The position numbers and the translations under genes were made by a program. Positions 1 to 64,000 of a stretch of DNA of 64,000 nt are shown here, piece by piece (position 1 is the first letter of the stretch; each line of letters starts with the position of its first letter). Source of the DNA: Spirosoma rigui (GTDB taxonomy: Bacteria > Bacteroidota > Bacteroidia > Cytophagales > Spirosomataceae); the NCBI RefSeq assembly GCF_002067135.1, contig NZ_CP020105.1, positions 4,712,001-4,776,000 on the forward strand. The letters run 5' to 3'. The notes under the pieces were generated by a model. It saw nothing but the letters and a program-made list of their open reading frames with translations, was not told the origin of the DNA and did not search any database.

Positions 1-3000
1 CCGGGCGTTGAATCAACATCGACCTTATCCGCGTAGCTGATTTGTGCTTTATTGATCAATGGATCGCGCGTTGTTACCCGCGCCTGAAACGTGGTACTAA
101 CCATACCCCCAGATGGTAGATTGGCGAGGCTGATGGTCAGCAGTTTGCCACTCGCCGACCAATTGGCGCCCCCCACGAAGTCAAGTCCGGCGGGTAACTG
201 ATTTTCGATTTTCAATGTCCCTGCGGTAGCGCTGCCCGCGTTATTTACCCAGAGGGTACACGTTACCAGTTCGTTGAGTGCCGGTGTACGGTTACTGAAC
301 GACATACCCAGGCTGAGATCGATCAAATCGGGTTTCATAGCGGGCTGACCACTCAACGGCTGGGGCAAGGGTTGCTGGTCCGGATTGGGCGATTCGAATA
401 GCCCATTACCCGAATCGGTGGTGCGGAAGCAGGCCATCGACGCATCATCCTCGCCATCTCCCGTGCCCGACCCGGGCTTACTATCGGGATCGGTCAGGGT
501 TGCCGTTGCGACCTGTGCCGTTAATCGATACGTACCCGGCTGGGTTGGTTTGACCTGAAACGTGGCAATCCGTTCGCCCCCCACACCCAGGCTTTCAACT
601 GTTCCCCGCAGAACCCCATCGGCATAGCTAAGTCCATCGCTGGCTACTATCTGCAGGTTAGGCGGTAGCCGGCAAACCCACTGCGCACTAACAGTACCGG
701 TATTGACTATTGTCTGTTCGTTGTACAACCGCAGTTGGACCGTAATGGGCTGGCCTGTCAACAGCGCCTGTTTGCTGATGTTCATGGACAGGTTCAGATC
801 GGCCTGAAGCGTAGGGTTGCTTTCGGCGACGGCCTGTGCATCTTTCAGCAGCAGCATCGACGTGAACGGAGCCAGCCGTACCGAGCCCGTACAGGTAATG
901 TTCTGGGCACTCCGGTACCGGTCATCCAGCAGCACGGTACTGTCACGATTCGTTGGGTTATAGACTAATTTGATGTAGTTATCCGGGTTCACGGCCGCCT
1001 TAACTACCTCCTGGAGCCGCACATTGTCGAACCAGACAGCCTGGCCGTCTTCCAGCACCTGAAAAACCAGAATAGCGTTTTTCTCTTCTACAGAAGCCGT
1101 AAGCACCATCTCGTACGACTTGCGCTGCTGACCGATCAGCAGGATCTTACGGGGCGTTACGTCCTGATACGACGCATCACGCTGTCGAAAAAAAACCTCG
1201 ACCCGTTTTGTTGCCGAAGAAGCTATGGCGTCGAACTTCAGGTAGTACGATTTGCCCTGACTGACCGCCCCGATCCCGTTGGTTGCAATGGCGTAGGAGT
1301 TGCTTTGATTGGACGACACCGGGAACGACACCCGCAAGCTTCCACCGTCGAGTTTATTGGTGTTGTCCCAATCGGTTCGACAGTTATTGTAGGGACTCCA
1401 GTTGCTCCAGCCGTCGCTGGAAGTGCCGAACGTGTTAGTCAGCAGACTGGCCCCCGTTGATGTTATGGTGTAGTCGTTGAAGGTAAGGGGACAGTTCGAT
1501 GAGTTCGGGTCTTTCGCGAACTTGGTCTGCCACTCCCCCAGCGACAGATCGGCCCCAATAGTCGACCCGTCGCGGTAAACGGCCCTGATCTTGAAGATGT
1601 CCTCGAACGGCCGGATGTAATAGTTGTTATCGAACGTTCCGTAGTCGGGCAGGTCTTTGTTTTCGGACTCGTATTTGGCCACGAACTGATTGGGCAGGCG
1701 ACTCGCCAGTACGTTCCCCTGAACGGTATTGCTGCGGGGCAGGCAAAGGCCGTGGTTATCGGTCAGGGCCAGCTGCCCTTCGCCGTTGTTGTAACTCACA
1801 TTTCCGGCAACGATAACATTGGTTGTCGAGTGCAGGAAAATGCCCAGTCCGGAACAGTTAAAAATGGTATTGCCGCGCGCTTCGGCATTCTGCGAACAGT
1901 CGTCAAAGTAGATACCGTGAGCCGCTGTATATGCGGTACCGGGAGTACCTTCTGTGGGGCCGATTCCATTATAAATGATATTCGACAGCAGGTGAATATC
2001 AGTCATCGCTTTCTTGTTGCCGTTCCACGTATAGAGGCCACCGCCATCACTTTTGGCCACGCAAAAATTGGCGATAACATTGTTTCGGATGGTTGTCCCG
2101 TTCGTGTAGGAAACAGCGTTGTACCCGATGCTATCAATCCGGTTGTTCTCGATCAGCATCGCCTGTTCAACGTAGGTCTGAATGCCGTTGCCCTGCCCGT
2201 CATCATTTTTACTACGGCCCGGCGTCACCCCTACCTTCCGTAACACGTTATTGCGGACGGTCACATTCGGGTAGGCCGCAATCCACAGCCCATTGTTATT
2301 AATGTTTTCAATAAGGCTGTTCTCGATCACTACGTTTTGTCCGGAACCCGTGATGGCTATACCGTCTTCACCAGCGTTGGTAATGGCCAGGTTGGAGAAG
2401 CGTATATTAGAACCGTTCAGAACGAACAGATTCGTACCAAGTGCCTGCGCTATCGTGAGGTTAGCTAGCTGCACATGGTGCACATTCGACAAGCTACAGG
2501 CTTTGTCGGATATGGTCGCCGTAATCAACTGATTGTTGGGGTTTGAGCTGGCGCTGTAGAGCCGAATGACTTTCGTGGCCGGATCGTATGCCCACTCGCC
2601 CTCCTGGTCGAGCGCAGCCGGGTGGTTCTGAACAAAATATCCCCAGCCATCCTGAATACCGTACCCCGAATTAGGACTGGCCACGTTAAGCTGACTGCCC
2701 GACTGACTGATAAACGCGTACCGATTGGTTATCCATTGCGTTGACCGAAGCACCACTTCGGCCCCTTTCCAACTGGTGTTCAGATCGATGGGTATGGCCT
2801 GGCGGGAGGTTATTTGTGTACTCCCCTGGTGTGACTGAATGGTTAGGTATCCTTTGTTCGTATCCGACGCATTCGGGTACCGGCCCAGCGGCAGGGCTCT
2901 GTCATTCCCGTATAAACCGGTTACCCGGGTGCCGCAGCGCTCGCAGGAGGCCTGCCAGCTATTGGTACCGATCTGGGTCCAACCCGTTACGGGTATTGAC

Positions 3001-3323
3001 CCGGCCAAAACAGGGTTGGTTCCGTTTCCGTACGCATCGAAAACAATAGGCTGGCTATCCGTTCCAGCGTACTGGATCGTTAACTCCCCCCGAAATGTGT
3101 CGCCCCGGCGCAACAGCACCCGGTCGCCCGGCTGCAGCACAAGCTTGTTGATTTGCGCTATACTTTTGATTGGCCGGTCGACTGAGCGCCCCGTGTTGCT
3201 ATCGTCGCCGTTGGCGGCTGCATAATACGTTGTTTGACCATTGGCAGTTAATCCGCTGATCCACAGCCCACAAGTCAGCAAATAATAAAATAGCTTCTGT
3301 AACGGTAGGGTATATCGATTCAC
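1..3323 (-). CDS. Large secreted parallel beta-helix / DUF11-type surface protein (3' end outside window)
   Basis: The frame is open from a GTG at 3323 to the left edge (about 1107 codons seen); a stop lies in frame upstream and there is no ATG, so GTG is the best start. The N-terminus is a signal peptide (hydrophobic LFYYLLTCGLWISG, ending near NGQ). After YYAAANGDDSNTG, typical of secreted right-handed beta-helix proteins, residues about 30-560 show repeated parallel beta-helix rungs (for example FSNLAITNAGEDGIAITG and VIENSLIENINNNGLWI). Residues about 600-775 look like a CBM/jelly-roll module (WFDNVRLQEV). The remainder resembles DUF11/CARDB repeats (LWVNNAGSATAG, IENQLPAGLDFVGG). Probably a cell-surface or secreted polysaccharide-binding or -cleaving protein. 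No catalytic residues could be assigned, and any type IX sorting domain would lie outside the window. Confidence 0.85.
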   Translation of the reverse strand, partial: MNRYTLPLQKLFYYLLTCGLWISGLTANGQTTYYAAANGDDSNTGRSVDRPIKSIAQINKLVLQPGDRVLLRRGDTFRGELTIQYAGTDSQPIVFDAYGNGTNPVLAGSIPVTGWTQIGTNSWQASCERCGTRVTGLYGNDRALPLGRYPNASDTNKGYLTIQSHQGSTQITSRQAIPIDLNTSWKGAEVVLRSTQWITNRYAFISQSGSQLNVASPNSGYGIQDGWGYFVQNHPAALDQEGEWAYDPATKVIRLYSASSNPNNQLITATISDKACSLSNVHHVQLANLTIAQALGTNLFVLNGSNIRFSNLAITNAGEDGIAITGSGQNVVIENSLIENINNNGLWIAAYPNVTVRNNVLRKVGVTPGRSKNDDGQGNGIQTYVEQAMLIENNRIDSIGYNAVSYTNGTTIRNNVIANFCVAKSDGGGLYTWNGNKKAMTDIHLLSNIIYNGIGPTEGTPGTAYTAAHGIYFDDCSQNAEARGNTIFNCSGLGIFLHSTTNVIVAGNVSYNNGEGQLALTDNHGLCLPRSNTVQGNVLASRLPNQFVAKYESENKDLPDYGTFDNNYYIRPFEDIFKIRAVYRDGSTIGADLSLGEWQTKFAKDPNSSNCPLTFNDYTITSTGASLLTNTFGTSSDGWSNWSPYNNCRTDWDNTNKLDGGSLRVSFPVSSNQSNSYAIATNGIGAVSQGKSYYLKFDAIASSATKRVEVFFRQRDASYQDVTPRKILLIGQQRKSYEMVLTASVEEKNAILVFQVLEDGQAVWFDNVRLQEVVKAAVNPDNYIKLVYNPTNRDSTVLLDDRYRSAQNITCTGSVRLAPFTSMLLLKDAQAVAESNPTLQADLNLSMNISKQALLTGQPITVQLRLYNEQTIVNTGTVSAQWVCRLPPNLQIVASDGLSYADGVLRGTVESLGVGGERIATFQVKPTQPGTYRLTAQVATATLTDPDSKPGSGTGDGEDDASMACFRTTDSGNGLFESPNPDQQPLPQPLSGQPAMKPDLIDLSLGMSFSNRTPALNELVTCTLWVNNAGSATAGTLKIENQLPAGLDFVGGANWSASGKLLTISLANLPSGGMVSTTFQARVTTRDPLINKAQISYADKVDVDSTP

Positions 3324-3983
3324 TCTGGTATAACTAGTATATGTATAAAATTATATATGTCATTAGCGAGCAATAATCATGCCTTATGATAACTTTTTAT
3401 TTATGTATTTTATTAATAGTATACTTAACTGGTGTACTAGTCAGCAGACACACTGGCTGGACATCGTTACTGGTAACCCCGCTCCCGGTCTAATTTTCGT
3501 CGGCACACTGACTGGATAGCGCTGGCGAACAACAGTCGCTGTAGGTGTCGATTTCTGTATGCTTTGATCGGCTTAAGGTGCCGTACAATAGATTGGCACA
3601 CCGAGAAGGAGTTATTGTATGACGTGGAATTTCTTTAAATAATACCGGGTTTTTTCCTGATAGTCCAACAAATTAATACACTAACATTTCTTAATAATTA
3701 CTTGAGCGTTACAGTCAGTATAATACGCTAATTAAAGCCGGGCTCCCCGTAGAAACCACCGTTTATTCTGTCTGTAACCGGCCCTCAGTTTATGACTAGT
3801 TTTGGTTAAGCACCCAAAAAAATAGGTACCACCGGGTTACGCGTGTACATAACCACGCCTGTCCCTGCTTATCCCGAGCTAGCCCAGCGGCTCCGCATAC
3901 TGTACAGATCACCTCATAAATTACTGACTACCTATTAGTTATTACGTACCTTTCAAATCTATTCTATCCGCCCGTTACCATTT
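3324..3983. other. AT-rich intergenic region between divergent genes
   Basis: About 660 bases separate two divergently transcribed genes. The part next to the beta-helix gene is strongly AT-rich (runs of TATA and ATTTA). I see no credible ORF, tRNA or strong hairpin. It probably holds the promoters of both neighbours, but no perfect TAnnTTTG box is visible; TACCTTTC about 40 bases before the 3984 start is one mismatch away. Confidence 0.5.
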
Positions 3984-5597
3984 ATGATTGTCACGTCTAC
4001 GCTTCTGGTTGTCGTATCAGCCGGCATAATCCTTGCCCTTTTCACGAACCGTTCTTCCCCAACAGTTACTTTTTTAAAACAGGTAAACCCAGGCTGGATT
4101 TTCAGTGGTCAGCTCACTTTCGTCTTCCTCAGCCAGTTCACCCGGATCCGCGATCAAGAGTATAATGTGGACGAGAGCACGTGGATTGCCGATGCGCTCG
4201 CCGTTAACGTTGATACTGATTTTTTTGCCGCTCTGCTCACGCACACGACAGCACGACCCATAACGGTATTACCCCTGCTGGTGCTTGATTGGCTGGGATT
4301 GCCAATTTCATTCTACACCATAAAAGTCATCAGCCTGGTTTGTATTGTCTTGGCCCTTGCGTTCACTTTTCTTGCCCTGCGAAACCTGCTTACCAACCAA
4401 CTGGCGCTGCTTTGTTTACTACCCCTCACGGCGTTTTACACCGTCATAACATTTGACGATTTCATCGCCTATAATTCTGAATTGGTATGCAACGTCTTCA
4501 TCGCGGCAGCCCTATGGCTATTTAGTCTGGTGCAAAGGCGACAGGAGACGTATTGGCAGGGGGTAGTAATCGGGCTTTCGCTGGGTCTTATTCCCTTTGC
4601 CAAATTTCAGGCCATTCCCGGCGCGCTGATCATTGTATTCTTCTGCTTGTATGAATGGTATCGTCAAAATCGTCTGGCGCCTGCTTTTCTTTTTATGGTG
4701 GCTGGCCTGATGCCCATTATGGTAGCCGTCGTGTACTGCCTGTACACCGACCAGTTGACGGTACTGATTCGCAATTACTTTTTATACTACGTCAACTATT
4801 CCTATCAGTACAGTGCCAAACCTTTTCTGGAACGTTTGTCGCCCCGGGATATCCTCTGGTACTACCGGAAACAGTACACATTTGCGGCCTACTGGTTTGG
4901 CCTTGTTGCGGTTATGGCCGTTTTGGTCTGGCGGAGCCGACAACGTGGTAGGCTAGCCGGATCATCACTCTTTTGGTTGTCCATTATCCTCTGGCTCGTC
5001 AGTATTTACGAGACGATTCAGGCGGGCACAAACTACGAGCACTACCTGAACCTGGTTCTTATACCCCATATATTCCTGGCTGCCGCCTTGCTAAAACCGG
5101 AACAGACAACGCAGCTGAGCCCGGGATTTCTGCGCTTACCTGCCTACGCATACGCAGGTACTTCTCTTTTGATCATTTGCTTTGTTCACACAAAAGCCTT
5201 CGGGCGGGGCTACAATCCACCCCTCCCTTACGATTCGGAGGTTGTCGCTGTAATCAAGCGGGAATGCAGCTCGACTGACCGTATCTCTATTTGGGGTTGG
5301 GCCGACCGATATTACGTATGGAGCGGAATTGCACCCGGCAGTCGATACGCCAATAGTGTATTCCAAATGAAAGCAAATACCCAGCAAGCGTATTACCTTG
5401 ATCAATACGTAGCGGACTTAACTAAAAATAAACCCCGGCTATTCATTGACTCCGTAGCCCCTGAACAGTTCACCTACGATGACAGTCAGCGGTACGGTCA
5501 TACCCGGTTCAGCCTCGTTGACAATATCATCAGTACCAGGTACCGCCAGATCTACCAACGTGGGGGCTTACGGATCTACAGGCTTATTACAGAGTAA
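3984..5597 (+). CDS. GT-C fold membrane glycosyltransferase (ArnT/PMT-like, GT39-related)
   Basis: A 537-residue polytopic membrane protein with about eleven hydrophobic segments and a short soluble C-terminus. After the first membrane segments it has an acidic loop, YNVDESTWIADALAV, matching the position of the Asp/Glu pair that GT-C enzymes use in the first extracytoplasmic loop to bind a polyprenyl-phosphate sugar. The C-terminal soluble part (ISIWGWADRYYVWSG) resembles that of bacterial 'glycosyltransferase family 39' proteins. The likely role is transfer of a lipid-linked sugar to a cell-envelope acceptor; donor and acceptor cannot be told from sequence. It stands alone, with the divergent surface protein to the left. 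Confidence 0.7.
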   Translation: MIVTSTLLVVVSAGIILALFTNRSSPTVTFLKQVNPGWIFSGQLTFVFLSQFTRIRDQEYNVDESTWIADALAVNVDTDFFAALLTHTTARPITVLPLLVLDWLGLPISFYTIKVISLVCIVLALAFTFLALRNLLTNQLALLCLLPLTAFYTVITFDDFIAYNSELVCNVFIAAALWLFSLVQRRQETYWQGVVIGLSLGLIPFAKFQAIPGALIIVFFCLYEWYRQNRLAPAFLFMVAGLMPIMVAVVYCLYTDQLTVLIRNYFLYYVNYSYQYSAKPFLERLSPRDILWYYRKQYTFAAYWFGLVAVMAVLVWRSRQRGRLAGSSLFWLSIILWLVSIYETIQAGTNYEHYLNLVLIPHIFLAAALLKPEQTTQLSPGFLRLPAYAYAGTSLLIICFVHTKAFGRGYNPPLPYDSEVVAVIKRECSSTDRISIWGWADRYYVWSGIAPGSRYANSVFQMKANTQQAYYLDQYVADLTKNKPRLFIDSVAPEQFTYDDSQRYGHTRFSLVDNIISTRYRQIYQRGGLRIYRLITE

Positions 5598-5712
5598 GTT
5601 GCCCGATACGTTGCTCCATCTTTTATGGACCAGTAAGCCTGAGGTAGACTGCTGAAGCCGCCAACCGGGACCTGCAACCATAGCAGATTAAATTCATTCT
5701 TAGCTATTTTAT

Positions 5713-5720
5713 TAACTTTG
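5713..5720 (+). promoter_or_regulatory. Candidate -7 box TAACTTTG
   Basis: TAACTTTG matches the Bacteroidota -7 consensus TAnnTTTG and lies in AT-rich DNA about 110 bases before the gene at 5832. No TTG element is present at the expected distance, so only half of the promoter is supported. Confidence 0.35.
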
Positions 5721-5831
5721 TAGTTAATAAACTATAGAAAATATTGACAATTAACCATCTTTACATAATTTTATGCGCCTGCTACAGGATATGAGTATAT
5801 ACGCATGACAAATTAGTTAGATATACATAAT

Positions 5832-6326
5832 ATGAATAGTTTACGATTTGACCGAGCAGTATCGGCGCTTGTGAAAGGCTATTTGAATCATACATTGATA
5901 GCCGGTTCTTCTACGGGTTGTGCCTGTGCCAACATTGTAGCCGAAACCCTACAGATCAAGCTCACCTACAACAGCAAGCATGCACGTTGCGACGCCGAGT
6001 CGAGCGTAACGGAGTGGTATAGTACTGTTTTCCAATACAGAAACGGCCTGATGCCCAGTCTATCTGCTTCACCAGGCATGGATCAAATCAATAGAACAGG
6101 CTATACAGTAACGGAATTTGCCCGTATTGAGCAAGCCTTTGAAGAGAACACGACCATCCCTTGTGCTACTTATGCAAATCACTCGATAGGTGCTGTCGAT
6201 GCCGACCAGTATGCCGGTTTGCTAGCCGTTGTTAAGGTGTTGCACGACCTGGAAGGTATCGCGTTCGCTGGTTCACTTGCCAACCTGCCCTCCCCTCTTC
6301 CAATGAGTGCTCCACACAGCGCATAG
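5832..6326 (+). CDS. Hypothetical protein of 164 residues
   Basis: The protein starts MNSLRFDRAVSALVKGYLN and contains a Cys-rich stretch (STGCACANIVAETL), then a segment around GYTVTEFARIEQAFEENTTI and a C-terminal helix with LLAVVKVLHDLEGI. I recall small uncharacterised Cytophagales proteins with the same pattern (N-terminal FDRAVSALVKGY, a Cys-containing helix, then Y(T/S)VxExxxIExAFE), but cannot name a domain. There is no signal peptide or membrane segment. It is preceded by AT-rich DNA and followed by the convergent mnmE. Function unknown. Confidence 0.6.
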   Translation: MNSLRFDRAVSALVKGYLNHTLIAGSSTGCACANIVAETLQIKLTYNSKHARCDAESSVTEWYSTVFQYRNGLMPSLSASPGMDQINRTGYTVTEFARIEQAFEENTTIPCATYANHSIGAVDADQYAGLLAVVKVLHDLEGIAFAGSLANLPSPLPMSAPHSA

Positions 6327-6453
6327 TGCAGTCTCCATACACTACTGATAAGTGCAGTAAACCCAGTTCGGCTCGTCAATACATATGCAGCCTGACAAGC
6401 CCGACTCCAACCACCTGATTACCCGGCTACAGATAAAGGCTTATTTCGCCCCT

Positions 6454-7836
6454 TCACTTTCCGATGCAGAACTTACTGAAAATGGATTCCAGCAGGTCAT
6501 CGGTTGTAATTTCTCCGGTCAGTTCGCCCAGGTGCTGTAGGGCAACGCGGAGGTCCATAGCCAGCCAGTCCGGGGTAGCTCCCCCATCCAGGCCAGACAG
6601 AGCGCGAGCTAGGGCATCGTCGGTGCCGGTGAGGTGTTCGTAGTGGCGGGCGTTGGTCACGACGGCACTACCCGTCTGTACAGCCGCATCGGTACGGACA
6701 CGGGATGACAGCGCCGTTTTCAGCGCGTCCAAATTCGTTTGTTTCGCGGCCGATATCCAGATGACACGTTCACCGGCAACTGCTTCCAGTTCCTGCCGTC
6801 GGGACTCGTCAATAACATCCGCTTTGTTTCCAACCAACAGGTAGGGCTTCCCCGATTCACGCACTTCACGTACGGCCTCCTGCAAATCCGCGGGCGATAC
6901 GTTCCAGCCATCGAACAGGTACACGACCAGGGCAGCATCGCGCATTTTTTGCTGCGTCCGTTCGATGCCAATGGCTTCAATTGTATCGATCGCTTCCCGC
7001 AGACCCGCCGTATCGATCAGGCGGAAGCGAATACCATCAATGAATAACTCGTCTTCGATTACGTCACGGGTGGTACCGGGAATGTCGGAAACAATGGCTT
7101 TTTCCTCGTTCAGCAGGGCATTCAGGAGTGTCGATTTCCCCGCGTTGGGCTTGCCCACGATAACCGTGGGCACCCCGTTCTTGATCACATTACCAACGGA
7201 GAAGGAGTCAATCAGCGGATGTAACACCCGGCGAATGTCCAGCATGAGTTGACGAAGCTGGTCGCGGTGGGCAAATTCTACATCTTCTTCGCCAAAATCG
7301 AGTTCCAGCTCCACCAGCGCCACGAAGTCGATCAGTTGCTGCCGGAGCGTTTTTAGCTGCTTCGAGAAACCACCCCGCAGTTGGGTAAGCGCAGCGCGGT
7401 GGCTGGCATCAGAATCAGACGCGATCAGGTCGGCAACAGCTTCGGCCTGGACCAGATCGAACTGGCCGTTCAGAAACGCCCGCTGGGTGAATTCACCGGG
7501 CCGCGCCAGCCGAACACCTTCCCGGGTGAGCCGATGTAAGATCTGCTGAATAATAAACTCGGACCCGTGGCAGGAAATTTCGACAGTATCCTCTTTGGTA
7601 AAGGATTTGGGGGCGCGAAACACCGTAACCAGCACCTCATCGATAACACCGTCCTGCTGATTCCGCAACGTACCGAAATGAGCGGTGTGCGATTCCTGCT
7701 TGGTGAGGTCTTTACCGCGGAAAAACCGGTTCGTGATCTCAATAGCGCCCTGACCTGATACACGGAGAACGGCAATGGCCCCAATACCCGGTGCAGTGGC
7801 CAGGGCAGCAATGGGATCTAACTGAAGTATAGTCAT
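6454..7836 (-). CDS. mnmE: tRNA modification GTPase MnmE (TrmE)
   Basis: MnmE with MnmG places the carboxymethylaminomethyl group on the wobble uridine (U34) of certain tRNAs. The 460-residue length is normal. An N-terminal tetrahydrofolate-binding domain (APGIGAIAVLRVSG; CHGSEFIIQQIL; RPGEFTQRAFLNGQFDL) is followed by a helical domain into which the GTPase domain is inserted: P-loop GKPNAGKST, DIPGTTRDVIED, DTAGLRE, NKAD and a SAA(K) motif. It ends with the diagnostic FCIGK, whose Cys is conserved in the family. The ATG at 7836 gives a standard N-terminus. No mnmG is nearby. Confidence 0.97.
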   Translation of the reverse strand: MTILQLDPIAALATAPGIGAIAVLRVSGQGAIEITNRFFRGKDLTKQESHTAHFGTLRNQQDGVIDEVLVTVFRAPKSFTKEDTVEISCHGSEFIIQQILHRLTREGVRLARPGEFTQRAFLNGQFDLVQAEAVADLIASDSDASHRAALTQLRGGFSKQLKTLRQQLIDFVALVELELDFGEEDVEFAHRDQLRQLMLDIRRVLHPLIDSFSVGNVIKNGVPTVIVGKPNAGKSTLLNALLNEEKAIVSDIPGTTRDVIEDELFIDGIRFRLIDTAGLREAIDTIEAIGIERTQQKMRDAALVVYLFDGWNVSPADLQEAVREVRESGKPYLLVGNKADVIDESRRQELEAVAGERVIWISAAKQTNLDALKTALSSRVRTDAAVQTGSAVVTNARHYEHLTGTDDALARALSGLDGGATPDWLAMDLRVALQHLGELTGEITTDDLLESIFSKFCIGK

Positions 7837-7934
7837 CTATAGAAGTGATTCGCGGTACACCGGCTACCTCATTCTCCAGCTGGCGGGCGTCTGTCTCCCG
7901 CTTTTACCGCGACGAACGAAGCGTGTCCCGCGTC

Positions 7935-9023
7935 TCAACGAGGGAATGTATTCGGAAATATTGGCAGGCGACTGACGAGATTCACGATCCGCTTTTCAAC
8001 CGGCACAGCCGGTATCCCTAGTGTATCGGCATAGTCATCGCCGAGGAAGAAACGCATTTGAGCGGCTGCGAGGTTCCGGGCAGCCTCCGGACGGTCGCCG
8101 GAAATACCTACGACCGACGCAATGGCATTAAGGAGGGATCGGGTAAGGCCCATTCCCGCTTCGGATGTAGTAAACTGCCGCCGGGCAATAGACCGGTCCA
8201 GTTGATAAGCCTCGCGCAGGTTAGCGGGCAACAACTCATCCGCAACGCCATTGATGTGGGCAATGACATTGATATGGTGCAAATAGTCTTCTTCCTCCCT
8301 CTCGGTCGCCGACCCATCGCCTTCCAGCCGCCGTAGCCCACGCAGCACAACGTAGGAAAACGCGAGGTTTGTACCGGCCATATCTTCCTGGTTGACGGGG
8401 TAGCCCCAATCCATATTCCACCGCCCCGAATGCAGCGCAAACCAGCGGGCACCAGCATGGATCAGTCGAATTTTAAGGGTTCGGGAAATAGCCAGGGGGA
8501 GACCTGTGTTCTCGATCCCGGCCCCTCCCTTGGGTTGGTCCGCCGTTGCGGCAGGGGCCGGGGGCAAAGCAACCCACTCCTTCGGGTTATTAACTCCGTA
8601 GACCCATTCGCCCGTTTCCTGCAATCGGCGGGTAGTATCGTTTTTAATTCGTTCTGTAAGCCACAACACCTGAGCACCGTTGGCACCCAGGTAACAATAG
8701 GGCAGCGAAAAGCAACCCAGTGTCAGACCAATCTTTCCAGCGTATTTTTTAAAAAAAGCCATCCCCCGTGCCATGCGCTGCTCATCGGCCCAGTCGGGTA
8801 AGTTGCCGTAATCGGCAAAAAATGCCCGAACGGATTCAGGCTGATTTTCCAGCGAGAAATCAGCCGTGTCGGCCAGCCAGGTCATCATCGCCCGCAAGCT
8901 GGCGGGTCCACCCGCTTCCGTAACGGCCGTAACAACCGCGTCGGCAGGTGCGTCGCCCTGCTGGCGGTACCGGTTTAGCAGTTCGTCAGAAAACAGACGG
9001 GAAGATTTCAGGAGCGTTGGCAT
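7935..9023 (-). CDS. Oxygenase MpaB / DUF2236 family protein
   Basis: A 362-residue protein starting MPTLLKSSRLFSDELLNRY at the ATG at 9023; the frame remains open further upstream, but that stretch overlaps the 3' end of the next gene and has no protein-like character. The core (FFADYGNLPDWADEQRMARG, GLTLGCFSLPYCYLGANG, IRLIHAGARWFAL, then an NMDWGYPVNQEDMAGT segment) matches the DUF2236/MpaB family, related to latex-clearing haem oxygenases; the conserved His in IHAGAR is present. The substrate is unknown. Residues about 151-169 (ALPPAPAATADQPKGGAG) form a Pro/Ala/Gly insertion encoded by a 44-bp repeat that is also found in adenine deaminase (see 8522-8565). Confidence 0.85.
   Translation of the reverse strand: MPTLLKSSRLFSDELLNRYRQQGDAPADAVVTAVTEAGGPASLRAMMTWLADTADFSLENQPESVRAFFADYGNLPDWADEQRMARGMAFFKKYAGKIGLTLGCFSLPYCYLGANGAQVLWLTERIKNDTTRRLQETGEWVYGVNNPKEWVALPPAPAATADQPKGGAGIENTGLPLAISRTLKIRLIHAGARWFALHSGRWNMDWGYPVNQEDMAGTNLAFSYVVLRGLRRLEGDGSATEREEEDYLHHINVIAHINGVADELLPANLREAYQLDRSIARRQFTTSEAGMGLTRSLLNAIASVVGISGDRPEAARNLAAAQMRFFLGDDYADTLGIPAVPVEKRIVNLVSRLPIFPNTFPR
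8522..8565 (+). repeat. 44-bp GC-rich dispersed repeat, copy A, inside the MpaB-family gene
   Basis: The core 8537-8565 begins GGTCCGCCGTTGCGG and ends GGGGCCGGGGGC. It is identical at 28 of 29 positions to 51596-51624 inside adenine deaminase; over 44 bp the two agree at about 38 positions. Both copies lie in the same orientation on the + strand, but this host gene is on the minus strand, so the element is translated in the opposite sense. The C-rich and G-rich ends (CCCCTCCC / GGGGGC) can pair as a hairpin, as in REP-like elements. Confidence 0.8.
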
Positions 9024-9171
9024 CAGCGTGGGGTTGTGTGCCGATAACGCGGGGTGGAGGGAATTGGTTTGTACGGTGGGGCGTCTACTGCTACGGTAGC
9101 CAGTTGGCGGCTTCGCTGAATACCGGATCGGGACGGACCGGTCCCAGTGCGGCCGCCCTACAGGAACGGCT

Positions 9172-9933
9172 CTACAGGTTGATCTGCAAACCGTCGTAGC
9201 CCAGCCGGATCGTTGGGGGCAGCTCCGCATCGACCTCGCGGTGCAGGCCGAGTTTGTGGCTGATGTGGGTAAAGTACGTCTTTTCGGCACCAATGCGCTG
9301 GGCCAGCGCTACGGCCTGGTCGAGGGTGAAGTGCGAAATGTGGGGCTGCCGCTGGAGCGCGTCAAGTACCAGCACTTTCGTGCCGTATACCTTCTCCAGC
9401 TCCTGCTCGGCAATGTAATTGAGATCGGTCAGGTAGGTAAAGTCGCCGATGCGGAACCCATAAACGGGTAGTTTGTGGTGCATAACCTCGATAGGCATTA
9501 CGGGAACGCCCAACACCTCGAACGGTTCATTGGTGATCTCAGTCGTCCGCACGTGGGGTACACCGGGATATTTGTGTTCGGCGAAGATGTAGGCAAATTC
9601 CCGCTTCAGCTGCGCCAGAACGGTAGGACGGGCGTAGATTGGCATGTCCTGCCCCGACCGGAAGTTATAGGCCCGTACTTCGTCGAGACCCGCCGTATGG
9701 TCTTTGTGTTCGTGGGTAAACAAGACCGCATCGAGTTGCTTGAGCCGAAGCCGCAGCACCTGCTGGCGAAAATCGGGACCCGTATCGACAACGAAGCTCC
9801 TGCCATCGACGGCAATGTGAATGGAAGACCGCAGTCGTTTATCACGGTAATCGACGGATTGACAAACGGCACACTCACACCCAATTAGCGGTACCCCCGA
9901 CGATGTTCCCGTTCCCAGCAGTGTGATGCGCAT
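9172..9933 (-). CDS. MBL-fold metallo-hydrolase, PhnP-like
   Basis: A 253-residue metallo-beta-lactamase-fold hydrolase. The N-terminus MRITLLGTGTSSGVP at the ATG at 9933 is the standard family start; a longer frame to 10014 would read through a hairpin. The metal-binding motif is THEHKDHTAGLDE, with a further His in VMHHKLPVYGF and the C-terminal THISHKLGLH. The Cys pair in GCECAVCQS resembles the extra structural zinc site of PhnP (5-phosphoribosyl 1,2-cyclic phosphate phosphodiesterase). No other phosphonate genes are near, so the substrate is uncertain; many Bacteroidota carry this housekeeping paralogue. It lies 148 bases upstream of the MpaB-family gene on the same strand. Confidence 0.85.
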   Translation of the reverse strand: MRITLLGTGTSSGVPLIGCECAVCQSVDYRDKRLRSSIHIAVDGRSFVVDTGPDFRQQVLRLRLKQLDAVLFTHEHKDHTAGLDEVRAYNFRSGQDMPIYARPTVLAQLKREFAYIFAEHKYPGVPHVRTTEITNEPFEVLGVPVMPIEVMHHKLPVYGFRIGDFTYLTDLNYIAEQELEKVYGTKVLVLDALQRQPHISHFTLDQAVALAQRIGAEKTYFTHISHKLGLHREVDAELPPTIRLGYDGLQINL

Positions 9934-9942
9934 ATATAAAAA

Positions 9943-10038
9943 GGAAAAAGGGAGGACGGCAGGTAGGGAAGGAAGTGGAAAAGAAAATGCCTTATCTAAT
10001 CTTTTTCCACTCACTCGCTGCCTGGTCCTCCTTTCTCC
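9943..10038 (-). terminator. Long imperfect hairpin immediately after the response regulator
   Basis: Arms 9943-9984 and 10000-10038 form an imperfect inverted repeat of about 40 bases per side around a 15-base loop. It directly abuts the stop codon of the response-regulator gene (10039), so it is likely its terminator or 3' stabiliser. The purine-rich left arm and pyrimidine-rich right arm differ by a few bulges. Confidence 0.6.
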
Positions 10039-10419
10039 TTACTTATCGGTTAGTTGGTTCACAACTTCAACCAGCCGGTCGAAGTTAAGCGGCTTAACGA
10101 GCACGTCGTTGAAACCGGCCGTTTTAAATTCTTCTTCGGTGTAGTTTTTGGCGTTGCCCGTGATGGCTACGATAGGGACCGACGACTTTTCTTTCTCCGG
10201 CATGGCCCGAACCCGCCGAACACACTCCATGCCATCCATGATGGGCATGTTAATGTCTAGTAACAGGATGCTGAAATCTTCTTTTTCCAGAATCTGAATC
10301 ACCTGCTCACCGTTCTTGACGGCGGTGATATCGTAGTGCTGAAACTCAAGAATTTTGCGGGCCAGATTCTGAATAACGGAACTATCTTCGGCAATCAGGA
10401 CGCGTTTGGAAGCTGACAT
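10039..10419 (-). CDS. Single-domain response regulator (CheY-like)
   Basis: A 126-residue receiver domain with no output domain, starting MSASKRVLIAEDSSVIQN at the ATG at 10419; the 20 residues open upstream are not family-like. The acidic pair (AED), the phospho-acceptor Asp in ILLLDINMPIMDG, the Thr in AITGNAKNY and the Lys in LVKPLN are all present, so it should be phosphorylated. The sequence resembles receivers that follow hybrid kinases in Bacteroidota. No histidine kinase is nearby, so the partner is unknown; it probably works through protein-protein contact in a phosphorelay. Confidence 0.92.
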   Translation of the reverse strand: MSASKRVLIAEDSSVIQNLARKILEFQHYDITAVKNGEQVIQILEKEDFSILLLDINMPIMDGMECVRRVRAMPEKEKSSVPIVAITGNAKNYTEEEFKTAGFNDVLVKPLNFDRLVEVVNQLTDK

Positions 10420-10870
10420 AAGTCTGTGGGTATCGTATTTGTTTGGCGTGGTGAAATTAGCAGTTAAATCGGCAAACACAAAAAAGCGTTATGGCAGACA
10501 GCCTTGTTCGGACTCTGTTGCTTAATCAAACGGATTGATTCATATGTTAACAAGCAGTAAAATTTCTTCGGAAATTTTGCATTTAGGTAACACCACTTAT
10601 CGGTTTATTTGCTAGTTTTATACTCCCAACTCTATCTGATTCATAAACGTACTGCCCTACGAAGCCGCAACTGGCCGAACGAGGTATTTCGACATTTCAG
10701 TCTGTGCTGACCCGCGTGTAGTTTCCAGAACCTGCACGTATCCGGCCGTTCACAAGTGCCCGAACACCTCGCTTTTCTACCCTGCCAAGTCGCCGGAAAT
10801 GCCCCCCTGATCTGCCTTACGGTGTGGAGTTGACTCATCCTGATCTGTCGAACCTTCCTCTTTTACTACT
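10420..10870. other. Intergenic region, no gene seen
   Basis: About 450 bases between divergent genes. An open frame of 65 codons on the minus strand (10641-10838) is Arg/Cys-rich, has no recognisable motif and is rejected. AT-rich stretches near 10540-10620 may hold the promoter of the gene at 10871. No RNA gene or strong hairpin was recognised. Confidence 0.4.
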
Positions 10871-11308
10871 ATGAAACTCACCGGACCCGATGGTGGATTT
10901 GAGCTGAACATTCTGGATTATGAATGCAGCGACTCCCCGTACTTCATGGAGCGTAACTGGCTGATCGTTAGCCTTAAAACGAACTACCACGACCGCAAAT
11001 GCGTCCGTACGGCCCCTATCCTCTCCACCTGGGAAATTGAACTGTTACTCAAGTGGATGCGCTCCGTGGCCAGCGGACGGGAGATCTCCCCCAAGCTGAC
11101 GTTCGTTGAACCGGCACTGGGCTTCAACAACCTGTCGTCCGACAAGGAGCACTACCGGTTTGGGATCAAGCTGGGATCGGTGGCACTGCCCAACTGGAAG
11201 TCGGACAAAACCCCGTTCTTCCTGCCCGTTACGCCCGACAAACGCGAGCTGCAGGGGGCTATTCAGGACCTGGAGCAGCAAATGCAGCGGTTTCCGGTAC
11301 GGGATTAA
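10871..11308 (+). CDS. WapI-like immunity family protein
   Basis: A 145-residue soluble protein. The pattern FELNILDYE, a tryptophan/Leu strand (NWLIVSLKTNYHDRK), then STWEIELLLKWMRSVA and KLTFVEPALGFN matches the WapI-type immunity family, in which a small beta-rich protein has an 'LxTWEIxxLxxWL' helix followed by 'F.EPxLxF'. In WapI systems this protein protects against a contact-dependent toxin. No toxin gene, Rhs/WapA repeat or T6SS gene is visible nearby, so it would be an orphan immunity gene or a housekeeping relative. The assignment rests on pattern recall and needs a profile search. Confidence 0.55.
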   Translation: MKLTGPDGGFELNILDYECSDSPYFMERNWLIVSLKTNYHDRKCVRTAPILSTWEIELLLKWMRSVASGREISPKLTFVEPALGFNNLSSDKEHYRFGIKLGSVALPNWKSDKTPFFLPVTPDKRELQGAIQDLEQQMQRFPVRD

Positions 11309-11323
11309 CGAAGTTACCAATTA

Positions 11324-11379
11324 AACGGGAACGGGTATACAACCTGTCATAATGGACATGTCGTATACCCGTTCCCGTT
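11324..11379. terminator. Bidirectional hairpin terminator between convergent genes
   Basis: A perfect 17-base inverted repeat: arm AACGGGAACGGGTATAC at 11324-11340 and its complement at 11363-11379, with a 22-base loop. It lies between the ends of the WapI-like gene (11308) and the AAA ATPase gene (11393), which converge. There is no T-tract longer than four. Confidence 0.75.
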
Positions 11380-11392
11380 CGGTCGGTTTTAC

Positions 11393-12928
11393 CTAGTACC
11401 GATCGTCGTCGTCGTCTTCCTCTTCTTCTTCACCGAAAGTAGTATTCGGATCGAACATGGAACCGAGCAAGTCTTTGAATGACTGTCCCGTATCCATGGC
11501 TTTCTTGCCAACCAGCGAATGTTCCGCCAATCCGTGCAGGGCAAATTCCATCATGAACAGTTTTTCGGCTTTGGCGAGTTTCGGGTGGAACTGGTCTACC
11601 AGATCGTCGAGCCCATCAATCGTTTTTAGCCGGGCTTCATAATCGCGGTTGGTCAGGTCGTTCAGAATGTCCATGTTGTTGCCATCGCCGAACCAATCAG
11701 TGATCTTCTTGTAAGGATTGCCACGTTTGTCCTTCTTGGCTTTCTCCGGATTGGGGAAGTACTGCAGGAACTGATTCCGGATCGCTTTGCCGATCAGGTT
11801 CTGCGCCACAATGACGGGGCCTTCCACCTCGCCTTCGTAGACGAGTTCGACCTTACCGCAGATGGCCGGCACCACACCATACAGATCGGCAATCCGCACA
11901 TACGTATCTTTTTCGCCATTGAGCAGCGTGCGCCGTTCGGCCGAAGACAGCAGGTTCTCGTACGCCGAAATCGTCATCCGGGCCGACACCCCGCTTTTGG
12001 CGTCTACGTATTCGCTTTCGCGGGCTTCGAGGGCTACCTGCTCGATCAGGTCGGCCGTAAGCTCGTTGGCTTTCACCATCGTTTTCTGCTCTTTCTTGAC
12101 AACGGCCTCCTGCATGGTAATTTTCTTACCAATCTCGATCGATTTCGGATAGTGCGTTACGATCTGGGAGTCGATCCGGTCTTTCAGGGGTGTCACAATA
12201 CTACCCCGGTTGGTATAATCTTCGGGGTTGGCCGTAAACACGAACTGAATGTCGAGCGGCAGCCGCAGTTTGAACCCCCGAATCTGGATGTCGCCTTCCT
12301 GTAAAATGTTGAACAGAGACACCTGGATACGTGCCTGCAAATCGGGTAATTCGTTGATCACGAAAATACAGCGGTGCGACCGGGGAATGAGCCCGAAGTG
12401 AATCGTGCGCTCGTCGGAGTACGGCAGTTTGAGGGTAGCCGCTTTGATCGGGTCCACGTCGCCGATAAGGTCGGCAACCGAAACGTCCGGCGTTGCGAGT
12501 TTCTCGGTGTACCGATCATTCCGGTGCAGCCAGGCAACGGGCGTTGCGTCGCCCTTCTCGGCAATCAGGTCGATGGCGAAACGGGACAGGGGTTCCAGCG
12601 GATCGTCATTCAGCTCCGACCCGGCTACGACGGGGATGTACTCGTCGAGCAGGTTGACCATCAGGCGGGCAATCCGGGTTTTGGCCTGCCCCCGCAACCC
12701 CAGCAGGTTGATGTGGTGCATTGACAGAATAGCCCGCTCTACGTCCGGAATAACGGTGTCTTCATATCCCCAGATTCCCGGAAACACAACCTCTTTATTC
12801 TTTATACGTTCGATGAGATTTTCCCGCAGTTCCTGCTTGATTGAACGGGACACATAGCCGGCGGCTTTCAGTTCGCCAAGGGTTGTTATTTTCACTAAAT
12901 TCGATGATTTCAGGCTGCGGTAGTTCAT
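11393..12928 (-). CDS. MoxR / magnesium-chelatase-type AAA+ ATPase
   Basis: A 511-residue AAA+ ATPase. The start is MNYRSLKSSNLVKITTLGEL at the ATG at 12928; the frame opens 26 codons further but into low-quality sequence. The P-loop region is NLLGLRGQAKTRIARL (GxxGxxKT type) and the Walker B strand reads CIFVINELPDL, with Asn-Glu in place of the usual Asp-Glu. Sensor-1 (FVFTANPEDYTNRG) and a sensor-2 helix (SARMTISAYENLLSSAERR) follow. The protein ends in an acidic run, GEEEEEDDDDDRY. Such ATPases usually act with a VWA-domain partner to remodel proteins or insert metals; no VWA gene is adjacent. The divergent neighbour is the IPT/TIG lipoprotein. Confidence 0.85.
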   Translation of the reverse strand: MNYRSLKSSNLVKITTLGELKAAGYVSRSIKQELRENLIERIKNKEVVFPGIWGYEDTVIPDVERAILSMHHINLLGLRGQAKTRIARLMVNLLDEYIPVVAGSELNDDPLEPLSRFAIDLIAEKGDATPVAWLHRNDRYTEKLATPDVSVADLIGDVDPIKAATLKLPYSDERTIHFGLIPRSHRCIFVINELPDLQARIQVSLFNILQEGDIQIRGFKLRLPLDIQFVFTANPEDYTNRGSIVTPLKDRIDSQIVTHYPKSIEIGKKITMQEAVVKKEQKTMVKANELTADLIEQVALEARESEYVDAKSGVSARMTISAYENLLSSAERRTLLNGEKDTYVRIADLYGVVPAICGKVELVYEGEVEGPVIVAQNLIGKAIRNQFLQYFPNPEKAKKDKRGNPYKKITDWFGDGNNMDILNDLTNRDYEARLKTIDGLDDLVDQFHPKLAKAEKLFMMEFALHGLAEHSLVGKKAMDTGQSFKDLLGSMFDPNTTFGEEEEEDDDDDRY

Positions 12929-13124
12929 TGAGATTTGATGGATAATGAATAAGGAAGAAAAAAAACGGGTGTCCAATCCGGCTTTTTTTATGACATAGCC
13001 GTCCACGCGCTTTGTTCTTCGCGCTACATCTGTTCTAACAGGCTTTCGAAAGAAATGGTTTTTAGACGCCGAAAATGGCTAATTTTACCCGTTGGTGCCG
13101 TGTACAGATTGCGTCAACTACTTT

Positions 13125-14924
13125 ATGAAATCACGCTTATTGCCCTTCGTTTGTGGCCTTTATCTCCTGACCATGTGGGGTTGCCGCGTCCAGAGTAACC
13201 CGCCGGAATTAATTAGCCTGACGCCCCAGAAAGCCTTTGTGGGCGAAGAAATCAGCCTGTCGGGCTACCAGTTCGGGACGGACCCGGTCGTGATGGTGGG
13301 AAGCGGCTCTACAGCGCTCGCGGCTACCCTCAAGAGCAAAGACGAAAACTCAATCCGGGCCGTTGTTCCCCTGGTTCCGCCCGGCCGGACCCAGATCCGG
13401 GTGAGCACCGATCAGGGCACGTCCGATCCGCTGCCGTTTGAAGTGCAGCAGCCCGCACCCGGCCTGACCAGCATTACCCCCGGAAATGGCCTGCCCGGCG
13501 ATGCCATTGTGCTGACCGGTGCGTACCTGAACCAACTCCGACGCGTCCGGTTCAATGATATTAACGCCACTGTGCGCGATAGTTCAGCGGAGAAATTAAC
13601 CGTACTGGTTCCCGCTACGGTACCCCGCGGCCCCAGTACCATTTATCTGGAAACGGCGGGCGGTATGCTGTCTGGTAGTTTCATCGTTGCCGGTACGCCC
13701 CAGATTACGGCCGTGTCGCCCCGGATAACCCGCCCCGGTGCCGAGCTGACCATTACGGGCGTTAATCTGAGCGATGCCATCGTTCGGATCAATGACCAGC
13801 AGATGGACCGCAACAAGACAATCATTAAAGACACAGAAATCAAAACGATCATTCCGGAGTTTGCCGCTACGGGTCAGATCGTGGTCACGGTCTTCGAAAA
13901 ACTGGTCGCCACCAGTACCGACACGGTCCGGATTATCCAGCCCCCCTTCATCACCAGTCTCCCGCAGCGGGATGGCGTTGCAGGCGACAAAATTGTGCTG
14001 GTCGGCCGTAACTTCAGCGACGTATCGGCGGTAACGTTCGGCAGTATATCGGCGCAGTTCCGCATTGTGAGCGCGACCGAGATCGAAGCTGTCGTCCCCA
14101 AACTCCCCGGCACGGGATCGGTAGAGGTGTCGGTGGCGGGCGTGGGCGGTACCAACAAAGCCAGTGACCTGTTTTTCTTTTACCAGATCCCCAGCGCCAT
14201 CACCTTCACGCCCGCCCGCCAGATCCGCAGCCGGACCATCACCATTTCGGGCCAGAATCTCTACCGCATCACCGATGTTCGTATCAACGGCCAGTCGGTA
14301 CCCATCAACGAACGGGTCGAAGGATCACAGCTGTTCGTGAACGTACCCGCCGACGGGACCAGCGGGCTCGTTTCGGTGGTGAACCGGGGCGGTACCGCTA
14401 CGTCGGCTACTCCGCTCGTGGTCGTTCAGAAACCACTGATTACCAGTATTACACCCGCTAAAGCCAAGCTAGGCGATCAGATCAGTATCAAAGGGGATTT
14501 CCTGCTCAACGCACAGGTATTCTTCAACGGCACCACCGTCGTTCCGGTCGAAGGCGGCAAGAACGACGATACCGAACGCTGGGTGCTGGTACCCAATGGC
14601 GCCCAGACGGGTCCGCTGCGCATTGTGAACGTAGCGGGTGAAACCCTGACAAGCACGTTTACGGTAGTCCGGTTGATTACAGCGCTCGATGTCAACCCGA
14701 AAACGGCCAAGGCCGGGGAAACGGTCGTGTTGACCGGCCAGAACCTCGGGTCGGCAACAGACGTCAAGTTTGGCAACGGTACCTCGGCATCGGCAAAGTT
14801 CAGCCTCAACGCCGATGGGCAACTGCTGGTGACCGTGCCCGCGGGCGCAACGACGGGTACGGTCTGCGTGACCAACGAGGCTGGTACTACCTGCACAACG
14901 GCAGTTTTCACCGTAGCGAAATAA
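13125..14924 (+). CDS. IPT/TIG-repeat surface lipoprotein
   Basis: A 599-residue lipoprotein starting at the ATG at 13125, MKSRLLPFVCGLYLLTMWGC, where the Cys at residue 20 is the lipidation site. Seven IPT/TIG immunoglobulin-like repeats follow, each starting with a 'P-x-I-x-S-x-x-P-x-x-x-x-x-G' strand (ELISLTPQKAFVGEEISLSG, GLTSITPGNGLPGDAIVLTG, QITAVSPRITRPGAELTITG, and so on to LITALDVNPKTAKAGETVVL). The TTG at 13092 would add 11 residues and spoil the signal peptide. TIG domains bind carbohydrate or build stalks; the final repeat has a Cys pair (TVCVTNEAGTTC). Probably outer-membrane anchored; ligand unknown. It ends 2 bases before a convergent gene. Confidence 0.88.
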   Translation: MKSRLLPFVCGLYLLTMWGCRVQSNPPELISLTPQKAFVGEEISLSGYQFGTDPVVMVGSGSTALAATLKSKDENSIRAVVPLVPPGRTQIRVSTDQGTSDPLPFEVQQPAPGLTSITPGNGLPGDAIVLTGAYLNQLRRVRFNDINATVRDSSAEKLTVLVPATVPRGPSTIYLETAGGMLSGSFIVAGTPQITAVSPRITRPGAELTITGVNLSDAIVRINDQQMDRNKTIIKDTEIKTIIPEFAATGQIVVTVFEKLVATSTDTVRIIQPPFITSLPQRDGVAGDKIVLVGRNFSDVSAVTFGSISAQFRIVSATEIEAVVPKLPGTGSVEVSVAGVGGTNKASDLFFFYQIPSAITFTPARQIRSRTITISGQNLYRITDVRINGQSVPINERVEGSQLFVNVPADGTSGLVSVVNRGGTATSATPLVVVQKPLITSITPAKAKLGDQISIKGDFLLNAQVFFNGTTVVPVEGGKNDDTERWVLVPNGAQTGPLRIVNVAGETLTSTFTVVRLITALDVNPKTAKAGETVVLTGQNLGSATDVKFGNGTSASAKFSLNADGQLLVTVPAGATTGTVCVTNEAGTTCTTAVFTVAK

Positions 14925-14926
14925 GG

Positions 14927-15874
14927 CTATGGGTTCGCGATTGCGTTCAGCTGCCGGACCAGCACCTCGTTAATGCGAACGTAACTTTCGTGCGTCCAGC
15001 CCGCGATGTGGGGTGTCAGAATCACCCGGTCAGACTGGCGCAGGTAGTCGAAGGTGGTTTGCTGGTCGGGCGTCAGTTTGGCCAACTTCTCGTTTTCCAG
15101 TACGTCCAGACACGCCCCGCGAAGCTTACCCGACTCCAGGCCGCGCACCACCGCCGACAGGGACGTTATTTCTCCGCGTGCTACGTTGATCAGGTAAAAT
15201 GGTTTGGCAAAGCGGTTAATGAGATCGTCATTGACCAGCATTCTTGTTTCGTCGGTCAGGGGTATGTGCAGGCTCAGTACGTCGGCGTCGGCCATGAGCT
15301 GTTCCATCGTTGCCTCCTCCGCATACTGGTTGCCGTAGTTAGTCAGGAATTTATCATAAGCCAGCACCCGGCAGCCAAAGCCGCTCAGCCGGCGGGCAGT
15401 GGCGCTGCCGTTGTTGCCGTAGCCGACGAGGCCTACCGTCAGGCTGCCCAGTTCATACCCCCGGTTGCCTTCCCTGTCCCAGATACCCTGCCGGACTTCG
15501 CGGTCGGCCCGGACAATATTGGTCAGCAGGGCCAGCAGCATCCCCACGGCCTGCTCACCCACGGCGTCGCGGTTGCCCTCACCCGCGTGTACAACCCGGA
15601 TACCCATACGCGCTGCAGTGTCCAGGTCGATCAGGTCCAGACCAGCGCCGGCGCGACCAATAAACCGCAGGTTTGTGGCCCGGCTGAGCAGCTCGGCATC
15701 AACCGTTGTTTTGCTGCGGATGATGAGTCCGGCGAAGGACGCCAACTGGTTCATCAGCTCCGCGCGGGTGATTTTGGGTTCGTACACGTAGGTAAAACCA
15801 GCGTTGGTCAGGAGGTCAAATAGCGACGGGTGCATTTCGTCGGCGATGAGAATGGCGGGCGGGGTCTGGGACAT
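14927..15874 (-). CDS. D-isomer-specific 2-hydroxyacid dehydrogenase (SerA-like)
   Basis: A 315-residue NAD-dependent oxidoreductase of the phosphoglycerate dehydrogenase superfamily. The NAD-binding motif is GLVGYGNNGSATARRL. The catalytic Arg lies in LINVARGEI, the Glu in ACLDVLENEKL and the His in LTPHIAGWTHES. The N-terminal substrate-domain segment (FIGRAGAGLDLIDLDTAARMG) is close to SerA. There is no C-terminal ACT domain, so it may be a short 3-phosphoglycerate dehydrogenase or a glyoxylate/hydroxypyruvate-type enzyme. No other serine biosynthesis genes are nearby. Its stop codon nearly touches that of the IPT/TIG gene and no terminator hairpin fits between them. Confidence 0.9.
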   Translation of the reverse strand: MSQTPPAILIADEMHPSLFDLLTNAGFTYVYEPKITRAELMNQLASFAGLIIRSKTTVDAELLSRATNLRFIGRAGAGLDLIDLDTAARMGIRVVHAGEGNRDAVGEQAVGMLLALLTNIVRADREVRQGIWDREGNRGYELGSLTVGLVGYGNNGSATARRLSGFGCRVLAYDKFLTNYGNQYAEEATMEQLMADADVLSLHIPLTDETRMLVNDDLINRFAKPFYLINVARGEITSLSAVVRGLESGKLRGACLDVLENEKLAKLTPDQQTTFDYLRQSDRVILTPHIAGWTHESYVRINEVLVRQLNAIANP

Positions 15875-16015
15875 CCGTAGTGTTTTCGTAACTTGCAGTC
15901 TATAACAACGCGCCGTGTGCCGTAATCAACCCGCTGTATCTGCCCTAAAAGGGCCGTAAACAGGAAACCACGGGATGATTCGGGCTCACAGAAGTGGCGA
16001 AACTACTAAAAGTAC

Positions 16016-17725
16016 ATGGAACAACGCCAACCCGACGAACCGAACGAATCACGTGTCAACCCGTCGCCAAAGCAACCCGCTGACAGTCAGAACCCCAATA
16101 CCCAGCCGGATAACGTGCTACCCGCACCGGGTGAACGCCAGGCAGCCGAACCCGTTGCCCCGCAGCCGAACCCGAATCAACAACGGAACAACCGGCCGCA
16201 AAATGGGCGGAGCAATGGTGGTCAACGCGATAACCGGAACCGGCCTGAAGGCGGGCCGCGCGAGAATACGCCCCGTAATGGCGTTCCCCGCGAAAACGGA
16301 GTTGAAGGCGACGGTCAACCCCAGCGGGAACCGGCTTCCAACCAACGGGACAGCCAGCGCAATGGCGGACAAAAGAACCAGGGCCAGCCCGACCGGGGAC
16401 CACGCGATGCCAATCCGCAACGAAACGGAGCCGGGAAGCGGGAAAATACCCCGCGCGACGCCAACCCGCGTAACAACCGCAACGAAGGCCGTCCCAACGG
16501 TCGCGACCGGGGTAACGATGGCCGGGAGCGGGAAGCAAACGGATCTGAGGGGGACCCGGGAAGCCGTATCCGCGACGACCGGAACCGACCCACGGAGGGC
16601 GATAGCCTGGGAAGCGCCCGCGAAGCCGACGGACAGACGAATCCGCCGGGCGAGTCTTCGGGCCGCGACGAGCGGCTGGTGATCGGCATTTCGCTCGGCG
16701 ACTACAACGGCATCGGGCCGGAGGTTATCCTCAAAGCGTTGCAGTATAACCGGCTGCAAAAACTGTGTACACCGGTCATTTACGGTTCCATGCGTATTCT
16801 GAACCGGTACCGCAATTTACTCGACATGAAAGACTGGAACCTGAATGGTGCCCCCACCATCGGCCAGATCAGTCATAAGCTCACGAATGTTATCACCTGC
16901 TGGCCCGACCAGAATCAGGATATACAGCCCGGCCAGGTGACGCCCGAAGCGGGGCAGGCGGCACTCGCCTGCCTCCAGCGCGCCGTCGACGACCTGAAAG
17001 ACGGTAAACTCGACGCACTGGTTACGGCGCCGATCAACAAGTACAATATTCAGTCCGACGAGTTTCAGTTTCCGGGTCATACCGAATACCTGGCCCAACA
17101 ATTCGACGTGCAGGACAACCTGATGTTCATGGTCAGCGAAACGCTGCGCGTGGGTGTCGTAACGGGTCACGTGCCGCTGGGTCGGGTTCGGCAAAATGTA
17201 ACCCGCGAACGTATCGCCCAGAAACTGACGATGATGATGCAGTCGCTGAAGCAGGATTTCGGCATCGAAAAACCCAAGATTGCGGTGCTGGGGTTAAACC
17301 CCCACGCGGGCGAAGAAGGGTTGCTCGGAAACGAGGAGCAGGACATCATCAAACCCCTGCTGACCGATCTGCGTAACAAAGGGCAACTGGTGTTTGGTCC
17401 CTACCCCGCCGATGGGTTCTTTGGTACGCGGAACTACAAGAATTTTGATGCCGTGCTAGCTATGTACCACGACCAGGGCCTGATTCCGTTCAAAGCGATC
17501 GCGTTTGAGGAAGGCGTGAATTTTACGGCGGGGATGCCCGTTGTCCGCACCTCCCCCGACCACGGTACGGCCTACGATATTGCCGGTAAGAACCTCGCCG
17601 ACGAAACATCCATGCTACAAGCCATCTACACCGCTATTGATGTAGCCCGCCAGCGCAACGAGTTTACCGAACTGGAAGCCGGCGCGCTGAAGAAAAAACC
17701 AGTCGGTCAGTCAGAAGGCCGGTGA
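16016..17725 (+). CDS. pdxA: 4-hydroxythreonine-4-phosphate dehydrogenase PdxA with a disordered N-terminal extension
   Basis: PdxA oxidises 4-phosphohydroxy-L-threonine in the DXP-dependent pyridoxal-phosphate pathway. Residues about 219-569 are a complete PdxA: VIGISLGDYNGIGPEVILKA, TAPINKYNI, the metal His in FPGHTEYLAQQ, VLGLNPHAGE, MYHDQGLIPFK and SPDHGTAYDIAGK. Residues 1-218 are a low-complexity Asn/Arg/Gly/Pro-rich tract with repeated RENTPR and PRDANP words and no hydrophobic core, predicted to be disordered. The ATG at 16016 is the only ATG before the catalytic core. A GTG at 16679 would give a near-canonical short PdxA (MIGISLGDYNG), so both forms are possible. The long arginine-rich tail could bind RNA or acidic partners; that is inference. 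Confidence 0.9.
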   Translation: MEQRQPDEPNESRVNPSPKQPADSQNPNTQPDNVLPAPGERQAAEPVAPQPNPNQQRNNRPQNGRSNGGQRDNRNRPEGGPRENTPRNGVPRENGVEGDGQPQREPASNQRDSQRNGGQKNQGQPDRGPRDANPQRNGAGKRENTPRDANPRNNRNEGRPNGRDRGNDGREREANGSEGDPGSRIRDDRNRPTEGDSLGSAREADGQTNPPGESSGRDERLVIGISLGDYNGIGPEVILKALQYNRLQKLCTPVIYGSMRILNRYRNLLDMKDWNLNGAPTIGQISHKLTNVITCWPDQNQDIQPGQVTPEAGQAALACLQRAVDDLKDGKLDALVTAPINKYNIQSDEFQFPGHTEYLAQQFDVQDNLMFMVSETLRVGVVTGHVPLGRVRQNVTRERIAQKLTMMMQSLKQDFGIEKPKIAVLGLNPHAGEEGLLGNEEQDIIKPLLTDLRNKGQLVFGPYPADGFFGTRNYKNFDAVLAMYHDQGLIPFKAIAFEEGVNFTAGMPVVRTSPDHGTAYDIAGKNLADETSMLQAIYTAIDVARQRNEFTELEAGALKKKPVGQSEGR

Positions 17726-17738
17726 GTAAATCCCTTCG

Positions 17739-17813
17739 TCTGTCAGTGAGCTGGTGAGTGGATAACGCCGGCAATGCTTTCGCCGGTTCGCCACTCGCCA
17801 ACTCACTGACAGA
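17739..17813 (+). terminator. Long stem-loop downstream of pdxA
   Basis: Arms 17739-17761 and 17791-17813 pair over 23 bases with two non-Watson-Crick positions (one possible G-U); the loop itself holds a small CCGGC/GCCGG hairpin. It begins 14 bases after the pdxA stop. The following bases to 17876 are a degenerate tract of AACTGA/AACTAACT-like words leading to yicC. Confidence 0.7.
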
Positions 17814-17876
17814 TCGACTCACCAACTGACCGATTCACTACCTAACCAACTGATCAACTAACTAACTCTATACCTG

Positions 17877-18764
17877 ATGTTAAAATCAATGACCGGTTTC
17901 GGCAACGCAACGGTGGAAGCTGACGGTCTGGCCGTGACGGCAGAAGTTAAAACCCTGAATTCGAAATTTCTAGATATATACTGCCGGATGCCCCGGCAGT
18001 TTGCAGACAAAGAGATCGAACTCCGCGCCTTACTGACGCAGCAGCTGGAGCGCGGCAAAGTTGAACTGTCGCTCAATTTGGCCCGTACCAACGCCATCCG
18101 GCCCGCTACAACGATCAACCGGCCCCTGGTGGCCGCTTATGTAAACGACCTGAAAGAAACGGCCAACAGCCTGCTGATGACGTTTTCGGACAGCGACGTA
18201 CTGCAGTTGGCCCTTCAACAACCCAACGCCTACCTCACCGAGTCGCCCGACACGTCGGCCGATGCAACGGACTGGGCAACGGTCCAGGCAGCCGTGGCCG
18301 AGGCCATTCGCCGGTGCGACGAGTTCCGGCGGCAGGATGGTGCGGTGCTGGAAACTAAATTTCAGGAGTATATCCAGCTCATTACCGACCGGCTGGCCGA
18401 CATTGAAGAGCAGGATGTCAAGCGGATTCCGGCCGTGCGCGAGCGTATGCGCAACTCCGTGAAGGAACTGCTGGAAAACGATAACTTCGACCAGAACCGC
18501 TTTGAGCAGGAATTGATGTACTACGTCGAAAAGTTCGACATTTCGGAAGAAAAGGTCAGGCTCAAGAATCACCTCAGCTATTTCCTGGAAGTACTGGCGA
18601 CGGAAGAAGCCAATGGCAAAAAGCTGAATTTCATTTCGCAGGAGATTGGTCGGGAAATCAACACCATCGGCTCCAAAGCCAACGACGCGGCCATTCAGCG
18701 GTTTGTGGTGCAGATGAAAGACGAGCTCGAAAAGATCAAGGAGCAGACCATGAATGTTATTTAA
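17877..18764 (+). CDS. yicC: YicC/YloC family endoribonuclease
   Basis: A 295-residue protein with the family start MLKSMTGFGNA, an N-terminal YicC domain (VEVKTLNSKFLD-type segment, QLERGKVELSLNLAR) and the C-terminal DUF1732 domain (KFDISEEKVRLKNHLSYFL, KKLNFISQEIGREINTIGSKAND, ending KDELEKIKEQTMNVI). In E. coli and B. subtilis YicC/YloC proteins are RNases affecting sRNA and mRNA decay, so cytoplasmic RNA turnover is the expected role. The gene next downstream (3-methyladenine DNA glycosylase) starts 9 bases after the stop, so the two are probably co-transcribed. Confidence 0.95.
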   Translation: MLKSMTGFGNATVEADGLAVTAEVKTLNSKFLDIYCRMPRQFADKEIELRALLTQQLERGKVELSLNLARTNAIRPATTINRPLVAAYVNDLKETANSLLMTFSDSDVLQLALQQPNAYLTESPDTSADATDWATVQAAVAEAIRRCDEFRRQDGAVLETKFQEYIQLITDRLADIEEQDVKRIPAVRERMRNSVKELLENDNFDQNRFEQELMYYVEKFDISEEKVRLKNHLSYFLEVLATEEANGKKLNFISQEIGREINTIGSKANDAAIQRFVVQMKDELEKIKEQTMNVI

Positions 18765-18773
18765 CAGCCATCG

Positions 18774-19424
18774 ATGCAGGCATTACCACTCAACGTTTAC
18801 CAGGATCACGATACCTTAACCCTGGCCCGGCTTCTGCTCGGCTGCGAACTCGTGCATGAGTCGCCGGAGGGCGTAACGGCGGGCATTATTGTCGAGACCG
18901 AGGGCTACATTACCGGCGACCCGGCCTGCCACGCTTACCGTCGCGCTACCAAACGGAACGCGGCTATGTTTGGGCCCGCCGGAACGCTTTACGTCTACCA
19001 GATCTATAATCACTATAACTGCATCAACGTCGTGACGGGGCCGGAAGGTGTGGGGGAAGCGGTGCTGATCCGGGCCCTCGAACCAACCGAAGGAACGGAC
19101 CTGATGGCCGCCCGCCGAAACGAGGCATTTAAAACCGGCTTCGAACGGTATCGTAACAACACCATCGACGCCACTACGCCCGAAGGTTTTCGAAATCTGG
19201 CCAACGGGCCCGGCAAACTGGTTTTTGCGATGGGCATTGATCGGGCAACCCACAATTTTGCGTCGCTGACCGAAAACACCGGACCGGCATCGCCCATCTA
19301 CATCCGCGGTCCCGTTCTGCACGATTTCGAAATGGTCACGACCACCCGCATCGGCATTAAATTCGGGGCCGATCTCCCCTACCGGTATTATATCAAAGGC
19401 AACCGGTTTGTGAGTCGAAAGTAA
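18774..19424 (+). CDS. DNA-3-methyladenine glycosylase, AAG/MPG family
   Basis: A 216-residue enzyme removing alkylated and deaminated purines in base-excision repair. Family motifs: [11 protein letters not shown], the catalytic Glu in [17 protein letters not shown], the intercalating-loop region [30 protein letters not shown], and [15 protein letters not shown]. Length and order match the compact bacterial AAG enzymes. The ATG at 18774 lies 9 bases after yicC. The last two codons and the stop are part of a perfect 78-bp palindrome shared with the convergent gene. Confidence 0.95.
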
Positions 19425-19495
19425 GGTACCCCAAATGAACAGGGCGTCTGCGTTACGTAACGCAGACGCCCTGTTCATTTGGGGTACCTTACTTT
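19418..19495. terminator. Perfect 78-bp palindrome containing the stop codons of two convergent genes
   Basis: Arms 19418-19456 and 19457-19495 are exact reverse complements over 39 bases with no spacer (centre CGTTAC/GTAACG). The left arm includes AAG-TAA of the glycosylase gene (stop 19422-19424) and the right arm includes the AAG-TAA end of the DUF6265 gene (stop 19489-19491 on the minus strand). Acting in both directions it should be a strong terminator for both genes; as DNA it could extrude as a cruciform. Confidence 0.9.
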
Positions 19496-19968
19496 ACTTT
19501 ATTGAACACGAACAAGTCAGCAAACGCCCAGCTACCGTCTTTGGGCTGGCCGCGCTGAATGACCAGCTGATTGCCCCGTTTCTGGTAGATGATCTGGATA
19601 GAACCGTCTTCTTTCTCGAACAGCGCCTGGTCTTTCTTCGCCGAAATAAACCGGTAACGATCCGATTTATCCTTTTCCTCCTGCCCGATCAGGCCGGGCT
19701 TGAAATGCTTCACCAGTACCACAGGCCCCTGTTCGGTCTGTTCAAAAATCAGCATTTCATACATCGTGACTTTGTTGTCTTTCATCATCCGCATGAAGCC
19801 GGTAAGGTTGTCGCCCACCGGGGCTATCCACGCGGCTTCGATGGGCCCGCCGTTAAAGGTTCCCAGCCAGCGGCCTTCCATAAAACTAACATCGGCGAGG
19901 GAGCCGGATTTGGGGGTCTGTGCGTAGCTGGCTACGACGGTGAAGAGGCAGAGTAAAATCGTTTTCAT
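19489..19968 (-). CDS. DUF6265 family secreted protein
   Basis: A 159-residue protein with a clear signal peptide (MKTILLCLFTVVASYAQT). The mature part has the DUF6265 pattern: SFMEGRWLGTFNGGPIEAAW, GDNLTGFMRMMKDNKVTMYEM, VVLVKHFKPGLIG and the final strand WAFADLFVFNKVK. It resembles small lipocalin-like beta-barrels of unknown function in Bacteroidota. Its 3' end lies inside the 78-bp palindrome. No neighbour suggests a role. Confidence 0.85.
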   Translation of the reverse strand: MKTILLCLFTVVASYAQTPKSGSLADVSFMEGRWLGTFNGGPIEAAWIAPVGDNLTGFMRMMKDNKVTMYEMLIFEQTEQGPVVLVKHFKPGLIGQEEKDKSDRYRFISAKKDQALFEKEDGSIQIIYQKRGNQLVIQRGQPKDGSWAFADLFVFNKVK

Positions 19969-20258
19969 AGGCTGAAAAGAAGAGTCCCGTAGCTAGCTAC
20001 TGTTTCGGCCGCGTTGCAGGCTAGCCAAACCAGCTGGCTATACACGGCTGTGTGGTAGTCAAAATGCCCCGTATGCGCCTGTTGTCAGGACAGGCGTACG
20101 GGCATACCACTCGTTCGTGCCACGGGGGGGGCATCAGGGTTGGCGAATATACCCACACTGTTACTTTCACCATAGTCGTTCTTCGACTATGGCCCGGTCA
20201 GCTAAAGCGAACAGGGGTCGTTCATTTGTGGCTTTACGCTCGTTACGCAAGGATTTCC
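19969..20258. other. Intergenic region with several small hairpins and a G8 run
   Basis: About 290 bases between two minus-strand genes. It contains an imperfect hairpin near 20064-20095 (TGCCCCGTATGCGCCTGT against ACAGGCGTACGGGCA), a run of eight G at 20124-20131 and a perfect 9-base inverted repeat at 20170-20178/20184-20192 (CCATAGTCG). The last is the likely 3' hairpin of the permease gene. An open frame of 74 codons on the + strand (20052-20276) has no recognisable protein features. Confidence 0.45.
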
Positions 20259-22646
20259 CTACTCAGCCCGCAGTGATTTGACCGGGTTCGTAAGGGCCGC
20301 TTTCGCGCTTTGCAGGCCAACAGTCAGGAGAGCAATACCGATGGCCAGCAGGCCCGCCAGCGCAAAGACCCACCATTCAATGTCCGTTTTATAGGCAAAT
20401 CGCTGCAACCACTGGCTCATGGCATACCAGGCCAGCGGGGTAGCCAGCAGGATGGCAATAAAAACCAGTTTCAGGAAATCGCTGGAGAGCAACGTAATGA
20501 TACTCCAGACGGAAGCACCCAGCACTTTACGAACGCCAATTTCTTTGGTTCTGGTTTCGGCCGCCAGCGCTGCCAGTCCGAACAGGCCCAGGCAGGCAAT
20601 CAAGATCGCCAGCATCGTGAACACCAGTAGCAACTGGCCCTGCTTCTGCTCGGCTTTGTACTGCTGGGAAAAGTTCTCATCCAGGAAGCGGAAGCTCAGC
20701 GTAGCAGCCGGATCGTACTGCCGATACACCTTTCTGATGTATTCCAGGGCTTCTTCTGCTTTTCCGGACCGGATTCGGACGTAAAGATTATCTTTCTCGG
20801 ATGGGGCGGCCATTTGCAGCACCAGCGGCTCAATCTTGTGCTGAAGCGAGTAGGTATGAAAATCGCGGACCACCCCTACCACCCGGGCTTCGGCGGTTTC
20901 CTTGTGGTCGAGAAAATACCGTATCCGTTTGCCAATGGGCGACTGCCACCCCATTTTCCTGACCAGCGATTCGTTGACCAGCACAGCCCCCAGTGCATCG
21001 GCCGGATACGTTTCGCTGATAGTACGCCCCTGCTTCAGTTTAATTTGCAGGGTGTTGAGGTAATCTGAGTCGATGGAAAATTTCTGCACAACCTGCGTGG
21101 CGGTGGGCATGATACCATATTGCTCGAGAAACATTCCGTTTGTGCCGATGTTGTTATTGCCGATGGGGTTGCTGGCCGCCGATACAGCTTCGATGAGCGG
21201 ACTGCGCTGCAACTCTTCTTTCAGGGACTGAACCTGCCGGCGGGGCGAATCACCATCCAGGTGAAATGTGAGCACCTGTTCTTTGTTGAAGCCCAGGTCT
21301 TTGTGCTGTACGTAGCTCATCTGTCGGTAGATCACCCATGAACAGGCAATCAGCCCCACAGCCGTCACGAACTGAAACACCACCAGCGACTTCCGAAAGC
21401 TGACTCCGTTCGCCTGCCCGCCCGTTTGTCCTTTCAGCGCCACCACCGTTCGAAAACCGGATAGGTACAGGGCTGGATACAGACCACTGGCAGCACCCAG
21501 CAACAGCGCAAAAGCGACCCCTACACCCAGCGTAGGCCAGAAGCCGTATGCTGTAAGCGACAGCGATTTATCGGCGAGTTCGTTGAACAGTGGCAGGGCT
21601 GCGTTGGCGAGCAGGATACCCACTCCGCCAGCGGCCACTGACATCAGCATTGACTCGGTCATAAACTGGCCCATCAGCTGGGTCCGCCGGGAGCCAATTG
21701 CTTTGCGCACACCCACTTCCCGCATCCGCCCCATAGCCCGCACAGTATACAGATTCACGTAGTTAATGCCCGCAATCGTCAGAATCAGCGCGGCTACGAG
21801 CAAAAAAATGTAAACAGTTTGCCGGTTACCGTTGGCACCAGCTTCGTAGTCCAGGTGCGAGTCAAGGTGAATGGCCGGGAGCGGCTGAAGTTCCATTCGG
21901 TACGTCAGGTCGCCCATTTCCTTCTTCAGGTGTTTTGGGAAGAAATCGGTGAGCTTCGCTTCCAGCGCGCTGGCATCACTGCCTTTGTGAAGCAATAGAT
22001 AAGTATACAGTTCGAAATTCTGCCAGCCGTTGGTGTAGTTGGCGGGAAATGACCGCAGCGCACTGAACTGGATATGTGCGTTTGTGGGTACATCGGCCAT
22101 GACGCCCGTTACGGTATTGGGGTAGTTATTACTGAACGTTACCGTTTGCCCAATGGCTTTGGCGGGGTCGCCAAACAGTTTTTCGGCCAGACTCTTCGTC
22201 AGCACGATGCATTGAGGCTGCGCCAGTGCCGTTGCCGGGTTGCCATACAGCAACGGGAAGGTGAACACATCAAACACCGATTTATCGGTGAACATAATGT
22301 CGCCGGCTTCGATACTTTTGTCTTTGTACGCAATCACGCCCCCGCCTTCCGTATTCAGGCGAACGGTATTTTCGATTTCAGGGTAGTCGCTTTTTAGGGC
22401 ATCAGCAAACGGGGCTGACGTGGGCGCCAGTTGAAGCGTACCACCCGGCCACTGGGCGTACTGCACCACCCGAAAGATCCGGTCGGCATTGGCATGAAAC
22501 CGATCGTAGCTGAGTTCGTGCCAGACATATAGCCCCATCAGGCCAACGGCAGCAATACCTACGCCCATTCCGGTAATATTAAGGGCCGTAAACATTCGGT
22601 TTTTCCAGAGATTCCGAAGCGCAATGATGAGGTTGTTCCGTAGCAT
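20259..22646 (-). CDS. ABC transporter permease, FtsX/MacB family
   Basis: A 795-residue protein with two MacB-type periplasmic domains and two FtsX permease cores. It starts MLRNNLIIALRNLWKNRMF at the ATG at 22646; 21 more upstream codons are open but not family-like. An N-terminal membrane helix is followed by a periplasmic domain (YDRFHANADRIFRVV), three helices with the FtsX signature MREVGVRKAIGSRRTQLMGQF, a second periplasmic domain after RKSLVVFQFVTAVGLIACS, and a final three-helix core with TKEIGVRKVLGASVWSI, ending NPVKSLRAE. Such permeases work with a separate ATPase in export or mechanotransmission; no ATPase gene is adjacent. Confidence 0.92.
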   Translation of the reverse strand: MLRNNLIIALRNLWKNRMFTALNITGMGVGIAAVGLMGLYVWHELSYDRFHANADRIFRVVQYAQWPGGTLQLAPTSAPFADALKSDYPEIENTVRLNTEGGGVIAYKDKSIEAGDIMFTDKSVFDVFTFPLLYGNPATALAQPQCIVLTKSLAEKLFGDPAKAIGQTVTFSNNYPNTVTGVMADVPTNAHIQFSALRSFPANYTNGWQNFELYTYLLLHKGSDASALEAKLTDFFPKHLKKEMGDLTYRMELQPLPAIHLDSHLDYEAGANGNRQTVYIFLLVAALILTIAGINYVNLYTVRAMGRMREVGVRKAIGSRRTQLMGQFMTESMLMSVAAGGVGILLANAALPLFNELADKSLSLTAYGFWPTLGVGVAFALLLGAASGLYPALYLSGFRTVVALKGQTGGQANGVSFRKSLVVFQFVTAVGLIACSWVIYRQMSYVQHKDLGFNKEQVLTFHLDGDSPRRQVQSLKEELQRSPLIEAVSAASNPIGNNNIGTNGMFLEQYGIMPTATQVVQKFSIDSDYLNTLQIKLKQGRTISETYPADALGAVLVNESLVRKMGWQSPIGKRIRYFLDHKETAEARVVGVVRDFHTYSLQHKIEPLVLQMAAPSEKDNLYVRIRSGKAEEALEYIRKVYRQYDPAATLSFRFLDENFSQQYKAEQKQGQLLLVFTMLAILIACLGLFGLAALAAETRTKEIGVRKVLGASVWSIITLLSSDFLKLVFIAILLATPLAWYAMSQWLQRFAYKTDIEWWVFALAGLLAIGIALLTVGLQSAKAALTNPVKSLRAE

Positions 22647-22708
22647 GGGACGTATACAGTAAAACGAGGTCAAATGGCTGTGTCTAGCATGTACCAAAAG
22701 CCGTACCA

Positions 22709-22716
22709 CAAATATA
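22709..22716 (-). promoter_or_regulatory. Candidate -7 box TATATTTG for the FtsX-family gene
   Basis: On the minus strand TATATTTG matches TAnnTTTG exactly and lies about 60 bases before the ATG at 22646. A TTG occurs upstream but at a non-standard distance (13 bases), so support is partial. Confidence 0.4.
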
Positions 22717-22865
22717 AATTAATGATAGTCAACTTATTAACCAACAGCAAACTCCCAGTCCGTCCGAAAATGGACAGGTGCCTGTTCGCTTGTGGACAGG
22801 AGGCCCGGCTCCGGCTCATCGGGACGTAACCTGGCCGGCCGGATCACCACGTATCAGCACCGGCG

Positions 22866-25148
22866 TTATCGCACTTCCCAGTCGTGCCGGCCGGCCGCTA
22901 CGGATTCGACCTTCCAGTACGTACCAGCCGCCAGGGCTTTAACTGGTTTCCCGTTTTGCCAAACCCGGCTTCTGGCTTGCTTCCGGGGCAAGTACACGAC
23001 CCCACTTGTGTTGGCGGGTAGTATCGTAGTCAGGCGAAAGGCGTCCGGGCGGTTGTCGAACGTTACGGTGATGGGGCCGCGCAGGGTAGCCAGTTGCAAT
23101 GATGCCTGCCGTAACGTATCGGGCTGGGGCTTAATCTGAATCGTTTCGTACGCGGGCGTCAGCGCGTCAACCCCCATTAGTTTGCGGACGATGATGTTGG
23201 CCGGAGCCGCTCCCCAGGCATGGTTCCAGTCCTGATTGGGTTTGTAACGGGTGTCCCAGGCTTCAGTGGTCATGGTCGAACCGGTCCGGAGCATGTTGTA
23301 CCAGCTGCGTTCGTCGGTCGCCGTAAGGAGGGCCAGCGCGTAGGCACTTTCATCGGCATTGTACAGGGCATCGAGCAGAAACTGCGAGCCATAGACGCTG
23401 CAGGCCATACCCCGCGACCGGATATGCGCGAGCACCTGCGGGTGGTAGTTAACGGGCACCAGTCCAAAGGCGAGCGCCATCATGTTGGCATGGAGCGATG
23501 CATGGTCAGTTCCGTCACCATCCCGGACCAGGCCGGTTTTGCTGTCGATGAAGGTGGCCTGGTACGCTTTCTTCACCTGATTGAAGCGGTTGATGTACAG
23601 CGCAGCGTCATCGGCCTTACCCAGCCGACCAGCCAGTTGCGCCATGAACCTCAGCGCCTGGTAGTGGAACGCGTTGACAACCGCGTTGTAATCCCGGAAC
23701 ACAAACCCGTCCGTCTCCCCCGCTTCTTTCTTGCCGAGTCCCAGCACACCCTGCTGTGGCCAGTCGACGATATCCTGGATGATTGGACGACCATCGAACG
23801 TATCGTAGTGAATCGACTTCTTGAATTCGGGTGTCTGGAGTCCCGTTCGGGTACTGATCAGCCCGTCGGGCCGGGCCAATGGCAACAGGAGTTTCGCCTT
23901 CAGCTCGGGGTAGAGGGCGGCCACCGTACGCGGGTCACCGGAGTAGAGGAAATCATACCAGGCAATCAGTACGTTTTGCAGCGACCATTCGGTAGGCCAG
24001 GTTGCGTGAAAGATCAGGTAGTTCAACGACCGTTTGGCTATGTTGTATTCGGCATCGGTCGCGTAGTGCGAGAGCTGGTTGATCAGCGCATCGGCTTCGT
24101 AAGGTATGCGTTCGCGGTCACCATCCACGTAGTAACCCGTAAACGTCGTTGCCTTGATGGTGTGCTTACACAGGTCCCAGATCTGGTTGAGTGTCGCGCT
24201 GGAACTGCTGAAAGTCGTGGCCGTTTCATCGAACGGGTAGGTCACTACCTGCCGGATAACCTGATCGATATGTACCGCCGGGTTTGGCCGTTCCACCTCA
24301 ACGTAGCGGAAGGGCAGTACCTCTCCAATATACTCGGGCATAAGAATGGCTTTGGGCCCGGTATTTCGCTTGTCGGGCATGAACTGAACGGCGTACCGGT
24401 GGGTACCCTTTTGCAGCACCAGCGGTATGCGCCGGTACCGAAGCACACCCGTCGGCTTTGTGTTCACGTGGCCATCGGGGGTGATGGCTTCTCCTATGTG
24501 CAGCATCAGCGTGTCGGAACCGGCGGGGCTGGTAGCCGTCAGCAGCACCTGCCCGAACGCATCCTGCCCGAAATCATATACTAGGCCCTGCTGTCCAATG
24601 GGCCGCTGCGACCGGGGCGCTTCTTCGGTTTTTACCAGTGGGTAAACCGGTGTCTCGTAGTCGGCCAGCCGGTCGGCTGTGCGAAATGCTTTGGCCGGGG
24701 AGAAATTGCTTTCCATCGTTTGTCCGTTCCAGACTTTCACCCGCCAGTAGTACGTGCGATTAGTATCCAGCCGATGGTCGGCGGGCAGCAACACTCCCAC
24801 ACTTTGGCCGCTCATTACTTTGCCCGAGTCCCAGACATCGCCAACGGCAGCCTGACTAGTGTTCCGCGACGACGAAAGAATCAGCCGATAAGCCGTTTGC
24901 TGGCTCCCCACTGCCGGATCGGACAGCACCCAGCTGAACGACGGGTGCGTACTGCGAATCAGTGCCCGCTGCCCGACGAAACCCGCCGAGTCGGCCGCGT
25001 CCAGTGTATAGTTTGTGACGAACCCATTGTGCCATACCCTATCGGTATGCTGCAGCAGATCGGTACGGAGGGTAGTAGGCGATGCCGGCCCCTGAGCCAA
25101 TACGGTCAGGTTACCAGCGAGCATCCCCAACAGGAACAGGTAGCGCAT
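22866..25148 (-). CDS. Alpha-L-rhamnosidase-like glycoside hydrolase (GH78 family)
   Basis: A 760-residue secreted protein (signal peptide MRYLFLLGMLAGNLTVLAQ). An N-terminal fibronectin-like domain (YRLILSSS, YYWRVKVWNG) leads into beta-sandwich regions (YDFGQDAFGQVLL, LMLHIGEAITPDGHV) and an (alpha/alpha)6 barrel. YYVDGDRERIPYEADALIN matches the GH78 motif that carries the general acid (D-x-D-R-E-R), and TTEAWDTRY with NQDWNHAWGAAPANII covers the general base region. GH78 enzymes release terminal alpha-L-rhamnose from plant or algal polysaccharides or glycosides. It is last in the SusC-SusD-GH43-DUF2264 set, 12 bases from the gene before it. Confidence 0.88.
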   Translation of the reverse strand: MRYLFLLGMLAGNLTVLAQGPASPTTLRTDLLQHTDRVWHNGFVTNYTLDAADSAGFVGQRALIRSTHPSFSWVLSDPAVGSQQTAYRLILSSSRNTSQAAVGDVWDSGKVMSGQSVGVLLPADHRLDTNRTYYWRVKVWNGQTMESNFSPAKAFRTADRLADYETPVYPLVKTEEAPRSQRPIGQQGLVYDFGQDAFGQVLLTATSPAGSDTLMLHIGEAITPDGHVNTKPTGVLRYRRIPLVLQKGTHRYAVQFMPDKRNTGPKAILMPEYIGEVLPFRYVEVERPNPAVHIDQVIRQVVTYPFDETATTFSSSSATLNQIWDLCKHTIKATTFTGYYVDGDRERIPYEADALINQLSHYATDAEYNIAKRSLNYLIFHATWPTEWSLQNVLIAWYDFLYSGDPRTVAALYPELKAKLLLPLARPDGLISTRTGLQTPEFKKSIHYDTFDGRPIIQDIVDWPQQGVLGLGKKEAGETDGFVFRDYNAVVNAFHYQALRFMAQLAGRLGKADDAALYINRFNQVKKAYQATFIDSKTGLVRDGDGTDHASLHANMMALAFGLVPVNYHPQVLAHIRSRGMACSVYGSQFLLDALYNADESAYALALLTATDERSWYNMLRTGSTMTTEAWDTRYKPNQDWNHAWGAAPANIIVRKLMGVDALTPAYETIQIKPQPDTLRQASLQLATLRGPITVTFDNRPDAFRLTTILPANTSGVVYLPRKQARSRVWQNGKPVKALAAGTYWKVESVAAGRHDWEVR

Positions 25149-25160
25149 GAACGGAGTGGA

Positions 25161-26414
25161 TTAATGTAGATTCACACTGTGGTCATTCGGGAAATCGTCG
25201 CCACTCCAGATGCGCTGCGCACTCCACTTTTCGGGTGCACCCGCCCAGAAGGGATCGGTTTCGGGCAGGCCCAGCGGCAGGAAGATAGCAGTGGCCAGGT
25301 AGAGGCTTCCCTGGTTGTTGTACGAGTCGGCCAGGTCGGGCTGCGACCCATACAGCCCGATCGTGAGCCAGCCCTGCTGGTAGGTCGACGGGCTTTCCAG
25401 CGTTTTGCGGAGAACGGCCGTCAGAGCGCAACGAACCTGAGCGGGCTTCAGTTGTTCAGGCAGAGCTTTCCGCCACGCCATATCGGCCAGGTGGTGGAAC
25501 GCAGCCCCCCGGTACACGATAGACCGCCCGGTGGCCGGGAACGTACCGTCGGCGTTGATGAGTCGCTCCTGAATAATGGCGTAACGTTCATTCCGCTTTT
25601 TGAGCCTGGCGATCATCCCGGCGTAGGCACTGGTCTTTTTGCCGATAATGTCGGTAATGGTTGCCAGGTAGGGCTGGATCACGTAGCTGTTGTAGTAGTC
25701 GAAAGCAAAGGAAGGCCCGTCCATGTACACGCCATCGCCCACGTACCACTGCTCCAGTTGCTGCAGGGCATAATCGACCCGCATGGGGTCCCACTCGTAG
25801 CCGTACTTGCAAAAGAAGGCTTCGGTCATGGCCGAAAACAGCAGCCAGTTGGAAAAACCCGGCTTAAACTGGCGGGTACTTTTCAACACCCTGACCAGCC
25901 GCTCCCGGTCGATCTTCGACATGTTTTCCCACAACCACGGCGCCCGAACGAACGCGTAGGCCAGAAACGATGCGTCGACCAGCTGCTGACCGGCAATGTC
26001 GAACCGCATATAATCGTTGGCCGTAGAATCGAGCGCGTGGGTTAATCCCTGAAGCACCCATTGCCGGTACTGGTTGCGCAGGGCCACCTCGTCGGTGCTT
26101 CCTCCCTCCCCCTGCAACCAGGGGGCAATGCCGCTGAGCACCCGGCCCAGCACCTCTACGTACTGCACCTCGAGCCGCTGCTCCCGGTTGTCGGTACGGA
26201 TCGAGACCCGCTTCGGCATGGCAATCCGCAGGCTGTCGTGGGCCAGGCTGGACAAGACCGGCCGGACCATCCTATCCATTTCGGTTAGCCAGACGATCCG
26301 GTCGTTAACGGGTTTCACTTTTGCCGACGCGTTTTTTTTCTGGGCGAGTGCGGGACTGCCCAGCAGCAGTAAAAAAACGAAAATTCGCAGCAGGCGGGAC
26401 ATTGACTGATTCAT
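25161..26414 (-). CDS. DUF2264 domain protein, secreted
   Basis: A 417-residue secreted protein (signal peptide around LLRIFVFLLLLGSPALAQ). The DUF2264 pattern is clear: RLEVQYVEVLGRVLSGIAPWL, FLAYAFVRAPWLWENM, NWLLFSAMTEAFFCKYG, WYVGDGVYMDGPSFAFDYYNSYVIQP, GRSIVYRGAAFHHLADMAW and YNNQGSLYLATAIFLPLGLP. It is predicted to be an (alpha/alpha)6 barrel and is often next to glycoside hydrolases or lyases in polysaccharide loci; its reaction is unproven. A second ATG at 26402 (MSRLL) is an equally likely start. It sits between GH43-like and GH78-like genes with gaps of 59 and 12 bases, indicating one operon. Confidence 0.9.
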   Translation of the reverse strand: MNQSMSRLLRIFVFLLLLGSPALAQKKNASAKVKPVNDRIVWLTEMDRMVRPVLSSLAHDSLRIAMPKRVSIRTDNREQRLEVQYVEVLGRVLSGIAPWLQGEGGSTDEVALRNQYRQWVLQGLTHALDSTANDYMRFDIAGQQLVDASFLAYAFVRAPWLWENMSKIDRERLVRVLKSTRQFKPGFSNWLLFSAMTEAFFCKYGYEWDPMRVDYALQQLEQWYVGDGVYMDGPSFAFDYYNSYVIQPYLATITDIIGKKTSAYAGMIARLKKRNERYAIIQERLINADGTFPATGRSIVYRGAAFHHLADMAWRKALPEQLKPAQVRCALTAVLRKTLESPSTYQQGWLTIGLYGSQPDLADSYNNQGSLYLATAIFLPLGLPETDPFWAGAPEKWSAQRIWSGDDFPNDHSVNLH

Positions 26415-26473
26415 GGCTGGTCAACGGTGGGTAGTGAGTTCGGAAGTTTGGGTGGGCTTGGTTTCGTCGCGGC

Positions 26474-27415
26474 CTACCGGTTAAGCGCGTCGAGTTCGGC
26501 GGGGGAGATCATGACCACCGTGCCGTGACGGATTCCGGTCGGCAACCGTAATTTAGCGGACTCATCGGTCCAGTTCGTCAAATCGGTCGACGTGATCACG
26601 CCATACGTGTGCTCCGTGTATTTATCGAAGTAAACCAGCCATTTGGTACCAACCCGCGCTACCGTTGGTCCCTCAGCCCAGTACTTGCCCGTAATGGGTG
26701 CGCTGGCTTTCGAGTACGGACCAGCCAGGTTCTGGCTGTAGGCAAGCTTAAGGTTTTTTTGCGCCGGCTCGCGGGTTTCGTCCTTCAAAAACATAACATA
26801 TCGACGACCATCGTGCTGAATAGTGGCGTCAATGACGTTAAATCCCGGTTCGTAGAGGAGTTTCGTTGGCGCGAATGTTCTAAAGTCGGTGGTCGTTGTG
26901 GCGTAGATCCGGTGGTTATAGGCATCGTCGCCCTGGACCTGCGTTTCGGGGAACTGCCCCCGGATGGTGGTGGCCCAGTAAATCAGGTACGTTTTCGACC
27001 CGGCATCGTAGGTAAGTTCGGGTGCCCAGCAGTTGCGTGCATTGGGCTCCTGCGCCATTACCGGAATCGTTTGCTGGGGCGACCAGTGGACCAGATCCTT
27101 CGACCACGCATAGCCAATGCTCCGTTCTTTCCAGCTCACCGTCCAGACCATGTGAAACCGGCCGTCGCCCCCCCGAATGATGCATGGGTCGCGCATGAGC
27201 TTATCGACACCGGCAGTGGGTTTCAAAAATGAACTGTCGCTGCGGAGAGCCTTGTACTGGTACCCGTCGGTACTGTAAGCGAGGTGCAGGCCGTCCTGAC
27301 CGTTATCCTTGAAGTAGGCAAACAGGTAAACGGACGCCGGCGACTGGCCCGAAACGGAACCACTAAAGAAGATAAATAAGCTAACCAGCAGGCAGACGAT
27401 ACGCATGAATTTCAT
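26474..27415 (-). CDS. GH43-like five-bladed beta-propeller glycoside hydrolase
   Basis: A 313-residue secreted protein (MKFMRIVCLLVSLFIFFSG, cleavage near VSGQ). Propeller motifs of the GH43/32/68 clan are present: YLFAYFKDNGQDGLHLAYS, MRDPCIIRGGDGRFHMVWT, CWAPELTYDAGSKTYLIYWA, VIDATIQHDGRRYVMFLKD and YWAEGPTVARVGTKWLVYFD. Likely catalytic residues are the Asp in the first blades (RDP), the Asp in IDAT and the Glu in AEGP. Such proteins cleave arabinose-, xylose- or galactose-containing side chains. It lies in the locus after SusD, across a hairpin at 27614-27653. Confidence 0.85.
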   Translation of the reverse strand: MKFMRIVCLLVSLFIFFSGSVSGQSPASVYLFAYFKDNGQDGLHLAYSTDGYQYKALRSDSSFLKPTAGVDKLMRDPCIIRGGDGRFHMVWTVSWKERSIGYAWSKDLVHWSPQQTIPVMAQEPNARNCWAPELTYDAGSKTYLIYWATTIRGQFPETQVQGDDAYNHRIYATTTTDFRTFAPTKLLYEPGFNVIDATIQHDGRRYVMFLKDETREPAQKNLKLAYSQNLAGPYSKASAPITGKYWAEGPTVARVGTKWLVYFDKYTEHTYGVITSTDLTNWTDESAKLRLPTGIRHGTVVMISPAELDALNR

Positions 27416-27536
27416 TGGTTTGATACCGACAAAACACGAAAGCCCCCATTCGTCTACCCATCCGTTTTGCCGGATGATCGTACTTACAAGCAGAACGCTG
27501 TCCTAAAATCGGTAACAATTGGCCCAAATTCAAACG

Positions 27537-27564
27537 TTGACCACCAGGGCCGGCAATATCTTTG
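27537..27564 (+). promoter_or_regulatory. Possible + strand promoter (TTG-N17-TATCTTTG)
   Basis: TTG at 27537-27539 and TATCTTTG at 27557-27564 resemble a Bacteroidota promoter with a spacer (17) slightly below the usual 19. It points against the surrounding minus-strand genes and toward the hairpin at 27614-27653, so it could start a short transcript antisense to the susD 3' region. No coding sequence follows. Confidence 0.25.
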
Positions 27565-27613
27565 CTTCCATCAATGCCCGACGCCTTCTATCCACACCCT
27601 TCCCTCTGTAAAC

Positions 27614-27653
27614 GGCAGCGCGCCCAACCGGACAACCGGTCGGGCGCGCTGCC
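27614..27653 (-). terminator. GC-rich hairpin downstream of susD
   Basis: Arms 27614-27631 and 27636-27653 (GGCAGCGCGCCC...) pair over 18 bases with one mismatch and a 4-base loop ACAA. It lies 20 bases after the SusD stop codon and before the GH43-like gene, so it may partly terminate or stabilise the susCD message and lower expression of the downstream enzymes. Confidence 0.7.
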
Positions 27654-27672
27654 ACTCTGCCCCTTCGCCCGA

Positions 27673-29151
27673 TTACAGCGGATTCTGCACAATGGCCTTG
27701 TTGGCATTGAGTTCCCGGCGCGGAATCAGGAATTCCCACTGTTTGTCGCCCGCCGGTACGTCGAACAGAACGGCTACGGCCGAGACTACATTGGCCCCGT
27801 TACGGTTCAGCGGCATATTCGTCCGTTTCAGGTCGGTGAACCGGAAGCCTTCACCCCATAACTCCACACGCCGGTTGAATGAGATCTCCTCGAGCAGTTG
27901 TGCGCCCGTTTTTGTCGACAGCTGGTACGACGGATCACGTCGGCTAACCAGGTTGAACAAGGCCGTAGCAGCCTCGGTCGCGTTCCCCAGGCGGGCCTGC
28001 GCTTCGGCTTCGATCAGGTACATTTCGGCGGCCCGCATATACGGAATATCGCCCATAGCACTGGTCGACGGGGTTCCCGGCAGGCGAAACTTCTGGTTCA
28101 TGTAGGGAGCCCGGACCCCACCCGCCGGTACAACCGAGTTGGCCGTTGTTGGGGTTTTCACCCACATCCTGGACCGCACGTCCGTCGTTGGAATCCGGTC
28201 GTACAACAGGCTGTTGATCACCCGCGGTACCAGCCGGATAACTGTCGAGTTGAAGTTGCTGGAGATGTAGGAGTGGTAGGCCCCGAAGAACTCCGACTGG
28301 TCTTCCTGGTGATCGAATCCCCAGATCCATTCTGGATTGGCGATGTCCGAGAATCCCTCCTGGTACTGGGCCACACTCATGAGCGTATACCCTTTCCGGG
28401 CGTCTACGGCATATCTGGCCGCATCGGCCCAGTTCTGCTGGGTCAGCGCCACCCGGGCCTGCAGGCCTTTGACCACCTCCAGGTTGATGTGCGATTTGAA
28501 ACTCCGGGCCGATGTCAGCAGTGCAGAAGCCGCAGCCAGGTCGGCATTGATCTGCGTGTACACCTCCTCCACTGTCGCGCGGGGCAGCCCTTCGGTAATG
28601 GGTTGCAGCACCAGCGGCACGCCCGGCTGGCTGTTGGGTTTGGCCGCTGCGTCGTACCGTTTGCCGTAGAGCTGCACCAGGTTAAAATACGAGAAAGCCC
28701 GCAGAGCCAGTGCTTCTCCTTTTACCTGGTCCCGCTCCCCCTGCTCACCGGCGGCATTGTCGATGCTGGCAATGGCGATGTTGGCGTTGCCGATGATGCG
28801 GTAATAAAGCTGGTAGGGCATTTCGTCGCCAACCGATGATTCCGAACGGTGGGCCTGCCAGCGCATCTCCGGCACGTGCCAGTTGCTCGATGCGTTGGGA
28901 AACACCAGATCCTCGCCCATAGCATCCAGAATGATCATCATGGCCGGATGACCGAAGTGACCCTGCGAGCCCAGGTACCGCACAATCATAGCCCGGTAAA
29001 TACCGTTGATGGCGGCTTTGGCGTTTTTGGTAGTGGCATACGCAGCCCCGGCGTCAACACTGCCGGTGGGCGACGTTTCCAGGTAGTCTTTTTCGCAGGA
29101 AGTGGTGAGCAGCGCAGCGGCCATCACCAGTGTTAGAAATCGTAGTTTCAT
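27673..29151 (-). CDS. RagB/SusD family nutrient-uptake outer membrane lipoprotein
   Basis: A 492-residue SusD-like lipoprotein. The signal peptide MKLRFLTLVMAAALLTTSC ends in a lipobox Cys. The SusD pattern is typical: DYLETSPTGSVDAGAAYAT, AAINGIYRAM, ALALRAFSYFNLVQLYGKRYD, GVPLVLQPITEGLPRATVEEVY, and C-terminal PYMRAAEMYLIEAEAQARLGN with ELWGEGFRFTDLKR. It lies on the SusC receptor as a lid that captures oligosaccharides. It starts 14 bases after susC in the same operon. Confidence 0.96.
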   Translation of the reverse strand: MKLRFLTLVMAAALLTTSCEKDYLETSPTGSVDAGAAYATTKNAKAAINGIYRAMIVRYLGSQGHFGHPAMMIILDAMGEDLVFPNASSNWHVPEMRWQAHRSESSVGDEMPYQLYYRIIGNANIAIASIDNAAGEQGERDQVKGEALALRAFSYFNLVQLYGKRYDAAAKPNSQPGVPLVLQPITEGLPRATVEEVYTQINADLAAASALLTSARSFKSHINLEVVKGLQARVALTQQNWADAARYAVDARKGYTLMSVAQYQEGFSDIANPEWIWGFDHQEDQSEFFGAYHSYISSNFNSTVIRLVPRVINSLLYDRIPTTDVRSRMWVKTPTTANSVVPAGGVRAPYMNQKFRLPGTPSTSAMGDIPYMRAAEMYLIEAEAQARLGNATEAATALFNLVSRRDPSYQLSTKTGAQLLEEISFNRRVELWGEGFRFTDLKRTNMPLNRNGANVVSAVAVLFDVPAGDKQWEFLIPRRELNANKAIVQNPL

Positions 29152-29165
29152 GAGTTGATGGAAGC

Positions 29166-32100
29166 TTAAAGCGTAAAGGAAACACCCAGTACCAGACTCT
29201 TGGCCGGGCTGAATGCGTTACTGGTTACCCCGGTGAAGTTCTGCTGAACGTTCATTCCCTGCCGACGGGATAGGATCAGCAGGTTCTCGCCACTCACGTA
29301 TACCTGCGCATTTTCCAGGAATAGTCTGCGGGCCAGTACCGTTGGTACCGTATAGGAAAGGGTGATGGACCGGATATTCAGGTAGCTAGCATCGATGAGC
29401 CACCGGTCTGAAGCCGCATCGAAATCGGTCGTCCGGGCCGCGTCCATGCGCGGTACGTTGGTGATGTCACCGGGAGCGCGCCACCGGTTCAGAATATCCA
29501 CCGACTTGGCACTGCCGTAGCCACCCGAGCTCATCAGGGCCGCATAAGCCGCATCGTAGGTCTTGCCACCCAGTTGGTATACGGCCAGCGCCGATAGCGT
29601 CAGCCCTTTGTACCGGAACGTGTTGGTGATACCGCCACTTAGCGCCGGGATCGACGACCCGTTGTAGTGGTAGCGGGCGTTGTTAACGTTAGTCGTGAGC
29701 GTATCACCCGTTTCCGTAACGTACGAGCTACCCGCTACGTAGTTGGCGGCCCGGTACTGGGCTTCGCCCGTTCGGGGGTTCACACCTTTATACTCCCGCA
29801 GCCAGTAATCGTAAATGGACCGACCTACGGCGAGCTTTTTCGTACCGTCGATAATCTCCGGGTTCTCTTCCGGCATTTTCGTGATTCGGTTTTTGATTCG
29901 GGTCGCGTTCAGGTCGATGCGCCAGGTGAAATCCTTCACCCGTAGCGGCTCAATACCCAGTTCGATTTCCACACCCCGGTTGTACATGGTGCCAATGTTG
30001 CGGGTAACCGTCGAGATACCCGTCGACAACGGCAGGGGTACGGCAAAGATCAGGTTGGACGACTGCCGGTCGAAGTACTCAACCGAGCCCGATACCCGGC
30101 TTTTGAACAGGCTGAACTCCAGCGCTACGTCCAGCGAGTTGCTCGACTCCCACTCCAGCTGCCGGTTACCCAGGCTCGTTTGCAGGATACCGGCTTCCGT
30201 AGCGTTATTCCAGTTGCCCAGTCCGTAGAGGGGCTGCCAGGCGTAGTAGCTGATTGTATTATCCTGGGCAAACTGAGCCGTGTTGCCCCCGCCGTCGTTA
30301 CCCGTCTGACCATATGAGGCCCGCAGCTTCAGCGCGTTGATCGTTGGTATGGCCTGGATGAATGCTTCCTGGTCCAGCCGCCAGGCTCCGCTGAGCGAGT
30401 AGAAGGTACCCCAGCGCGCATCCCGGTAAAACTTGCTCGATCCATCGCGCCGGACCGAAGCCGACAGGAAGTATTTCTGATCGTAGTCGTAGTTGATCCG
30501 GGAGAAGTACCCTTCAATCCGACGGGTGTTGTATACCGAACTCAGGTTGGTCGTTGTGGTGAAGTTCACCAGTTCGTAGTTACCCTCCAGGATCTGCTGC
30601 GACCGTGATCCTTCCAGGTTGTTATCGTTCAGGCTGAAGTTCTCATGCCCCAGCAGCACGTCGACACCGTGTTTCCCGAACGACTTGGTGTAGTTCAGCA
30701 GTTGGTTGAGGTTGAAGCTGGAGATATTCTGAAACTCGTGCGTGGCCCGGCCAGCGGGGGCACCGTCGCCTACTTCGGGGTTGCCGTAGGTAAAGTTGTT
30801 GATGTTGGTAATATCCGTACCAACGTTGGTCGTGATTTTGAAATCGTTCAGGAACGAGATCTCGGCAAAACCCCGTGCGCCCACTACGTTCCGGCGGTTC
30901 AGGTTCTGGTTCAGCGTTGTTTCGGCGACTGAGTGACGGCCACCAAACTGCGGACGCGCCGGTAACCCAAATGCTGTCAGGTTCCCGTAATCCCACCGCC
31001 GGTTGCCGTTCGGTAACATCAGAAACTGGCCCGGATTGTTGGGATCATAGGCATACACCGGGTAGATAGGGCCAATATTCCGGGAGAAGAAGAACGGGTT
31101 GACGAAGGTTGTACTGCTGGCTACGTCGGCCTGGTTTGACTTGATGACGCTCATCGACAGGTTGGCGCCGGTCCGGAACCAGGGCTTCAGCTGGGAATTC
31201 ACGTTCAGCCGGCCAGTAAAGCGCTCGTAGTCGGAGCGGATCAGGTAGCCTTTATCGTTCAGGTACGATAGGGACAGAAAATAGTCCGAGTTTTTCTGAC
31301 CACCCGCAAAACTCGCGTTGATCTCGTCCCGGTTTCCTTGCCGCATCAGCGGCTTCTCCCAGTTCAGATCATCGGGCGAGAACCGAAGCTGCGCGTTCGG
31401 GTTGAAGATGCCGTTATTATCGACAAGCTGGTTGTCGGGCACATTGTAGGCGTTGTAGCCAACGAGCCTGACGAGTTGGTTGGTTGCATCGGCACTGGCC
31501 GTTGCCAGGGCTACGGGGTTCGTGGCGCGGTAGGCGATGCTGTTGCGGTAGGTTTCCCACATCAGTGGATAGTATTCACCCACACCAACCCGTTCATACT
31601 CCGGTAACCCACGGGTGCTCAATCCCTTCGTGTAGCGAATGTTGATCGTGCTTCGGTCCTTCTGGCCCCGCTTCGTTGTTACCACAACCACCCCGTTGGC
31701 GGCCCGGGCACCGTAGAGCGCCGTTGAGGCAGCGTCTTTCAGGACAGAGATGTTTTCAATATCATTCGGATTCAGGTTGGCAATATTGCCCGTGTAGGGA
31801 ATTCCGTCCACGACGTACAGAGGGTCGTTGCCCGACGAGATCGAGCCAAACCCCCGGATGCGGATATCCGGAGCGGCTCCCGGCTGCCCGCTGCCCGCCG
31901 TTGTCTGCACCCCGGATACGGCACCGGTCAACGCCTGGCCGATGTTGTTGATGGGGCGGTTCTGGATCTGGGTCGTCGAGATCGTTCCGGCCGATCCGGT
32001 AAACGAAGCCCGTTTGGCCGTACCAAACGTTGTGACGATCACCTCGTCCAGATTGGCTGCATCTGCGACTAACTCAATAGATATAGTCGACTTATTACCA

Positions 32101-32354
32101 ATGGCAATTTCCTGCGATGCGAAGCCAATGAAGCTGAATACCAGTTGCCCGCTGGTCGGTGCATTGATCCGGTAATTACCGTCAGCATCGGTGGTGGTAC
32201 CGCGGGTTGTCCCCTTCAGTTGAACACTAACACCCGGTAACCCCGATTTGTCCTCGGCTGCGGTAACACGCCCACTCACTGTTACATCCTGCGCTAGTAC
32301 GGGTAGGTAGAAAAGAACAGCCAGCAACCAGCTGTACCATAGATTTTTTCTCAT
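29166..32354 (-). CDS. SusC/RagA family TonB-linked outer membrane receptor
   Basis: About 1062 residues. A signal peptide (MRKNLWYSWLLAVLFYLPVLAQ) is followed by a carboxypeptidase-like regulatory domain (VSGRVTAAEDKSGLPGVSV), the SusC/RagA plug signatures NLDEVIVTTFGT, RIRGFGSISSGNDPLYVVDG and DAASTALYGARAANGVVVVTT, then the TonB-dependent 22-strand barrel ending SLVLGVSFTL. I chose the ATG at 32354 because CGGAG stands 5-9 bases before it and because a promoter at 32401-32429 leaves a normal leader; the ATG at 32384 would add ten residues. It imports oligosaccharides with the adjacent SusD. Confidence 0.95.
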   Translation of the reverse strand: MRKNLWYSWLLAVLFYLPVLAQDVTVSGRVTAAEDKSGLPGVSVQLKGTTRGTTTDADGNYRINAPTSGQLVFSFIGFASQEIAIGNKSTISIELVADAANLDEVIVTTFGTAKRASFTGSAGTISTTQIQNRPINNIGQALTGAVSGVQTTAGSGQPGAAPDIRIRGFGSISSGNDPLYVVDGIPYTGNIANLNPNDIENISVLKDAASTALYGARAANGVVVVTTKRGQKDRSTINIRYTKGLSTRGLPEYERVGVGEYYPLMWETYRNSIAYRATNPVALATASADATNQLVRLVGYNAYNVPDNQLVDNNGIFNPNAQLRFSPDDLNWEKPLMRQGNRDEINASFAGGQKNSDYFLSLSYLNDKGYLIRSDYERFTGRLNVNSQLKPWFRTGANLSMSVIKSNQADVASSTTFVNPFFFSRNIGPIYPVYAYDPNNPGQFLMLPNGNRRWDYGNLTAFGLPARPQFGGRHSVAETTLNQNLNRRNVVGARGFAEISFLNDFKITTNVGTDITNINNFTYGNPEVGDGAPAGRATHEFQNISSFNLNQLLNYTKSFGKHGVDVLLGHENFSLNDNNLEGSRSQQILEGNYELVNFTTTTNLSSVYNTRRIEGYFSRINYDYDQKYFLSASVRRDGSSKFYRDARWGTFYSLSGAWRLDQEAFIQAIPTINALKLRASYGQTGNDGGGNTAQFAQDNTISYYAWQPLYGLGNWNNATEAGILQTSLGNRQLEWESSNSLDVALEFSLFKSRVSGSVEYFDRQSSNLIFAVPLPLSTGISTVTRNIGTMYNRGVEIELGIEPLRVKDFTWRIDLNATRIKNRITKMPEENPEIIDGTKKLAVGRSIYDYWLREYKGVNPRTGEAQYRAANYVAGSSYVTETGDTLTTNVNNARYHYNGSSIPALSGGITNTFRYKGLTLSALAVYQLGGKTYDAAYAALMSSGGYGSAKSVDILNRWRAPGDITNVPRMDAARTTDFDAASDRWLIDASYLNIRSITLSYTVPTVLARRLFLENAQVYVSGENLLILSRRQGMNVQQNFTGVTSNAFSPAKSLVLGVSFTL

Positions 32355-32400
32355 AATACTCCGACGATAAAGTGTTTTAATCATTTTTTAATTCAGGGCC

Positions 32401-32429
32401 CAAAATTACCGTCTTTTGCTTAAAAACAA
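32401..32429 (-). promoter_or_regulatory. Predicted promoter for the susCD operon
   Basis: On the minus strand TTG (32427-32429) is followed after 18 bases by TAATTTTG (32401-32408), an exact TAnnTTTG -7 box. The transcript would start about 40 bases before the ATG at 32354. The flanking region to 32560 is very AT-rich. The rest of the interval up to the peptidase start at 32737 shows no gene. Confidence 0.6.
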
Positions 32430-32736
32430 TATATAATTTTTAAATAAGCCTTATCAATAATATTTAATACTGATTTTTGTTATTTTTTAACAATTTTACG
32501 AATGTTTATTGAATTTCCATGAAAAGTTGTTGATATAAGGATCATTTACCCGTACTTCGGGGTGGCAATTCTGCAAAGTACACCCAAACCAGCTCTGCCA
32601 CTCGCCTGTCCGCTGGGCTTAATCACTGACAATCAGCCCGTATTAGGCCTGTTTACGATTGATTGTTGCGGGGTTGCCTGATCCAGCCTGTGAAGGTGTT
32701 TCTTTGCATTCTTTCCGATATCAACTCACTAAATTC

Positions 32737-35688
32737 ATGAACAAATTGACTCAATTCGTGCCCTGTTTGCTTTTCCTGCTGTCGCTTACGGCACTAGGCC
32801 AGAAACGTCCGCTGACCCCTGCCGACTACGACCGCTGGCAGAGCGTACGTTCCGAAAAAATAGCAAACGACGGTCGCTGGATCGCTTACCAGATTGATCC
32901 CCAGGAAGGCGATGGACGGCTGGAAGTAACCAGTACGGGGCCAGCCGCCAGCCGGACGCGCTTTGTTTTCAACCGCGGCTACATGGCCCAGTTCACCCCC
33001 GATAGTAAGTTTCTGGTGATGCGCCTGAAAGTACCGGTAGCGGATACCCGCAAAGCCAAACTGAAGAAAAAGAAGCCGGACGAAATGCCGAAGGACAGCC
33101 TGTTGGTACTGAATCTGGCTACGGGAAAGTCCACCAAACTTCCCAATGTGAAGTCGTTTGCGTTCGGTAAGGACGCGGGTTCCTGGCTGGCGGTCCTGCA
33201 GGAACGTAAAGCCGATGCGCCCAAAGCGGTATCCCGGTCGGTTTCCCAGAAAGATACCCTGACCCCGCTCCCACCCGTTTCGACGACAACCGTGGCCACC
33301 AGCCGGGGAGCCGCCAAAAAACCCAAAGGCGACGACCTCACCCTGCTCAATATGGCCGATGGTACCGCAAAAACGGTTCGCTACGTATCAAACGTCGTGA
33401 TGTCCGACAATGGGCAGGCCGTTTTTTACAGCAAGGAGTCGGCTAGTGACTCGCTGAAAGCGGGCGACAAGAGCGTGCCGGGCGTATTCCTGTTTTCGAC
33501 CACCAATGGCCAGACAACGCTGGTCGATACCAGTTCCACGCGCAGGATCTATAAAGGTCTGGCCGTTGATAAAGCGGGTAAACAACTCACCTGGATGGCA
33601 TCGGCCGACAGTGCGGGCAGCGATGTAAAGGTGTTTGCGCTGTACTACAAAAACCTGGCGCCGGTAGCTCCGGTAAAAGGAAAGCGGACAAAGACCGCAG
33701 CACCTCCGACACCCTTCACCGTCATTGCCGATACACTGACGACCACGTTACCCAAAGGGTGGTCGGTCAATGAATACCGCGAACCCCGGTTCGCCGACGA
33801 TGGCAAGCGGCTTTATTTTTCCACCTCGCCCATTGCGCCCAAACCCGTTAAAGACACCCTGACACCCGACGATGAAAAAGTAAAAATGGATGTCTGGAGC
33901 TGGACTGACAGTCGGTTGCAGCCCATGCAGCAAAAGCGATTGAAGGAAGAAAAAGAACGCGGCTTTCTGACGGTCTACGATTTACCGACGGGTAAAGTCA
34001 CTCTACTGGCCAGTCGGGAAGTGCCAACCGTTGCATTCGACGAGAAGGTACAAACCCGGTACCTACTAGGTTTGAGCGACCTGCCTTACCAGGTACAGTC
34101 GTCGTGGGACCCCGGCCATACCGATCTGTACCTGATTGATACCCAAACGGGCGAAAAGAAACGGATTGCCAATGATATTATGGCATCGTCGCCCAAGCTA
34201 TCCCCCGCCGGTAAGTATGCCTACTGGTTCGACGAGCGGGATTCCCTATGGCGGGCCTGGGCCATTGCCGATGGCAAACGGATTGACCTTACGCGGGGAC
34301 TGCCCAGCAAATTTTTCGACGAAGAGCACGACACGCCTAACCTGCCCGGTGCCTACGGTTCGGCAGGCTGGACCACCGGCGACCGCTACCTCTGGCTCTA
34401 TGACCGCTACGACATCTGGCAGGTTGACCCCACCGGGGCCGAAAAACCGCTGAACCTGACGGCAGGCTGGGGTCGGAAGAACAAAATCCGTCTGCGTCGC
34501 GCTGATATCGACAATGACGACGAACGGCCCACCCGCCGATCGACCGACAGCGCCATTGACCCCAAAGCCCAGCTATTCCTAACCGGCATTTGGGAAAGTG
34601 ACAAGGCAACGGGTATTCTTACCAGTAAAAACGGACTCGCCGTTGCCGAACCCAGGGTGCTAGCCCGTAGCAACCACCGCTATTTTGGGCTTAACAAGGC
34701 AAAAAACGCGCCGGTTATGACCTTTTACCGGGGAAACTACCAGGAGCCGATCAACTTGTTCCAGACGGATACGACCCTGGCCTCGCCTGTTCAGTTGACC
34801 CGCACCAACCCGCAGCAGGACAGCATCCGCTGGGGCAGTGTTGAACTGGTGAACTGGGTAGGCACCAACGGCACCAGGCTGGAAGGCCTGCTCTTTAAGC
34901 CGGAAGGGTTCGACGCCAGCAAGAAATACCCGATGCTCACCTATTTCTACGAGCGTAATGCAGAGACGCTAAACGACTACCGGGCACCGGCCCCCAGTCG
35001 GTCGACGATCAATATCCCCTATTGCGTATCCAATGGGTACCTGGTGTTCGTGCCGGATATCGTTTACACGGCCGGGCAACCCGGACCCAATGCCTACGAC
35101 TGCGTGGTACCCGGCGTACTGAGTCTGCTGGAGAAAGGCTTTGTTGACCGGAACCGCCTGGGTATTCAGGGCCAGAGTTGGGGCGGCTACCAAACGGCGT
35201 ATATCATTACCCGCACCAACCTCTTCCGGGCCGCTGAGGCTGGGGCTGCCGTTGCCAACATGACCTCAGCTTACGGCGGTATCCGGTGGGAAACGGGCGT
35301 TAGCCGGGCCTTTCAGTACGAAAAAACCCAAAGCCGTATTGGTGGTACGCTCTGGGATAAGCCCATGAACTACATTGAAAACTCACCCCTGTTTTTCGCC
35401 AATCGGATTGAGACGCCCCTGATGCTTATGCACAACGATGCCGACGGGGCGGTTCCCTGGTACCAGGGTATCGAGCTTTTCTCGGCCCTGCGCCGGTTAA
35501 ACAAGCCCGTCTGGATGGTCGTCTACAACGGCGAAGGTCACAACCTGACCCAGCGGCATAACGCTAAAGACCTCAGCATCCGCATGTACCAGTTCTTTGA
35601 CTACTACCTCAAAGATGCGCCCATGCCAATCTGGATGAAAGAGGGCCGCACATCGGTGGAGAAAGACCGGGGTGAAATGAAGTATTAA
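32737..35688 (+). CDS. S9 family (prolyl oligopeptidase-type) secreted peptidase
   Basis: A 983-residue serine peptidase. It starts MNKLTQFVPCLLFLLSLTAL at the ATG at 32737, a signal peptide ending near LGQ; the frame is open 26 codons upstream but without signal-peptide character. A long beta-propeller-like region (WD40/TolB-like strands, residues about 40-700) is followed by an alpha/beta-hydrolase domain with the nucleophile in GIQGQSWGGYQTAY, the Asp in LMLMHNDADGAVPWYQG and the His in YNGEGHNLTQ. Expected role: periplasmic or surface cleavage of oligopeptides. Bacteroidota have many such proteins annotated as acylaminoacyl or dipeptidyl peptidases; the exact specificity is not visible. 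Confidence 0.93.
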   Translation: MNKLTQFVPCLLFLLSLTALGQKRPLTPADYDRWQSVRSEKIANDGRWIAYQIDPQEGDGRLEVTSTGPAASRTRFVFNRGYMAQFTPDSKFLVMRLKVPVADTRKAKLKKKKPDEMPKDSLLVLNLATGKSTKLPNVKSFAFGKDAGSWLAVLQERKADAPKAVSRSVSQKDTLTPLPPVSTTTVATSRGAAKKPKGDDLTLLNMADGTAKTVRYVSNVVMSDNGQAVFYSKESASDSLKAGDKSVPGVFLFSTTNGQTTLVDTSSTRRIYKGLAVDKAGKQLTWMASADSAGSDVKVFALYYKNLAPVAPVKGKRTKTAAPPTPFTVIADTLTTTLPKGWSVNEYREPRFADDGKRLYFSTSPIAPKPVKDTLTPDDEKVKMDVWSWTDSRLQPMQQKRLKEEKERGFLTVYDLPTGKVTLLASREVPTVAFDEKVQTRYLLGLSDLPYQVQSSWDPGHTDLYLIDTQTGEKKRIANDIMASSPKLSPAGKYAYWFDERDSLWRAWAIADGKRIDLTRGLPSKFFDEEHDTPNLPGAYGSAGWTTGDRYLWLYDRYDIWQVDPTGAEKPLNLTAGWGRKNKIRLRRADIDNDDERPTRRSTDSAIDPKAQLFLTGIWESDKATGILTSKNGLAVAEPRVLARSNHRYFGLNKAKNAPVMTFYRGNYQEPINLFQTDTTLASPVQLTRTNPQQDSIRWGSVELVNWVGTNGTRLEGLLFKPEGFDASKKYPMLTYFYERNAETLNDYRAPAPSRSTINIPYCVSNGYLVFVPDIVYTAGQPGPNAYDCVVPGVLSLLEKGFVDRNRLGIQGQSWGGYQTAYIITRTNLFRAAEAGAAVANMTSAYGGIRWETGVSRAFQYEKTQSRIGGTLWDKPMNYIENSPLFFANRIETPLMLMHNDADGAVPWYQGIELFSALRRLNKPVWMVVYNGEGHNLTQRHNAKDLSIRMYQFFDYYLKDAPMPIWMKEGRTSVEKDRGEMKY

Positions 35689-35701
35689 CCAGGTCCCATA
35701 T

Positions 35702-35754
35702 ATGAAAACGGTTCGGGCCGGGTCTACCATAGACCCGGCCCGAACCGTTTTCAT
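35702..35754 (+). terminator. Perfect 25-bp hairpin after the S9 peptidase
   Basis: Arms 35702-35726 (ATGAAAACGGTTCGGGCCGG...) and 35730-35754 are exact complements with a 3-base loop. It lies 13 bases after the peptidase stop. The 3' side ends TTTTCAT rather than in a pure T-tract. Confidence 0.85.
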
Positions 35755-36009
35755 GTTCACCAAGTGCTGTTTTTATATCCGGCCCTGTATCAGAGCTCCA
35801 TTATGATGAACGATCAACCGCTTCTCATCGGCCTAGAACGGCGTGTGGTTGTACATTTTCCGGGCGTAAATAACCCGTCGCCATACATGAGTAACAGCCG
35901 AACTGCCGTCTCGATTACGGCTGACCATATCTCACTAGGGCTGGACATGCTGTGCAGCATTCGAGCGCCTTCTTTGGCAATCAATTATTGGACCCGGTGA
36001 ATCTGTCAA
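35755..36009. other. Intergenic, only a doubtful small ORF
   Basis: A + strand frame at 35764-36000 (78 codons from GTG, or from ATG-ATG at 35803 starting MMNDQPLLIG) has no recognised motif, no promoter and ends just before the convergent transporter gene. It could be a small hypothetical protein, but the support is weak. No hairpin specific to the transporter operon's 3' end was found. Confidence 0.2.
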
Positions 36010-37569
36010 CTAGTTCCTCAGATACTGGACGAGCCCTTCAATGGATTTGATGCCTAACGCGCGTGCCTGATCCCGGCGCATCATCAGCGAGTAGCTGTTG
36101 TTGAAACCCAGTGGCCGTAGCCAGGTCAGCTTATACTGACGCTCAAACTGCCGGTTAACGAATTGGTAAACCGAATCGGGCTGCATGGGCAGGGTGTTGA
36201 GAACGGCCACCGATGGCTGCAGAATAACCAGTAGTCCGGTTCCGGTATACTCGGGATAGAAATCGATGGCCCCGGTACGTAGTGCATCGAAGCAGATTTG
36301 CGTGCCGCCCAGTCCCGTTCGCGACACTACACGCAGACGGGTTTGGCCTTCGATAAGCTGGCGGTAGATCTCGGCCAGAATGTACTGTTCCGTAAATACC
36401 TTCGATCCCATGACCACCGTTTCCGTTCGGTCACCCACTGCGGCCGGCGTCTTGTACAACCCAGCTTTCTTCAGAAAATCCCGCGCAATGGCGTCAGGTG
36501 ATTGGTGTAGATAGTCGGCCCGATAGTTTAGGTCCGTCATAACCGAGTCGGTCAGTTTTCCGGCAATCCGGTTCAGGGTCGGTCCCAGGTCGGGGTATCG
36601 GTCGAGCGTGGCCTGCCGCACAACCGGCGCGGCACCATACGGCGGAAAGGCGTTTCGGTTATCGTCGAGCACCAGCAAATCGAAGGCTTTGATCCGCCCA
36701 TCGGTGGAATAGCCGCTGATGATATCGACCTGATTCCGGTGAATGGCTTCATACATCAGGTTCTGATCGATAAGCCGGGGGTTCAGCCTAAGGCCGTAGG
36801 TTTTCTGCAAGCCGGGATAGCCATCGGCACGTCCGTAAAACTCATGGGCAAAGCCCGCGACGAGTTTATCCTGCCCACCCGGCAGCAAATAAAACGCCGA
36901 CAAAAAAGGTACCAGCACTACCAGCACAATCGTACCGATCCGGACATTGCGACCCGACAGCGTCTGAAGGCGGGCCAGTCCGAAATCAAACCCAACGGCC
37001 AATAAGGCGGCCGGAATAGCGCCCGCCAGCATCATGTTGACATTGCTCAGGGCAATACCGCCGAAGATGAACTCTCCCAGCCCACCGGCAGCTACGTAGG
37101 CGGCCAGCGTGGCGACCCCCACGTTTATGACTGTTGCCGTACGGACACCGGCAAAAATTACGGGCAGGGCCAGCGGCAGCTGTACTTTTGTCAGGATCTG
37201 CCCGTCGGTCATGCCCACGCCCCGGGCCGCTTCGATCACCGACGGGCTGACTTCGGTAATACCCACGAAAGTGTTGCGGATGATGGGCAACAGGGCATAC
37301 AGGAACAGCGCCACCAGCGCCGGACCAATGCCAATACCCAGTAACGGAATCAGAAAGCCGAGCAAGGCTACGCTCGGTACGGTCTGTAACACCCCCGCTA
37401 CGCCCAGCACACTGCTGGCCAGTTGTTTCCGGCGGGCAATAACAATACCCAGCGGCAGGCCAATCAATAGCGCCAGCAGCAGCGACACGAACGTCAGTCC
37501 GATGTGGGTCAGGGTTTGTTCCATCAGTTTGTCGGCGTGGTCGCGGATAAACGTAAAAAAGTCGATCAT
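36010..37569 (-). CDS. Osmoprotectant ABC transporter, fused permease and substrate-binding protein (OpuBB/BC type)
   Basis: A 519-residue fusion. Residues about 1-220 are a six-helix permease (GLTFVSLLLALLIGLPLGIV, LGFLIPLLGIGIGPALVALF, with an EAA-like loop VIEAARGVGMTDGQILTKVQLPLALPVIFAG). Residues about 235-519 are a quaternary-amine binding domain (SKVFTEQYILAEIYRQLIEG, TGLGGTQICFDALRTGAIDFYPEYTGTG, FNNSYSLMMRRDQARALG). Typical OpuB/OpuC systems split these into separate proteins; the fusion, as in OpuFB-type systems, places the receptor on the translocator. Probable substrates are glycine betaine, choline or carnitine. Its start overlaps the ATPase gene stop by 4 bases, so the two are translationally coupled. 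Confidence 0.92.
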   Translation of the reverse strand: MIDFFTFIRDHADKLMEQTLTHIGLTFVSLLLALLIGLPLGIVIARRKQLASSVLGVAGVLQTVPSVALLGFLIPLLGIGIGPALVALFLYALLPIIRNTFVGITEVSPSVIEAARGVGMTDGQILTKVQLPLALPVIFAGVRTATVINVGVATLAAYVAAGGLGEFIFGGIALSNVNMMLAGAIPAALLAVGFDFGLARLQTLSGRNVRIGTIVLVVLVPFLSAFYLLPGGQDKLVAGFAHEFYGRADGYPGLQKTYGLRLNPRLIDQNLMYEAIHRNQVDIISGYSTDGRIKAFDLLVLDDNRNAFPPYGAAPVVRQATLDRYPDLGPTLNRIAGKLTDSVMTDLNYRADYLHQSPDAIARDFLKKAGLYKTPAAVGDRTETVVMGSKVFTEQYILAEIYRQLIEGQTRLRVVSRTGLGGTQICFDALRTGAIDFYPEYTGTGLLVILQPSVAVLNTLPMQPDSVYQFVNRQFERQYKLTWLRPLGFNNSYSLMMRRDQARALGIKSIEGLVQYLRN

Positions 37570-38303
37570 GCCGTTCGGGGGCGTCGCGGTTGGTCGTCCA
37601 GAAAATCCCGGACGAAATCGGTGGCGGGGTGGTTCAGCAGTTCGTCGGGTGGGCCAATCTGCACGAGACGGCCTTTGTCCATGAGGGCAATGCGGTCGGC
37701 CAGTTCGAGGGCTTCGTTGACGTCATGCGTGACAAGAACAACGGTCGTTTCGCGGAGTTCGCTCAGTCCGAACAGTTCCCGACGAACGTGCCGACGGGTA
37801 AAGGGGTCCAGCGCGCCGAAGGGTTCATCCATCAAGACCACCGGCGGGCGAACCGCCAGTGCCCTTGCCAGCCCCACGCGCTGCCGCTGGCCCCCGCTCA
37901 GTTCGGCGGGGTAGCGGTTCAGTACCGTTTCGGGCAGCTGGAGTTTAGCAATCAGTTCACGGGTACGGTCCTGAATCTGGTCTGCTTGCCAACCAACAAG
38001 TTTAGGGACCGTAGCAATGGCCTCGGCAATGGTATAGTGCGGAAACAATCCGCCGTCCTGAATAACGTAGCCAATACGTCGGCGCAGGTCAGCACCGTCC
38101 TGTTGCCTAACATCGACACCGTCCACGCTGATCGATCCGCTACCGGGTTCGATCAGGCGATTTATCATTTTGAGGGTCGTGGTTTTGCCACAGCCGCTGG
38201 TACCGAGCAGCACCAGCGTTTCGCCCGCTCCTACCTGCAGCGACACATTGTCGACGGCCGTGTGATCCCCAAACTGTTTGGTCAGGTTACGGATGTCGAT
38301 CAT
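37566..38303 (-). CDS. Osmoprotectant ABC transporter ATP-binding protein (OpuBA/OpuCA type)
   Basis: A 245-residue ATPase with Walker A LLGTSGCGKTTTLKMINRL, Q-loop region GYVIQDGGLFPHYTI, signature LSGGQRQRVGLARAL, Walker B VVLMDEPFGALDP and switch His VLVTHDVNEAL. The MINRLIEPGSG context is typical of the quaternary-amine uptake subfamily. It is shorter than OpuCA because it lacks the C-terminal CBS domains that sense ionic strength, so regulation by salt would have to come from elsewhere. ATG at 38303 overlaps the DUF427 stop as TAATG. Confidence 0.95.
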   Translation of the reverse strand: MIDIRNLTKQFGDHTAVDNVSLQVGAGETLVLLGTSGCGKTTTLKMINRLIEPGSGSISVDGVDVRQQDGADLRRRIGYVIQDGGLFPHYTIAEAIATVPKLVGWQADQIQDRTRELIAKLQLPETVLNRYPAELSGGQRQRVGLARALAVRPPVVLMDEPFGALDPFTRRHVRRELFGLSELRETTVVLVTHDVNEALELADRIALMDKGRLVQIGPPDELLNHPATDFVRDFLDDQPRRPRTA

Positions 38304-38584
38304 TACTGGGTGATCTGAACACCTTTCCAGAACGCTACGCGGTCTTTGATCTGACTGGCGGCCGGCTTCGGGTCGGGGTAATACCAGGCGGCATCCGGAT
38401 TTGTTTTTCCATCCACACTTAACGAATAATACGATGCCTGACCTTTCCAGGGGCAGGTGGAGTGGGTTGCGCTATCGATCAGGTAGTCGGCTTTTACCGA
38501 CGACAGGGGGAAGTAGTGATTATTCTCGACGACGACGGTATCGTCACTTTCGGCAATGGTCTGATTGTTCCAGATGGCTTTCAT
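38303..38584 (-). CDS. DUF427 domain protein
   Basis: A 93-residue single-domain protein starting MKAIWNNQTIAESDDTVVVE at the ATG at 38584. The DUF427 pattern is complete: NNHYFPLSSVKADYLIDS, STCPWKGQASYYSLSVDG, DAAWYYPDPKPAASQIKDRVAFW. The family is a small beta-fold of unknown activity, widespread in bacteria and fungi. Its stop codon overlaps the ATG of the transporter ATPase (TAATG), which suggests co-expression with osmolyte uptake, an association I cannot explain. A longer reading upstream overlaps the nuclease gene and is not used. Confidence 0.92.
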   Translation of the reverse strand: MKAIWNNQTIAESDDTVVVENNHYFPLSSVKADYLIDSATHSTCPWKGQASYYSLSVDGKTNPDAAWYYPDPKPAASQIKDRVAFWKGVQITQ

Positions 38585-38600
38585 AACTTGGGTATGTTGT

Positions 38601-39470
38601 CTAATAGTTGATAAACTTTTTAATTTCTTCCGGTGGCAAACCAACCAGATCCGCGACTTCATCGGTCGAAAATCCTTTGGCCAGCGCATGCTCAATAATC
38701 CGCCGGGTTGCCTGAAGATTGCCCTGCTCGATGCCCTGTTGAAGTCCTTTTCCCATTCCTTCGAGGTGAGCAGACGACAGTACATTTTCCAAATCCCGGT
38801 ACGCTCGCAGGCTTTGTTCGTAACGGTCGCGTTCCTCCCGGTCGAAATTGGCTACCTCAGCTGCGTTAAAGAGCTTGTGAAAAATCTGTTCCTTCAACTG
38901 CTCGGGAGGCTCCTGCAACTCGGACAAATGCTTGAACAGGTACAGCCACTTATCCGCCTTCGTTTCCAGTTGCTCCTCGGTTTTGGTGAACTTAGGCATT
39001 TCCATGTAGATGTAGGTCAACTTATCGTAAAATACCTCATTGTGCTGGTCTTTCAACAGAACGGTCTTGATCACGTCGGCACTATCGGTGAGCACGAAGT
39101 CCAGTATAGCAACTGTGTAAACCGATGTCAGTTTAAAATTCCAGTTTCCTACCTGACCCTGCTCCTGAATGGGGAAAGACGAGTAAAAGATACTCCGGTC
39201 CTTGAAATAAACCTGCTTCGCCTTTTGTAACTCAACAATAAAGCGGTCCCCGTTCTGGCTGATACAATATAGATCGAAAACGGCTTTTCTATCCAATTCG
39301 TTTACGCCAATGTATTCATTTCGAGCATATTGAAGGTCTGTAATCTGGTGCTTCTCCGGCAACAGCTGATTCAGGAAGTCGATGAGCAGGTCTTTGTTGG
39401 CTTCTGTACCAAAAAGCCGCTTGAACCCGTAGTCAGTAAACGGGTTGATAAACCGGGATATAAACGCCAT
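38601..39470 (-). CDS. PD-(D/E)XK nuclease transposase-family protein (Rpn/PF12784 type)
   Basis: A 289-residue protein. MAFISRFINPFTDYGFKRLFG is the hallmark start of the family; the nuclease core follows as RKAVFDLYCISQNGDRFIVELQKAKQ (Asp, then Glu-x-Gln-Lys). The C-terminal part has a charged helical region (LSSAHLEGMGKGLQQGIEQG) and ends with DEVADLVGLPPEEIKKFI, a common tail. Rpn proteins promote RecA-independent recombination in E. coli; whether this one is mobile is not shown. No terminal inverted repeats were found around it. It ends 16 bases before the DUF427 gene and a hairpin separates it from the hydrolase gene upstream. Confidence 0.9.
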   Translation of the reverse strand: MAFISRFINPFTDYGFKRLFGTEANKDLLIDFLNQLLPEKHQITDLQYARNEYIGVNELDRKAVFDLYCISQNGDRFIVELQKAKQVYFKDRSIFYSSFPIQEQGQVGNWNFKLTSVYTVAILDFVLTDSADVIKTVLLKDQHNEVFYDKLTYIYMEMPKFTKTEEQLETKADKWLYLFKHLSELQEPPEQLKEQIFHKLFNAAEVANFDREERDRYEQSLRAYRDLENVLSSAHLEGMGKGLQQGIEQGNLQATRRIIEHALAKGFSTDEVADLVGLPPEEIKKFINY

Positions 39471-39504
39471 AAACGGTGGGATTGATTACCCATATAGACG
39501 ACAT

Positions 39505-39550
39505 AGCCACAAAAAAAGAACAGCCCGGCGACTGTTCTTTTTTTGTGGCT
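39505..39550 (-). terminator. Perfect 19-bp hairpin after the CocE/NonD hydrolase
   Basis: Arms 39505-39523 (AGCCACAAAAAAAGAACAG) and 39532-39550 are exact complements, loop of 8 bases. On the minus strand it follows the stop of the hydrolase gene (39595) by about 45 bases and, since one arm contains a run of T, it can act as a rho-independent terminator in either direction. It isolates the nuclease gene from the upstream gene. Confidence 0.85.
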
Positions 39551-39594
39551 ACTCTTCAGCCAACACTTTCGTTGGCTGTTGGCAACCGGCCCTG

Positions 39595-41538
39595 TTATTT
39601 CACCACCTGAAATTCGATGACAGAGTTGTCGTATACCCGGTGGGTGGCTTTTTTGAAATCCTTCTCGTCGGCTTTGAAAATATTATCGACGTAGGTCTGC
39701 GGATTTCGATCGATCAGCGGGAACCAGGTGCTCTGTACCTGGACCATAATCCGGTGGCCTTTTTTGAAGGTATGCAGTACATCCTGCAAGCGGAAGTTCA
39801 CATCGGTTATTTCGCCCGGCTTGAACGGTTCGGGTTTCTCGAACGAGTTGCGAAACCGGCCCCGCATGGCTTCGGAACGGACCATCTGCTGGTAGTTGCC
39901 CAGGGTAATGTTCTTGTTAGGCATGTAAGGGTTATTCGGCTCGTCGGGCGGGTACACATCGATCAGTTTCACCACCCAGTCGGCGTCAGTGCCCGTGGTA
40001 CTTACTTTTAGCTTCGCCGTGATTTCCCCGCCCAGGGTCATATCCTCGGTGAGTACGTCGGTCTGGAAGACCAGTACATCGGGACGGCGACCGGCAAAGC
40101 GCTGGTCTTCCGACATGTAATTGAACGGTGTGAAGCCCTGCGTTGTCGTAATATCTTCCGTGTACGGAACGGGCTTCATCGGATCCGATATGAATTCGGT
40201 AAAGCCATTGCCGCTCGGATCGGCCGATCCCATAATCTTGTTGGACGCCAGCATACCATCCGAATTAAGGAAATACTGTTTGGTCTGGGCGTCGGCAGCG
40301 GGCCATTTGTCGAAGGTGCGCCACTCGTTGCGACCCGTATTGAAGAGGTACGCTTCGGGCAGGCCGGTCTTTCCATCACCCGCTCCCTTGAGGAAGTGAC
40401 TAAAGAACCGGGCTTCGATGTTGCGCTGGTAGAACGTAGCGATACTGTCGCCAAAGTAAATATTACTGTGCATGGTATGGCCCGTCTCCCGCGACCAGCG
40501 GCCGTGGCCGAAGGGGCCCATCACCAAGGTATTATACGCGCCGGGATTATTCTTTTCCACCGTTTTGTAGATGTTGAGCGGACCGTACAGGTCTTCGGCG
40601 TCGAACCAGCCCCCAACGGTCATCACGGCCGGCCGGACGTTTTTCAGGTGCGGCAGGATACTACGCTTCTGCCAGAACTCGTCGTAGTTGGGGTGCTCAA
40701 CCGTTTCCTGCCAGTAAAAATTGTCTTTATAGTATTTCTGAGCATTTTTCAGCGGGCCCAGGTCGTACTGAAACTGAAAGCCATCTTTCGACCCGGTCTT
40801 GATGAATGCGTCGTCATACCAGGACTTCGTTGTGGGGCCGGGCGTCTGAATGCCGAATACGGGAAACGTGAACAGATACGCCTGAATGAACGCCCCGTTG
40901 TGGTGAAAATCATCGAAAAAGAAATCTGACACGGGCGCCTGGGGCGAAGCGGCTTTCAGCGCCGGATGGGCGTTGGGCAAGGATGCCGCCGTATAGAACC
41001 CGGGGTAACTGATGCCCCACTGCCCCACTCGACCGTTGTTGTTCGGCACGTTTTTCAATAGCCACTCGATGGTATCGTAGGTGTCCGAACTTTCGTCGGG
41101 CGACCCGGCTGTTGCTACCGACGTAGATGACTTTTTACGACCCTTCGTGGCTGCAGGTTGCGGGTCGGGCAGGTTGGGCGTCATGTTGGTCCACTTACCT
41201 TCCGAAGCCCAGCGTCCCCGAACATCCTGGTAAACGAAAATGTACTTGTCGCGCATTAACGTACCCGATGGTCCAACCGCACTGGCGTATGCATCAGGGC
41301 CGTAAGGGGCTACGCTGTAGCAGGTTCGCTGCATCAGAAACGGATACTTCGTCGTTGCCGCAGCATCTTTGGGCACGTATACAGCGGTGTGCAGTTTGGT
41401 CCCATCACGCATCGGGATTTTGTACTCGTACTTCTGGTAGTTTTCACGGACGTAATTGGCCGCCGGTGTCGTCTGGGCGAAAACCAGCGTGGGAGCCATA
41501 AACAGCAAGCGTATCAGTTGGTATACAGTATGTTTCAT
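39595..41538 (-). CDS. CocE/NonD family hydrolase (X-Pro dipeptidyl-peptidase-like)
   Basis: A 647-residue secreted alpha/beta-hydrolase. It starts MKHTVYQLIRLLFMAPTLVF at the ATG at 41538 (signal peptide to AQT); the frame extends further upstream without signal-peptide character. N-terminal motifs KIPMRDGTKLHTAVYVPKDA and YQDVRGRWASEGKW (acid/oxyanion) fit the family, the nucleophile Ser is in VGQWGISYPGFYTAA, and the catalytic His region is VMGPFGHGRWSRETG. The C-terminal jelly-roll (X-Pro dipeptidyl-peptidase C-terminal domain) contains LKVSTTGTDADWVVKLIDVYP and LQDVLHTFKKGHRIMVQVQS. Likely cleaves esters or acyl peptides in the periplasm; the substrate is unknown. Confidence 0.92.
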   Translation of the reverse strand: MKHTVYQLIRLLFMAPTLVFAQTTPAANYVRENYQKYEYKIPMRDGTKLHTAVYVPKDAAATTKYPFLMQRTCYSVAPYGPDAYASAVGPSGTLMRDKYIFVYQDVRGRWASEGKWTNMTPNLPDPQPAATKGRKKSSTSVATAGSPDESSDTYDTIEWLLKNVPNNNGRVGQWGISYPGFYTAASLPNAHPALKAASPQAPVSDFFFDDFHHNGAFIQAYLFTFPVFGIQTPGPTTKSWYDDAFIKTGSKDGFQFQYDLGPLKNAQKYYKDNFYWQETVEHPNYDEFWQKRSILPHLKNVRPAVMTVGGWFDAEDLYGPLNIYKTVEKNNPGAYNTLVMGPFGHGRWSRETGHTMHSNIYFGDSIATFYQRNIEARFFSHFLKGAGDGKTGLPEAYLFNTGRNEWRTFDKWPAADAQTKQYFLNSDGMLASNKIMGSADPSGNGFTEFISDPMKPVPYTEDITTTQGFTPFNYMSEDQRFAGRRPDVLVFQTDVLTEDMTLGGEITAKLKVSTTGTDADWVVKLIDVYPPDEPNNPYMPNKNITLGNYQQMVRSEAMRGRFRNSFEKPEPFKPGEITDVNFRLQDVLHTFKKGHRIMVQVQSTWFPLIDRNPQTYVDNIFKADEKDFKKATHRVYDNSVIEFQVVK

Positions 41539-41559
41539 AGGGGTCAACAGACAGGTTGT

Positions 41560-41567
41560 CAAATATA
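41560..41567 (-). promoter_or_regulatory. Candidate -7 box TATATTTG for the CocE/NonD gene
   Basis: On the minus strand TATATTTG matches TAnnTTTG exactly about 20 bases before the ATG at 41538. No TTG is present at the standard upstream distance, so this is a half-site. Confidence 0.4.
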
Positions 41568-41957
41568 CGGGCCAAAAACAAAAATGCCGGTAAAGGTTGC
41601 GTTCCAGAACACATACCTTCAACCGGCATTCGGATACCCAATCTACCCTCTGCTACTATAGAATTGCAGTGAATTCTTAAAGTCGCACTAACCAAATCAA
41701 TGCATCAGCTGACGGTTAAATCAGATGACACTGTCCGCAACAGCTGGGCACCCAAACGGAGAAACCCATCAATTACTTTCTTGAACAAATATGCGTTTTA
41801 TTTATTAATCGCAATAAATGTTAACTAAATATTAATGAATATATTTATTAAGCGCGACTATCAATAAATTATTGATGCTAAATACCCTATTTGGTGCATA
41901 GTTTTAATCGCGCACAGCTGGATGTCACCCATTAAAGCAGTTGCCGAGGAGCAAAAA
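41568..41957. other. AT-rich intergenic region, no gene seen
   Basis: About 390 bases between the CocE/NonD gene and the hairpin that ends the fucose operon. The section 41780-41880 is very AT-rich (TTATTTATTAATCG, AATATTAATGAATAT). I see no convincing ORF, RNA gene or repeat. Confidence 0.4.
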
Positions 41958-42002
41958 AACTGCTCGTTTAGCCTCTGTAGAACAGAGGCTAAACGAGCAG
42001 TT
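41958..42002 (-). terminator. Perfect 20-bp hairpin ending the fucose operon
   Basis: Arms 41958-41977 (AACTGCTCGTTTAGCCTCTG) and 41983-42002 are exact complements with a 5-base loop. It follows the mutarotase gene on the minus strand by about 45 bases, and a run of T on the minus strand follows the stem (A7 on the + strand, 41953-41959), so it is a good rho-independent terminator. Confidence 0.88.
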
Positions 42003-42045
42003 CTGAATAAGCGGCAGCCGAACAACCGGCCGGGTGTTCGGTCGG

Positions 42046-42372
42046 TTAGAGGCTGAAAATTTTTTTCATCAATACCCACTTCTGGCCGGGCTCAGCACTG
42101 GGCAGCGCTTTCTGATAGCGCCACATGAGCGTTTCCCACTCCTGCACTTTTGGGTTGGCCGCATCCATGGCACCTTTCCGGTCAAAACTAAACTCCTCCG
42201 TCGTTTCCATGAGGAGAAATAAGCGGTTCTCCACCCGGTAGATTTCCATATTCGTTACTCCCCCGTCGTATATGCTTTGCCGGATCTCCGGCCATATCGC
42301 TTCATGGTATCGTTCGTATTCGGCAATCAGGGCCGGGTCATCCTGCAAATCAAGGGCGAGGCAATAGCGCAT
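42046..42372 (-). CDS. L-rhamnose mutarotase family protein (probable L-fucose mutarotase)
   Basis: A 108-residue DUF718/RhaM protein: MRYCLALDLQDDPALIAEYE, the conserved His in RYHEAIWPEI, GVTNMEIYRVENRLFLLMET and the Trp-rich end VQEWETLMWRYQKALP. The family interconverts alpha and beta anomers of 6-deoxy-hexoses. Because it is the last gene of an L-fucose operon, fucose is the probable substrate; the Campylobacter jejuni fucose locus also holds a DUF718 protein. It lies 56 bases after fucP and is followed by a strong terminator. Confidence 0.9.
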   Translation of the reverse strand: MRYCLALDLQDDPALIAEYERYHEAIWPEIRQSIYDGGVTNMEIYRVENRLFLLMETTEEFSFDRKGAMDAANPKVQEWETLMWRYQKALPSAEPGQKWVLMKKIFSL

Positions 42373-42428
42373 ATAAAAAAAACGGTTGACGTCAGTACAG
42401 AAACACTTAACAAAAGAATAGACTACCC

Positions 42429-43811
42429 TTACACAACGGGCGCATGCAGCACATCTTCCCGGCGGGACTGGTACCCTTTCAAGGCGTAGTATACAATAAA
42501 CGAAAAGCAGACCAGCGGCACCATCAGCGCGTATACAGCGCCGTTCGCGAAGAGGGCACCGGCCACCAACGGCATGAGCGCGCCACCCACAATGCTCATG
42601 ATCACCAGCGACGAGGCTATTTTTGACTCAGCCGCACCCAGATTCTTGGTTGCCAGGGCGAAGATGGTCGGGAACATGATTGACTGAAAAAAGTAGGTAA
42701 AACTCAGAGCAATCACCGCCGTAACCCCGCCCGTCAGCATCGACAGGATAATCATGGCCACCGACCCGGCCGAGAACAGCGCCAGCACGACGTTGGGCCG
42801 TACCCGCGTCATCAGCGATGTCCCGACAAACCGCCCCAGCATGAACAGCACCAGCGCAAACGAGGCATGGAAACCCGCAATCTGCGTTGGCGACAGATCG
42901 GTTGGCGAGCCGGTCAAAGCATTGATGGCATTCATATAACCCTGCGCCAGTGCCCAGTGTCCATCGCGGGAGAAATCCAGTTTAAGATCGACAAAGTAAC
43001 CCCACAGGGTCGCCTGCGCACCTACGTTGGCAAATTGTGCGACTACACCCAGAGCCAGGTGGCGGTGCCGCAACACGCTCGTGATGGGCACACTACCCGC
43101 TGACTTTTCTTCTTCTGACCCTACTTCGGGCATTTTGGTGATGAAGAACAGGAGCGCCATGAAGGCAACCATCGAGCCAATAACCAGGTAGGGACCTTGC
43201 ACCGATAAGGCTTCGTCAACCCGAATAGCTTCGGCCGCGGCTGGTGCCATAGCGGTCAGCATCTCGGGCGTGTACTCGGTTTTTGAGAAGATAAACAACG
43301 CACCGATGATTGGTCCCAGGATAAGGCTGATTCCGTTAAACGACTGCGAAAAATTCAGTCGCCATTCTGACTTGGCTGGATCACCGAGGACCGTTACGTA
43401 CAGGTTGGCGGCCGTTTCCAGAAAGGCAATGCCACAAGCCATGGTGAACAGCGCAAACAGGAAGAAACTGTAGACCCGCACTTCGGCCGCGGGGTAAAAC
43501 AGAAACGCCCCCCCGCCGTACAGCAGCAGCCCGAACAGAATACCGCGCTTGTAGCCGTACTTCCGCATGACGTAGCCCGCGGGCAGCGCCATGAAAAAAT
43601 AACCCAGGTAGAACGCAAAATCGACAATGCCCGCCTGAAACCGGTTGAGATCCAGCGCGATCTGAAACTGCTTGATCAGCGATCCGTTCAGGCTGTTGGC
43701 GAGTCCCCATAGAAAAAACAGACTCGTTACGAGCGCGAAGGCAATGCCGTAGTTGCCCGTTGACTGGCCGGGTTTGAGGGTAACGTTTTCGGTAGTTGGT
43801 CCGAGTGCCAT
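42429..43811 (-). CDS. fucP: L-fucose:H+ symporter FucP family
   Basis: A 460-residue major facilitator protein with twelve predicted membrane helices. It has the FucP-type beginning ALVTSLFFLWGLANSLNGSLIKQFQIALDL, where the Asn/Gln and a buried acidic residue bind sugar and proton, the A-type loop GYVMRKYGYKRGILFG, and FLETAANLYVTVLGDP, typical of the sugar MFS subfamily. The late helices carry FTYFFQSIMFPTIFALATKNLG. It should bring L-fucose across the inner membrane for the enzymes encoded by the genes preceding it. 86 bases separate it from the upstream dehydrogenase, containing a small hairpin. Confidence 0.93.
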   Translation of the reverse strand: MALGPTTENVTLKPGQSTGNYGIAFALVTSLFFLWGLANSLNGSLIKQFQIALDLNRFQAGIVDFAFYLGYFFMALPAGYVMRKYGYKRGILFGLLLYGGGAFLFYPAAEVRVYSFFLFALFTMACGIAFLETAANLYVTVLGDPAKSEWRLNFSQSFNGISLILGPIIGALFIFSKTEYTPEMLTAMAPAAAEAIRVDEALSVQGPYLVIGSMVAFMALLFFITKMPEVGSEEEKSAGSVPITSVLRHRHLALGVVAQFANVGAQATLWGYFVDLKLDFSRDGHWALAQGYMNAINALTGSPTDLSPTQIAGFHASFALVLFMLGRFVGTSLMTRVRPNVVLALFSAGSVAMIILSMLTGGVTAVIALSFTYFFQSIMFPTIFALATKNLGAAESKIASSLVIMSIVGGALMPLVAGALFANGAVYALMVPLVCFSFIVYYALKGYQSRREDVLHAPVV

Positions 43812-43875
43812 TGGTTTAGGTTTAGGAATGTCTGCAATTGGGTTACTGCGTTCCGGCTGGTCAACACGTTTCTAT

Positions 43876-43894
43876 TCAACCGAAAGCCGGTTGA
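43876..43894 (-). repeat. Small intercistronic hairpin
   Basis: TCAACCG (43876-43882) and CGGTTGA (43888-43894) form a 7-bp stem with a 5-base loop, 3 bases after the stop of the dehydrogenase gene and before fucP. Possibly a processing or 3'-protection site inside the operon. Confidence 0.4.
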
Positions 43895-43897
43895 GCA

Positions 43898-44683
43898 TTA
43901 ATCAGTGATGGCCCGGTCGAGGTGCGTGTACCCGCCGTCGACATGGATAAGCTGACCGGTCGTGTGGCTTGATCTGTCGGACAGCAAAAATGCTACGGTG
44001 TTCGCAATTTCTTCGGTCGTGGTCATCCGCTGCTCCAGCGGAATTTTCGACACGATCTGCTGAAGTTTCTTCTCAGGCTCCGGCAGGGTCTTGATCCAGT
44101 TGGCGTAGAGGGGTGTCCAGCATTCGGCCACAATGACGCAGTTGACCCGAATACCATAGGGAAGCAGTTCAACGGCCCACTCGCGGGTCAGGGCATTACG
44201 CCCCCCGTTGGCGGCAGCATAGGCCGAGGTTCCCCCCTGCCCTGTTTCGGCTACTTTCGAGCCAATATTGACGATATGTCCTTTGGCGGCTTTCAGGGCC
44301 GGTAAGGCGTGGTGCGCCATCAGGTAGTAGTGCACCAGATTCTTATGCAGCGAGGCTATAAAGCCATCGTAGCTGCCATTCTCCAGGCCAACACCATCGT
44401 TCACACCCGCATTGTTAACCAAGCCCTCGATTCGGCCGAACTGCGCCAGGGTTTGTTCAACGACCTGTTTGCATTGCTCGGGGTCGGTTAGTTCGGCCAC
44501 AAACTGGTGGGCCTGCCCCCCGGCGTTACGGATGGCGTCGACGGTTTTCATATTGTCGGCCTCACTCCGGCCAATGATAACGGGTATAGCCCCTTCGTGA
44601 GCCAGTACGGTAGCAATACCTTCGCCAATGCCCTTGGCCCCGCCAGTCACGAGGATAACTTTATTCGCCAGGTTCAGATTCAT
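43898..44683 (-). CDS. SDR family oxidoreductase, probable L-fucose dehydrogenase
   Basis: A 261-residue short-chain dehydrogenase. The cofactor motif is VTGGAKGIGEGIA; LVNNAGVNDG and the Ser in VNIGSKVAE are standard. The active-site segment reads SAYAAANGGRNALTREWAVEL: Tyr is present, but the Lys four residues later is Asn. DNA on the minus strand confirms TAT-GCT-GCC-GCC-AAC. The C-terminal part (CVIVAECWTPLYANWI) is typical of L-fucose dehydrogenases of the non-phosphorylative pathway, which make L-fucono-lactone. Position between fucP and the lactonase supports this. I do not know whether Asn is a family trait or a loss. Confidence 0.85.
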   Translation of the reverse strand: MNLNLANKVILVTGGAKGIGEGIATVLAHEGAIPVIIGRSEADNMKTVDAIRNAGGQAHQFVAELTDPEQCKQVVEQTLAQFGRIEGLVNNAGVNDGVGLENGSYDGFIASLHKNLVHYYLMAHHALPALKAAKGHIVNIGSKVAETGQGGTSAYAAANGGRNALTREWAVELLPYGIRVNCVIVAECWTPLYANWIKTLPEPEKKLQQIVSKIPLEQRMTTTEEIANTVAFLLSDRSSHTTGQLIHVDGGYTHLDRAITD

Positions 44684-44704
44684 AGATTCGGATCACGTTT
44701 CAAG

Positions 44705-44727
44705 TAGCCACGGGCGTCAACCCGTGG
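44705..44727. repeat. REP-like intercistronic hairpin
   Basis: CCACGGG (44708-44714) and CCCGTGG (44721-44727) pair around CGTCAA; next to it GGGTT (44729-44733) and AACCC (44737-44741) form a second small stem overlapping the lactonase stop. 'CCACGGG-CGTCAA-CCCGTGG' is a word I recall as common between genes in Bacteroidota. It lies between the lactonase and fucose dehydrogenase genes of the operon. Confidence 0.5.
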
Positions 44728-44732
44728 TGGGT

Positions 44733-45557
44733 TTATAACCCGTAAAATTCGATTGCATTACCGCCAAATACCTTCGCCCGGACCTCGTCGCCCCAGGGGC
44801 TCACGTATTCCTCGACCAAGGTTTTAACCTGTGTGTAGTTGGCCGCCACCAGGCACACGGGCCAGTCGGAGCCAAACAGGAGCCGGTTGGGTCCGAAATA
44901 GTCGAACACGACATCCAGATACGGAAAGAAATCTTTCTTGCTCCAGTTCTGCCAGTCGGCCTCGGTTACCATACCGGATAGTTTGCAGGACACGTTCGGG
45001 CACTTTGCCAGCTCGGCCATGTAGCTCGTCCAGCGGGTAATGTCTTTTGTTTTGATATACGGTTTCGCCAGGTGATCGACCACAAAGTTCACCTCCGGAA
45101 CGGACCGAACCAGCTGCAGAGCCGCTTTAAGCTGCGTGGGATAAATCAGGATATCGTAGGTCATCCCAAAATCGGCCAGCTGCCGGATGCCCGCTACAAC
45201 CGCCGGGCGGGTCAGAAAATCGACGGGTTCGCCCTGGGCTACGTGCCGGTATCCTTTCAGCTGCGGGTGCTGGGCCAGTGTGGTCAGGCGATCCCTCAGC
45301 GTATCGGCCTGCAGGTCGACCCAGCCCACTACACCTTTCACGAAATCGTAAGTCTCGGCCATTCTGATCAGGAACTGCGTCTCGGCTTCCGATTGATCGG
45401 CCTGCACCGCCACACAGCCATCAATGCCGTTCTCAGCCAGTACCGGTTCCAGATCGGCGGGCAGAAAGTCGCGCCGGAGGACCGACATATCGTCGGTAAT
45501 CCACGTATCGCGGGTGGCATCGAAATGCCAGAAATGCTGGTGTGCGTCGATTGTCAT
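44733..45557 (-). CDS. Amidohydrolase family, probable L-fucono-1,5-lactonase
   Basis: A 274-residue amidohydrolase-2 type enzyme. The metal site begins MTIDAHQHFWHFD (HxH); further motifs are GVVGWVDLQ, HPQLKGYRHVAQGEP, NFVVDHLAKPYI, CKLSGMVTEADWQNW and the late Asp in LLFGSDWPVC. The family includes L-fuconolactonase and L-rhamnonolactonase, and the GSDWP ending matches. In this operon it should open L-fuconolactone to L-fuconate. The ATG at 45557 puts HQH at the expected position. It follows the FAH-family gene by 73 bases. Confidence 0.92.
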   Translation of the reverse strand: MTIDAHQHFWHFDATRDTWITDDMSVLRRDFLPADLEPVLAENGIDGCVAVQADQSEAETQFLIRMAETYDFVKGVVGWVDLQADTLRDRLTTLAQHPQLKGYRHVAQGEPVDFLTRPAVVAGIRQLADFGMTYDILIYPTQLKAALQLVRSVPEVNFVVDHLAKPYIKTKDITRWTSYMAELAKCPNVSCKLSGMVTEADWQNWSKKDFFPYLDVVFDYFGPNRLLFGSDWPVCLVAANYTQVKTLVEEYVSPWGDEVRAKVFGGNAIEFYGL

Positions 45558-45630
45558 GCGGGGAGGATGAGGAAAGGGAGGTCAGACAAAGCACCTGCCG
45601 GCCCTGCCTACCTCCCGCCTGTCTATACAA

Positions 45631-46485
45631 TTACTGAAACGAAACGGCCGTTTGTTTCTGCTCGCCCAGCCCTTCGATACCCAGTTCAACAACATCGCCG
45701 GGTTTCAGGTAGCGGGGTGGCTTTAGTCCCAGACCCACACCCGCCGGGGTACCCGTCGAGATAATATCGCCGGGCAGCAGCGTCATGAACTGGCTGATGT
45801 AGCTGACGAGGGTTGGCACGTCGAAAATCATATCGTCGGTATTCGAATCCTGGAGCAACTCGCCGTTCACTTTCAGCCACAGGGGCAAAGCGTTTGGATT
45901 AGGCAGCTCGTCTTTGGTAACCAGATACGGCCCCAGGGGCGCAAAGGTATCGGCGCTCTTTCCCTTTACCCATTGACCACCGCGCTCCAGTTGCCAGGCC
46001 CGTTCTGAATAGTCGTTGTGCAGGGCGTAGCCGGCAATGTAGTCCATGGCGTCGTCCAGTTCGACGTAGCTGGCCCGCTTGCCAATGACAATGGCAAGCT
46101 CAACTTCCCAGTCCGTTTTTTCGGACCGCTTCGGAATGACTACGTCATCGTTGGGCCCGCAGACGGCGGTGGTAGCTTTAAAAAATAAGATGGGTTCGGC
46201 GGGAGTTGCAGCCCCCGTTTCGGCTGCGTGTTTGGCATAGTTCAGGCCGACGCACACGATCTTGGACGGGCGTTTGACACAGGCACCGTAGCGAACATCG
46301 GCGGCCACCTCGGGGCAGGTATGGGCGTGCGCCGAAAGCCAGTGCGCCAGCCGCTCAGGGCCATTGGTCGCGAAAAATGATTCGTCGTAATCTTCACCGA
46401 AGTGGGTGACGTCGATATGTTTACCGGAAACGAGAACAACGCCCGGATGTTCGTGGTCACTGGTGCCGAAGCGGAAGAGTTTCAT
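45631..46485 (-). CDS. Fumarylacetoacetate hydrolase family, probable 2,4-diketo-3-deoxy-L-fuconate hydrolase
   Basis: A 284-residue FAH-fold enzyme. Metal-binding Glu residues are in DWEVELAIVIGKRA, with KIVCVGLNYAKHAAETG, PILFFKATTAVCGPNDD, IAGYALHNDYSERAWQ and GDIISTGTPAGVGLG as family motifs. The same family in L-fucose and L-rhamnose non-phosphorylative pathways splits the 2,4-diketo-3-deoxy acid to pyruvate and L-lactate, giving the last step of this operon. Automatic pipelines often call it ureidoglycolate lyase; the neighbours argue against that. It follows the KDF dehydrogenase by 79 bases. Confidence 0.92.
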   Translation of the reverse strand: MKLFRFGTSDHEHPGVVLVSGKHIDVTHFGEDYDESFFATNGPERLAHWLSAHAHTCPEVAADVRYGACVKRPSKIVCVGLNYAKHAAETGAATPAEPILFFKATTAVCGPNDDVVIPKRSEKTDWEVELAIVIGKRASYVELDDAMDYIAGYALHNDYSERAWQLERGGQWVKGKSADTFAPLGPYLVTKDELPNPNALPLWLKVNGELLQDSNTDDMIFDVPTLVSYISQFMTLLPGDIISTGTPAGVGLGLKPPRYLKPGDVVELGIEGLGEQKQTAVSFQ

Positions 46486-46564
46486 GCAAAAGAATCTAAT
46501 ACGAAATGAAAAGCAGTTAACGGGGCAAGTTTAACCAAAGATGCCCATTGATCAAGAACCGGCC

Positions 46565-47338
46565 CTACGCGTTCAGGCGCGTAAAACCACCGTCGAGGGG
46601 GTAGTCGCAGCCCGTAACGAAACCGGCTTCGTCGGAGCATAGATACAGCGCCAGCGAGCCAACCTCGGCCGGTTGGGCCATACGGCCAATGGGTTGGGAT
46701 TTCGAGAGTTTTTCAAACATTTCGGCTTCGCGGCCGGGGTAGCTCTTGGCCAGAAACCCGTCGACGAAGGGGGTATGGACCCGGGCGGGCGATATGCAGT
46801 TGCAGCGAATGTTGTCGGCCAGGTAATCCTTGGCTACCGACAGTGTCATGGTCAGAACGGCCCCTTTGCTCATGGAATAGGCAAAGCGGTCGGACAGGCC
46901 CAGCGTTGCCGCCACCGATGCCATGTTCAGGATAACGCCCCCGCCATTGGCTTTCAGGTGCGGGATCGTCGCGAACAGGCAGTTGTATACGCCTTTGACG
47001 TTGACGCGGAAGATCCGGTCAAAATCGGCTTCGCTGGTCGTTTCGACTTTACCAATGTGGGATACCCCGGCGTTGTTAACCAGAATATTGATAGGTTCCT
47101 GCGCGGCTATCTGACCAATTACGTCAATCGCCTGCTGCTGATTGGACACGTCTACCGCGTGGCCGGTCGCTTTATGACCCGCCTGCCGGATAGCGCTGGC
47201 TGCCTGCTCGGCCTGGTCGGCGTTGAGATCGAGGATATGGACGTGGGCCCCCGCCGTCGCGAATGCCTGTGAAATGGCCAGCCCGATGCCACTGGCTCCG
47301 CCGGTAACGAGGGCGGTCTTGTTTTGGAGTGAGAACAT
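46565..47338 (-). CDS. SDR family oxidoreductase, probable 2-keto-3-deoxy-L-fuconate dehydrogenase
   Basis: A 257-residue classical SDR with a full catalytic set: VTGGASGIGLAIS, LVNNAGVSH, the Ser in NMASVAATLGL, YSMSKGAVL (YxxxK), and a C-terminal DYPLDGGFTRLNA. The substrate loop INCISPARVHTPFVDGFL-like segment (CNCISPARVHTPFVDGF) with two Arg/His matches the L-KDF dehydrogenases that oxidise C4 of 2-keto-3-deoxy-L-fuconate. It follows the UxaA-family dehydratase gene by 62 bases containing a small hairpin. Confidence 0.92.
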   Translation of the reverse strand: MFSLQNKTALVTGGASGIGLAISQAFATAGAHVHILDLNADQAEQAASAIRQAGHKATGHAVDVSNQQQAIDVIGQIAAQEPINILVNNAGVSHIGKVETTSEADFDRIFRVNVKGVYNCLFATIPHLKANGGGVILNMASVAATLGLSDRFAYSMSKGAVLTMTLSVAKDYLADNIRCNCISPARVHTPFVDGFLAKSYPGREAEMFEKLSKSQPIGRMAQPAEVGSLALYLCSDEAGFVTGCDYPLDGGFTRLNA

Positions 47339-47356
47339 AATACGTAGACTTTGCAG

Positions 47357-47376
47357 AGACGCAATCCTTGGCGTCT
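47357..47376. repeat. Dispersed 'AGACGC' hairpin repeat
   Basis: AGACGC (47357-47362) and GCGTCT (47371-47376) flank AATCCTTG. The surrounding words TTGCAGAGACGC and GCGTCTTTAC resemble the 'GTAGAGACGC...GCGTCTCTAC' intergenic repeat that I recall from Cytophagales and cyanobacteria. It lies between the dehydratase and KDF dehydrogenase genes of the fucose operon. Confidence 0.45.
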
Positions 47377-47400
47377 TTACGCTATTGATTTACGGCTCCG

Positions 47401-49068
47401 CTATAATGAAACACCCCGTTTCCAGGGAATAAAATCGTCCTGACCCAGCCCTTCAGCTTTCGTAACTTCCTCGCCCGACGCCAGCCGGATCAGGTATTCC
47501 AGCAACGCGTCGGCATTCTCGTCGATACGCTGCTCGCCGTCGATGATCGGGCCACTGTCGAAGTCGATCACATCAGGCATTCGGTTTTTCAGGGCGGTAT
47601 TGGTCGATACTTTCACCACCGGGCAAACGGGGTTACCGGTTGGCGTACCCAGCCCCGTGGTAAACAGGATCAGGTTCGTGCCCGACCCGGCCATCCCCGT
47701 CGTGGCTTCGACGTCGTTGCCGGGTGTGCAGAGCAGGCTCAAACCGGGCGTCTTCGCGGGTTCAGCATAATCGAGTACGTCGGCAACGGGCGCCGTACCG
47801 CCTTTCTTGGCGGCCCCCGCCGATTTGATGGCATCGGTAATCAGGCCATCCTTGATGTTGCCGGGCGAGGGGTTCATGTCGAAGCCCGATCCGGCGGCTT
47901 CGGCCTGCGCCGAGTAGGTGCCCATCAGATTGATAAACTTCTGCGCCTTGGCCGTATCGTCGGTTCGGTTAATGAGTTCCTGCTCCACCCCGTTCAGTTC
48001 GGGAAATTCGGCCAGTACGGTTTTGCCGCCCAGCGCCACGAGCACATCCGACAGATGACCGAGGGCGGGATTTGCCGAGATACCCGAAAACCCGTCGGAG
48101 CCTCCGCATTTCAACCCGACGGTCAGAGCGCTCAGCGGAGCGGGTTTGCGTTCCAGTTTGTTGACTTCGGCCATACCCAGAAACGTTTGGGTCACAGCCT
48201 GCGACATCAGCGCGTATTCGGTACCGGCCTGCTGTTCGAACAGCAACAGCGGTTTGTCGAACCGGGGATTCTGGCGCTTTATTTCGGCACTGATCATGTC
48301 GGCCTGCAGATGCTGACAACCCAGGCTCAGCACGGTAGCTCCCGCTACGTTGGGGTTATTGATAAACCCGGCCAGCAGCGAGCACAGGTACGCCGAATCC
48401 TGACGGGTTCCTCCACAACCCATCTCGTGGGTCAGGAACTTGATACCGTCGATGTGCTCGAAGGGCCGGTGGGTTGTGGCGGGGGTTAGCGTCTGGTTCT
48501 GTTCCGGGTCAACAAAGGGCTGCATCTTCTTAATCACATCCATCTGACCGGCGCGGTACAGGCTGAGCAGTTCGTGAACCTGCTGGCGGTACGTTTCGGG
48601 TTGGGCGTAGCCAAGCTCCCGCTCAAATGCATCTTTCAGAATGAGGACGTTGCGGTTCTCGCAGAACACCAGCGGCACCACCAGCCAGTAGTTTCGCGTA
48701 CCAACGCTGCCATCGGCGCGGTGGTAGCCCATAAACGTCCGCTCCCGCCAGCGCGACACATCGGGCGGCTGCCAGCTATAAGGTTGTTTCTTATCGAGTC
48801 CGTAGCCGCCAGCATCGTGTTTGAGGTTGAACGTGGTGATGGGTTCACCCCGCCGGATGGGCTGGGTTGCTTTGCCAACCAGTACACCATACATATATAT
48901 AGGGTCACCGGCATTGCGGTCTTCCGTCACGAATTTATGCTTGGCACCCACGGAATAGGGCAGTTCGTAAACGGTATTATCAAAGGTTATTTTCTCCCCC
49001 GCGCTCAGATTACGTAAGGCAACAATCACGTTGTCGGCGGGGTGAACTTTTAGTACTCGGGCGAGCAT
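47401..49068 (-). CDS. UxaA (altronate dehydratase) family enzyme, probable L-fuconate dehydratase
   Basis: A 555-residue protein with an N-terminal SAF domain (residues about 1-95: LARVLKVHPADNVIVALRNL, VGKATQPIRRGEPI) and the large UxaA catalytic region (GYHRADGSVGTRNYWLVVPLV, THEMGCGGTRQDSAYLCSLL, VLSLGCQHLQ, VGLKCGGSDGFSGISANPALG, and C-terminal GNPVCPVVKVSTNTALKNRM). The family uses a metal to dehydrate sugar acids. Mammalian and Xanthomonas-type fucose pathways use an enolase-superfamily fuconate dehydratase, absent here; a UxaA protein takes this step in Campylobacter jejuni. It is the first gene of the operon, 134 bases from the divergent DUF5009 gene. Confidence 0.93.
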   Translation of the reverse strand: MLARVLKVHPADNVIVALRNLSAGEKITFDNTVYELPYSVGAKHKFVTEDRNAGDPIYMYGVLVGKATQPIRRGEPITTFNLKHDAGGYGLDKKQPYSWQPPDVSRWRERTFMGYHRADGSVGTRNYWLVVPLVFCENRNVLILKDAFERELGYAQPETYRQQVHELLSLYRAGQMDVIKKMQPFVDPEQNQTLTPATTHRPFEHIDGIKFLTHEMGCGGTRQDSAYLCSLLAGFINNPNVAGATVLSLGCQHLQADMISAEIKRQNPRFDKPLLLFEQQAGTEYALMSQAVTQTFLGMAEVNKLERKPAPLSALTVGLKCGGSDGFSGISANPALGHLSDVLVALGGKTVLAEFPELNGVEQELINRTDDTAKAQKFINLMGTYSAQAEAAGSGFDMNPSPGNIKDGLITDAIKSAGAAKKGGTAPVADVLDYAEPAKTPGLSLLCTPGNDVEATTGMAGSGTNLILFTTGLGTPTGNPVCPVVKVSTNTALKNRMPDVIDFDSGPIIDGEQRIDENADALLEYLIRLASGEEVTKAEGLGQDDFIPWKRGVSL

Positions 49069-49202
49069 CGAAGACGTGGTTTTTTAGATAAAGAGACGAA
49101 ATAGGCCAAAATATACCAGTTATCGCCAAAAACTTTGCCACCCGCTGTTGCGAATCTGACGGGCATTGCCAAGTTTTGATTCCCCGACTTCCTGACCTGA
49201 CC

Positions 49203-50438
49203 ATGATCCAGCCCCTGCCCAATCCGAACCCGGCTCCCGCTTCTGTTTCCCCCCCGCCCGCTACGGCCCCGCCCGCCCGGCTGATGTCGATGGACGCCTA
49301 CCGGGGGTTCGTTATGACCCTGATGGCGGCCGAACTGCTTAATTTTCAGCACCTGCATGAGGTATTTCCAACGAATGCACTGTGGGCATTTCTGGCCTAC
49401 CACCAGAGTCACGTCGAGTGGGCCGGCTGTTCACTGCACGATCTGATTCAGCCGTCGTTTTCCTTTCTGGTTGGGGTGGCCCTCCCCTATTCCATGGCCA
49501 GCCGGGCGGCCCTTGGCCAGTCTTTTTCTACGCAGTTTGGCCACGCCCTCCGGCGGTCGCTCATCCTGATTCTACTCGGGGTATTTCTGCGGTCTACCCA
49601 CCACGAACAAACCTACTTTACGTTTGAAGATACGCTCTCGCAAATTGGCCTGGGTTACCCATTCCTGTTCCTGATTGGTAACAACCCCCGCCAGCGAACC
49701 AGCTGGATTGCGCTGGTTAGTATCCTGACGGTCTATTGGCTGGCGTTCGTGCTGTATCCGGTTGGTCCGGGTTTCAATTACAACGCCGTGGGCGTGCCCG
49801 GCAACTGGCCGGAGTTCTATACGGGGCTGATGGGTCATTTCAACAAAAACAGTAACCTCGCCTGGGCCTTCGATACCTGGTTCCTGAACCTGTTTCCGCG
49901 CGAGAAGCCTTTCCTGTTCAACGGGGGTGGTTACGCGACACTGAGTTTCATTCCTACCCTGGGTACTATGCTGCTGGGCCTGGTCGCCGGCCGACTCCTC
50001 CGATCGTCGTCATCATCCCGCGACCTCATCAGACAATTGCTGCTGTTGGGAGCAGCCGGGGTCGTGCTGGGGCTGTTGCTGCACCTGACGGGAATCTGTC
50101 CCGTGGTCAAGCGTATCTGGACGCCCGCCTGGGTACTGTTCAGCGGGGGGATGTGTTTCGGGTTGCTGACGCTCTTTTACTACCTGATTGACGTGAGAGG
50201 TCACAAGACGTGGGCTTTTCCGCTGGTCGTCGTCGGGATGAACTCTATTGCGATCTATTGCCTTGTTCATCTCATCGATCGCTTTATCATTAATTCGTTT
50301 TACATCCATTTCGGCCACGGCCCCTTTCAGGTGTTTGGCCCGGCCTACGAGCCGCTCCTGATCGGGATCGCTACGCTGGCCGTTTTTTACCTCATTCTCC
50401 GGTGGATGTACCGCCGGAAGCTATTCATTCGTATCTGA
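49203..50438 (+). CDS. DUF5009 / heparan-alpha-glucosaminide N-acetyltransferase-like membrane protein
   Basis: A 411-residue protein with about ten membrane helices. It starts [20 protein letters not shown] at the ATG at 49203; a TTG at 49176 is unlikely. A Pro-rich cytoplasmic leader is followed by [19 protein letters not shown], the start signature of this acyltransferase family, and by [26 protein letters not shown] with the conserved His-Asp. The family (NagX/HGSNAT-like) transfers acetyl groups across membranes or holds related roles. It is divergent from the fucose operon and 55 bases upstream of adenine deaminase; neither neighbour explains its substrate. Confidence 0.9.
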
Positions 50439-50493
50439 CCGGATGCTGTAGCCGGAGACGATATCCGTCCCGGCCAGCGGCATTCCCTCCTGC

Positions 50494-51942
50494 ATGACAA
50501 CTGCCAACATTCTGAACCTCTTCGACCGAACGATTTCATTCGGTCAGCTTTTCATTGACAATGGACGTATCACCCGCATCGAAATGCTGGGACCCGAGCG
50601 CCCCGGTGAACCATATATACTCCCCGGCTTCGTCGACGCCCACGTTCACGTCGAAAGCTCACTGCTGACTCCTCCGCAGTTTGCCCGGCTGGCGGTCGTG
50701 CACGGTACGGTCGGTACCGTATCTGACCCGCACGAGATTGGCAACGTCCTGGGCGTGCCGGGGGTGAGCTTTATGATCGATGAGGGCAAGAAAGTCCCCT
50801 TCAAATTCATGTTCGGTGCGCCCTCCTGCGTACCCGCTACTACGTTCGAAACGGCCGGTGCTACCATCGACGTATCCGGCGTTGGGGCTCTGCTCGCCCG
50901 CGATGAGGTTGGTTACCTGGCCGAAGTCATGAATTTTCCCGGCGTGCTGCACCATGATCCGGACCTGATGGCCAAAATTGAGCTGGCCAAAGCCGCAGGG
51001 AAACCCGTTGATGGGCATGCTCCCGGCCTGACCGGTGCCGACGCCCAGCGCTACATCGACGCGGGTATCACAACGGACCACGAGTGTTTTACTTACGAGG
51101 AAGGCCTGGACAAGGCCCGGCGCGGTATGAATATTCTCATTCGGGAAGGAAGTGCCGCCCGAAACTTCGACGCGCTCATTCCGCTGATGGCCGAATTTCC
51201 GGACCAGATCATGTTTTGTTCCGATGATAAACACCCCGACACGCTCGTGAAGGGACACATCAACCAACTGGCCTTACGGGCACTGGCCGCCGGGCATTCG
51301 CTCTGGAGCGTATTACGGGCTGCCTGCCTCAATCCGGTGCTGCACTACCGGATGCCCGTAGGCTTACTACGCCCGGGTGACCCCGCCGACTATATCGTCG
51401 TTGATACCCTCACCGACCTCCGGGTACTCCAAACCGTCATCGATGGGCAGACCGTGGCGGAGAATGGCACTTCGCTTATTCCCGGTTTACCGAGTGAGCA
51501 CGTCAACCAGTTCAACTGCGCGGCCAAGCGGGCAGAAGAGTTTGGTGTGTCTATGGTCCCTCACCCTCGGCAGGCGATTCCCTCTCCCCAGGGGCGGTCC
51601 GCCGTTGCGGGAGGGGCCGGGGGCGAGGGACTTCTCATCCGGGTTATCGAAGCGCTCGACGGCCAGCTGATCACGAATGAACTGTTAGTAGAGCCCCGTA
51701 TCGAGCATGGACAGATCGTTGCAGACCCCAAACGGGACATCCTGAAACTCGTTGTGGTGAACCGCTACCAGGATGCTCCGCCGGCGGTTGGATTCATCAA
51801 AAACTTCGGTTTACGCCACGGGGCCATTGCTTCCTCGGTTGGACACGATTCACACAACATTACCGCCGTTGGCTGCGACGATGAAAGCCTGTGCCGGGCC
51901 ATCAATCTGGTGATCGAAGCGCGGGGGGACTATCTGCGGTAA
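50494..51942 (+). CDS. ade: Adenine deaminase, N-terminal part of a frameshifted gene
   Basis: Adenine deaminase converts adenine to hypoxanthine in purine salvage. The metal sites and core are present: [71 protein letters not shown] and [20 protein letters not shown], to [16 protein letters not shown]. The frame stops after [13 protein letters not shown] (482 residues), while the missing C-terminus continues in another frame from 51929 to 52250. One G missing from a G6 run (51923-51928) restores the family sequence EARGGLSAVS. Restored length would be about 585 residues, normal for Ade. Residues about 358-382 are a Pro/Gly-rich insertion coming from a 44-bp repeat. Confidence 0.9.
51581..51624 (+). 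repeat. 44-bp GC-rich dispersed repeat, copy B, inside adenine deaminase
   Basis: Core 51596-51624 matches 8537-8565 at 28 of 29 bases. Here it is translated in the sense direction as part of [18 protein letters not shown], in frame, at a position where other adenine deaminases have only about ten loop residues before [15 protein letters not shown]. Flanking CCCTCTCCCC and GGGGCGAGGG can pair, which gives a hairpin-forming REP-like unit. Confidence 0.8.
51923..51928 (+). other. G6 run at the ade frameshift
   Basis: GCGCGGGGGGACTATCTG: with six G the frame runs Arg-Gly-Asp-Tyr-Leu-Arg-stop; with seven it reads Arg-Gly-Gly-Leu-Ser-Ala-Val-Ser and joins the conserved C-terminus. This could be a real mutation, a slippage site or a base-calling error. 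Confidence 0.75.
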
Positions 51943-52250
51943 GTCCAATAAACAGCGACTTAAACGGGTCAGACGCACCCACCGCCAAAACAAATAATAT
52001 TCTGTTTACGGAAAAATTGGTAGCGCTTCCTGTAGCCGGATTAATGACCGACATGGATGGATATGATGTAGCTACACGTTATTCAGAACTCGATTTCTTC
52101 GCAAAAAGTGAATTGGGGAGCACGTTATCGGCGCCGTACATGACACTTTCTTTCATGGCATTATTGGTAATTCCGTCGCTCAAACTCAGTAATATGGGCT
52201 TATTTGACGGAAATATGTTCGATTTTACCTCTCTTCAAAAAATGCCATAG
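51929..52250 (+). pseudogene. ade: Adenine deaminase C-terminal part, out of frame
   Basis: In the frame one base off from the upstream part, the sequence continues as [20 protein letters not shown], then [20 protein letters not shown] and [16 protein letters not shown], ending [10 protein letters not shown]. This is the conserved Ade C-terminal domain. There is no separate start codon suited to it, so without slippage it is not translated. The C-terminal domain is conserved in Ade, so the truncated upstream product may be inactive; purine salvage from adenine would then rely on phosphoribosyltransferase. Confidence 0.85.
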
Positions 52251-52352
52251 TTCCACAAAAAAACTTTATTCGTACACCTTTTTAAATTCAATTTAATATC
52301 AATATGTTTACACGGTTCTATACCAGTCCTAATCATACCCCCCTTACCGCTT

Positions 52353-52952
52353 ATGGCCCGCTCCCGTACGCAAACCGGTCCCGACGACGAAACATTATGG
52401 AACATGTTTCGCAATGGTGACGAAAACGCCTTTGCCCGCCTTTATCAAAATTATGTACAAACCCTCTACCATTACTGCGCCCACTTTGCCACCGATCGCG
52501 CGCTGATCAAAGATTGCATTCACGACCTCTTCGTTGAACTGTGGAAACACCGCACAACGATTGGGCCAACCACATCGGTCCGGTTTTACCTGATGGCGTC
52601 TATCAAGCGGAAGCTGGTTCGTCACCTCACCGCCGAGCAGAAATTTGTGAGCCAGGACGAAACCTTGAACGGCCGGCGCATTGGCGATACGCTCCCCGGT
52701 GCCGACCCGTCGCACGAGAACCAGCTTATTGCCCACGAAGAAGATTCATTCATGAACGACTGCCTGCACCAGGCGCTCGACAAGCTTCCCCGCCGTCAGC
52801 GCGAAGCGGTTCATCTTCGTTACTTCCAGAACATGAGCAATGAAGAGATTTCTACCCTGATGGAAATCAATATTCAGTCAGTATACAATTTGATATTTGG
52901 TGCCATGAGCAACCTCAAGCGCTATGTCACCCCCGAAAGCGTTTCTTTTTAA
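52353..52952 (+). CDS. RNA polymerase sigma-70 factor, ECF subfamily
   Basis: A 199-residue ECF sigma factor: region 2 NAFARLYQNYVQTLYHYCAHF with DCIHDLFVELWKHR (the -10 recognition helix area) and region 4 ALDKLPRRQREAVHLRYFQNMSNEEISTLMEINIQSVYNLIFGAMSNLKRY. It resembles Bacteroidota ECF factors that are usually paired with a FecR-like anti-sigma factor and a SusC/SusD locus, but neither a fecR gene nor a receptor is adjacent. The next + strand gene is a GSCFA protein, after a terminator. So its targets are unknown. Confidence 0.93.
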   Translation: MARSRTQTGPDDETLWNMFRNGDENAFARLYQNYVQTLYHYCAHFATDRALIKDCIHDLFVELWKHRTTIGPTTSVRFYLMASIKRKLVRHLTAEQKFVSQDETLNGRRIGDTLPGADPSHENQLIAHEEDSFMNDCLHQALDKLPRRQREAVHLRYFQNMSNEEISTLMEINIQSVYNLIFGAMSNLKRYVTPESVSF

Positions 52953-52978
52953 CCCTGATTACTCCTAAACCTGACCTG

Positions 52979-53008
52979 CGCCTGACCGCCCTCAAAAGCG
53001 GTCAGGCG
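52979..53008 (+). terminator. Rho-independent terminator after the sigma factor gene
   Basis: Stem CGCCTGACCGC (52979-52989) with GCGGTCAGGCG (52998-53008), loop of 8 bases, followed by TTTTCTTTTCTT. It has the classic form with a T-rich tail. Confidence 0.92.
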
Positions 53009-53122
53009 TTTTCTTTTCTTACCCCTGTCTATCAACGATTTACCTAATCATGCATCCGAAAAATAAACGGACTATTGCAGCCGGAAACGGACCTTAGCGG
53101 GCCGTTTTTTTGTTATTCCGGT

Positions 53123-54142
53123 ATGCAGTTTCATACCGAATTTTCGCCTGAACCATTCCCCCGTCGCCTTGGGCTGCACAGTTCGATTGTGACGGTTGGG
53201 TCGTGCTTTGCCGAAGTAATGGGACAACGGCTGGCCGATCATAAACTGACGGTGCTCAATAATCCCTTCGGCACCCTTTTCAATCCGGTTTCCATCGCAA
53301 AAGTGCTGACGGCCGCGCTCAACGGGACTGCTCCCGACGAAGATCTGTACGTTGAACGCGATGGTATCTGGTTTCACTACGATTTTCATTCATCCCTGTG
53401 GGCTACCAGCCAGGCCGATCTGCGCGATATACTCACGGACCGCCTGGGTCAAACGGCCGGAGCACTGCGGGCAGCCGACTACCTGATGCTGACGCTTGGC
53501 TCGGCGGTTGTTTATCGCCATATTGATACGGGTAAGGTAGTCGCCAACTGCCACAAAATGCCGGGTGCTCTCTTTGAGAAGTACCTGTACCATTACGAGC
53601 ACCTGCTCAACGACCTTAAACGACTGGTGAAAACACTACGCAACACCAACCCAACCCTGAACGTAGTGCTGACCGTTAGCCCCGTCCGGCACACGCGCGA
53701 TACGTTGCCGATTAACCAGGTGAGCAAATCGACCCTGCGGGTGGCTGCTCATGAACTGACCGTGTGGAATGACCGGGTTCAGTACTTCCCGGCCTACGAA
53801 CTGATGATCGACGATTTGCGCGACTACCGATTTTACGAAGCTGACCTGATCCACCCCAACGCGCAGGCGCATGACTATATTTTCGGGAAGTTTGCCGATA
53901 GCGCTTTTGATGCCGAACTTCGCACCTTCGTTACGGAATGGGGCCAGGTGCGCAAATCACTCGCCCACCGGCCGCTCCACGGCGAAGAAACGCCCGCCCA
54001 CCGGCAGTTTTTGACCAGGCTATTGGCTCAGTTGGAAACATTGGCGACGCGGGTCGACGTGACGCCGGAACTGGCCGACGTGCGTCGTCGTTTACACCAG
54101 GAAGAAAAGGAACACCTGAATGGACTGGAGGAAGTGGCCTAA
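53123..54142 (+). CDS. GSCFA domain protein
   Basis: A 339-residue cytoplasmic protein. It starts MQFHTEFSPEPFPRRLGLHS at the ATG at 53123; 16 upstream codons are open through the preceding spacer. The defining motif is VTVGSCFAEVMGQRLAD, followed by NNPFGTLFNPVSIAKVL, ADYLMLTLGSAVVYRH, VVLTVSPVRHTRD and DLIHPNAQAHDYIFGKF, the spacing of an SGNH-like hydrolase (Ser in GSC, late Asp-x-x-His as DLIHP). Substrate unknown. It stands 42 bases before the Mrp gene and is probably co-transcribed with it. Confidence 0.92.
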   Translation: MQFHTEFSPEPFPRRLGLHSSIVTVGSCFAEVMGQRLADHKLTVLNNPFGTLFNPVSIAKVLTAALNGTAPDEDLYVERDGIWFHYDFHSSLWATSQADLRDILTDRLGQTAGALRAADYLMLTLGSAVVYRHIDTGKVVANCHKMPGALFEKYLYHYEHLLNDLKRLVKTLRNTNPTLNVVLTVSPVRHTRDTLPINQVSKSTLRVAAHELTVWNDRVQYFPAYELMIDDLRDYRFYEADLIHPNAQAHDYIFGKFADSAFDAELRTFVTEWGQVRKSLAHRPLHGEETPAHRQFLTRLLAQLETLATRVDVTPELADVRRRLHQEEKEHLNGLEEVA

Positions 54143-54184
54143 TGGTCTCTCCGGCCTTCCTTTTCTGTTTTTTCTCCGTCTATT

Positions 54185-55288
54185 ATGTCTGATTATCGCT
54201 TAAGTAAAGAAGCCGTCCTGCGGGCGCTGAGTACCGTTGAAGAGCCCGACCTGAAACGTGACCTCGTTTCACTCAACATGGTCAAAGATATCGTGCTGGG
54301 CATTGGCTCGGTCCGGTTCACGGTCGTCCTCACTACGCCCGCCTGTCCCCTCAAAGAAGTGATCCGGAAACGGTGCGAAGATGCTATTCATACCCAGATC
54401 GGTGCCGATATTCAGATTACGATCGATATGACGTCGGATGTGACCTCGACCCGGATGAATGCGCCTACCCTGCCGGGTGTCAAAAACATCATTGCGGTAT
54501 CGTCGGGCAAAGGGGGTGTGGGTAAATCGACCGTAACGGCGAACCTGGCTATTGCCCTGCACAAGTCCGGCGCTAAGGTTGGTATTATTGACGCCGATAT
54601 TTACGGACCTTCCATCCCGACTATGTTCGGCGCCGAAGACATTCAGCCCCGCATTTTCCAGGTCGACGGACAAACCCGGATGGAGCCGATTCAGCAGTTC
54701 GGCATCAAACTGTTGTCGATGGGTTTCCTGGTTGCACCAGGACAGGCGATCATCTGGCGGGGCACTATGGCCGGCCGGGCACTGCAGCAGTTTTTCTCCG
54801 ATGCCGACTGGGGCGAACTCGATTACCTGCTTATTGATCTGCCTCCCGGAACAGGTGATATTCACCTGACGCTGGTACAGACCGTACCGGTGACGGGTGC
54901 GATCATCGTGACAACGCCCCAGAAGGTAGCGCTGGCCGACGCGACAAAAGGACTGGCCATGTTCCGGCAACCACAAATCAATGTACCGGTGCTGGGAGTG
55001 ATCGAAAACATGTCCTACTTCACCCCGGCCGAATTACCCGATCACCAGTATTACATTTTTGGTAAAGGGGGTGGCAAAGAACTGGCCGACCAGTTCGACG
55101 TACCCCTGCTGGGTCAAATCCCGCTGGTACAGAGCATCCGCGAAGCCGGCGACGAAGGTCGTCCTGCCATCAGCATTGGTGAACCCGTTGCCAGCGAAGC
55201 CTTTTCGGCCGCGGCCGAAGCACTGGCCCAACAGATTGCGATTCGGAACGCAACTGTCGACCGAACGAAGCGGGTTGAAGTTGCATAA
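54185..55288 (+). CDS. Mrp/NBP35 family iron-sulfur carrier ATPase
   Basis: A 367-residue protein. Residues 1-90 are a MIP18/DUF59 domain (LSTVEEPDLKRDLVSLNMV, LTTPACPLKEVIRKRCEDA). The ATPase domain has the deviant Walker A VSSGKGGVGKSTVTANLAIA, IIDADIYGPSIPTMFG, DYLLIDLPPGTGDIHLTL and MSYFTPAELPDHQYYIFGKGG. The usual C-x-x-C of Mrp proteins that bridges an Fe-S cluster is not present in the expected ENMSYF segment; the stretch reads TPAELPDHQYYIF. It should transfer Fe-S clusters or support their assembly. The NifU-domain gene follows after 36 bases. Confidence 0.93.
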   Translation: MSDYRLSKEAVLRALSTVEEPDLKRDLVSLNMVKDIVLGIGSVRFTVVLTTPACPLKEVIRKRCEDAIHTQIGADIQITIDMTSDVTSTRMNAPTLPGVKNIIAVSSGKGGVGKSTVTANLAIALHKSGAKVGIIDADIYGPSIPTMFGAEDIQPRIFQVDGQTRMEPIQQFGIKLLSMGFLVAPGQAIIWRGTMAGRALQQFFSDADWGELDYLLIDLPPGTGDIHLTLVQTVPVTGAIIVTTPQKVALADATKGLAMFRQPQINVPVLGVIENMSYFTPAELPDHQYYIFGKGGGKELADQFDVPLLGQIPLVQSIREAGDEGRPAISIGEPVASEAFSAAAEALAQQIAIRNATVDRTKRVEVA

Positions 55289-55324
55289 AACCTCGTTACC
55301 TTGTAAATTTACCGTAAACTAGAG

Positions 55325-55597
55325 ATGGGAATGGAAACGGCAGTTCAAAACGACCAGCTAATTACAAAAGTCGAGCGGGCACTAGATAGCATGAGACCGT
55401 ATCTGGCGGCCGATGGCGGTAACGTACGTGTGCTTGAGGTGACTGATGACAAGACGGTTCGCCTTGAACTGATGGGCGCATGCGGCTCCTGCCCAATGTC
55501 GGCCATGACATTTAAGGGGGGACTGGAAGAAGCCATCCTGAAAGCGGTACCGGAGATTCAGAAAGTAGAAGCGATCAATATTACCCCCGCATTCTGA
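55325..55597 (+). CDS. NifU C-terminal domain iron-sulfur scaffold protein
   Basis: A 90-residue NifU domain (NFU type): RALDSMRPYLAADGGNVRVLEV, then the cluster-binding MGACGSCPMSAMTFKGGLE with Cys-x-x-Cys, and IQKVEAINITPAF. These proteins hold and pass on [4Fe-4S] clusters. Its position next to mrp indicates a small Fe-S maturation unit. The ATG at 55325 gives MGMETAV; the ATG at 55331 is equally possible. Confidence 0.94.
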   Translation: MGMETAVQNDQLITKVERALDSMRPYLAADGGNVRVLEVTDDKTVRLELMGACGSCPMSAMTFKGGLEEAILKAVPEIQKVEAINITPAF

Positions 55598-55953
55598 CAG
55601 TAGATCTGATAACGTACCCAGGAAACTCAAACGGGATTTAGCCGCCCATGACGTATTCACGGTCCGGGGACGAAGCCAGGATGAACAAGAAGATCGGGAC
55701 GCATGACGACTCCCACTGATCAATTTTAGATTCGAGGCATACCTTACCGGTGATAAGCATGTACAGGTCTCCAGTTCCCGTACTTGTCCTGACACCCGGA
55801 CAAGCGCCTGATCAGTGTTAAAAGTGGTTGTGCTGAACTTACTTGATTTACTCAGTAAGCCATTAAGCAGCGGGCAACCGCAGTAAGCTCATCCAAACCG
55901 GACTAATACCTACATACGATGGCTCGATTAGCCTATAAGTGCTGATTAGCCTA
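55598..55953. other. Intergenic region, no gene seen
   Basis: About 356 bases after the NifU gene. A minus-strand open frame of 137 codons overlaps nifU and has no protein-like features. No RNA gene recognised. It ends in the terminator at 55954-55978. Confidence 0.4.
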
Positions 55954-55978
55954 AGCCACTTGCCCAAAACAAGTGGCT
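55954..55978 (+). terminator. Rho-independent terminator before the ligase gene
   Basis: AGCCACTTG (55954-55962) pairs with CAAGTGGCT (55970-55978) around a 7-base loop; TTTTCGTTTC follows. Its place upstream of the ligase GTG suggests it ends a transcript from the left, possibly an untranslated leader or small RNA, because the NifU stop is more than 350 bases away. Confidence 0.75.
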
Positions 55979-56017
55979 TTTTCGTTTCTTTGCGCTCCGT
56001 ATTATATCCCTGACGTA

Positions 56018-57667
56018 GTGAAAATAGGCATTTTTTTCGGTGGACCGGCGCGGGAGCGCGAGGTATCGTTTGCCGGTGGGCGCACCGCCCTGGCCAATCT
56101 GGACAAGGGCTTATTTGAGCCTGTACTCGTATTTGTTGATGGACGCGGTCGGTTCCGGCTCGTTACCCCCGACTTCTTACAGTCGCCCTCCCTGCGCGAC
56201 GTGCTCCCCCAGGGTGACTCGACGTTCTCGGTCTACGATGAATCGCTGCCCGTTGACCTCCTCAACGCAGCCTTACCTGAACTGCGGCCCGAACAGTTCC
56301 GGGAACATTTCGATCTGGCATTCCTGGCCATGCACGGCCCCGACTGCGAAGACGGCGCCATTCAGGGCTTACTGGAGTGGTATAAAATGCCCTATACCGG
56401 CCCCGGCCTGGTTGGGTCGGCGGTGGGTATCAACAAAATCCTCCAGAATGAACTGATTGCGCTGGCTAATGGGCAGCAGAAAAAAACGGCGACCATCAGC
56501 CGCGACGCCTACGAACGCACGGACAAAGCGCAGTTCTTCCAGTCGCTGACCGAACACCTGGGCCTGCCTATCGTTATCAAAGCCCCCCACCAGGGATCAA
56601 GTATTGGCGTAGTGATTGTCCGCGAAGCCGACCTGAACCAGTTTTGCCGGGGAGTTGAGCAGTGCTTTTTCACCATGAGCGTACAGCCCGATGGATGGAG
56701 TCAACTCAGCCAGTGGACGAGCCTGACGGCAGAACAGAAGCACGAACTGGCGCAGAAGATGGTTAGTCTGGACTCGGGTATCAGTTTCCCCGTTGTGATC
56801 GAGCAGACCGGCGAGGTAATCACCCACCCGGCCGAGTTCATTCAGAAACTCGACGCGCTGGCCGGCAGCGGCTCCATAACGCTGGCGTCGGTGAATGCCG
56901 AAGACGAGGTGTTATTCGAAGAATTCATCAGCGGTCAGGAGTTCTCGTGCGGAGTTATTCAGGACGACGATCAAACCGCCATCGCCCTACCACCCACTGA
57001 AATCTACAATACCGTTGCCTTCGACTTCGAAACGAAGTACAAATCGAACGTAGCGAAAAAGCGGATTCCCGTAGACACTACCCTCGAAAATAACCGCAAG
57101 ATCCAGCTGGCCGTAGCGGACGTTTTTAAACGGCTGGGCATCAACGTTTACTCCCGCATCGACGGCTTCCTGACGGCTACGGGTGATGTACTGCTCCACG
57201 ACCCGAACACCATTCCAGGCATGTCGCCGTCGTCGCTTATTTTCAAGCAGATGGCCGAGATTGGGCTCAACCTGTCCAACTCCCTCACGTACCTCATCCG
57301 CCAATCCCTGCGCGAACGCATCCGGACGGGCAAGAACACCTTTCGACTGAAACAGTTGCTGGCCGATCTTGACGCTAAACTGGCCGCCCGCAAGGCAAAT
57401 CCCCTGCCCGAGCGCGTCGTCTCGTTCGGACCGACAGATGAACAGTTCATTGCCGCCAAGCAACAGTACAACGAACTGGCCGCATCAGCTACGGTACGCC
57501 CGTCGCTGATGTACATAAAGAACAAAACCGAGAGCCACGAGGTCCCGGTTTATTTGTTGTTCAAAGATACCATCGACGAACTGGAAGCAGCCCTTGGCCA
57601 GCCCCGCCACCCGCTGCTGATCGAAACGACCGAGCGGACGAAGCATATCACCGACCGCTACGTCTAA
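56018..57667 (+). CDS. D-alanine--D-alanine ligase-like ATP-grasp protein, enlarged
   Basis: A 549-residue protein; Ddl enzymes are normally about 310-370. I start it at the GTG at 56018 (VKIGIFFGGPAREREVSFAG), since upstream bases form a terminator. Ddl motifs: LAMHGPDCEDGAIQGLLEW, PYTGPGLVGSAVGINKIL, IVIKAPHQGSSIGVVIVREA, LFEEFISGQEFSCGVI, AFDFETKYKS, YSRIDGFLTATGDVLLHDPN then TIPGMSPSSLIFKQMAEIG. Odd points: HGPDCEDG lacks the usual Gly before Glu-Asp, a long insertion (about residues 215-290) lies between the ATP-binding segment and LFEEFISG, and about 110 residues follow the last Ddl motif, including LLADLDAKLAARKANP and YIKNKTESHEVPVYLLF. It may be a Ddl paralogue with a different substrate; the identity as cell-wall Ddl is not certain. 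Confidence 0.8.
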   Translation: MKIGIFFGGPAREREVSFAGGRTALANLDKGLFEPVLVFVDGRGRFRLVTPDFLQSPSLRDVLPQGDSTFSVYDESLPVDLLNAALPELRPEQFREHFDLAFLAMHGPDCEDGAIQGLLEWYKMPYTGPGLVGSAVGINKILQNELIALANGQQKKTATISRDAYERTDKAQFFQSLTEHLGLPIVIKAPHQGSSIGVVIVREADLNQFCRGVEQCFFTMSVQPDGWSQLSQWTSLTAEQKHELAQKMVSLDSGISFPVVIEQTGEVITHPAEFIQKLDALAGSGSITLASVNAEDEVLFEEFISGQEFSCGVIQDDDQTAIALPPTEIYNTVAFDFETKYKSNVAKKRIPVDTTLENNRKIQLAVADVFKRLGINVYSRIDGFLTATGDVLLHDPNTIPGMSPSSLIFKQMAEIGLNLSNSLTYLIRQSLRERIRTGKNTFRLKQLLADLDAKLAARKANPLPERVVSFGPTDEQFIAAKQQYNELAASATVRPSLMYIKNKTESHEVPVYLLFKDTIDELEAALGQPRHPLLIETTERTKHITDRYV

Positions 57668-57674
57668 AAACCTT

Positions 57675-57720
57675 CCCTATGGGTCCGGTGGTACAAGCGT
57701 TTACCAACGGACCCATAGGG
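57675..57720. terminator. Bidirectional hairpin between convergent genes
   Basis: Arms 57675-57693 (CCCTATGGGTCCGGTGGTA) and 57702-57720 pair over 19 bases with one mismatch and an 8-base loop. Flanking A-runs give a T-tract on the minus strand on one side and AAAAAA on the + strand. It separates the ligase gene from the XRE regulator gene. Confidence 0.85.
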
Positions 57721-57754
57721 TATAAAAAAGGTCTGAAGCGGCTCCGGGATACGC

Positions 57755-57970
57755 TCATTCTTCCGACTCCGGCACGTACTCCAGCAGATCACCGGGTTGA
57801 CAGTCCAGAGCCCGGCATAAAGCGTCGAGTGTTTCAAAGCGAACCGCTTTCGCCTTACCCGTCTTAAGAATCGAAAGGTTCGCCAGCGTAATACCAACCC
57901 GTCCGGATAATTCAGTCAGTGACAGTTTCCGTCGGGCCATCATCACATCTACATTCACGCGTATAGACAT
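57755..57970 (-). CDS. XRE/Cro-type helix-turn-helix regulator
   Basis: A 71-residue single-domain DNA-binding protein: MSIRVNVDVMMARRKLSLTE, LSGRVGITLANLSILKTGK and VRFETLDALCRALDCQPGDL form the five-helix HTH_3/HTH_26 fold, with LANLSILKTGKAKAVRFETL the recognition part. It starts 7 bases after the DUF2975 gene ends; this pairing of a DUF2975 membrane protein and a small XRE regulator recurs in many bacteria, suggesting a membrane-linked regulatory unit. Confidence 0.93.
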   Translation of the reverse strand: MSIRVNVDVMMARRKLSLTELSGRVGITLANLSILKTGKAKAVRFETLDALCRALDCQPGDLLEYVPESEE

Positions 57971-57977
57971 AGCGTAA

Positions 57978-58610
57978 TCAGATAGTTAGATCCTGCTCCT
58001 GCCTGAGCTGAAGACCAGACCGGAACACCTCGACCAGTCCCAGCATAAAAAATCCGATCAGCACTCCTTCAAAAAGGCCGGGGTTCAGGTAGAACTGGGA
58101 ATACCGGATTTGATGCGTCTCAAACAAAGCTGTCACATCACTCCTAATCAAGAGCAACATTAGCGGACGTAATAACCCAAGTGCGATAATCAAAAACGCC
58201 ACTTTACGAACCCGCCACAGGTTTTCAGAACTGAATACCTGTGGCGTTGACACCGTCCTCATTATCTGCCTGATGTTCCACAGCATCGTCAGGGCAAGTC
58301 CGGTACCAAACAAGGTAACGAATCCTATTTTCAGACAGAGCCCCATGTGATCCATCAGTACACCTCTGTCGGTGATGGCAATACTGATCGACGATTCAGG
58401 ACCATTGGTTAAACGCAGTGCTTCTCCCAACGGTACCTCCTTCGTCAACCCCTCCAGATTAACTGGCAGATTTATCGAGAAATGAACAAGCGCCGGGTAA
58501 TACGCAGCACCCAGCACGAAAACAGCCATTATACCAACAATCATTACAAGTGTGATGTAAAACAGCGCATCTGCCAGAAACGTCAGTTTTCTCGATAGTG
58601 ACCATCTCAT
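57978..58610 (-). CDS. DUF2975 membrane protein
   Basis: About 210 residues starting MRWSLSRKLTFLADALFYIT at the ATG at 58610, which has AGGA just before it; an upstream ATG at 58664 would add 18 Asn/Arg-rich residues read from AT-rich promoter DNA. Four membrane helices (FLADALFYITLVMIVGIMAV, GLCLKIGFVTLFGTGLALTM, VRKVAFLIIALGLLRPLMLL, LFEGVLIGFFMLGLVEVF) fit the DUF2975 fold, and SSENLWRVRKVAF is a conserved family loop. Function unknown. It is transcribed with the XRE regulator. Confidence 0.88.
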   Translation of the reverse strand: MRWSLSRKLTFLADALFYITLVMIVGIMAVFVLGAAYYPALVHFSINLPVNLEGLTKEVPLGEALRLTNGPESSISIAITDRGVLMDHMGLCLKIGFVTLFGTGLALTMLWNIRQIMRTVSTPQVFSSENLWRVRKVAFLIIALGLLRPLMLLLIRSDVTALFETHQIRYSQFYLNPGLFEGVLIGFFMLGLVEVFRSGLQLRQEQDLTI

Positions 58611-58697
58611 AATCCTATTCGGGTTTAAATTAATACGACGGTAAAAAGTCGAATTTTTTATCAATAAGCAATATAAATTTATTGTAAAACAATAAAT

Positions 58698-59954
58698 TTA
58701 TCGGTTCAATGGGTATTCGTTTATCCAGTGAAAACCCCGGTTGACCAGCAGAAACTGGTTGGGGTCCTGCCGTTTTAAATGCGCATATATTGAATCCCGG
58801 TCCATTTTTCCCCGCATGATGATCAAGTTGGTATCCGGCTGCGCGTAGGTTAGCCGGTATGTAGTAGCCGTATCCGCATAGGTGGATAAAACAATTACTG
58901 ACTTCAGTGTATCCGGCTTGAAAACGTAACCACGCTGCGTATCATTCATCAGCCGTACCGTCAGGTACGAATACCGTTTATGTCCGTCAATGACCACCTG
59001 TCGCCAGCGTACCGTATCGGTCAGCATTGGCGCCAGCGTATCACCGTTGAGAACGAAGGTTTCGACCTGATACACGCCGTATAAAGGCGGTTTAGGTGCG
59101 CGATCGCCCCACTCCCTGCCACTAGCGAACCCATCCATGCTGCGCTGGTAGATGAACAGACCCAGTATGGATGTTTTAAGCACAACACGCCCAGTTCGCC
59201 ACCAACGTGTTGTCCGGAACGGCGTCAGATCAAGGGCGGGCGCCGGGCGGTTCAGCAGCAGTACATTGATCAACCGTTTCCCTTCAGCGGCCAGCACGAA
59301 CAGTGTCATCAGCAGTAGATTCATGGAGAAAAGCTTGACCGGCACATCAAAGCAAAAGTTGATCGCGACAATGTTACTGATTATCACGAGCAGGATGATC
59401 GCACCCAGCGCGGTGGTTCGGCGAAACAGCAACAACCCGCCCCCAATGATTTCACCCAGACCGGTAAACCAGTTATACGCTTCTGAATAACCCATAAACG
59501 TCCACGCCAGCCCCATCGGCGAAGATTGACCATAGGGTTCCAGCAACCGGAGTAAGTTGGGAAATGGAAACTGTGTCTTGAAGATTTTGGCAAAACCATA
59601 GGAGAACATGGTGAAGGCCAGGTAGTAGCGCAGCAGGACAACCAGCCAGTACAACAGCGTATTATACTGGGAACGCGACCGGTCGGCTACCGACCATATT
59701 CCGGCTACGGCTACGGCTATAATGGCAATACAAAGCAACTGAACGTAGTTGAAGGTTGTGTCGCCACTGCCGTTGGGAAGAACGGTAATGGGGTCTGGTA
59801 AGGCTAACAGGGCCGCACCCACCCAGGGAACAATATCCGTCCAGATAGCAAACGGGAAGAGGTACAGCAGGAAATAAACGAAGAAAAAGCGGAAGCTAAG
59901 TTTCTGCGCTGCGTTCCACCGCAACGGGTAAGCCAGAGGCTGTTCCATATCCAA
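58698..59954 (-). CDS. DoxX-like membrane protein
   Basis: A 418-residue protein with about nine membrane helices in its first 290 residues, and a soluble C-terminal part with HWINEYPLNR at the end. The helical part shows DoxX/DoxD-like features: YYLAFTMFSYGFAKIFKTQF, WFTGLGEIIGGGLLLFRRTT and GAIILLVIISNIVAINFCFD. Similar Bacteroidota proteins are annotated only as hypothetical or DoxX family. The soluble tail has beta-strand-like repeats (YVFKPDTLKSVIVLSTYAD, YRLTYAQPDTNLIIMRGKM). ATG at 59948 is an alternative start. It may share regulation with the DUF2975/XRE genes 88 bases downstream. Confidence 0.75.
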   Translation of the reverse strand: MDMEQPLAYPLRWNAAQKLSFRFFFVYFLLYLFPFAIWTDIVPWVGAALLALPDPITVLPNGSGDTTFNYVQLLCIAIIAVAVAGIWSVADRSRSQYNTLLYWLVVLLRYYLAFTMFSYGFAKIFKTQFPFPNLLRLLEPYGQSSPMGLAWTFMGYSEAYNWFTGLGEIIGGGLLLFRRTTALGAIILLVIISNIVAINFCFDVPVKLFSMNLLLMTLFVLAAEGKRLINVLLLNRPAPALDLTPFRTTRWWRTGRVVLKTSILGLFIYQRSMDGFASGREWGDRAPKPPLYGVYQVETFVLNGDTLAPMLTDTVRWRQVVIDGHKRYSYLTVRLMNDTQRGYVFKPDTLKSVIVLSTYADTATTYRLTYAQPDTNLIIMRGKMDRDSIYAHLKRQDPNQFLLVNRGFHWINEYPLNR

Positions 59955-60028
59955 TCCTGAAAAGAGGTTAAATCATTCATGTATTCGAAAGGCTCAAGGG
60001 TGTTTGTCGGATGAATCTACTCTGCGGA

Positions 60029-60059
60029 TTTGTTGAGTAGGCCGGGAGTTGTACTTTTG
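60029..60059 (+). promoter_or_regulatory. Consensus promoter for the phosphoglucomutase/phosphomannomutase gene
   Basis: TTTG at 60029-60032 is followed by 19 bases and TACTTTTG at 60052-60059: an exact fit to the Bacteroidota TTTG-N19-TAnnTTTG promoter. The start of transcription would be near 60066, leaving a leader of about 30 bases before the ATG at 60096. Confidence 0.8.
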
Positions 60060-60095
60060 GCGAATCTTGGCTCATGAACCGATTCTTTTTCTAAA

Positions 60096-61853
60096 ATGAC
60101 AACCACATTAGACACCTCTACCCAACAGCGCGTTGACCAATGGCTGGCGGGTAATTACGACGCCGACACCAAAGCTTCCATCCAGAAACTCATTGATGAA
60201 GGCAACTCGACCGAACTGACCGACGCGTTCTACCGCGACCTTGAGTTCGGGACGGGTGGCCTGCGGGGCGTATTGGGCGTTGGCTCCAACCGCATGAACC
60301 GGTACACGGTTGGCGCGGCTACCCAGGGGCTCTCCAACTACATCAACGCAGCTTTTCCGGGCGAGGACATCAGCGTGGCCATTGCGCACGACAGCCGCCG
60401 GATGAGTCCGGAGTTTGCCCGCCTGGTGGCCGACATTTTCACCGCCAACGGCATCAAGGTGTACCTCTTCAGCAGTCTGCGCCCAACCCCGGAGCTTTCC
60501 TTTGCCATCCGGCAACTGGGCTGCCAGAGCGGCATCGTCGTTACGGCCTCACACAACCCGCCCGAGTACAACGGGTACAAGGTGTACTGGAACGATGGTG
60601 GTCAGGTGGTAGCCCCGCACGATAAGGCAATCATTGCCGAAGTAAACAAAATCACCTCGGTCGACGCGATCAAGTTTGAGGGTGTCCCCGAGCGCATCCA
60701 CATGATCGACGAGGAAATCGACGCGCCCTACGTCGAGCGGCTCAAAACCAATGCCGTCAATCCGGACGTGATCAAGCGGCAGGCCGATCTGAACATCGTG
60801 TACACCCCCATCCACGGCACCGGCATTACCCTCGTACCGCGCACCCTGGCAGCCCTGGGCTTTACCAACGTGCACATTGTGGAAGAGCAGGCGACACCCG
60901 ACGGCAACTTCCCAACCGTGAAATCGCCCAACCCCGAAGAGCGGGCCGCCATGCAACTGGCCCTCGACCTGGCCAATAAGCTCAACGCCGACCTGGTTAT
61001 GGCCACCGACCCCGATGCTGACCGCGTGGGTGCCGGTGCCCGGAACCACCACGGCGAGTTCGAGTTGCTCAACGGCAACCAGATGGCCAGCCTGATTATC
61101 TACTACCTGCTCAACGCCTGGAAAGAAACCGGCAAGCTGACGGGGAAAGAGTTCGTGGCAAAAACCATCGTGACCACCGACCTCATCGACAAGATGTGCG
61201 AGCGATACGGGGTCAACTGCTACAATACCCTGACGGGCTTTAAATACATTGCCGAGGTTATCCGCGAACTCGAAGGCAAGGAGCAGTTCATTGGCGGTGG
61301 CGAAGAAAGCTACGGCTACCTGATCGGCGATTTCGTGCGTGATAAGGACGCCATTGCTTCCTGCGCTATCATTGCTGAGCTAACCGCCTACGCCAAAGAT
61401 CAGGGCAAGAGCCTGTTCGATATGCTGATGGCGATGTACCAGGAAAACGGATTCTACTACGAAGCCCTGGTTTCCCTGACCAAAAAAGGAAAATCCGGTG
61501 CCGAAGAAATTCAGCAGATGATGGCCGACTTCCGGGCCAACCCGCCGAAGTCGATTGCCGGATCACCCGTAGTACGCGTGGACGACTACAAGAGCCTGAT
61601 GCGGCTGGATGCCCAGACGGGTCAGTCGACGGCCATGACATCGGGCAGCATGGGCATCGAGTCGTCGAACGTGCTTCAGTTCTTCACCGCCGACGGAACC
61701 AAAGTATCCGCCCGGCCCAGCGGTACCGAGCCTAAGATCAAGTTCTACGTATCGGTCAACGAGCCCCTCGAAAGCAAGGAAGCCTTTGACGATACGTACG
61801 CCCAGTTGAAGGAAAAAGTGCAGCGGGTTATTGATGAGTTACAGCTCAAGTAA
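60096..61853 (+). CDS. Phosphoglucomutase/phosphomannomutase (phospho-sugar mutase)
   Basis: A 585-residue alpha-D-phosphohexomutase, near the normal size of the bacterial PGM/PMM subgroup. The phospho-Ser loop is VTASHNPPEYNGYKVYW, the Mg loop ATDPDADRVGAG, the sugar-binding loop GGGEESYGYLIGDFVRDKDA and the phosphate loop RPSGTEPKIKFYVS. N-terminal FGTGGLRGVLGVGSNRMN carries the usual Gly-rich start. It interconverts glucose/mannose 1- and 6-phosphates for envelope and storage polysaccharides. It has its own consensus promoter and a hairpin terminator, so it is a single-gene unit. Confidence 0.96.
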   Translation: MTTTLDTSTQQRVDQWLAGNYDADTKASIQKLIDEGNSTELTDAFYRDLEFGTGGLRGVLGVGSNRMNRYTVGAATQGLSNYINAAFPGEDISVAIAHDSRRMSPEFARLVADIFTANGIKVYLFSSLRPTPELSFAIRQLGCQSGIVVTASHNPPEYNGYKVYWNDGGQVVAPHDKAIIAEVNKITSVDAIKFEGVPERIHMIDEEIDAPYVERLKTNAVNPDVIKRQADLNIVYTPIHGTGITLVPRTLAALGFTNVHIVEEQATPDGNFPTVKSPNPEERAAMQLALDLANKLNADLVMATDPDADRVGAGARNHHGEFELLNGNQMASLIIYYLLNAWKETGKLTGKEFVAKTIVTTDLIDKMCERYGVNCYNTLTGFKYIAEVIRELEGKEQFIGGGEESYGYLIGDFVRDKDAIASCAIIAELTAYAKDQGKSLFDMLMAMYQENGFYYEALVSLTKKGKSGAEEIQQMMADFRANPPKSIAGSPVVRVDDYKSLMRLDAQTGQSTAMTSGSMGIESSNVLQFFTADGTKVSARPSGTEPKIKFYVSVNEPLESKEAFDDTYAQLKEKVQRVIDELQLK

Positions 61854-61889
61854 GTTGCCCTGCCAATCTTAGTATTCAGCTAGTTACCC

Positions 61890-61928
61890 CCGAAAAGCCC
61901 GGTCATCTTGATGATCCGGGCTTTTCGG
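61890..61928 (+). terminator. Hairpin terminator after the phospho-sugar mutase
   Basis: CCGAAAAGCCCGG (61890-61902) pairs with CCGGGCTTTTCGG (61916-61928); TCAT/ATGA extends the stem inward. It lies 37 bases after the stop codon. Confidence 0.87.
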
Positions 61929-62049
61929 CTTATTTGTAAAATTGCTCATAATTAAAACCGGATTAATTAGATATAACTGAGTCATAGCTTTATATGCCAC
62001 AATGGACAGATTTACTGCCGTTGCCATCAATCATACTTATTAATCATTT

Positions 62050-64000
62050 ATGAAAAACTTATTACTTCGAACGTATCGAATTGTGCCTCTACTCCTGCTG
62101 GGTTGGCTGTGGTGTGCGGGTGCAATAGCTCAGGACCGCCGAGTAACGGGACGGGTGAAAGACGAAACCGGCGCCGGACTGCCGGGGGTGAGTGTCGTGC
62201 TGAAAGGGAGCCAGACGGGTACCACCACCGACGCCGACGGGCAGTACAGCCTGGCCACAACGGGCAGCAACCCCACGCTTGTTTTCTCCTACGTAGGGTA
62301 TATATCCCAGGAAGTAGCGGTTGGCAACCGGACATCGGTCGATCTGTCGCTGAAAGCCGACGACAAGGTACTCGACGAGATTGTGGTCATCGGTTACGGT
62401 ACAACCCGCAAATCTGACCTGACCGGATCGGTAGCTACGGTAAAGCAGTCACAGTTGCAGGAGCGTCCCGCCCCCTCGCTGGCGCAGGCCCTGTCGGGTC
62501 GGATGCCCGGCGTTCAGGTGAACACCAACTCGGGTCGGCCGGGTGGCCGGACCACCATCCGGGTACGGGGTTTTAGCTCGATCAACTCATCGAACAACCC
62601 ACTCTATGTAGTTGACGGAGTTATGCTGCCGCAAGGTACGCAGGCCCAGTACGGCTCGGCCATCGATTACATCAACCCGAACGACATTGTTTCGGTTGAA
62701 GTGCTGAAAGATGCCTCCTCAACGGCTATCTACGGTGCACGGGGAGCCAACGGCGTTGTGCTGGTCACCACCAAAAAAGGCAAAGCGGGCGAAGGACAGG
62801 TAACCTACAACGCCGATTTCAGCGTAAATACCATCGGACCAAACCGCCCGCGGGTATTGAATGCCCGTGAGTATCTGGCAACGGAAGACCTCGCCTACGC
62901 GAATATTGCCAAATACGATCCGACTGGCTGGGCCTCCGGTAAATACAAGAACCTGGACCCGATTGCCAGACGGAGAGAATACAGCGCCAAGTATCCGGGC
63001 GTTTTTGACAGCAACCTAAACCCACTCTACGATACCGACTGGTTTAAGGAGGCCACGCAGAACAAATTGTCTCAGAACCACCAGCTGGGTTTCAGCGGGG
63101 GTAATGAGCGGACCCAGTATTCGATTTCCCTCGGCTACCGGAATGACGAAGGGCTTATCAAAACCTCGTACCTGAAACGGTATTCGGGCCGCTTCACCGT
63201 TGACGATCAGGTGAAAAAATGGCTGAAGATTGGCGGTACGCTGAGCTACAACAACCAGTCGGAAAACATTGTCGACCAGAATGATGCCGTAGCGCGTCAG
63301 ATCGTTGAAGACTTTCCATTCCTGCCCGTTCAGTACGCCGATGGTACCTACGCCAACAACCGCGATTATCCGTCGGCAGAGGGTAGCTTCAGTTCGGTAC
63401 ACCGCCTGATGGGCCGGAAGTATATCCTGAACAGCCAGACCACGCTGGGTAGCCTTTACACGAATATCAACCTGGCGAAAGGGCTGGAAATGCGTACCGT
63501 ATTGGGTGCCAACGTCCTGACGCAGGAGCAAAACGAGTCGCAAACCCGGACGCTGGCCATCGGCGATCAGGGGAACGCGTCGGCCCGCAACCGGAAGGAG
63601 AGCTTCTGGTCGCTGGAGAACTACCTGACCTACAACAAGCAGTTCAACGAGAAGCACTCCCTGACCGCCCTGCTGGGGGTATCGTGGCAGGAAACGAACT
63701 TCTTCCGTATTGCGGCAATCACCCGTGGTTTCTCCACTGATTACTTTGGTTTCAACAACCTGGGCGCGGGCAGCACCAACCCGCAGGTGGAATCGGATGC
63801 CAACCGGTTTGCGTTTAACTCCTACTTCGGCCGCGTCAACTACGGCTACCTGGACAAGTACCTGCTGACCGTTACGGGCCGGGCCGATGGGTCGTCCAAG
63901 TTCGGTAACAACCACAAATTTGCGTTCTTCCCCTCGGCTGCGCTGGCGTGGCGGGTGTCGGAAGAGGATTTCCTGAAAGGCAATTCGGTTATCTCGAACC
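62050..64000 (+). CDS. SusC/RagA family TonB-linked outer membrane receptor (3' end outside window)
   Basis: The frame from the ATG at 62050 is open to the right edge (650 residues). The signal peptide is MKNLLLRTYRIVPLLLLGWL followed by WCAGAIAQ. A carboxypeptidase-like domain (TGRVKDETGAGLPGVSVVLK), the linker KVLDEIVVIGYGTTRKSDLT, and plug signatures RVRGFSSINSSNNPLYVVDG and DASSTAIYGARGANGVVLVT precede barrel strands with YSISLGYRNDEGL and LLTVTGRADGSSKFG. About 400 further residues are expected. It likely heads another polysaccharide uptake operon with a SusD gene outside the window. The upstream spacer 61929-62049 is AT-rich, without an exact TAnnTTTG box. Confidence 0.95.
   Translation, partial: MKNLLLRTYRIVPLLLLGWLWCAGAIAQDRRVTGRVKDETGAGLPGVSVVLKGSQTGTTTDADGQYSLATTGSNPTLVFSYVGYISQEVAVGNRTSVDLSLKADDKVLDEIVVIGYGTTRKSDLTGSVATVKQSQLQERPAPSLAQALSGRMPGVQVNTNSGRPGGRTTIRVRGFSSINSSNNPLYVVDGVMLPQGTQAQYGSAIDYINPNDIVSVEVLKDASSTAIYGARGANGVVLVTTKKGKAGEGQVTYNADFSVNTIGPNRPRVLNAREYLATEDLAYANIAKYDPTGWASGKYKNLDPIARRREYSAKYPGVFDSNLNPLYDTDWFKEATQNKLSQNHQLGFSGGNERTQYSISLGYRNDEGLIKTSYLKRYSGRFTVDDQVKKWLKIGGTLSYNNQSENIVDQNDAVARQIVEDFPFLPVQYADGTYANNRDYPSAEGSFSSVHRLMGRKYILNSQTTLGSLYTNINLAKGLEMRTVLGANVLTQEQNESQTRTLAIGDQGNASARNRKESFWSLENYLTYNKQFNEKHSLTALLGVSWQETNFFRIAAITRGFSTDYFGFNNLGAGSTNPQVESDANRFAFNSYFGRVNYGYLDKYLLTVTGRADGSSKFGNNHKFAFFPSAALAWRVSEEDFLKGNSVISN

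Follow-up and report, generated by a model that had tools for sequence, protein, structure and literature searches.

Palindromic repeats that are read in frame within protein-coding genes are best known from Rickettsia, with REP cases in some other bacteria. According to the sections of PMC10969869 that describe them, the Rickettsia palindromic elements (RPE) are repeated units of ~150 bp, which are translated in frame within unrelated metabolic genes. In the examples given in part of PMC3733652, REPs tagged with GTAG/CGTC lie inside genes of Opitutus, Thauera, Xanthomonas (recB) and other bacteria; intragenic dimers or groups of these REPs are translated as 20–30 residues, and in recB two Xanthomonas species have different REPs at nearly the same position. 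The REPINs, as characterized in the relevant portions of PMC3116915, are inverted doublets of hairpins with a variable spacer that fold into a long hairpin or a clover, with singletons as relics; they are described there as extragenic and RAYT-associated, and movement via a hairpin or single-stranded form is proposed. Finally, excerpts of PMC2759123 present the RU-type MITE-like units of enterobacteria as small mobile repeats that occur within annotated genes and contain open frames.

Here we report on a window, by which we mean the whole stretch of 64,000 nucleotides that was analysed, for which an original prediction had noted a 44-bp repeat inserted in frame in two unrelated genes and had likened it to the Rickettsia elements, in a Cytophagales genome. 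The likeness holds as an analogy: as in RPE, a repeated palindromic element occurs in frame inside unrelated genes. The comparison is one of description, not sequence, and the hosts belong to a different phylum with larger genomes, while the element is made of two inverted G+C-rich units of ~41 bp. Like REPINs, it is an inverted doublet of hairpin units that forms a larger hairpin, and it also occurs as singletons; unlike REPINs, as portrayed in those portions of PMC3116915, it is neither extragenic only nor tied to a RAYT in the tests made. It differs from the tagged intragenic REPs in being untagged, ~100 bp long and without a cognate transposase found, and from the RU-type units, so far as the excerpts of PMC2759123 describe them, in its sequences and hosts, having in common with them small repeats that stay open-framed within genes. 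The Spirosoma element is, hence, a protein-coding palindrome of an already known kind in a new form: untagged and with no cognate transposase found. The stretches in the window are very probably decayed copies of this REPIN-like non-autonomous element, which spreads in Spirosoma and survives in genes mainly in frame. Sequence-string and word searches of the openly licensed literature found no published description of the element's sequence or of its peptides.

The copies in the window and the genes that hold them are as follows:

7935..9032, minus strand: MpaB/Lcp-type oxygenase gene holding a copy (PF09995, E 1.7e-14)
8518..8568: decayed palindromic element copy in the MpaB-family gene; the minus-strand reading is roughly LPPAPAATADQPKGGAGIE
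8540..8551: nested mini-hairpin CCGC-CGTT-GCGG, part of a 15–16 bp sub-insert found in several copies
50494..51942, plus strand: adenine deaminase (Ade) gene holding a copy (PF01979 at residues 41–321, PF13382 at residues 391–478)
51580..51629: decayed palindromic element copy in the Ade gene; plus-strand reading of 17 residues
51599..51610: nested mini-hairpin CCGC-CGTT-GCGG in the Ade copy

As predicted, both copies lie inside open frames of unrelated genes, the MpaB-type gene on the minus strand (its longest open reading frame spans 7935–9293) and Ade on the plus strand. MpaB matches are present in 47 of the 59 genomes searched. The predicted agreement between the two copies was reproduced: positions 8537–8565 and 51596–51624 share 28 of 29 bases, all 28 fixed positions of the 29-base pattern being matched, and local alignment with the flanks gives 38 identical bases out of 44. 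With up to three mismatches allowed, this pattern found matches in 0 of 100 dinucleotide shuffles. Two parts of the prediction had to be recast. The copies do lie on opposite strands, but the sense in which each is read carries little weight for an element that is palindromic in full; likewise, the 44-bp unit stands as the shared stretch and not as the full extent, the full unit being ~94–108 bp in related species. Both window copies are worn copies of this larger element and fold no better than shuffled sequence, with fold z-scores of -1.0 and -1.4 versus -12 and -14 for two fresh copies.

The Ade copy sits in the linker between the Amidohydro_1 and Adenine_deam_C domains. In an AlphaFold2 model of the window's Ade (mean pLDDT 88.4), values below 50 occur only at residues 358–361, 363–377 and the last three, which covers most of the insert; the insert is thus modelled as a low-confidence loop on an otherwise confident fold, whose closest solved counterpart is the adenine deaminase 3nqb. 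Downstream of the insert, six consecutive G (51923–51928) mark a slip of the Ade frame, past which the conserved C-terminal ~100 residues carry on in another frame; this is either a real frameshift or a homopolymer assembly error.

The full element was first met in a related genome (G034), whose Ade gene has it at the equivalent position, as an inverted repeat of ~105 bp. At many loci, fresh copies form almost perfect palindromes of ~100 bp, with two inverted hairpin units of ~41 bp arranged around a variable spacer within a total of ~94–108 bp. The consensus of 30 copies is CCCTCACCCCCGG-CCCCTCTCCC-AAAAC-GGGAGAGGGG-spacer-CCCCTCTCCC-GTTTT-GGGAGAGGGG-CCGGGGGTGAGGG, and 10 of the 31 predicted pairs show compensatory changes, being altered on both sides with pairing kept. 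Lone hairpin units also occur, as does a second subfamily in G016 (ACCCCACCCCCGTCCCCTCCCC...). The conserved foot is CCTCACCCCCGG, the GTAG/CGTC tetranucleotide being absent from the hairpin foot of the consensus, and 10 loci gave no match to Rfam families at the gathering score. By eye, the arms of the palindrome hold few stops, with a TGA in the GGGTGAGGG foot. A mini-palindrome of 15–16 bp, roughly CGGTCSGCCGYYGCSG, is nested at differing points of the larger element in L136, L156, L154, L347, L155, L158 and the Ade copy of G032, and in places adjoins a repeated ACCTCA. In G019, loci L344–L348, L160 and L161 contain several copies with long spacers, which extend the elements to ~130–235 bp.

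The two arms of a copy resemble each other more closely than they resemble the arms of other copies (identity 0.907 within copies versus 0.862 between them; 0 of 5000 permutations as high). This was measured on 33 copies in 5 strata chosen by eye, in which the within-minus-between gap ranged from 0.009 (G016-I) to 0.085 (G032); a first test with 44 copies (0.893 versus 0.800) mixed the two subfamilies and was redone, stratified, with these 33 of them. In the TrmN6 gene of G012 (L172, ~1501–1625) the palindrome reaches ~12 bp into the host-gene flank on both sides (GTGCCGTGGTTT / AAACCACGGCAC). Arm matching and this arm extension fit template switching within the palindrome, by which the arms of a copy may have been matched to each other.

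What ties the window copies to the family is their likeness to copies of G019 in which the nested mini-hairpin is also present. Of 38 bases of the Ade copy, 36 agree with part of the element that lies in the MeaB-methylmalonyl-CoA mutase gene of G019 (score 32, against a maximum of 14 in 500 shuffles), and 26 of 28 aligned bases of the MpaB copy agree with a copy in that genome (score 22, against a maximum of 13, likewise in 500 shuffles). The 29 bases common to the window copies correspond to the second hairpin unit with the nested 15–16 bp mini-hairpin CGGTCCGCCGTYGCGG, which is found in other copies too. Against copies without the mini-hairpin (L143, L133), the Ade copy scored 16–17, barely above shuffle maxima of 15, and the MpaB copy scored 12, not above its shuffles (12–13).

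The original prediction would have been refuted by a lack of further copies in the genome; a search of the own genome (G000, 5.83 Mb) with the repeat did recover more. The Ade copy was the only other strong match (E = 1.2e-8), followed by a third, partial match at 831993 (E = 0.006). At that place (L003, 1381–1570), two element-like copies lie close together in the linker of a putative fused metal-efflux protein. Apart from the two window copies, element-like copies stand in frame in genes of the own genome whose names were read from sequence, namely for a putative metal-efflux-type fusion protein, a NuoN-like protein, a penicillin amidase and PBP1C. The TrmN6 gene of the own genome contains a decayed copy, which scored 16 against the Ade copy (shuffled maximum 13) and did not rise above shuffles against the MpaB copy. 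Short-pattern counts were close to their controls and therefore give no copy number for the own genome: GGGGCYGGGGGNGAGG, with at most 2 mismatches, matched 55 times and its reversed control 45 times; for CCGCCGTTGCGGNAGGGG, with at most 3, the numbers were 50 and 60. The 7 exact GGGGCYGGGGGNGAGG matches and some others were inspected by eye.

To related genomes the family extends broadly. The similarity of Ade to named records is 80% for S. utsteinense and 73% for S. panaciterrae, and the element-bearing relatives probably belong to Spirosoma, judging by this similarity. Among 59 genomes searched (36 in the genus, 23 outside), a 281-base stretch of the G034 Ade gene including the element had matches at E <= 1e-3 in 27, all of the same genus; the 23 genomes from outside the genus gave no match. 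Part of the matches comprise Ade coding sequence only, and the element part itself was matched in at least 13 genomes of the genus among the matches listed. Forty loci were fetched from G012, G016, G019, G022, G032 and G034. A covariance model of the family (R1) matched 30 of the 36 genus genomes at E <= 1e-3, with 112 candidates scored per genome, both strands counted, the six genomes that gave no match being G001, G006, G007, G008, G014 and G018; at E <= 0.05 it had no match in 80 Ade loci of named records. R1 was rejected as a copy counter and only its strong listed rows were used, because it also scores unrelated long hairpins: it gives the window copies only ~19 bits, and two other long near-perfect hairpins of the window, at 19411–19501 and 41957–42003, outrank both. 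These two are unrelated in sequence and are possibly terminators.

Residence in frame inside unrelated genes, which the prediction had noted for two genes, is observed in many. Eighteen of the 40 fetched copies lie within open reading frames of 100 codons or more, and at 10 of the 40 loci the copy is in frame in a gene with Pfam domains: PBP1C type and FAD-linked oxidase (G034), GH13 (G016, G012), GT9, a helicase, penicillin amidase (G019), TrmN6-type methyltransferase (G032, G012) and a chorismate-binding (PabB-type) enzyme. For the two TrmN6 genes, Pfam covers one side of the insert only, while the orthologue alignment covers both. In G016, 26 distinct places among the matches listed, a set that overlaps with the 40 loci, comprise 10 in frame in genes, 3 in genes but out of frame and 13 intergenic (7 judged by Pfam on the flanking open reading frames, 6 from the layout of open reading frames alone). 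The in-frame hosts here encode MpaB, GH13, GT9, helicase, MFS, OPT, MiaB type, LeuS, ABC transporter and FAD oxidase; nine have Pfam matches and MpaB was placed by orthologue alignment. If insert lengths are taken as random modulo 3, the probability of at least 10 in-frame copies out of 13 at 1/3 is 0.0016. The Ade, FAD-oxidase and PabB-type inserts fall between Pfam domains, and the inserts probably add a floppy loop of ~20–40 residues, rich in Pro, Gly and Arg. The frame-breaking copies in the G016 assembly are in genes for penicillin amidase, DNA polymerase I and MeaB-mutase. The one in DNA polymerase I (L330, 1501–1600) lies between the 5'-nuclease and exonuclease/polymerase parts and splits the gene into two frames in the assembly.

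The original prediction had further proposed an element selected for being tolerated inside coding DNA. Such selection is not needed, because a G+C-rich, stop-poor palindrome together with purifying selection on the host gene suffices, and because frame-breaking intragenic copies also exist in one assembly.

Alignments of orthologues show that the inserts are absent from most rows, so that the outcome of the same residues recurring across distant orthologues of Ade and MpaB was not obtained. Among 30 aligned Ade orthologues of the genus, four (G000, G034, G032, G004) have a clear insert and 26 do not, of which G027 has a slightly longer linker, possibly a remnant; the alignment left out G001, G006, G011, G018 and G019 (match, no locus), and G021 had no match. 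At the MpaB site, 2 of 30 rows (G000, G016) hold the element; among these 30, G015 has a broken frame, G011 is partial and G036 belongs to another genus. In G012 the linker at this site is longer and looks unrelated. Among 30 rows of TrmN6, the element is full in G032 and G012, decayed in G013 and G000, and a remnant in G034. It is found in G012 and G016 of 22 GH13 rows, paralogues included, and in LeuS in 1 of 28 loci with the motif (G016 only), slightly longer linkers being seen in G022, G028 and G032. The FAD-oxidase site is occupied in G034, and in G016 a copy of the other subfamily lies within a few residues of it. Moreover, the PBP1C site is occupied in G034 and G000, two MeaB-mutase sites are occupied in G016 and G019, and the segment before SNNW in penicillin amidase holds a copy in G019 and, out of frame, in G016. 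In all, nine sites hold copies in two or more genomes. This reuse of sites, and the intragenic position of half of the 26 examined G016 copies among the matches listed, set the element further apart from the tagged intragenic REPs, as those are presented in the consulted part of PMC3733652. No target-site duplication was seen at the LeuS, TrmN6 and GH13 sites, whose orthologues have diverged too far for one to be resolved. Named records supplied 47 Ade proteins (two from Spirosoma), in which the linker is usually short; three (L246, L247, L254) have clearly longer, unrelated-looking segments, and the Ade site is therefore generally tolerant. L247 and L254 come from a Winogradskyella and a Sphingobacteriales bin.

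The occupation of the same sites in distant species, the decayed copies and the remnant at the TrmN6 site of G013, G000 and G034, and loop bases that tend towards being genome-specific would all suit ancestral insertions, in which each site was hit once early, the insert was lost in most species, and gene conversion maintained the likeness of the remaining copies within a genome. A four-gene tree bears on this (36 genomes, at most 30 per gene, MpaB rows without G015 with its broken frame and G036 of another genus; some deep nodes have support below 0.6). On this tree G000/G012 and G016 share a well-supported larger clade, and GH13 and MpaB could therefore each represent one older event. The Ade carriers fall in three separate places. 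Against ancestry, the non-carriers are mostly short-linkered, as seen in LeuS and in TrmN6, where most rows have only few residues, and many separate exact losses would have to be assumed. In addition, the reading phase, judged by eye, differs between carriers at Ade, TrmN6 and FAD-oxidase, which favours independent insertion. We accordingly regard ancestral insertion as rather doubtful and a spreading element as the better account.

As to the means of spread, the prediction had raised mobilisation by a REP-associated enzyme. A classical REPIN/RAYT system, with a Y1 (REP-associated) tyrosine transposase as the mover, would suit the architecture, since inverted doublets with a long hairpin or clover are what the pertinent portions of PMC3116915 describe, and singletons occur. 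One copy in G034 (C8:46292–46385) lies 1.7 kb from a Y1_Tnp match (C8:48082–48426), just outside the scanned stretch. However, the only Y1_Tnp sequence of the own genome is a fragment that contains two in-frame TAG; strong copies are present in G003 and G029, neither of which gave a Y1_Tnp match at E <= 0.001; and none of 21 scanned Y1_Tnp loci had a copy within ~1.5 kb. The scan took in all loci of G012 (3), G016 (3), G019 (1) and G022 (2), the G000 fragment, and part of those in G032 (6 of 10) and G034 (5 of 9); it recovered 20 of 20 positive controls and gave 1 match in 128 kb of control loci. The untagged consensus likewise argues against this system. A caution comes, however, from the portion of PMC3733652 that deals with tyrosine transposase genes and REP families, which reports no clear correlation between them. 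A REP-associated Y1 transposase is unlikely as the mover, and the prediction is not supported on this point.

Transfer of insert-bearing host genes between species would explain why the carriers of one site are often distant relatives, but it is very improbable, given that the full-length Ade of G000 is closest to insert-free G033 (81%), G008 and G016 (80%), and that GH13 of G012 is about equally near insert-free G033 (75%, residues 158–584) and the carrier G016 (76%). Linkers are often Pro/Gly-rich and the window has 55% G+C, but chance convergence of G+C-rich Pro/Gly linkers has next to no probability in view of the empty shuffles and the many fresh palindromes, and is refuted for the family as a whole.

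Most likely, then, the spreading element is a non-autonomous doublet that is moved by a trans-acting enzyme, with a hairpin or a single strand as the intermediate. It would have spread within Spirosoma genomes into intergenic space and into genes, and the intragenic insertions that survive would mainly be those in frame, in tolerant interdomain linkers or variable loops. These would be translated as Pro/Gly/Arg-rich, probably disordered segments and would then decay, with the host proteins presumably still working.

A free-living genus thus lets the same sites in core enzymes be compared with a fresh insert, with a decaying one and with none; these enzymes include leucyl-tRNA synthetase, a MiaB-type enzyme, adenine deaminase, PBP1C and TrmN6. 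This makes testable 1) how such elements move without an evident transposase, 2) whether they have a target preference or are merely tolerated, and 3) how essential proteins accept ~30 new residues. The inserts also matter for annotation, since they give unrelated proteins the same Pro/Gly/Arg-rich segment.

Tentatively, the element may exemplify a cross-phylum class of untagged, RAYT-independent hairpin doublets, on Bacteroidota chromosomes and cyanobacterial plasmids, that repeatedly enter, or persist solely in, the same linkers between the domains of housekeeping enzymes, and that are moved by an unrecognised enzyme or a replication-fork process. If true, such doublets would be a natural source of linker-insertion mutations in core proteins. 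Among plasmid records, 20 matched a fresh copy, 14 from cyanobacteria and the others from Cupriavidus (a match that carries no annotation), Methylobacterium (2), Vitreoscilla, Sulfitobacter and Thiothrix. The palindromes on cyanobacterial plasmids resemble the Spirosoma element. Three matches on Pseudanabaena galeata plasmids were examined, and all three lie inside annotated genes, two for DNA methyltransferases and one for a DUF559 protein, in frame and with no stop in the stretches translated.
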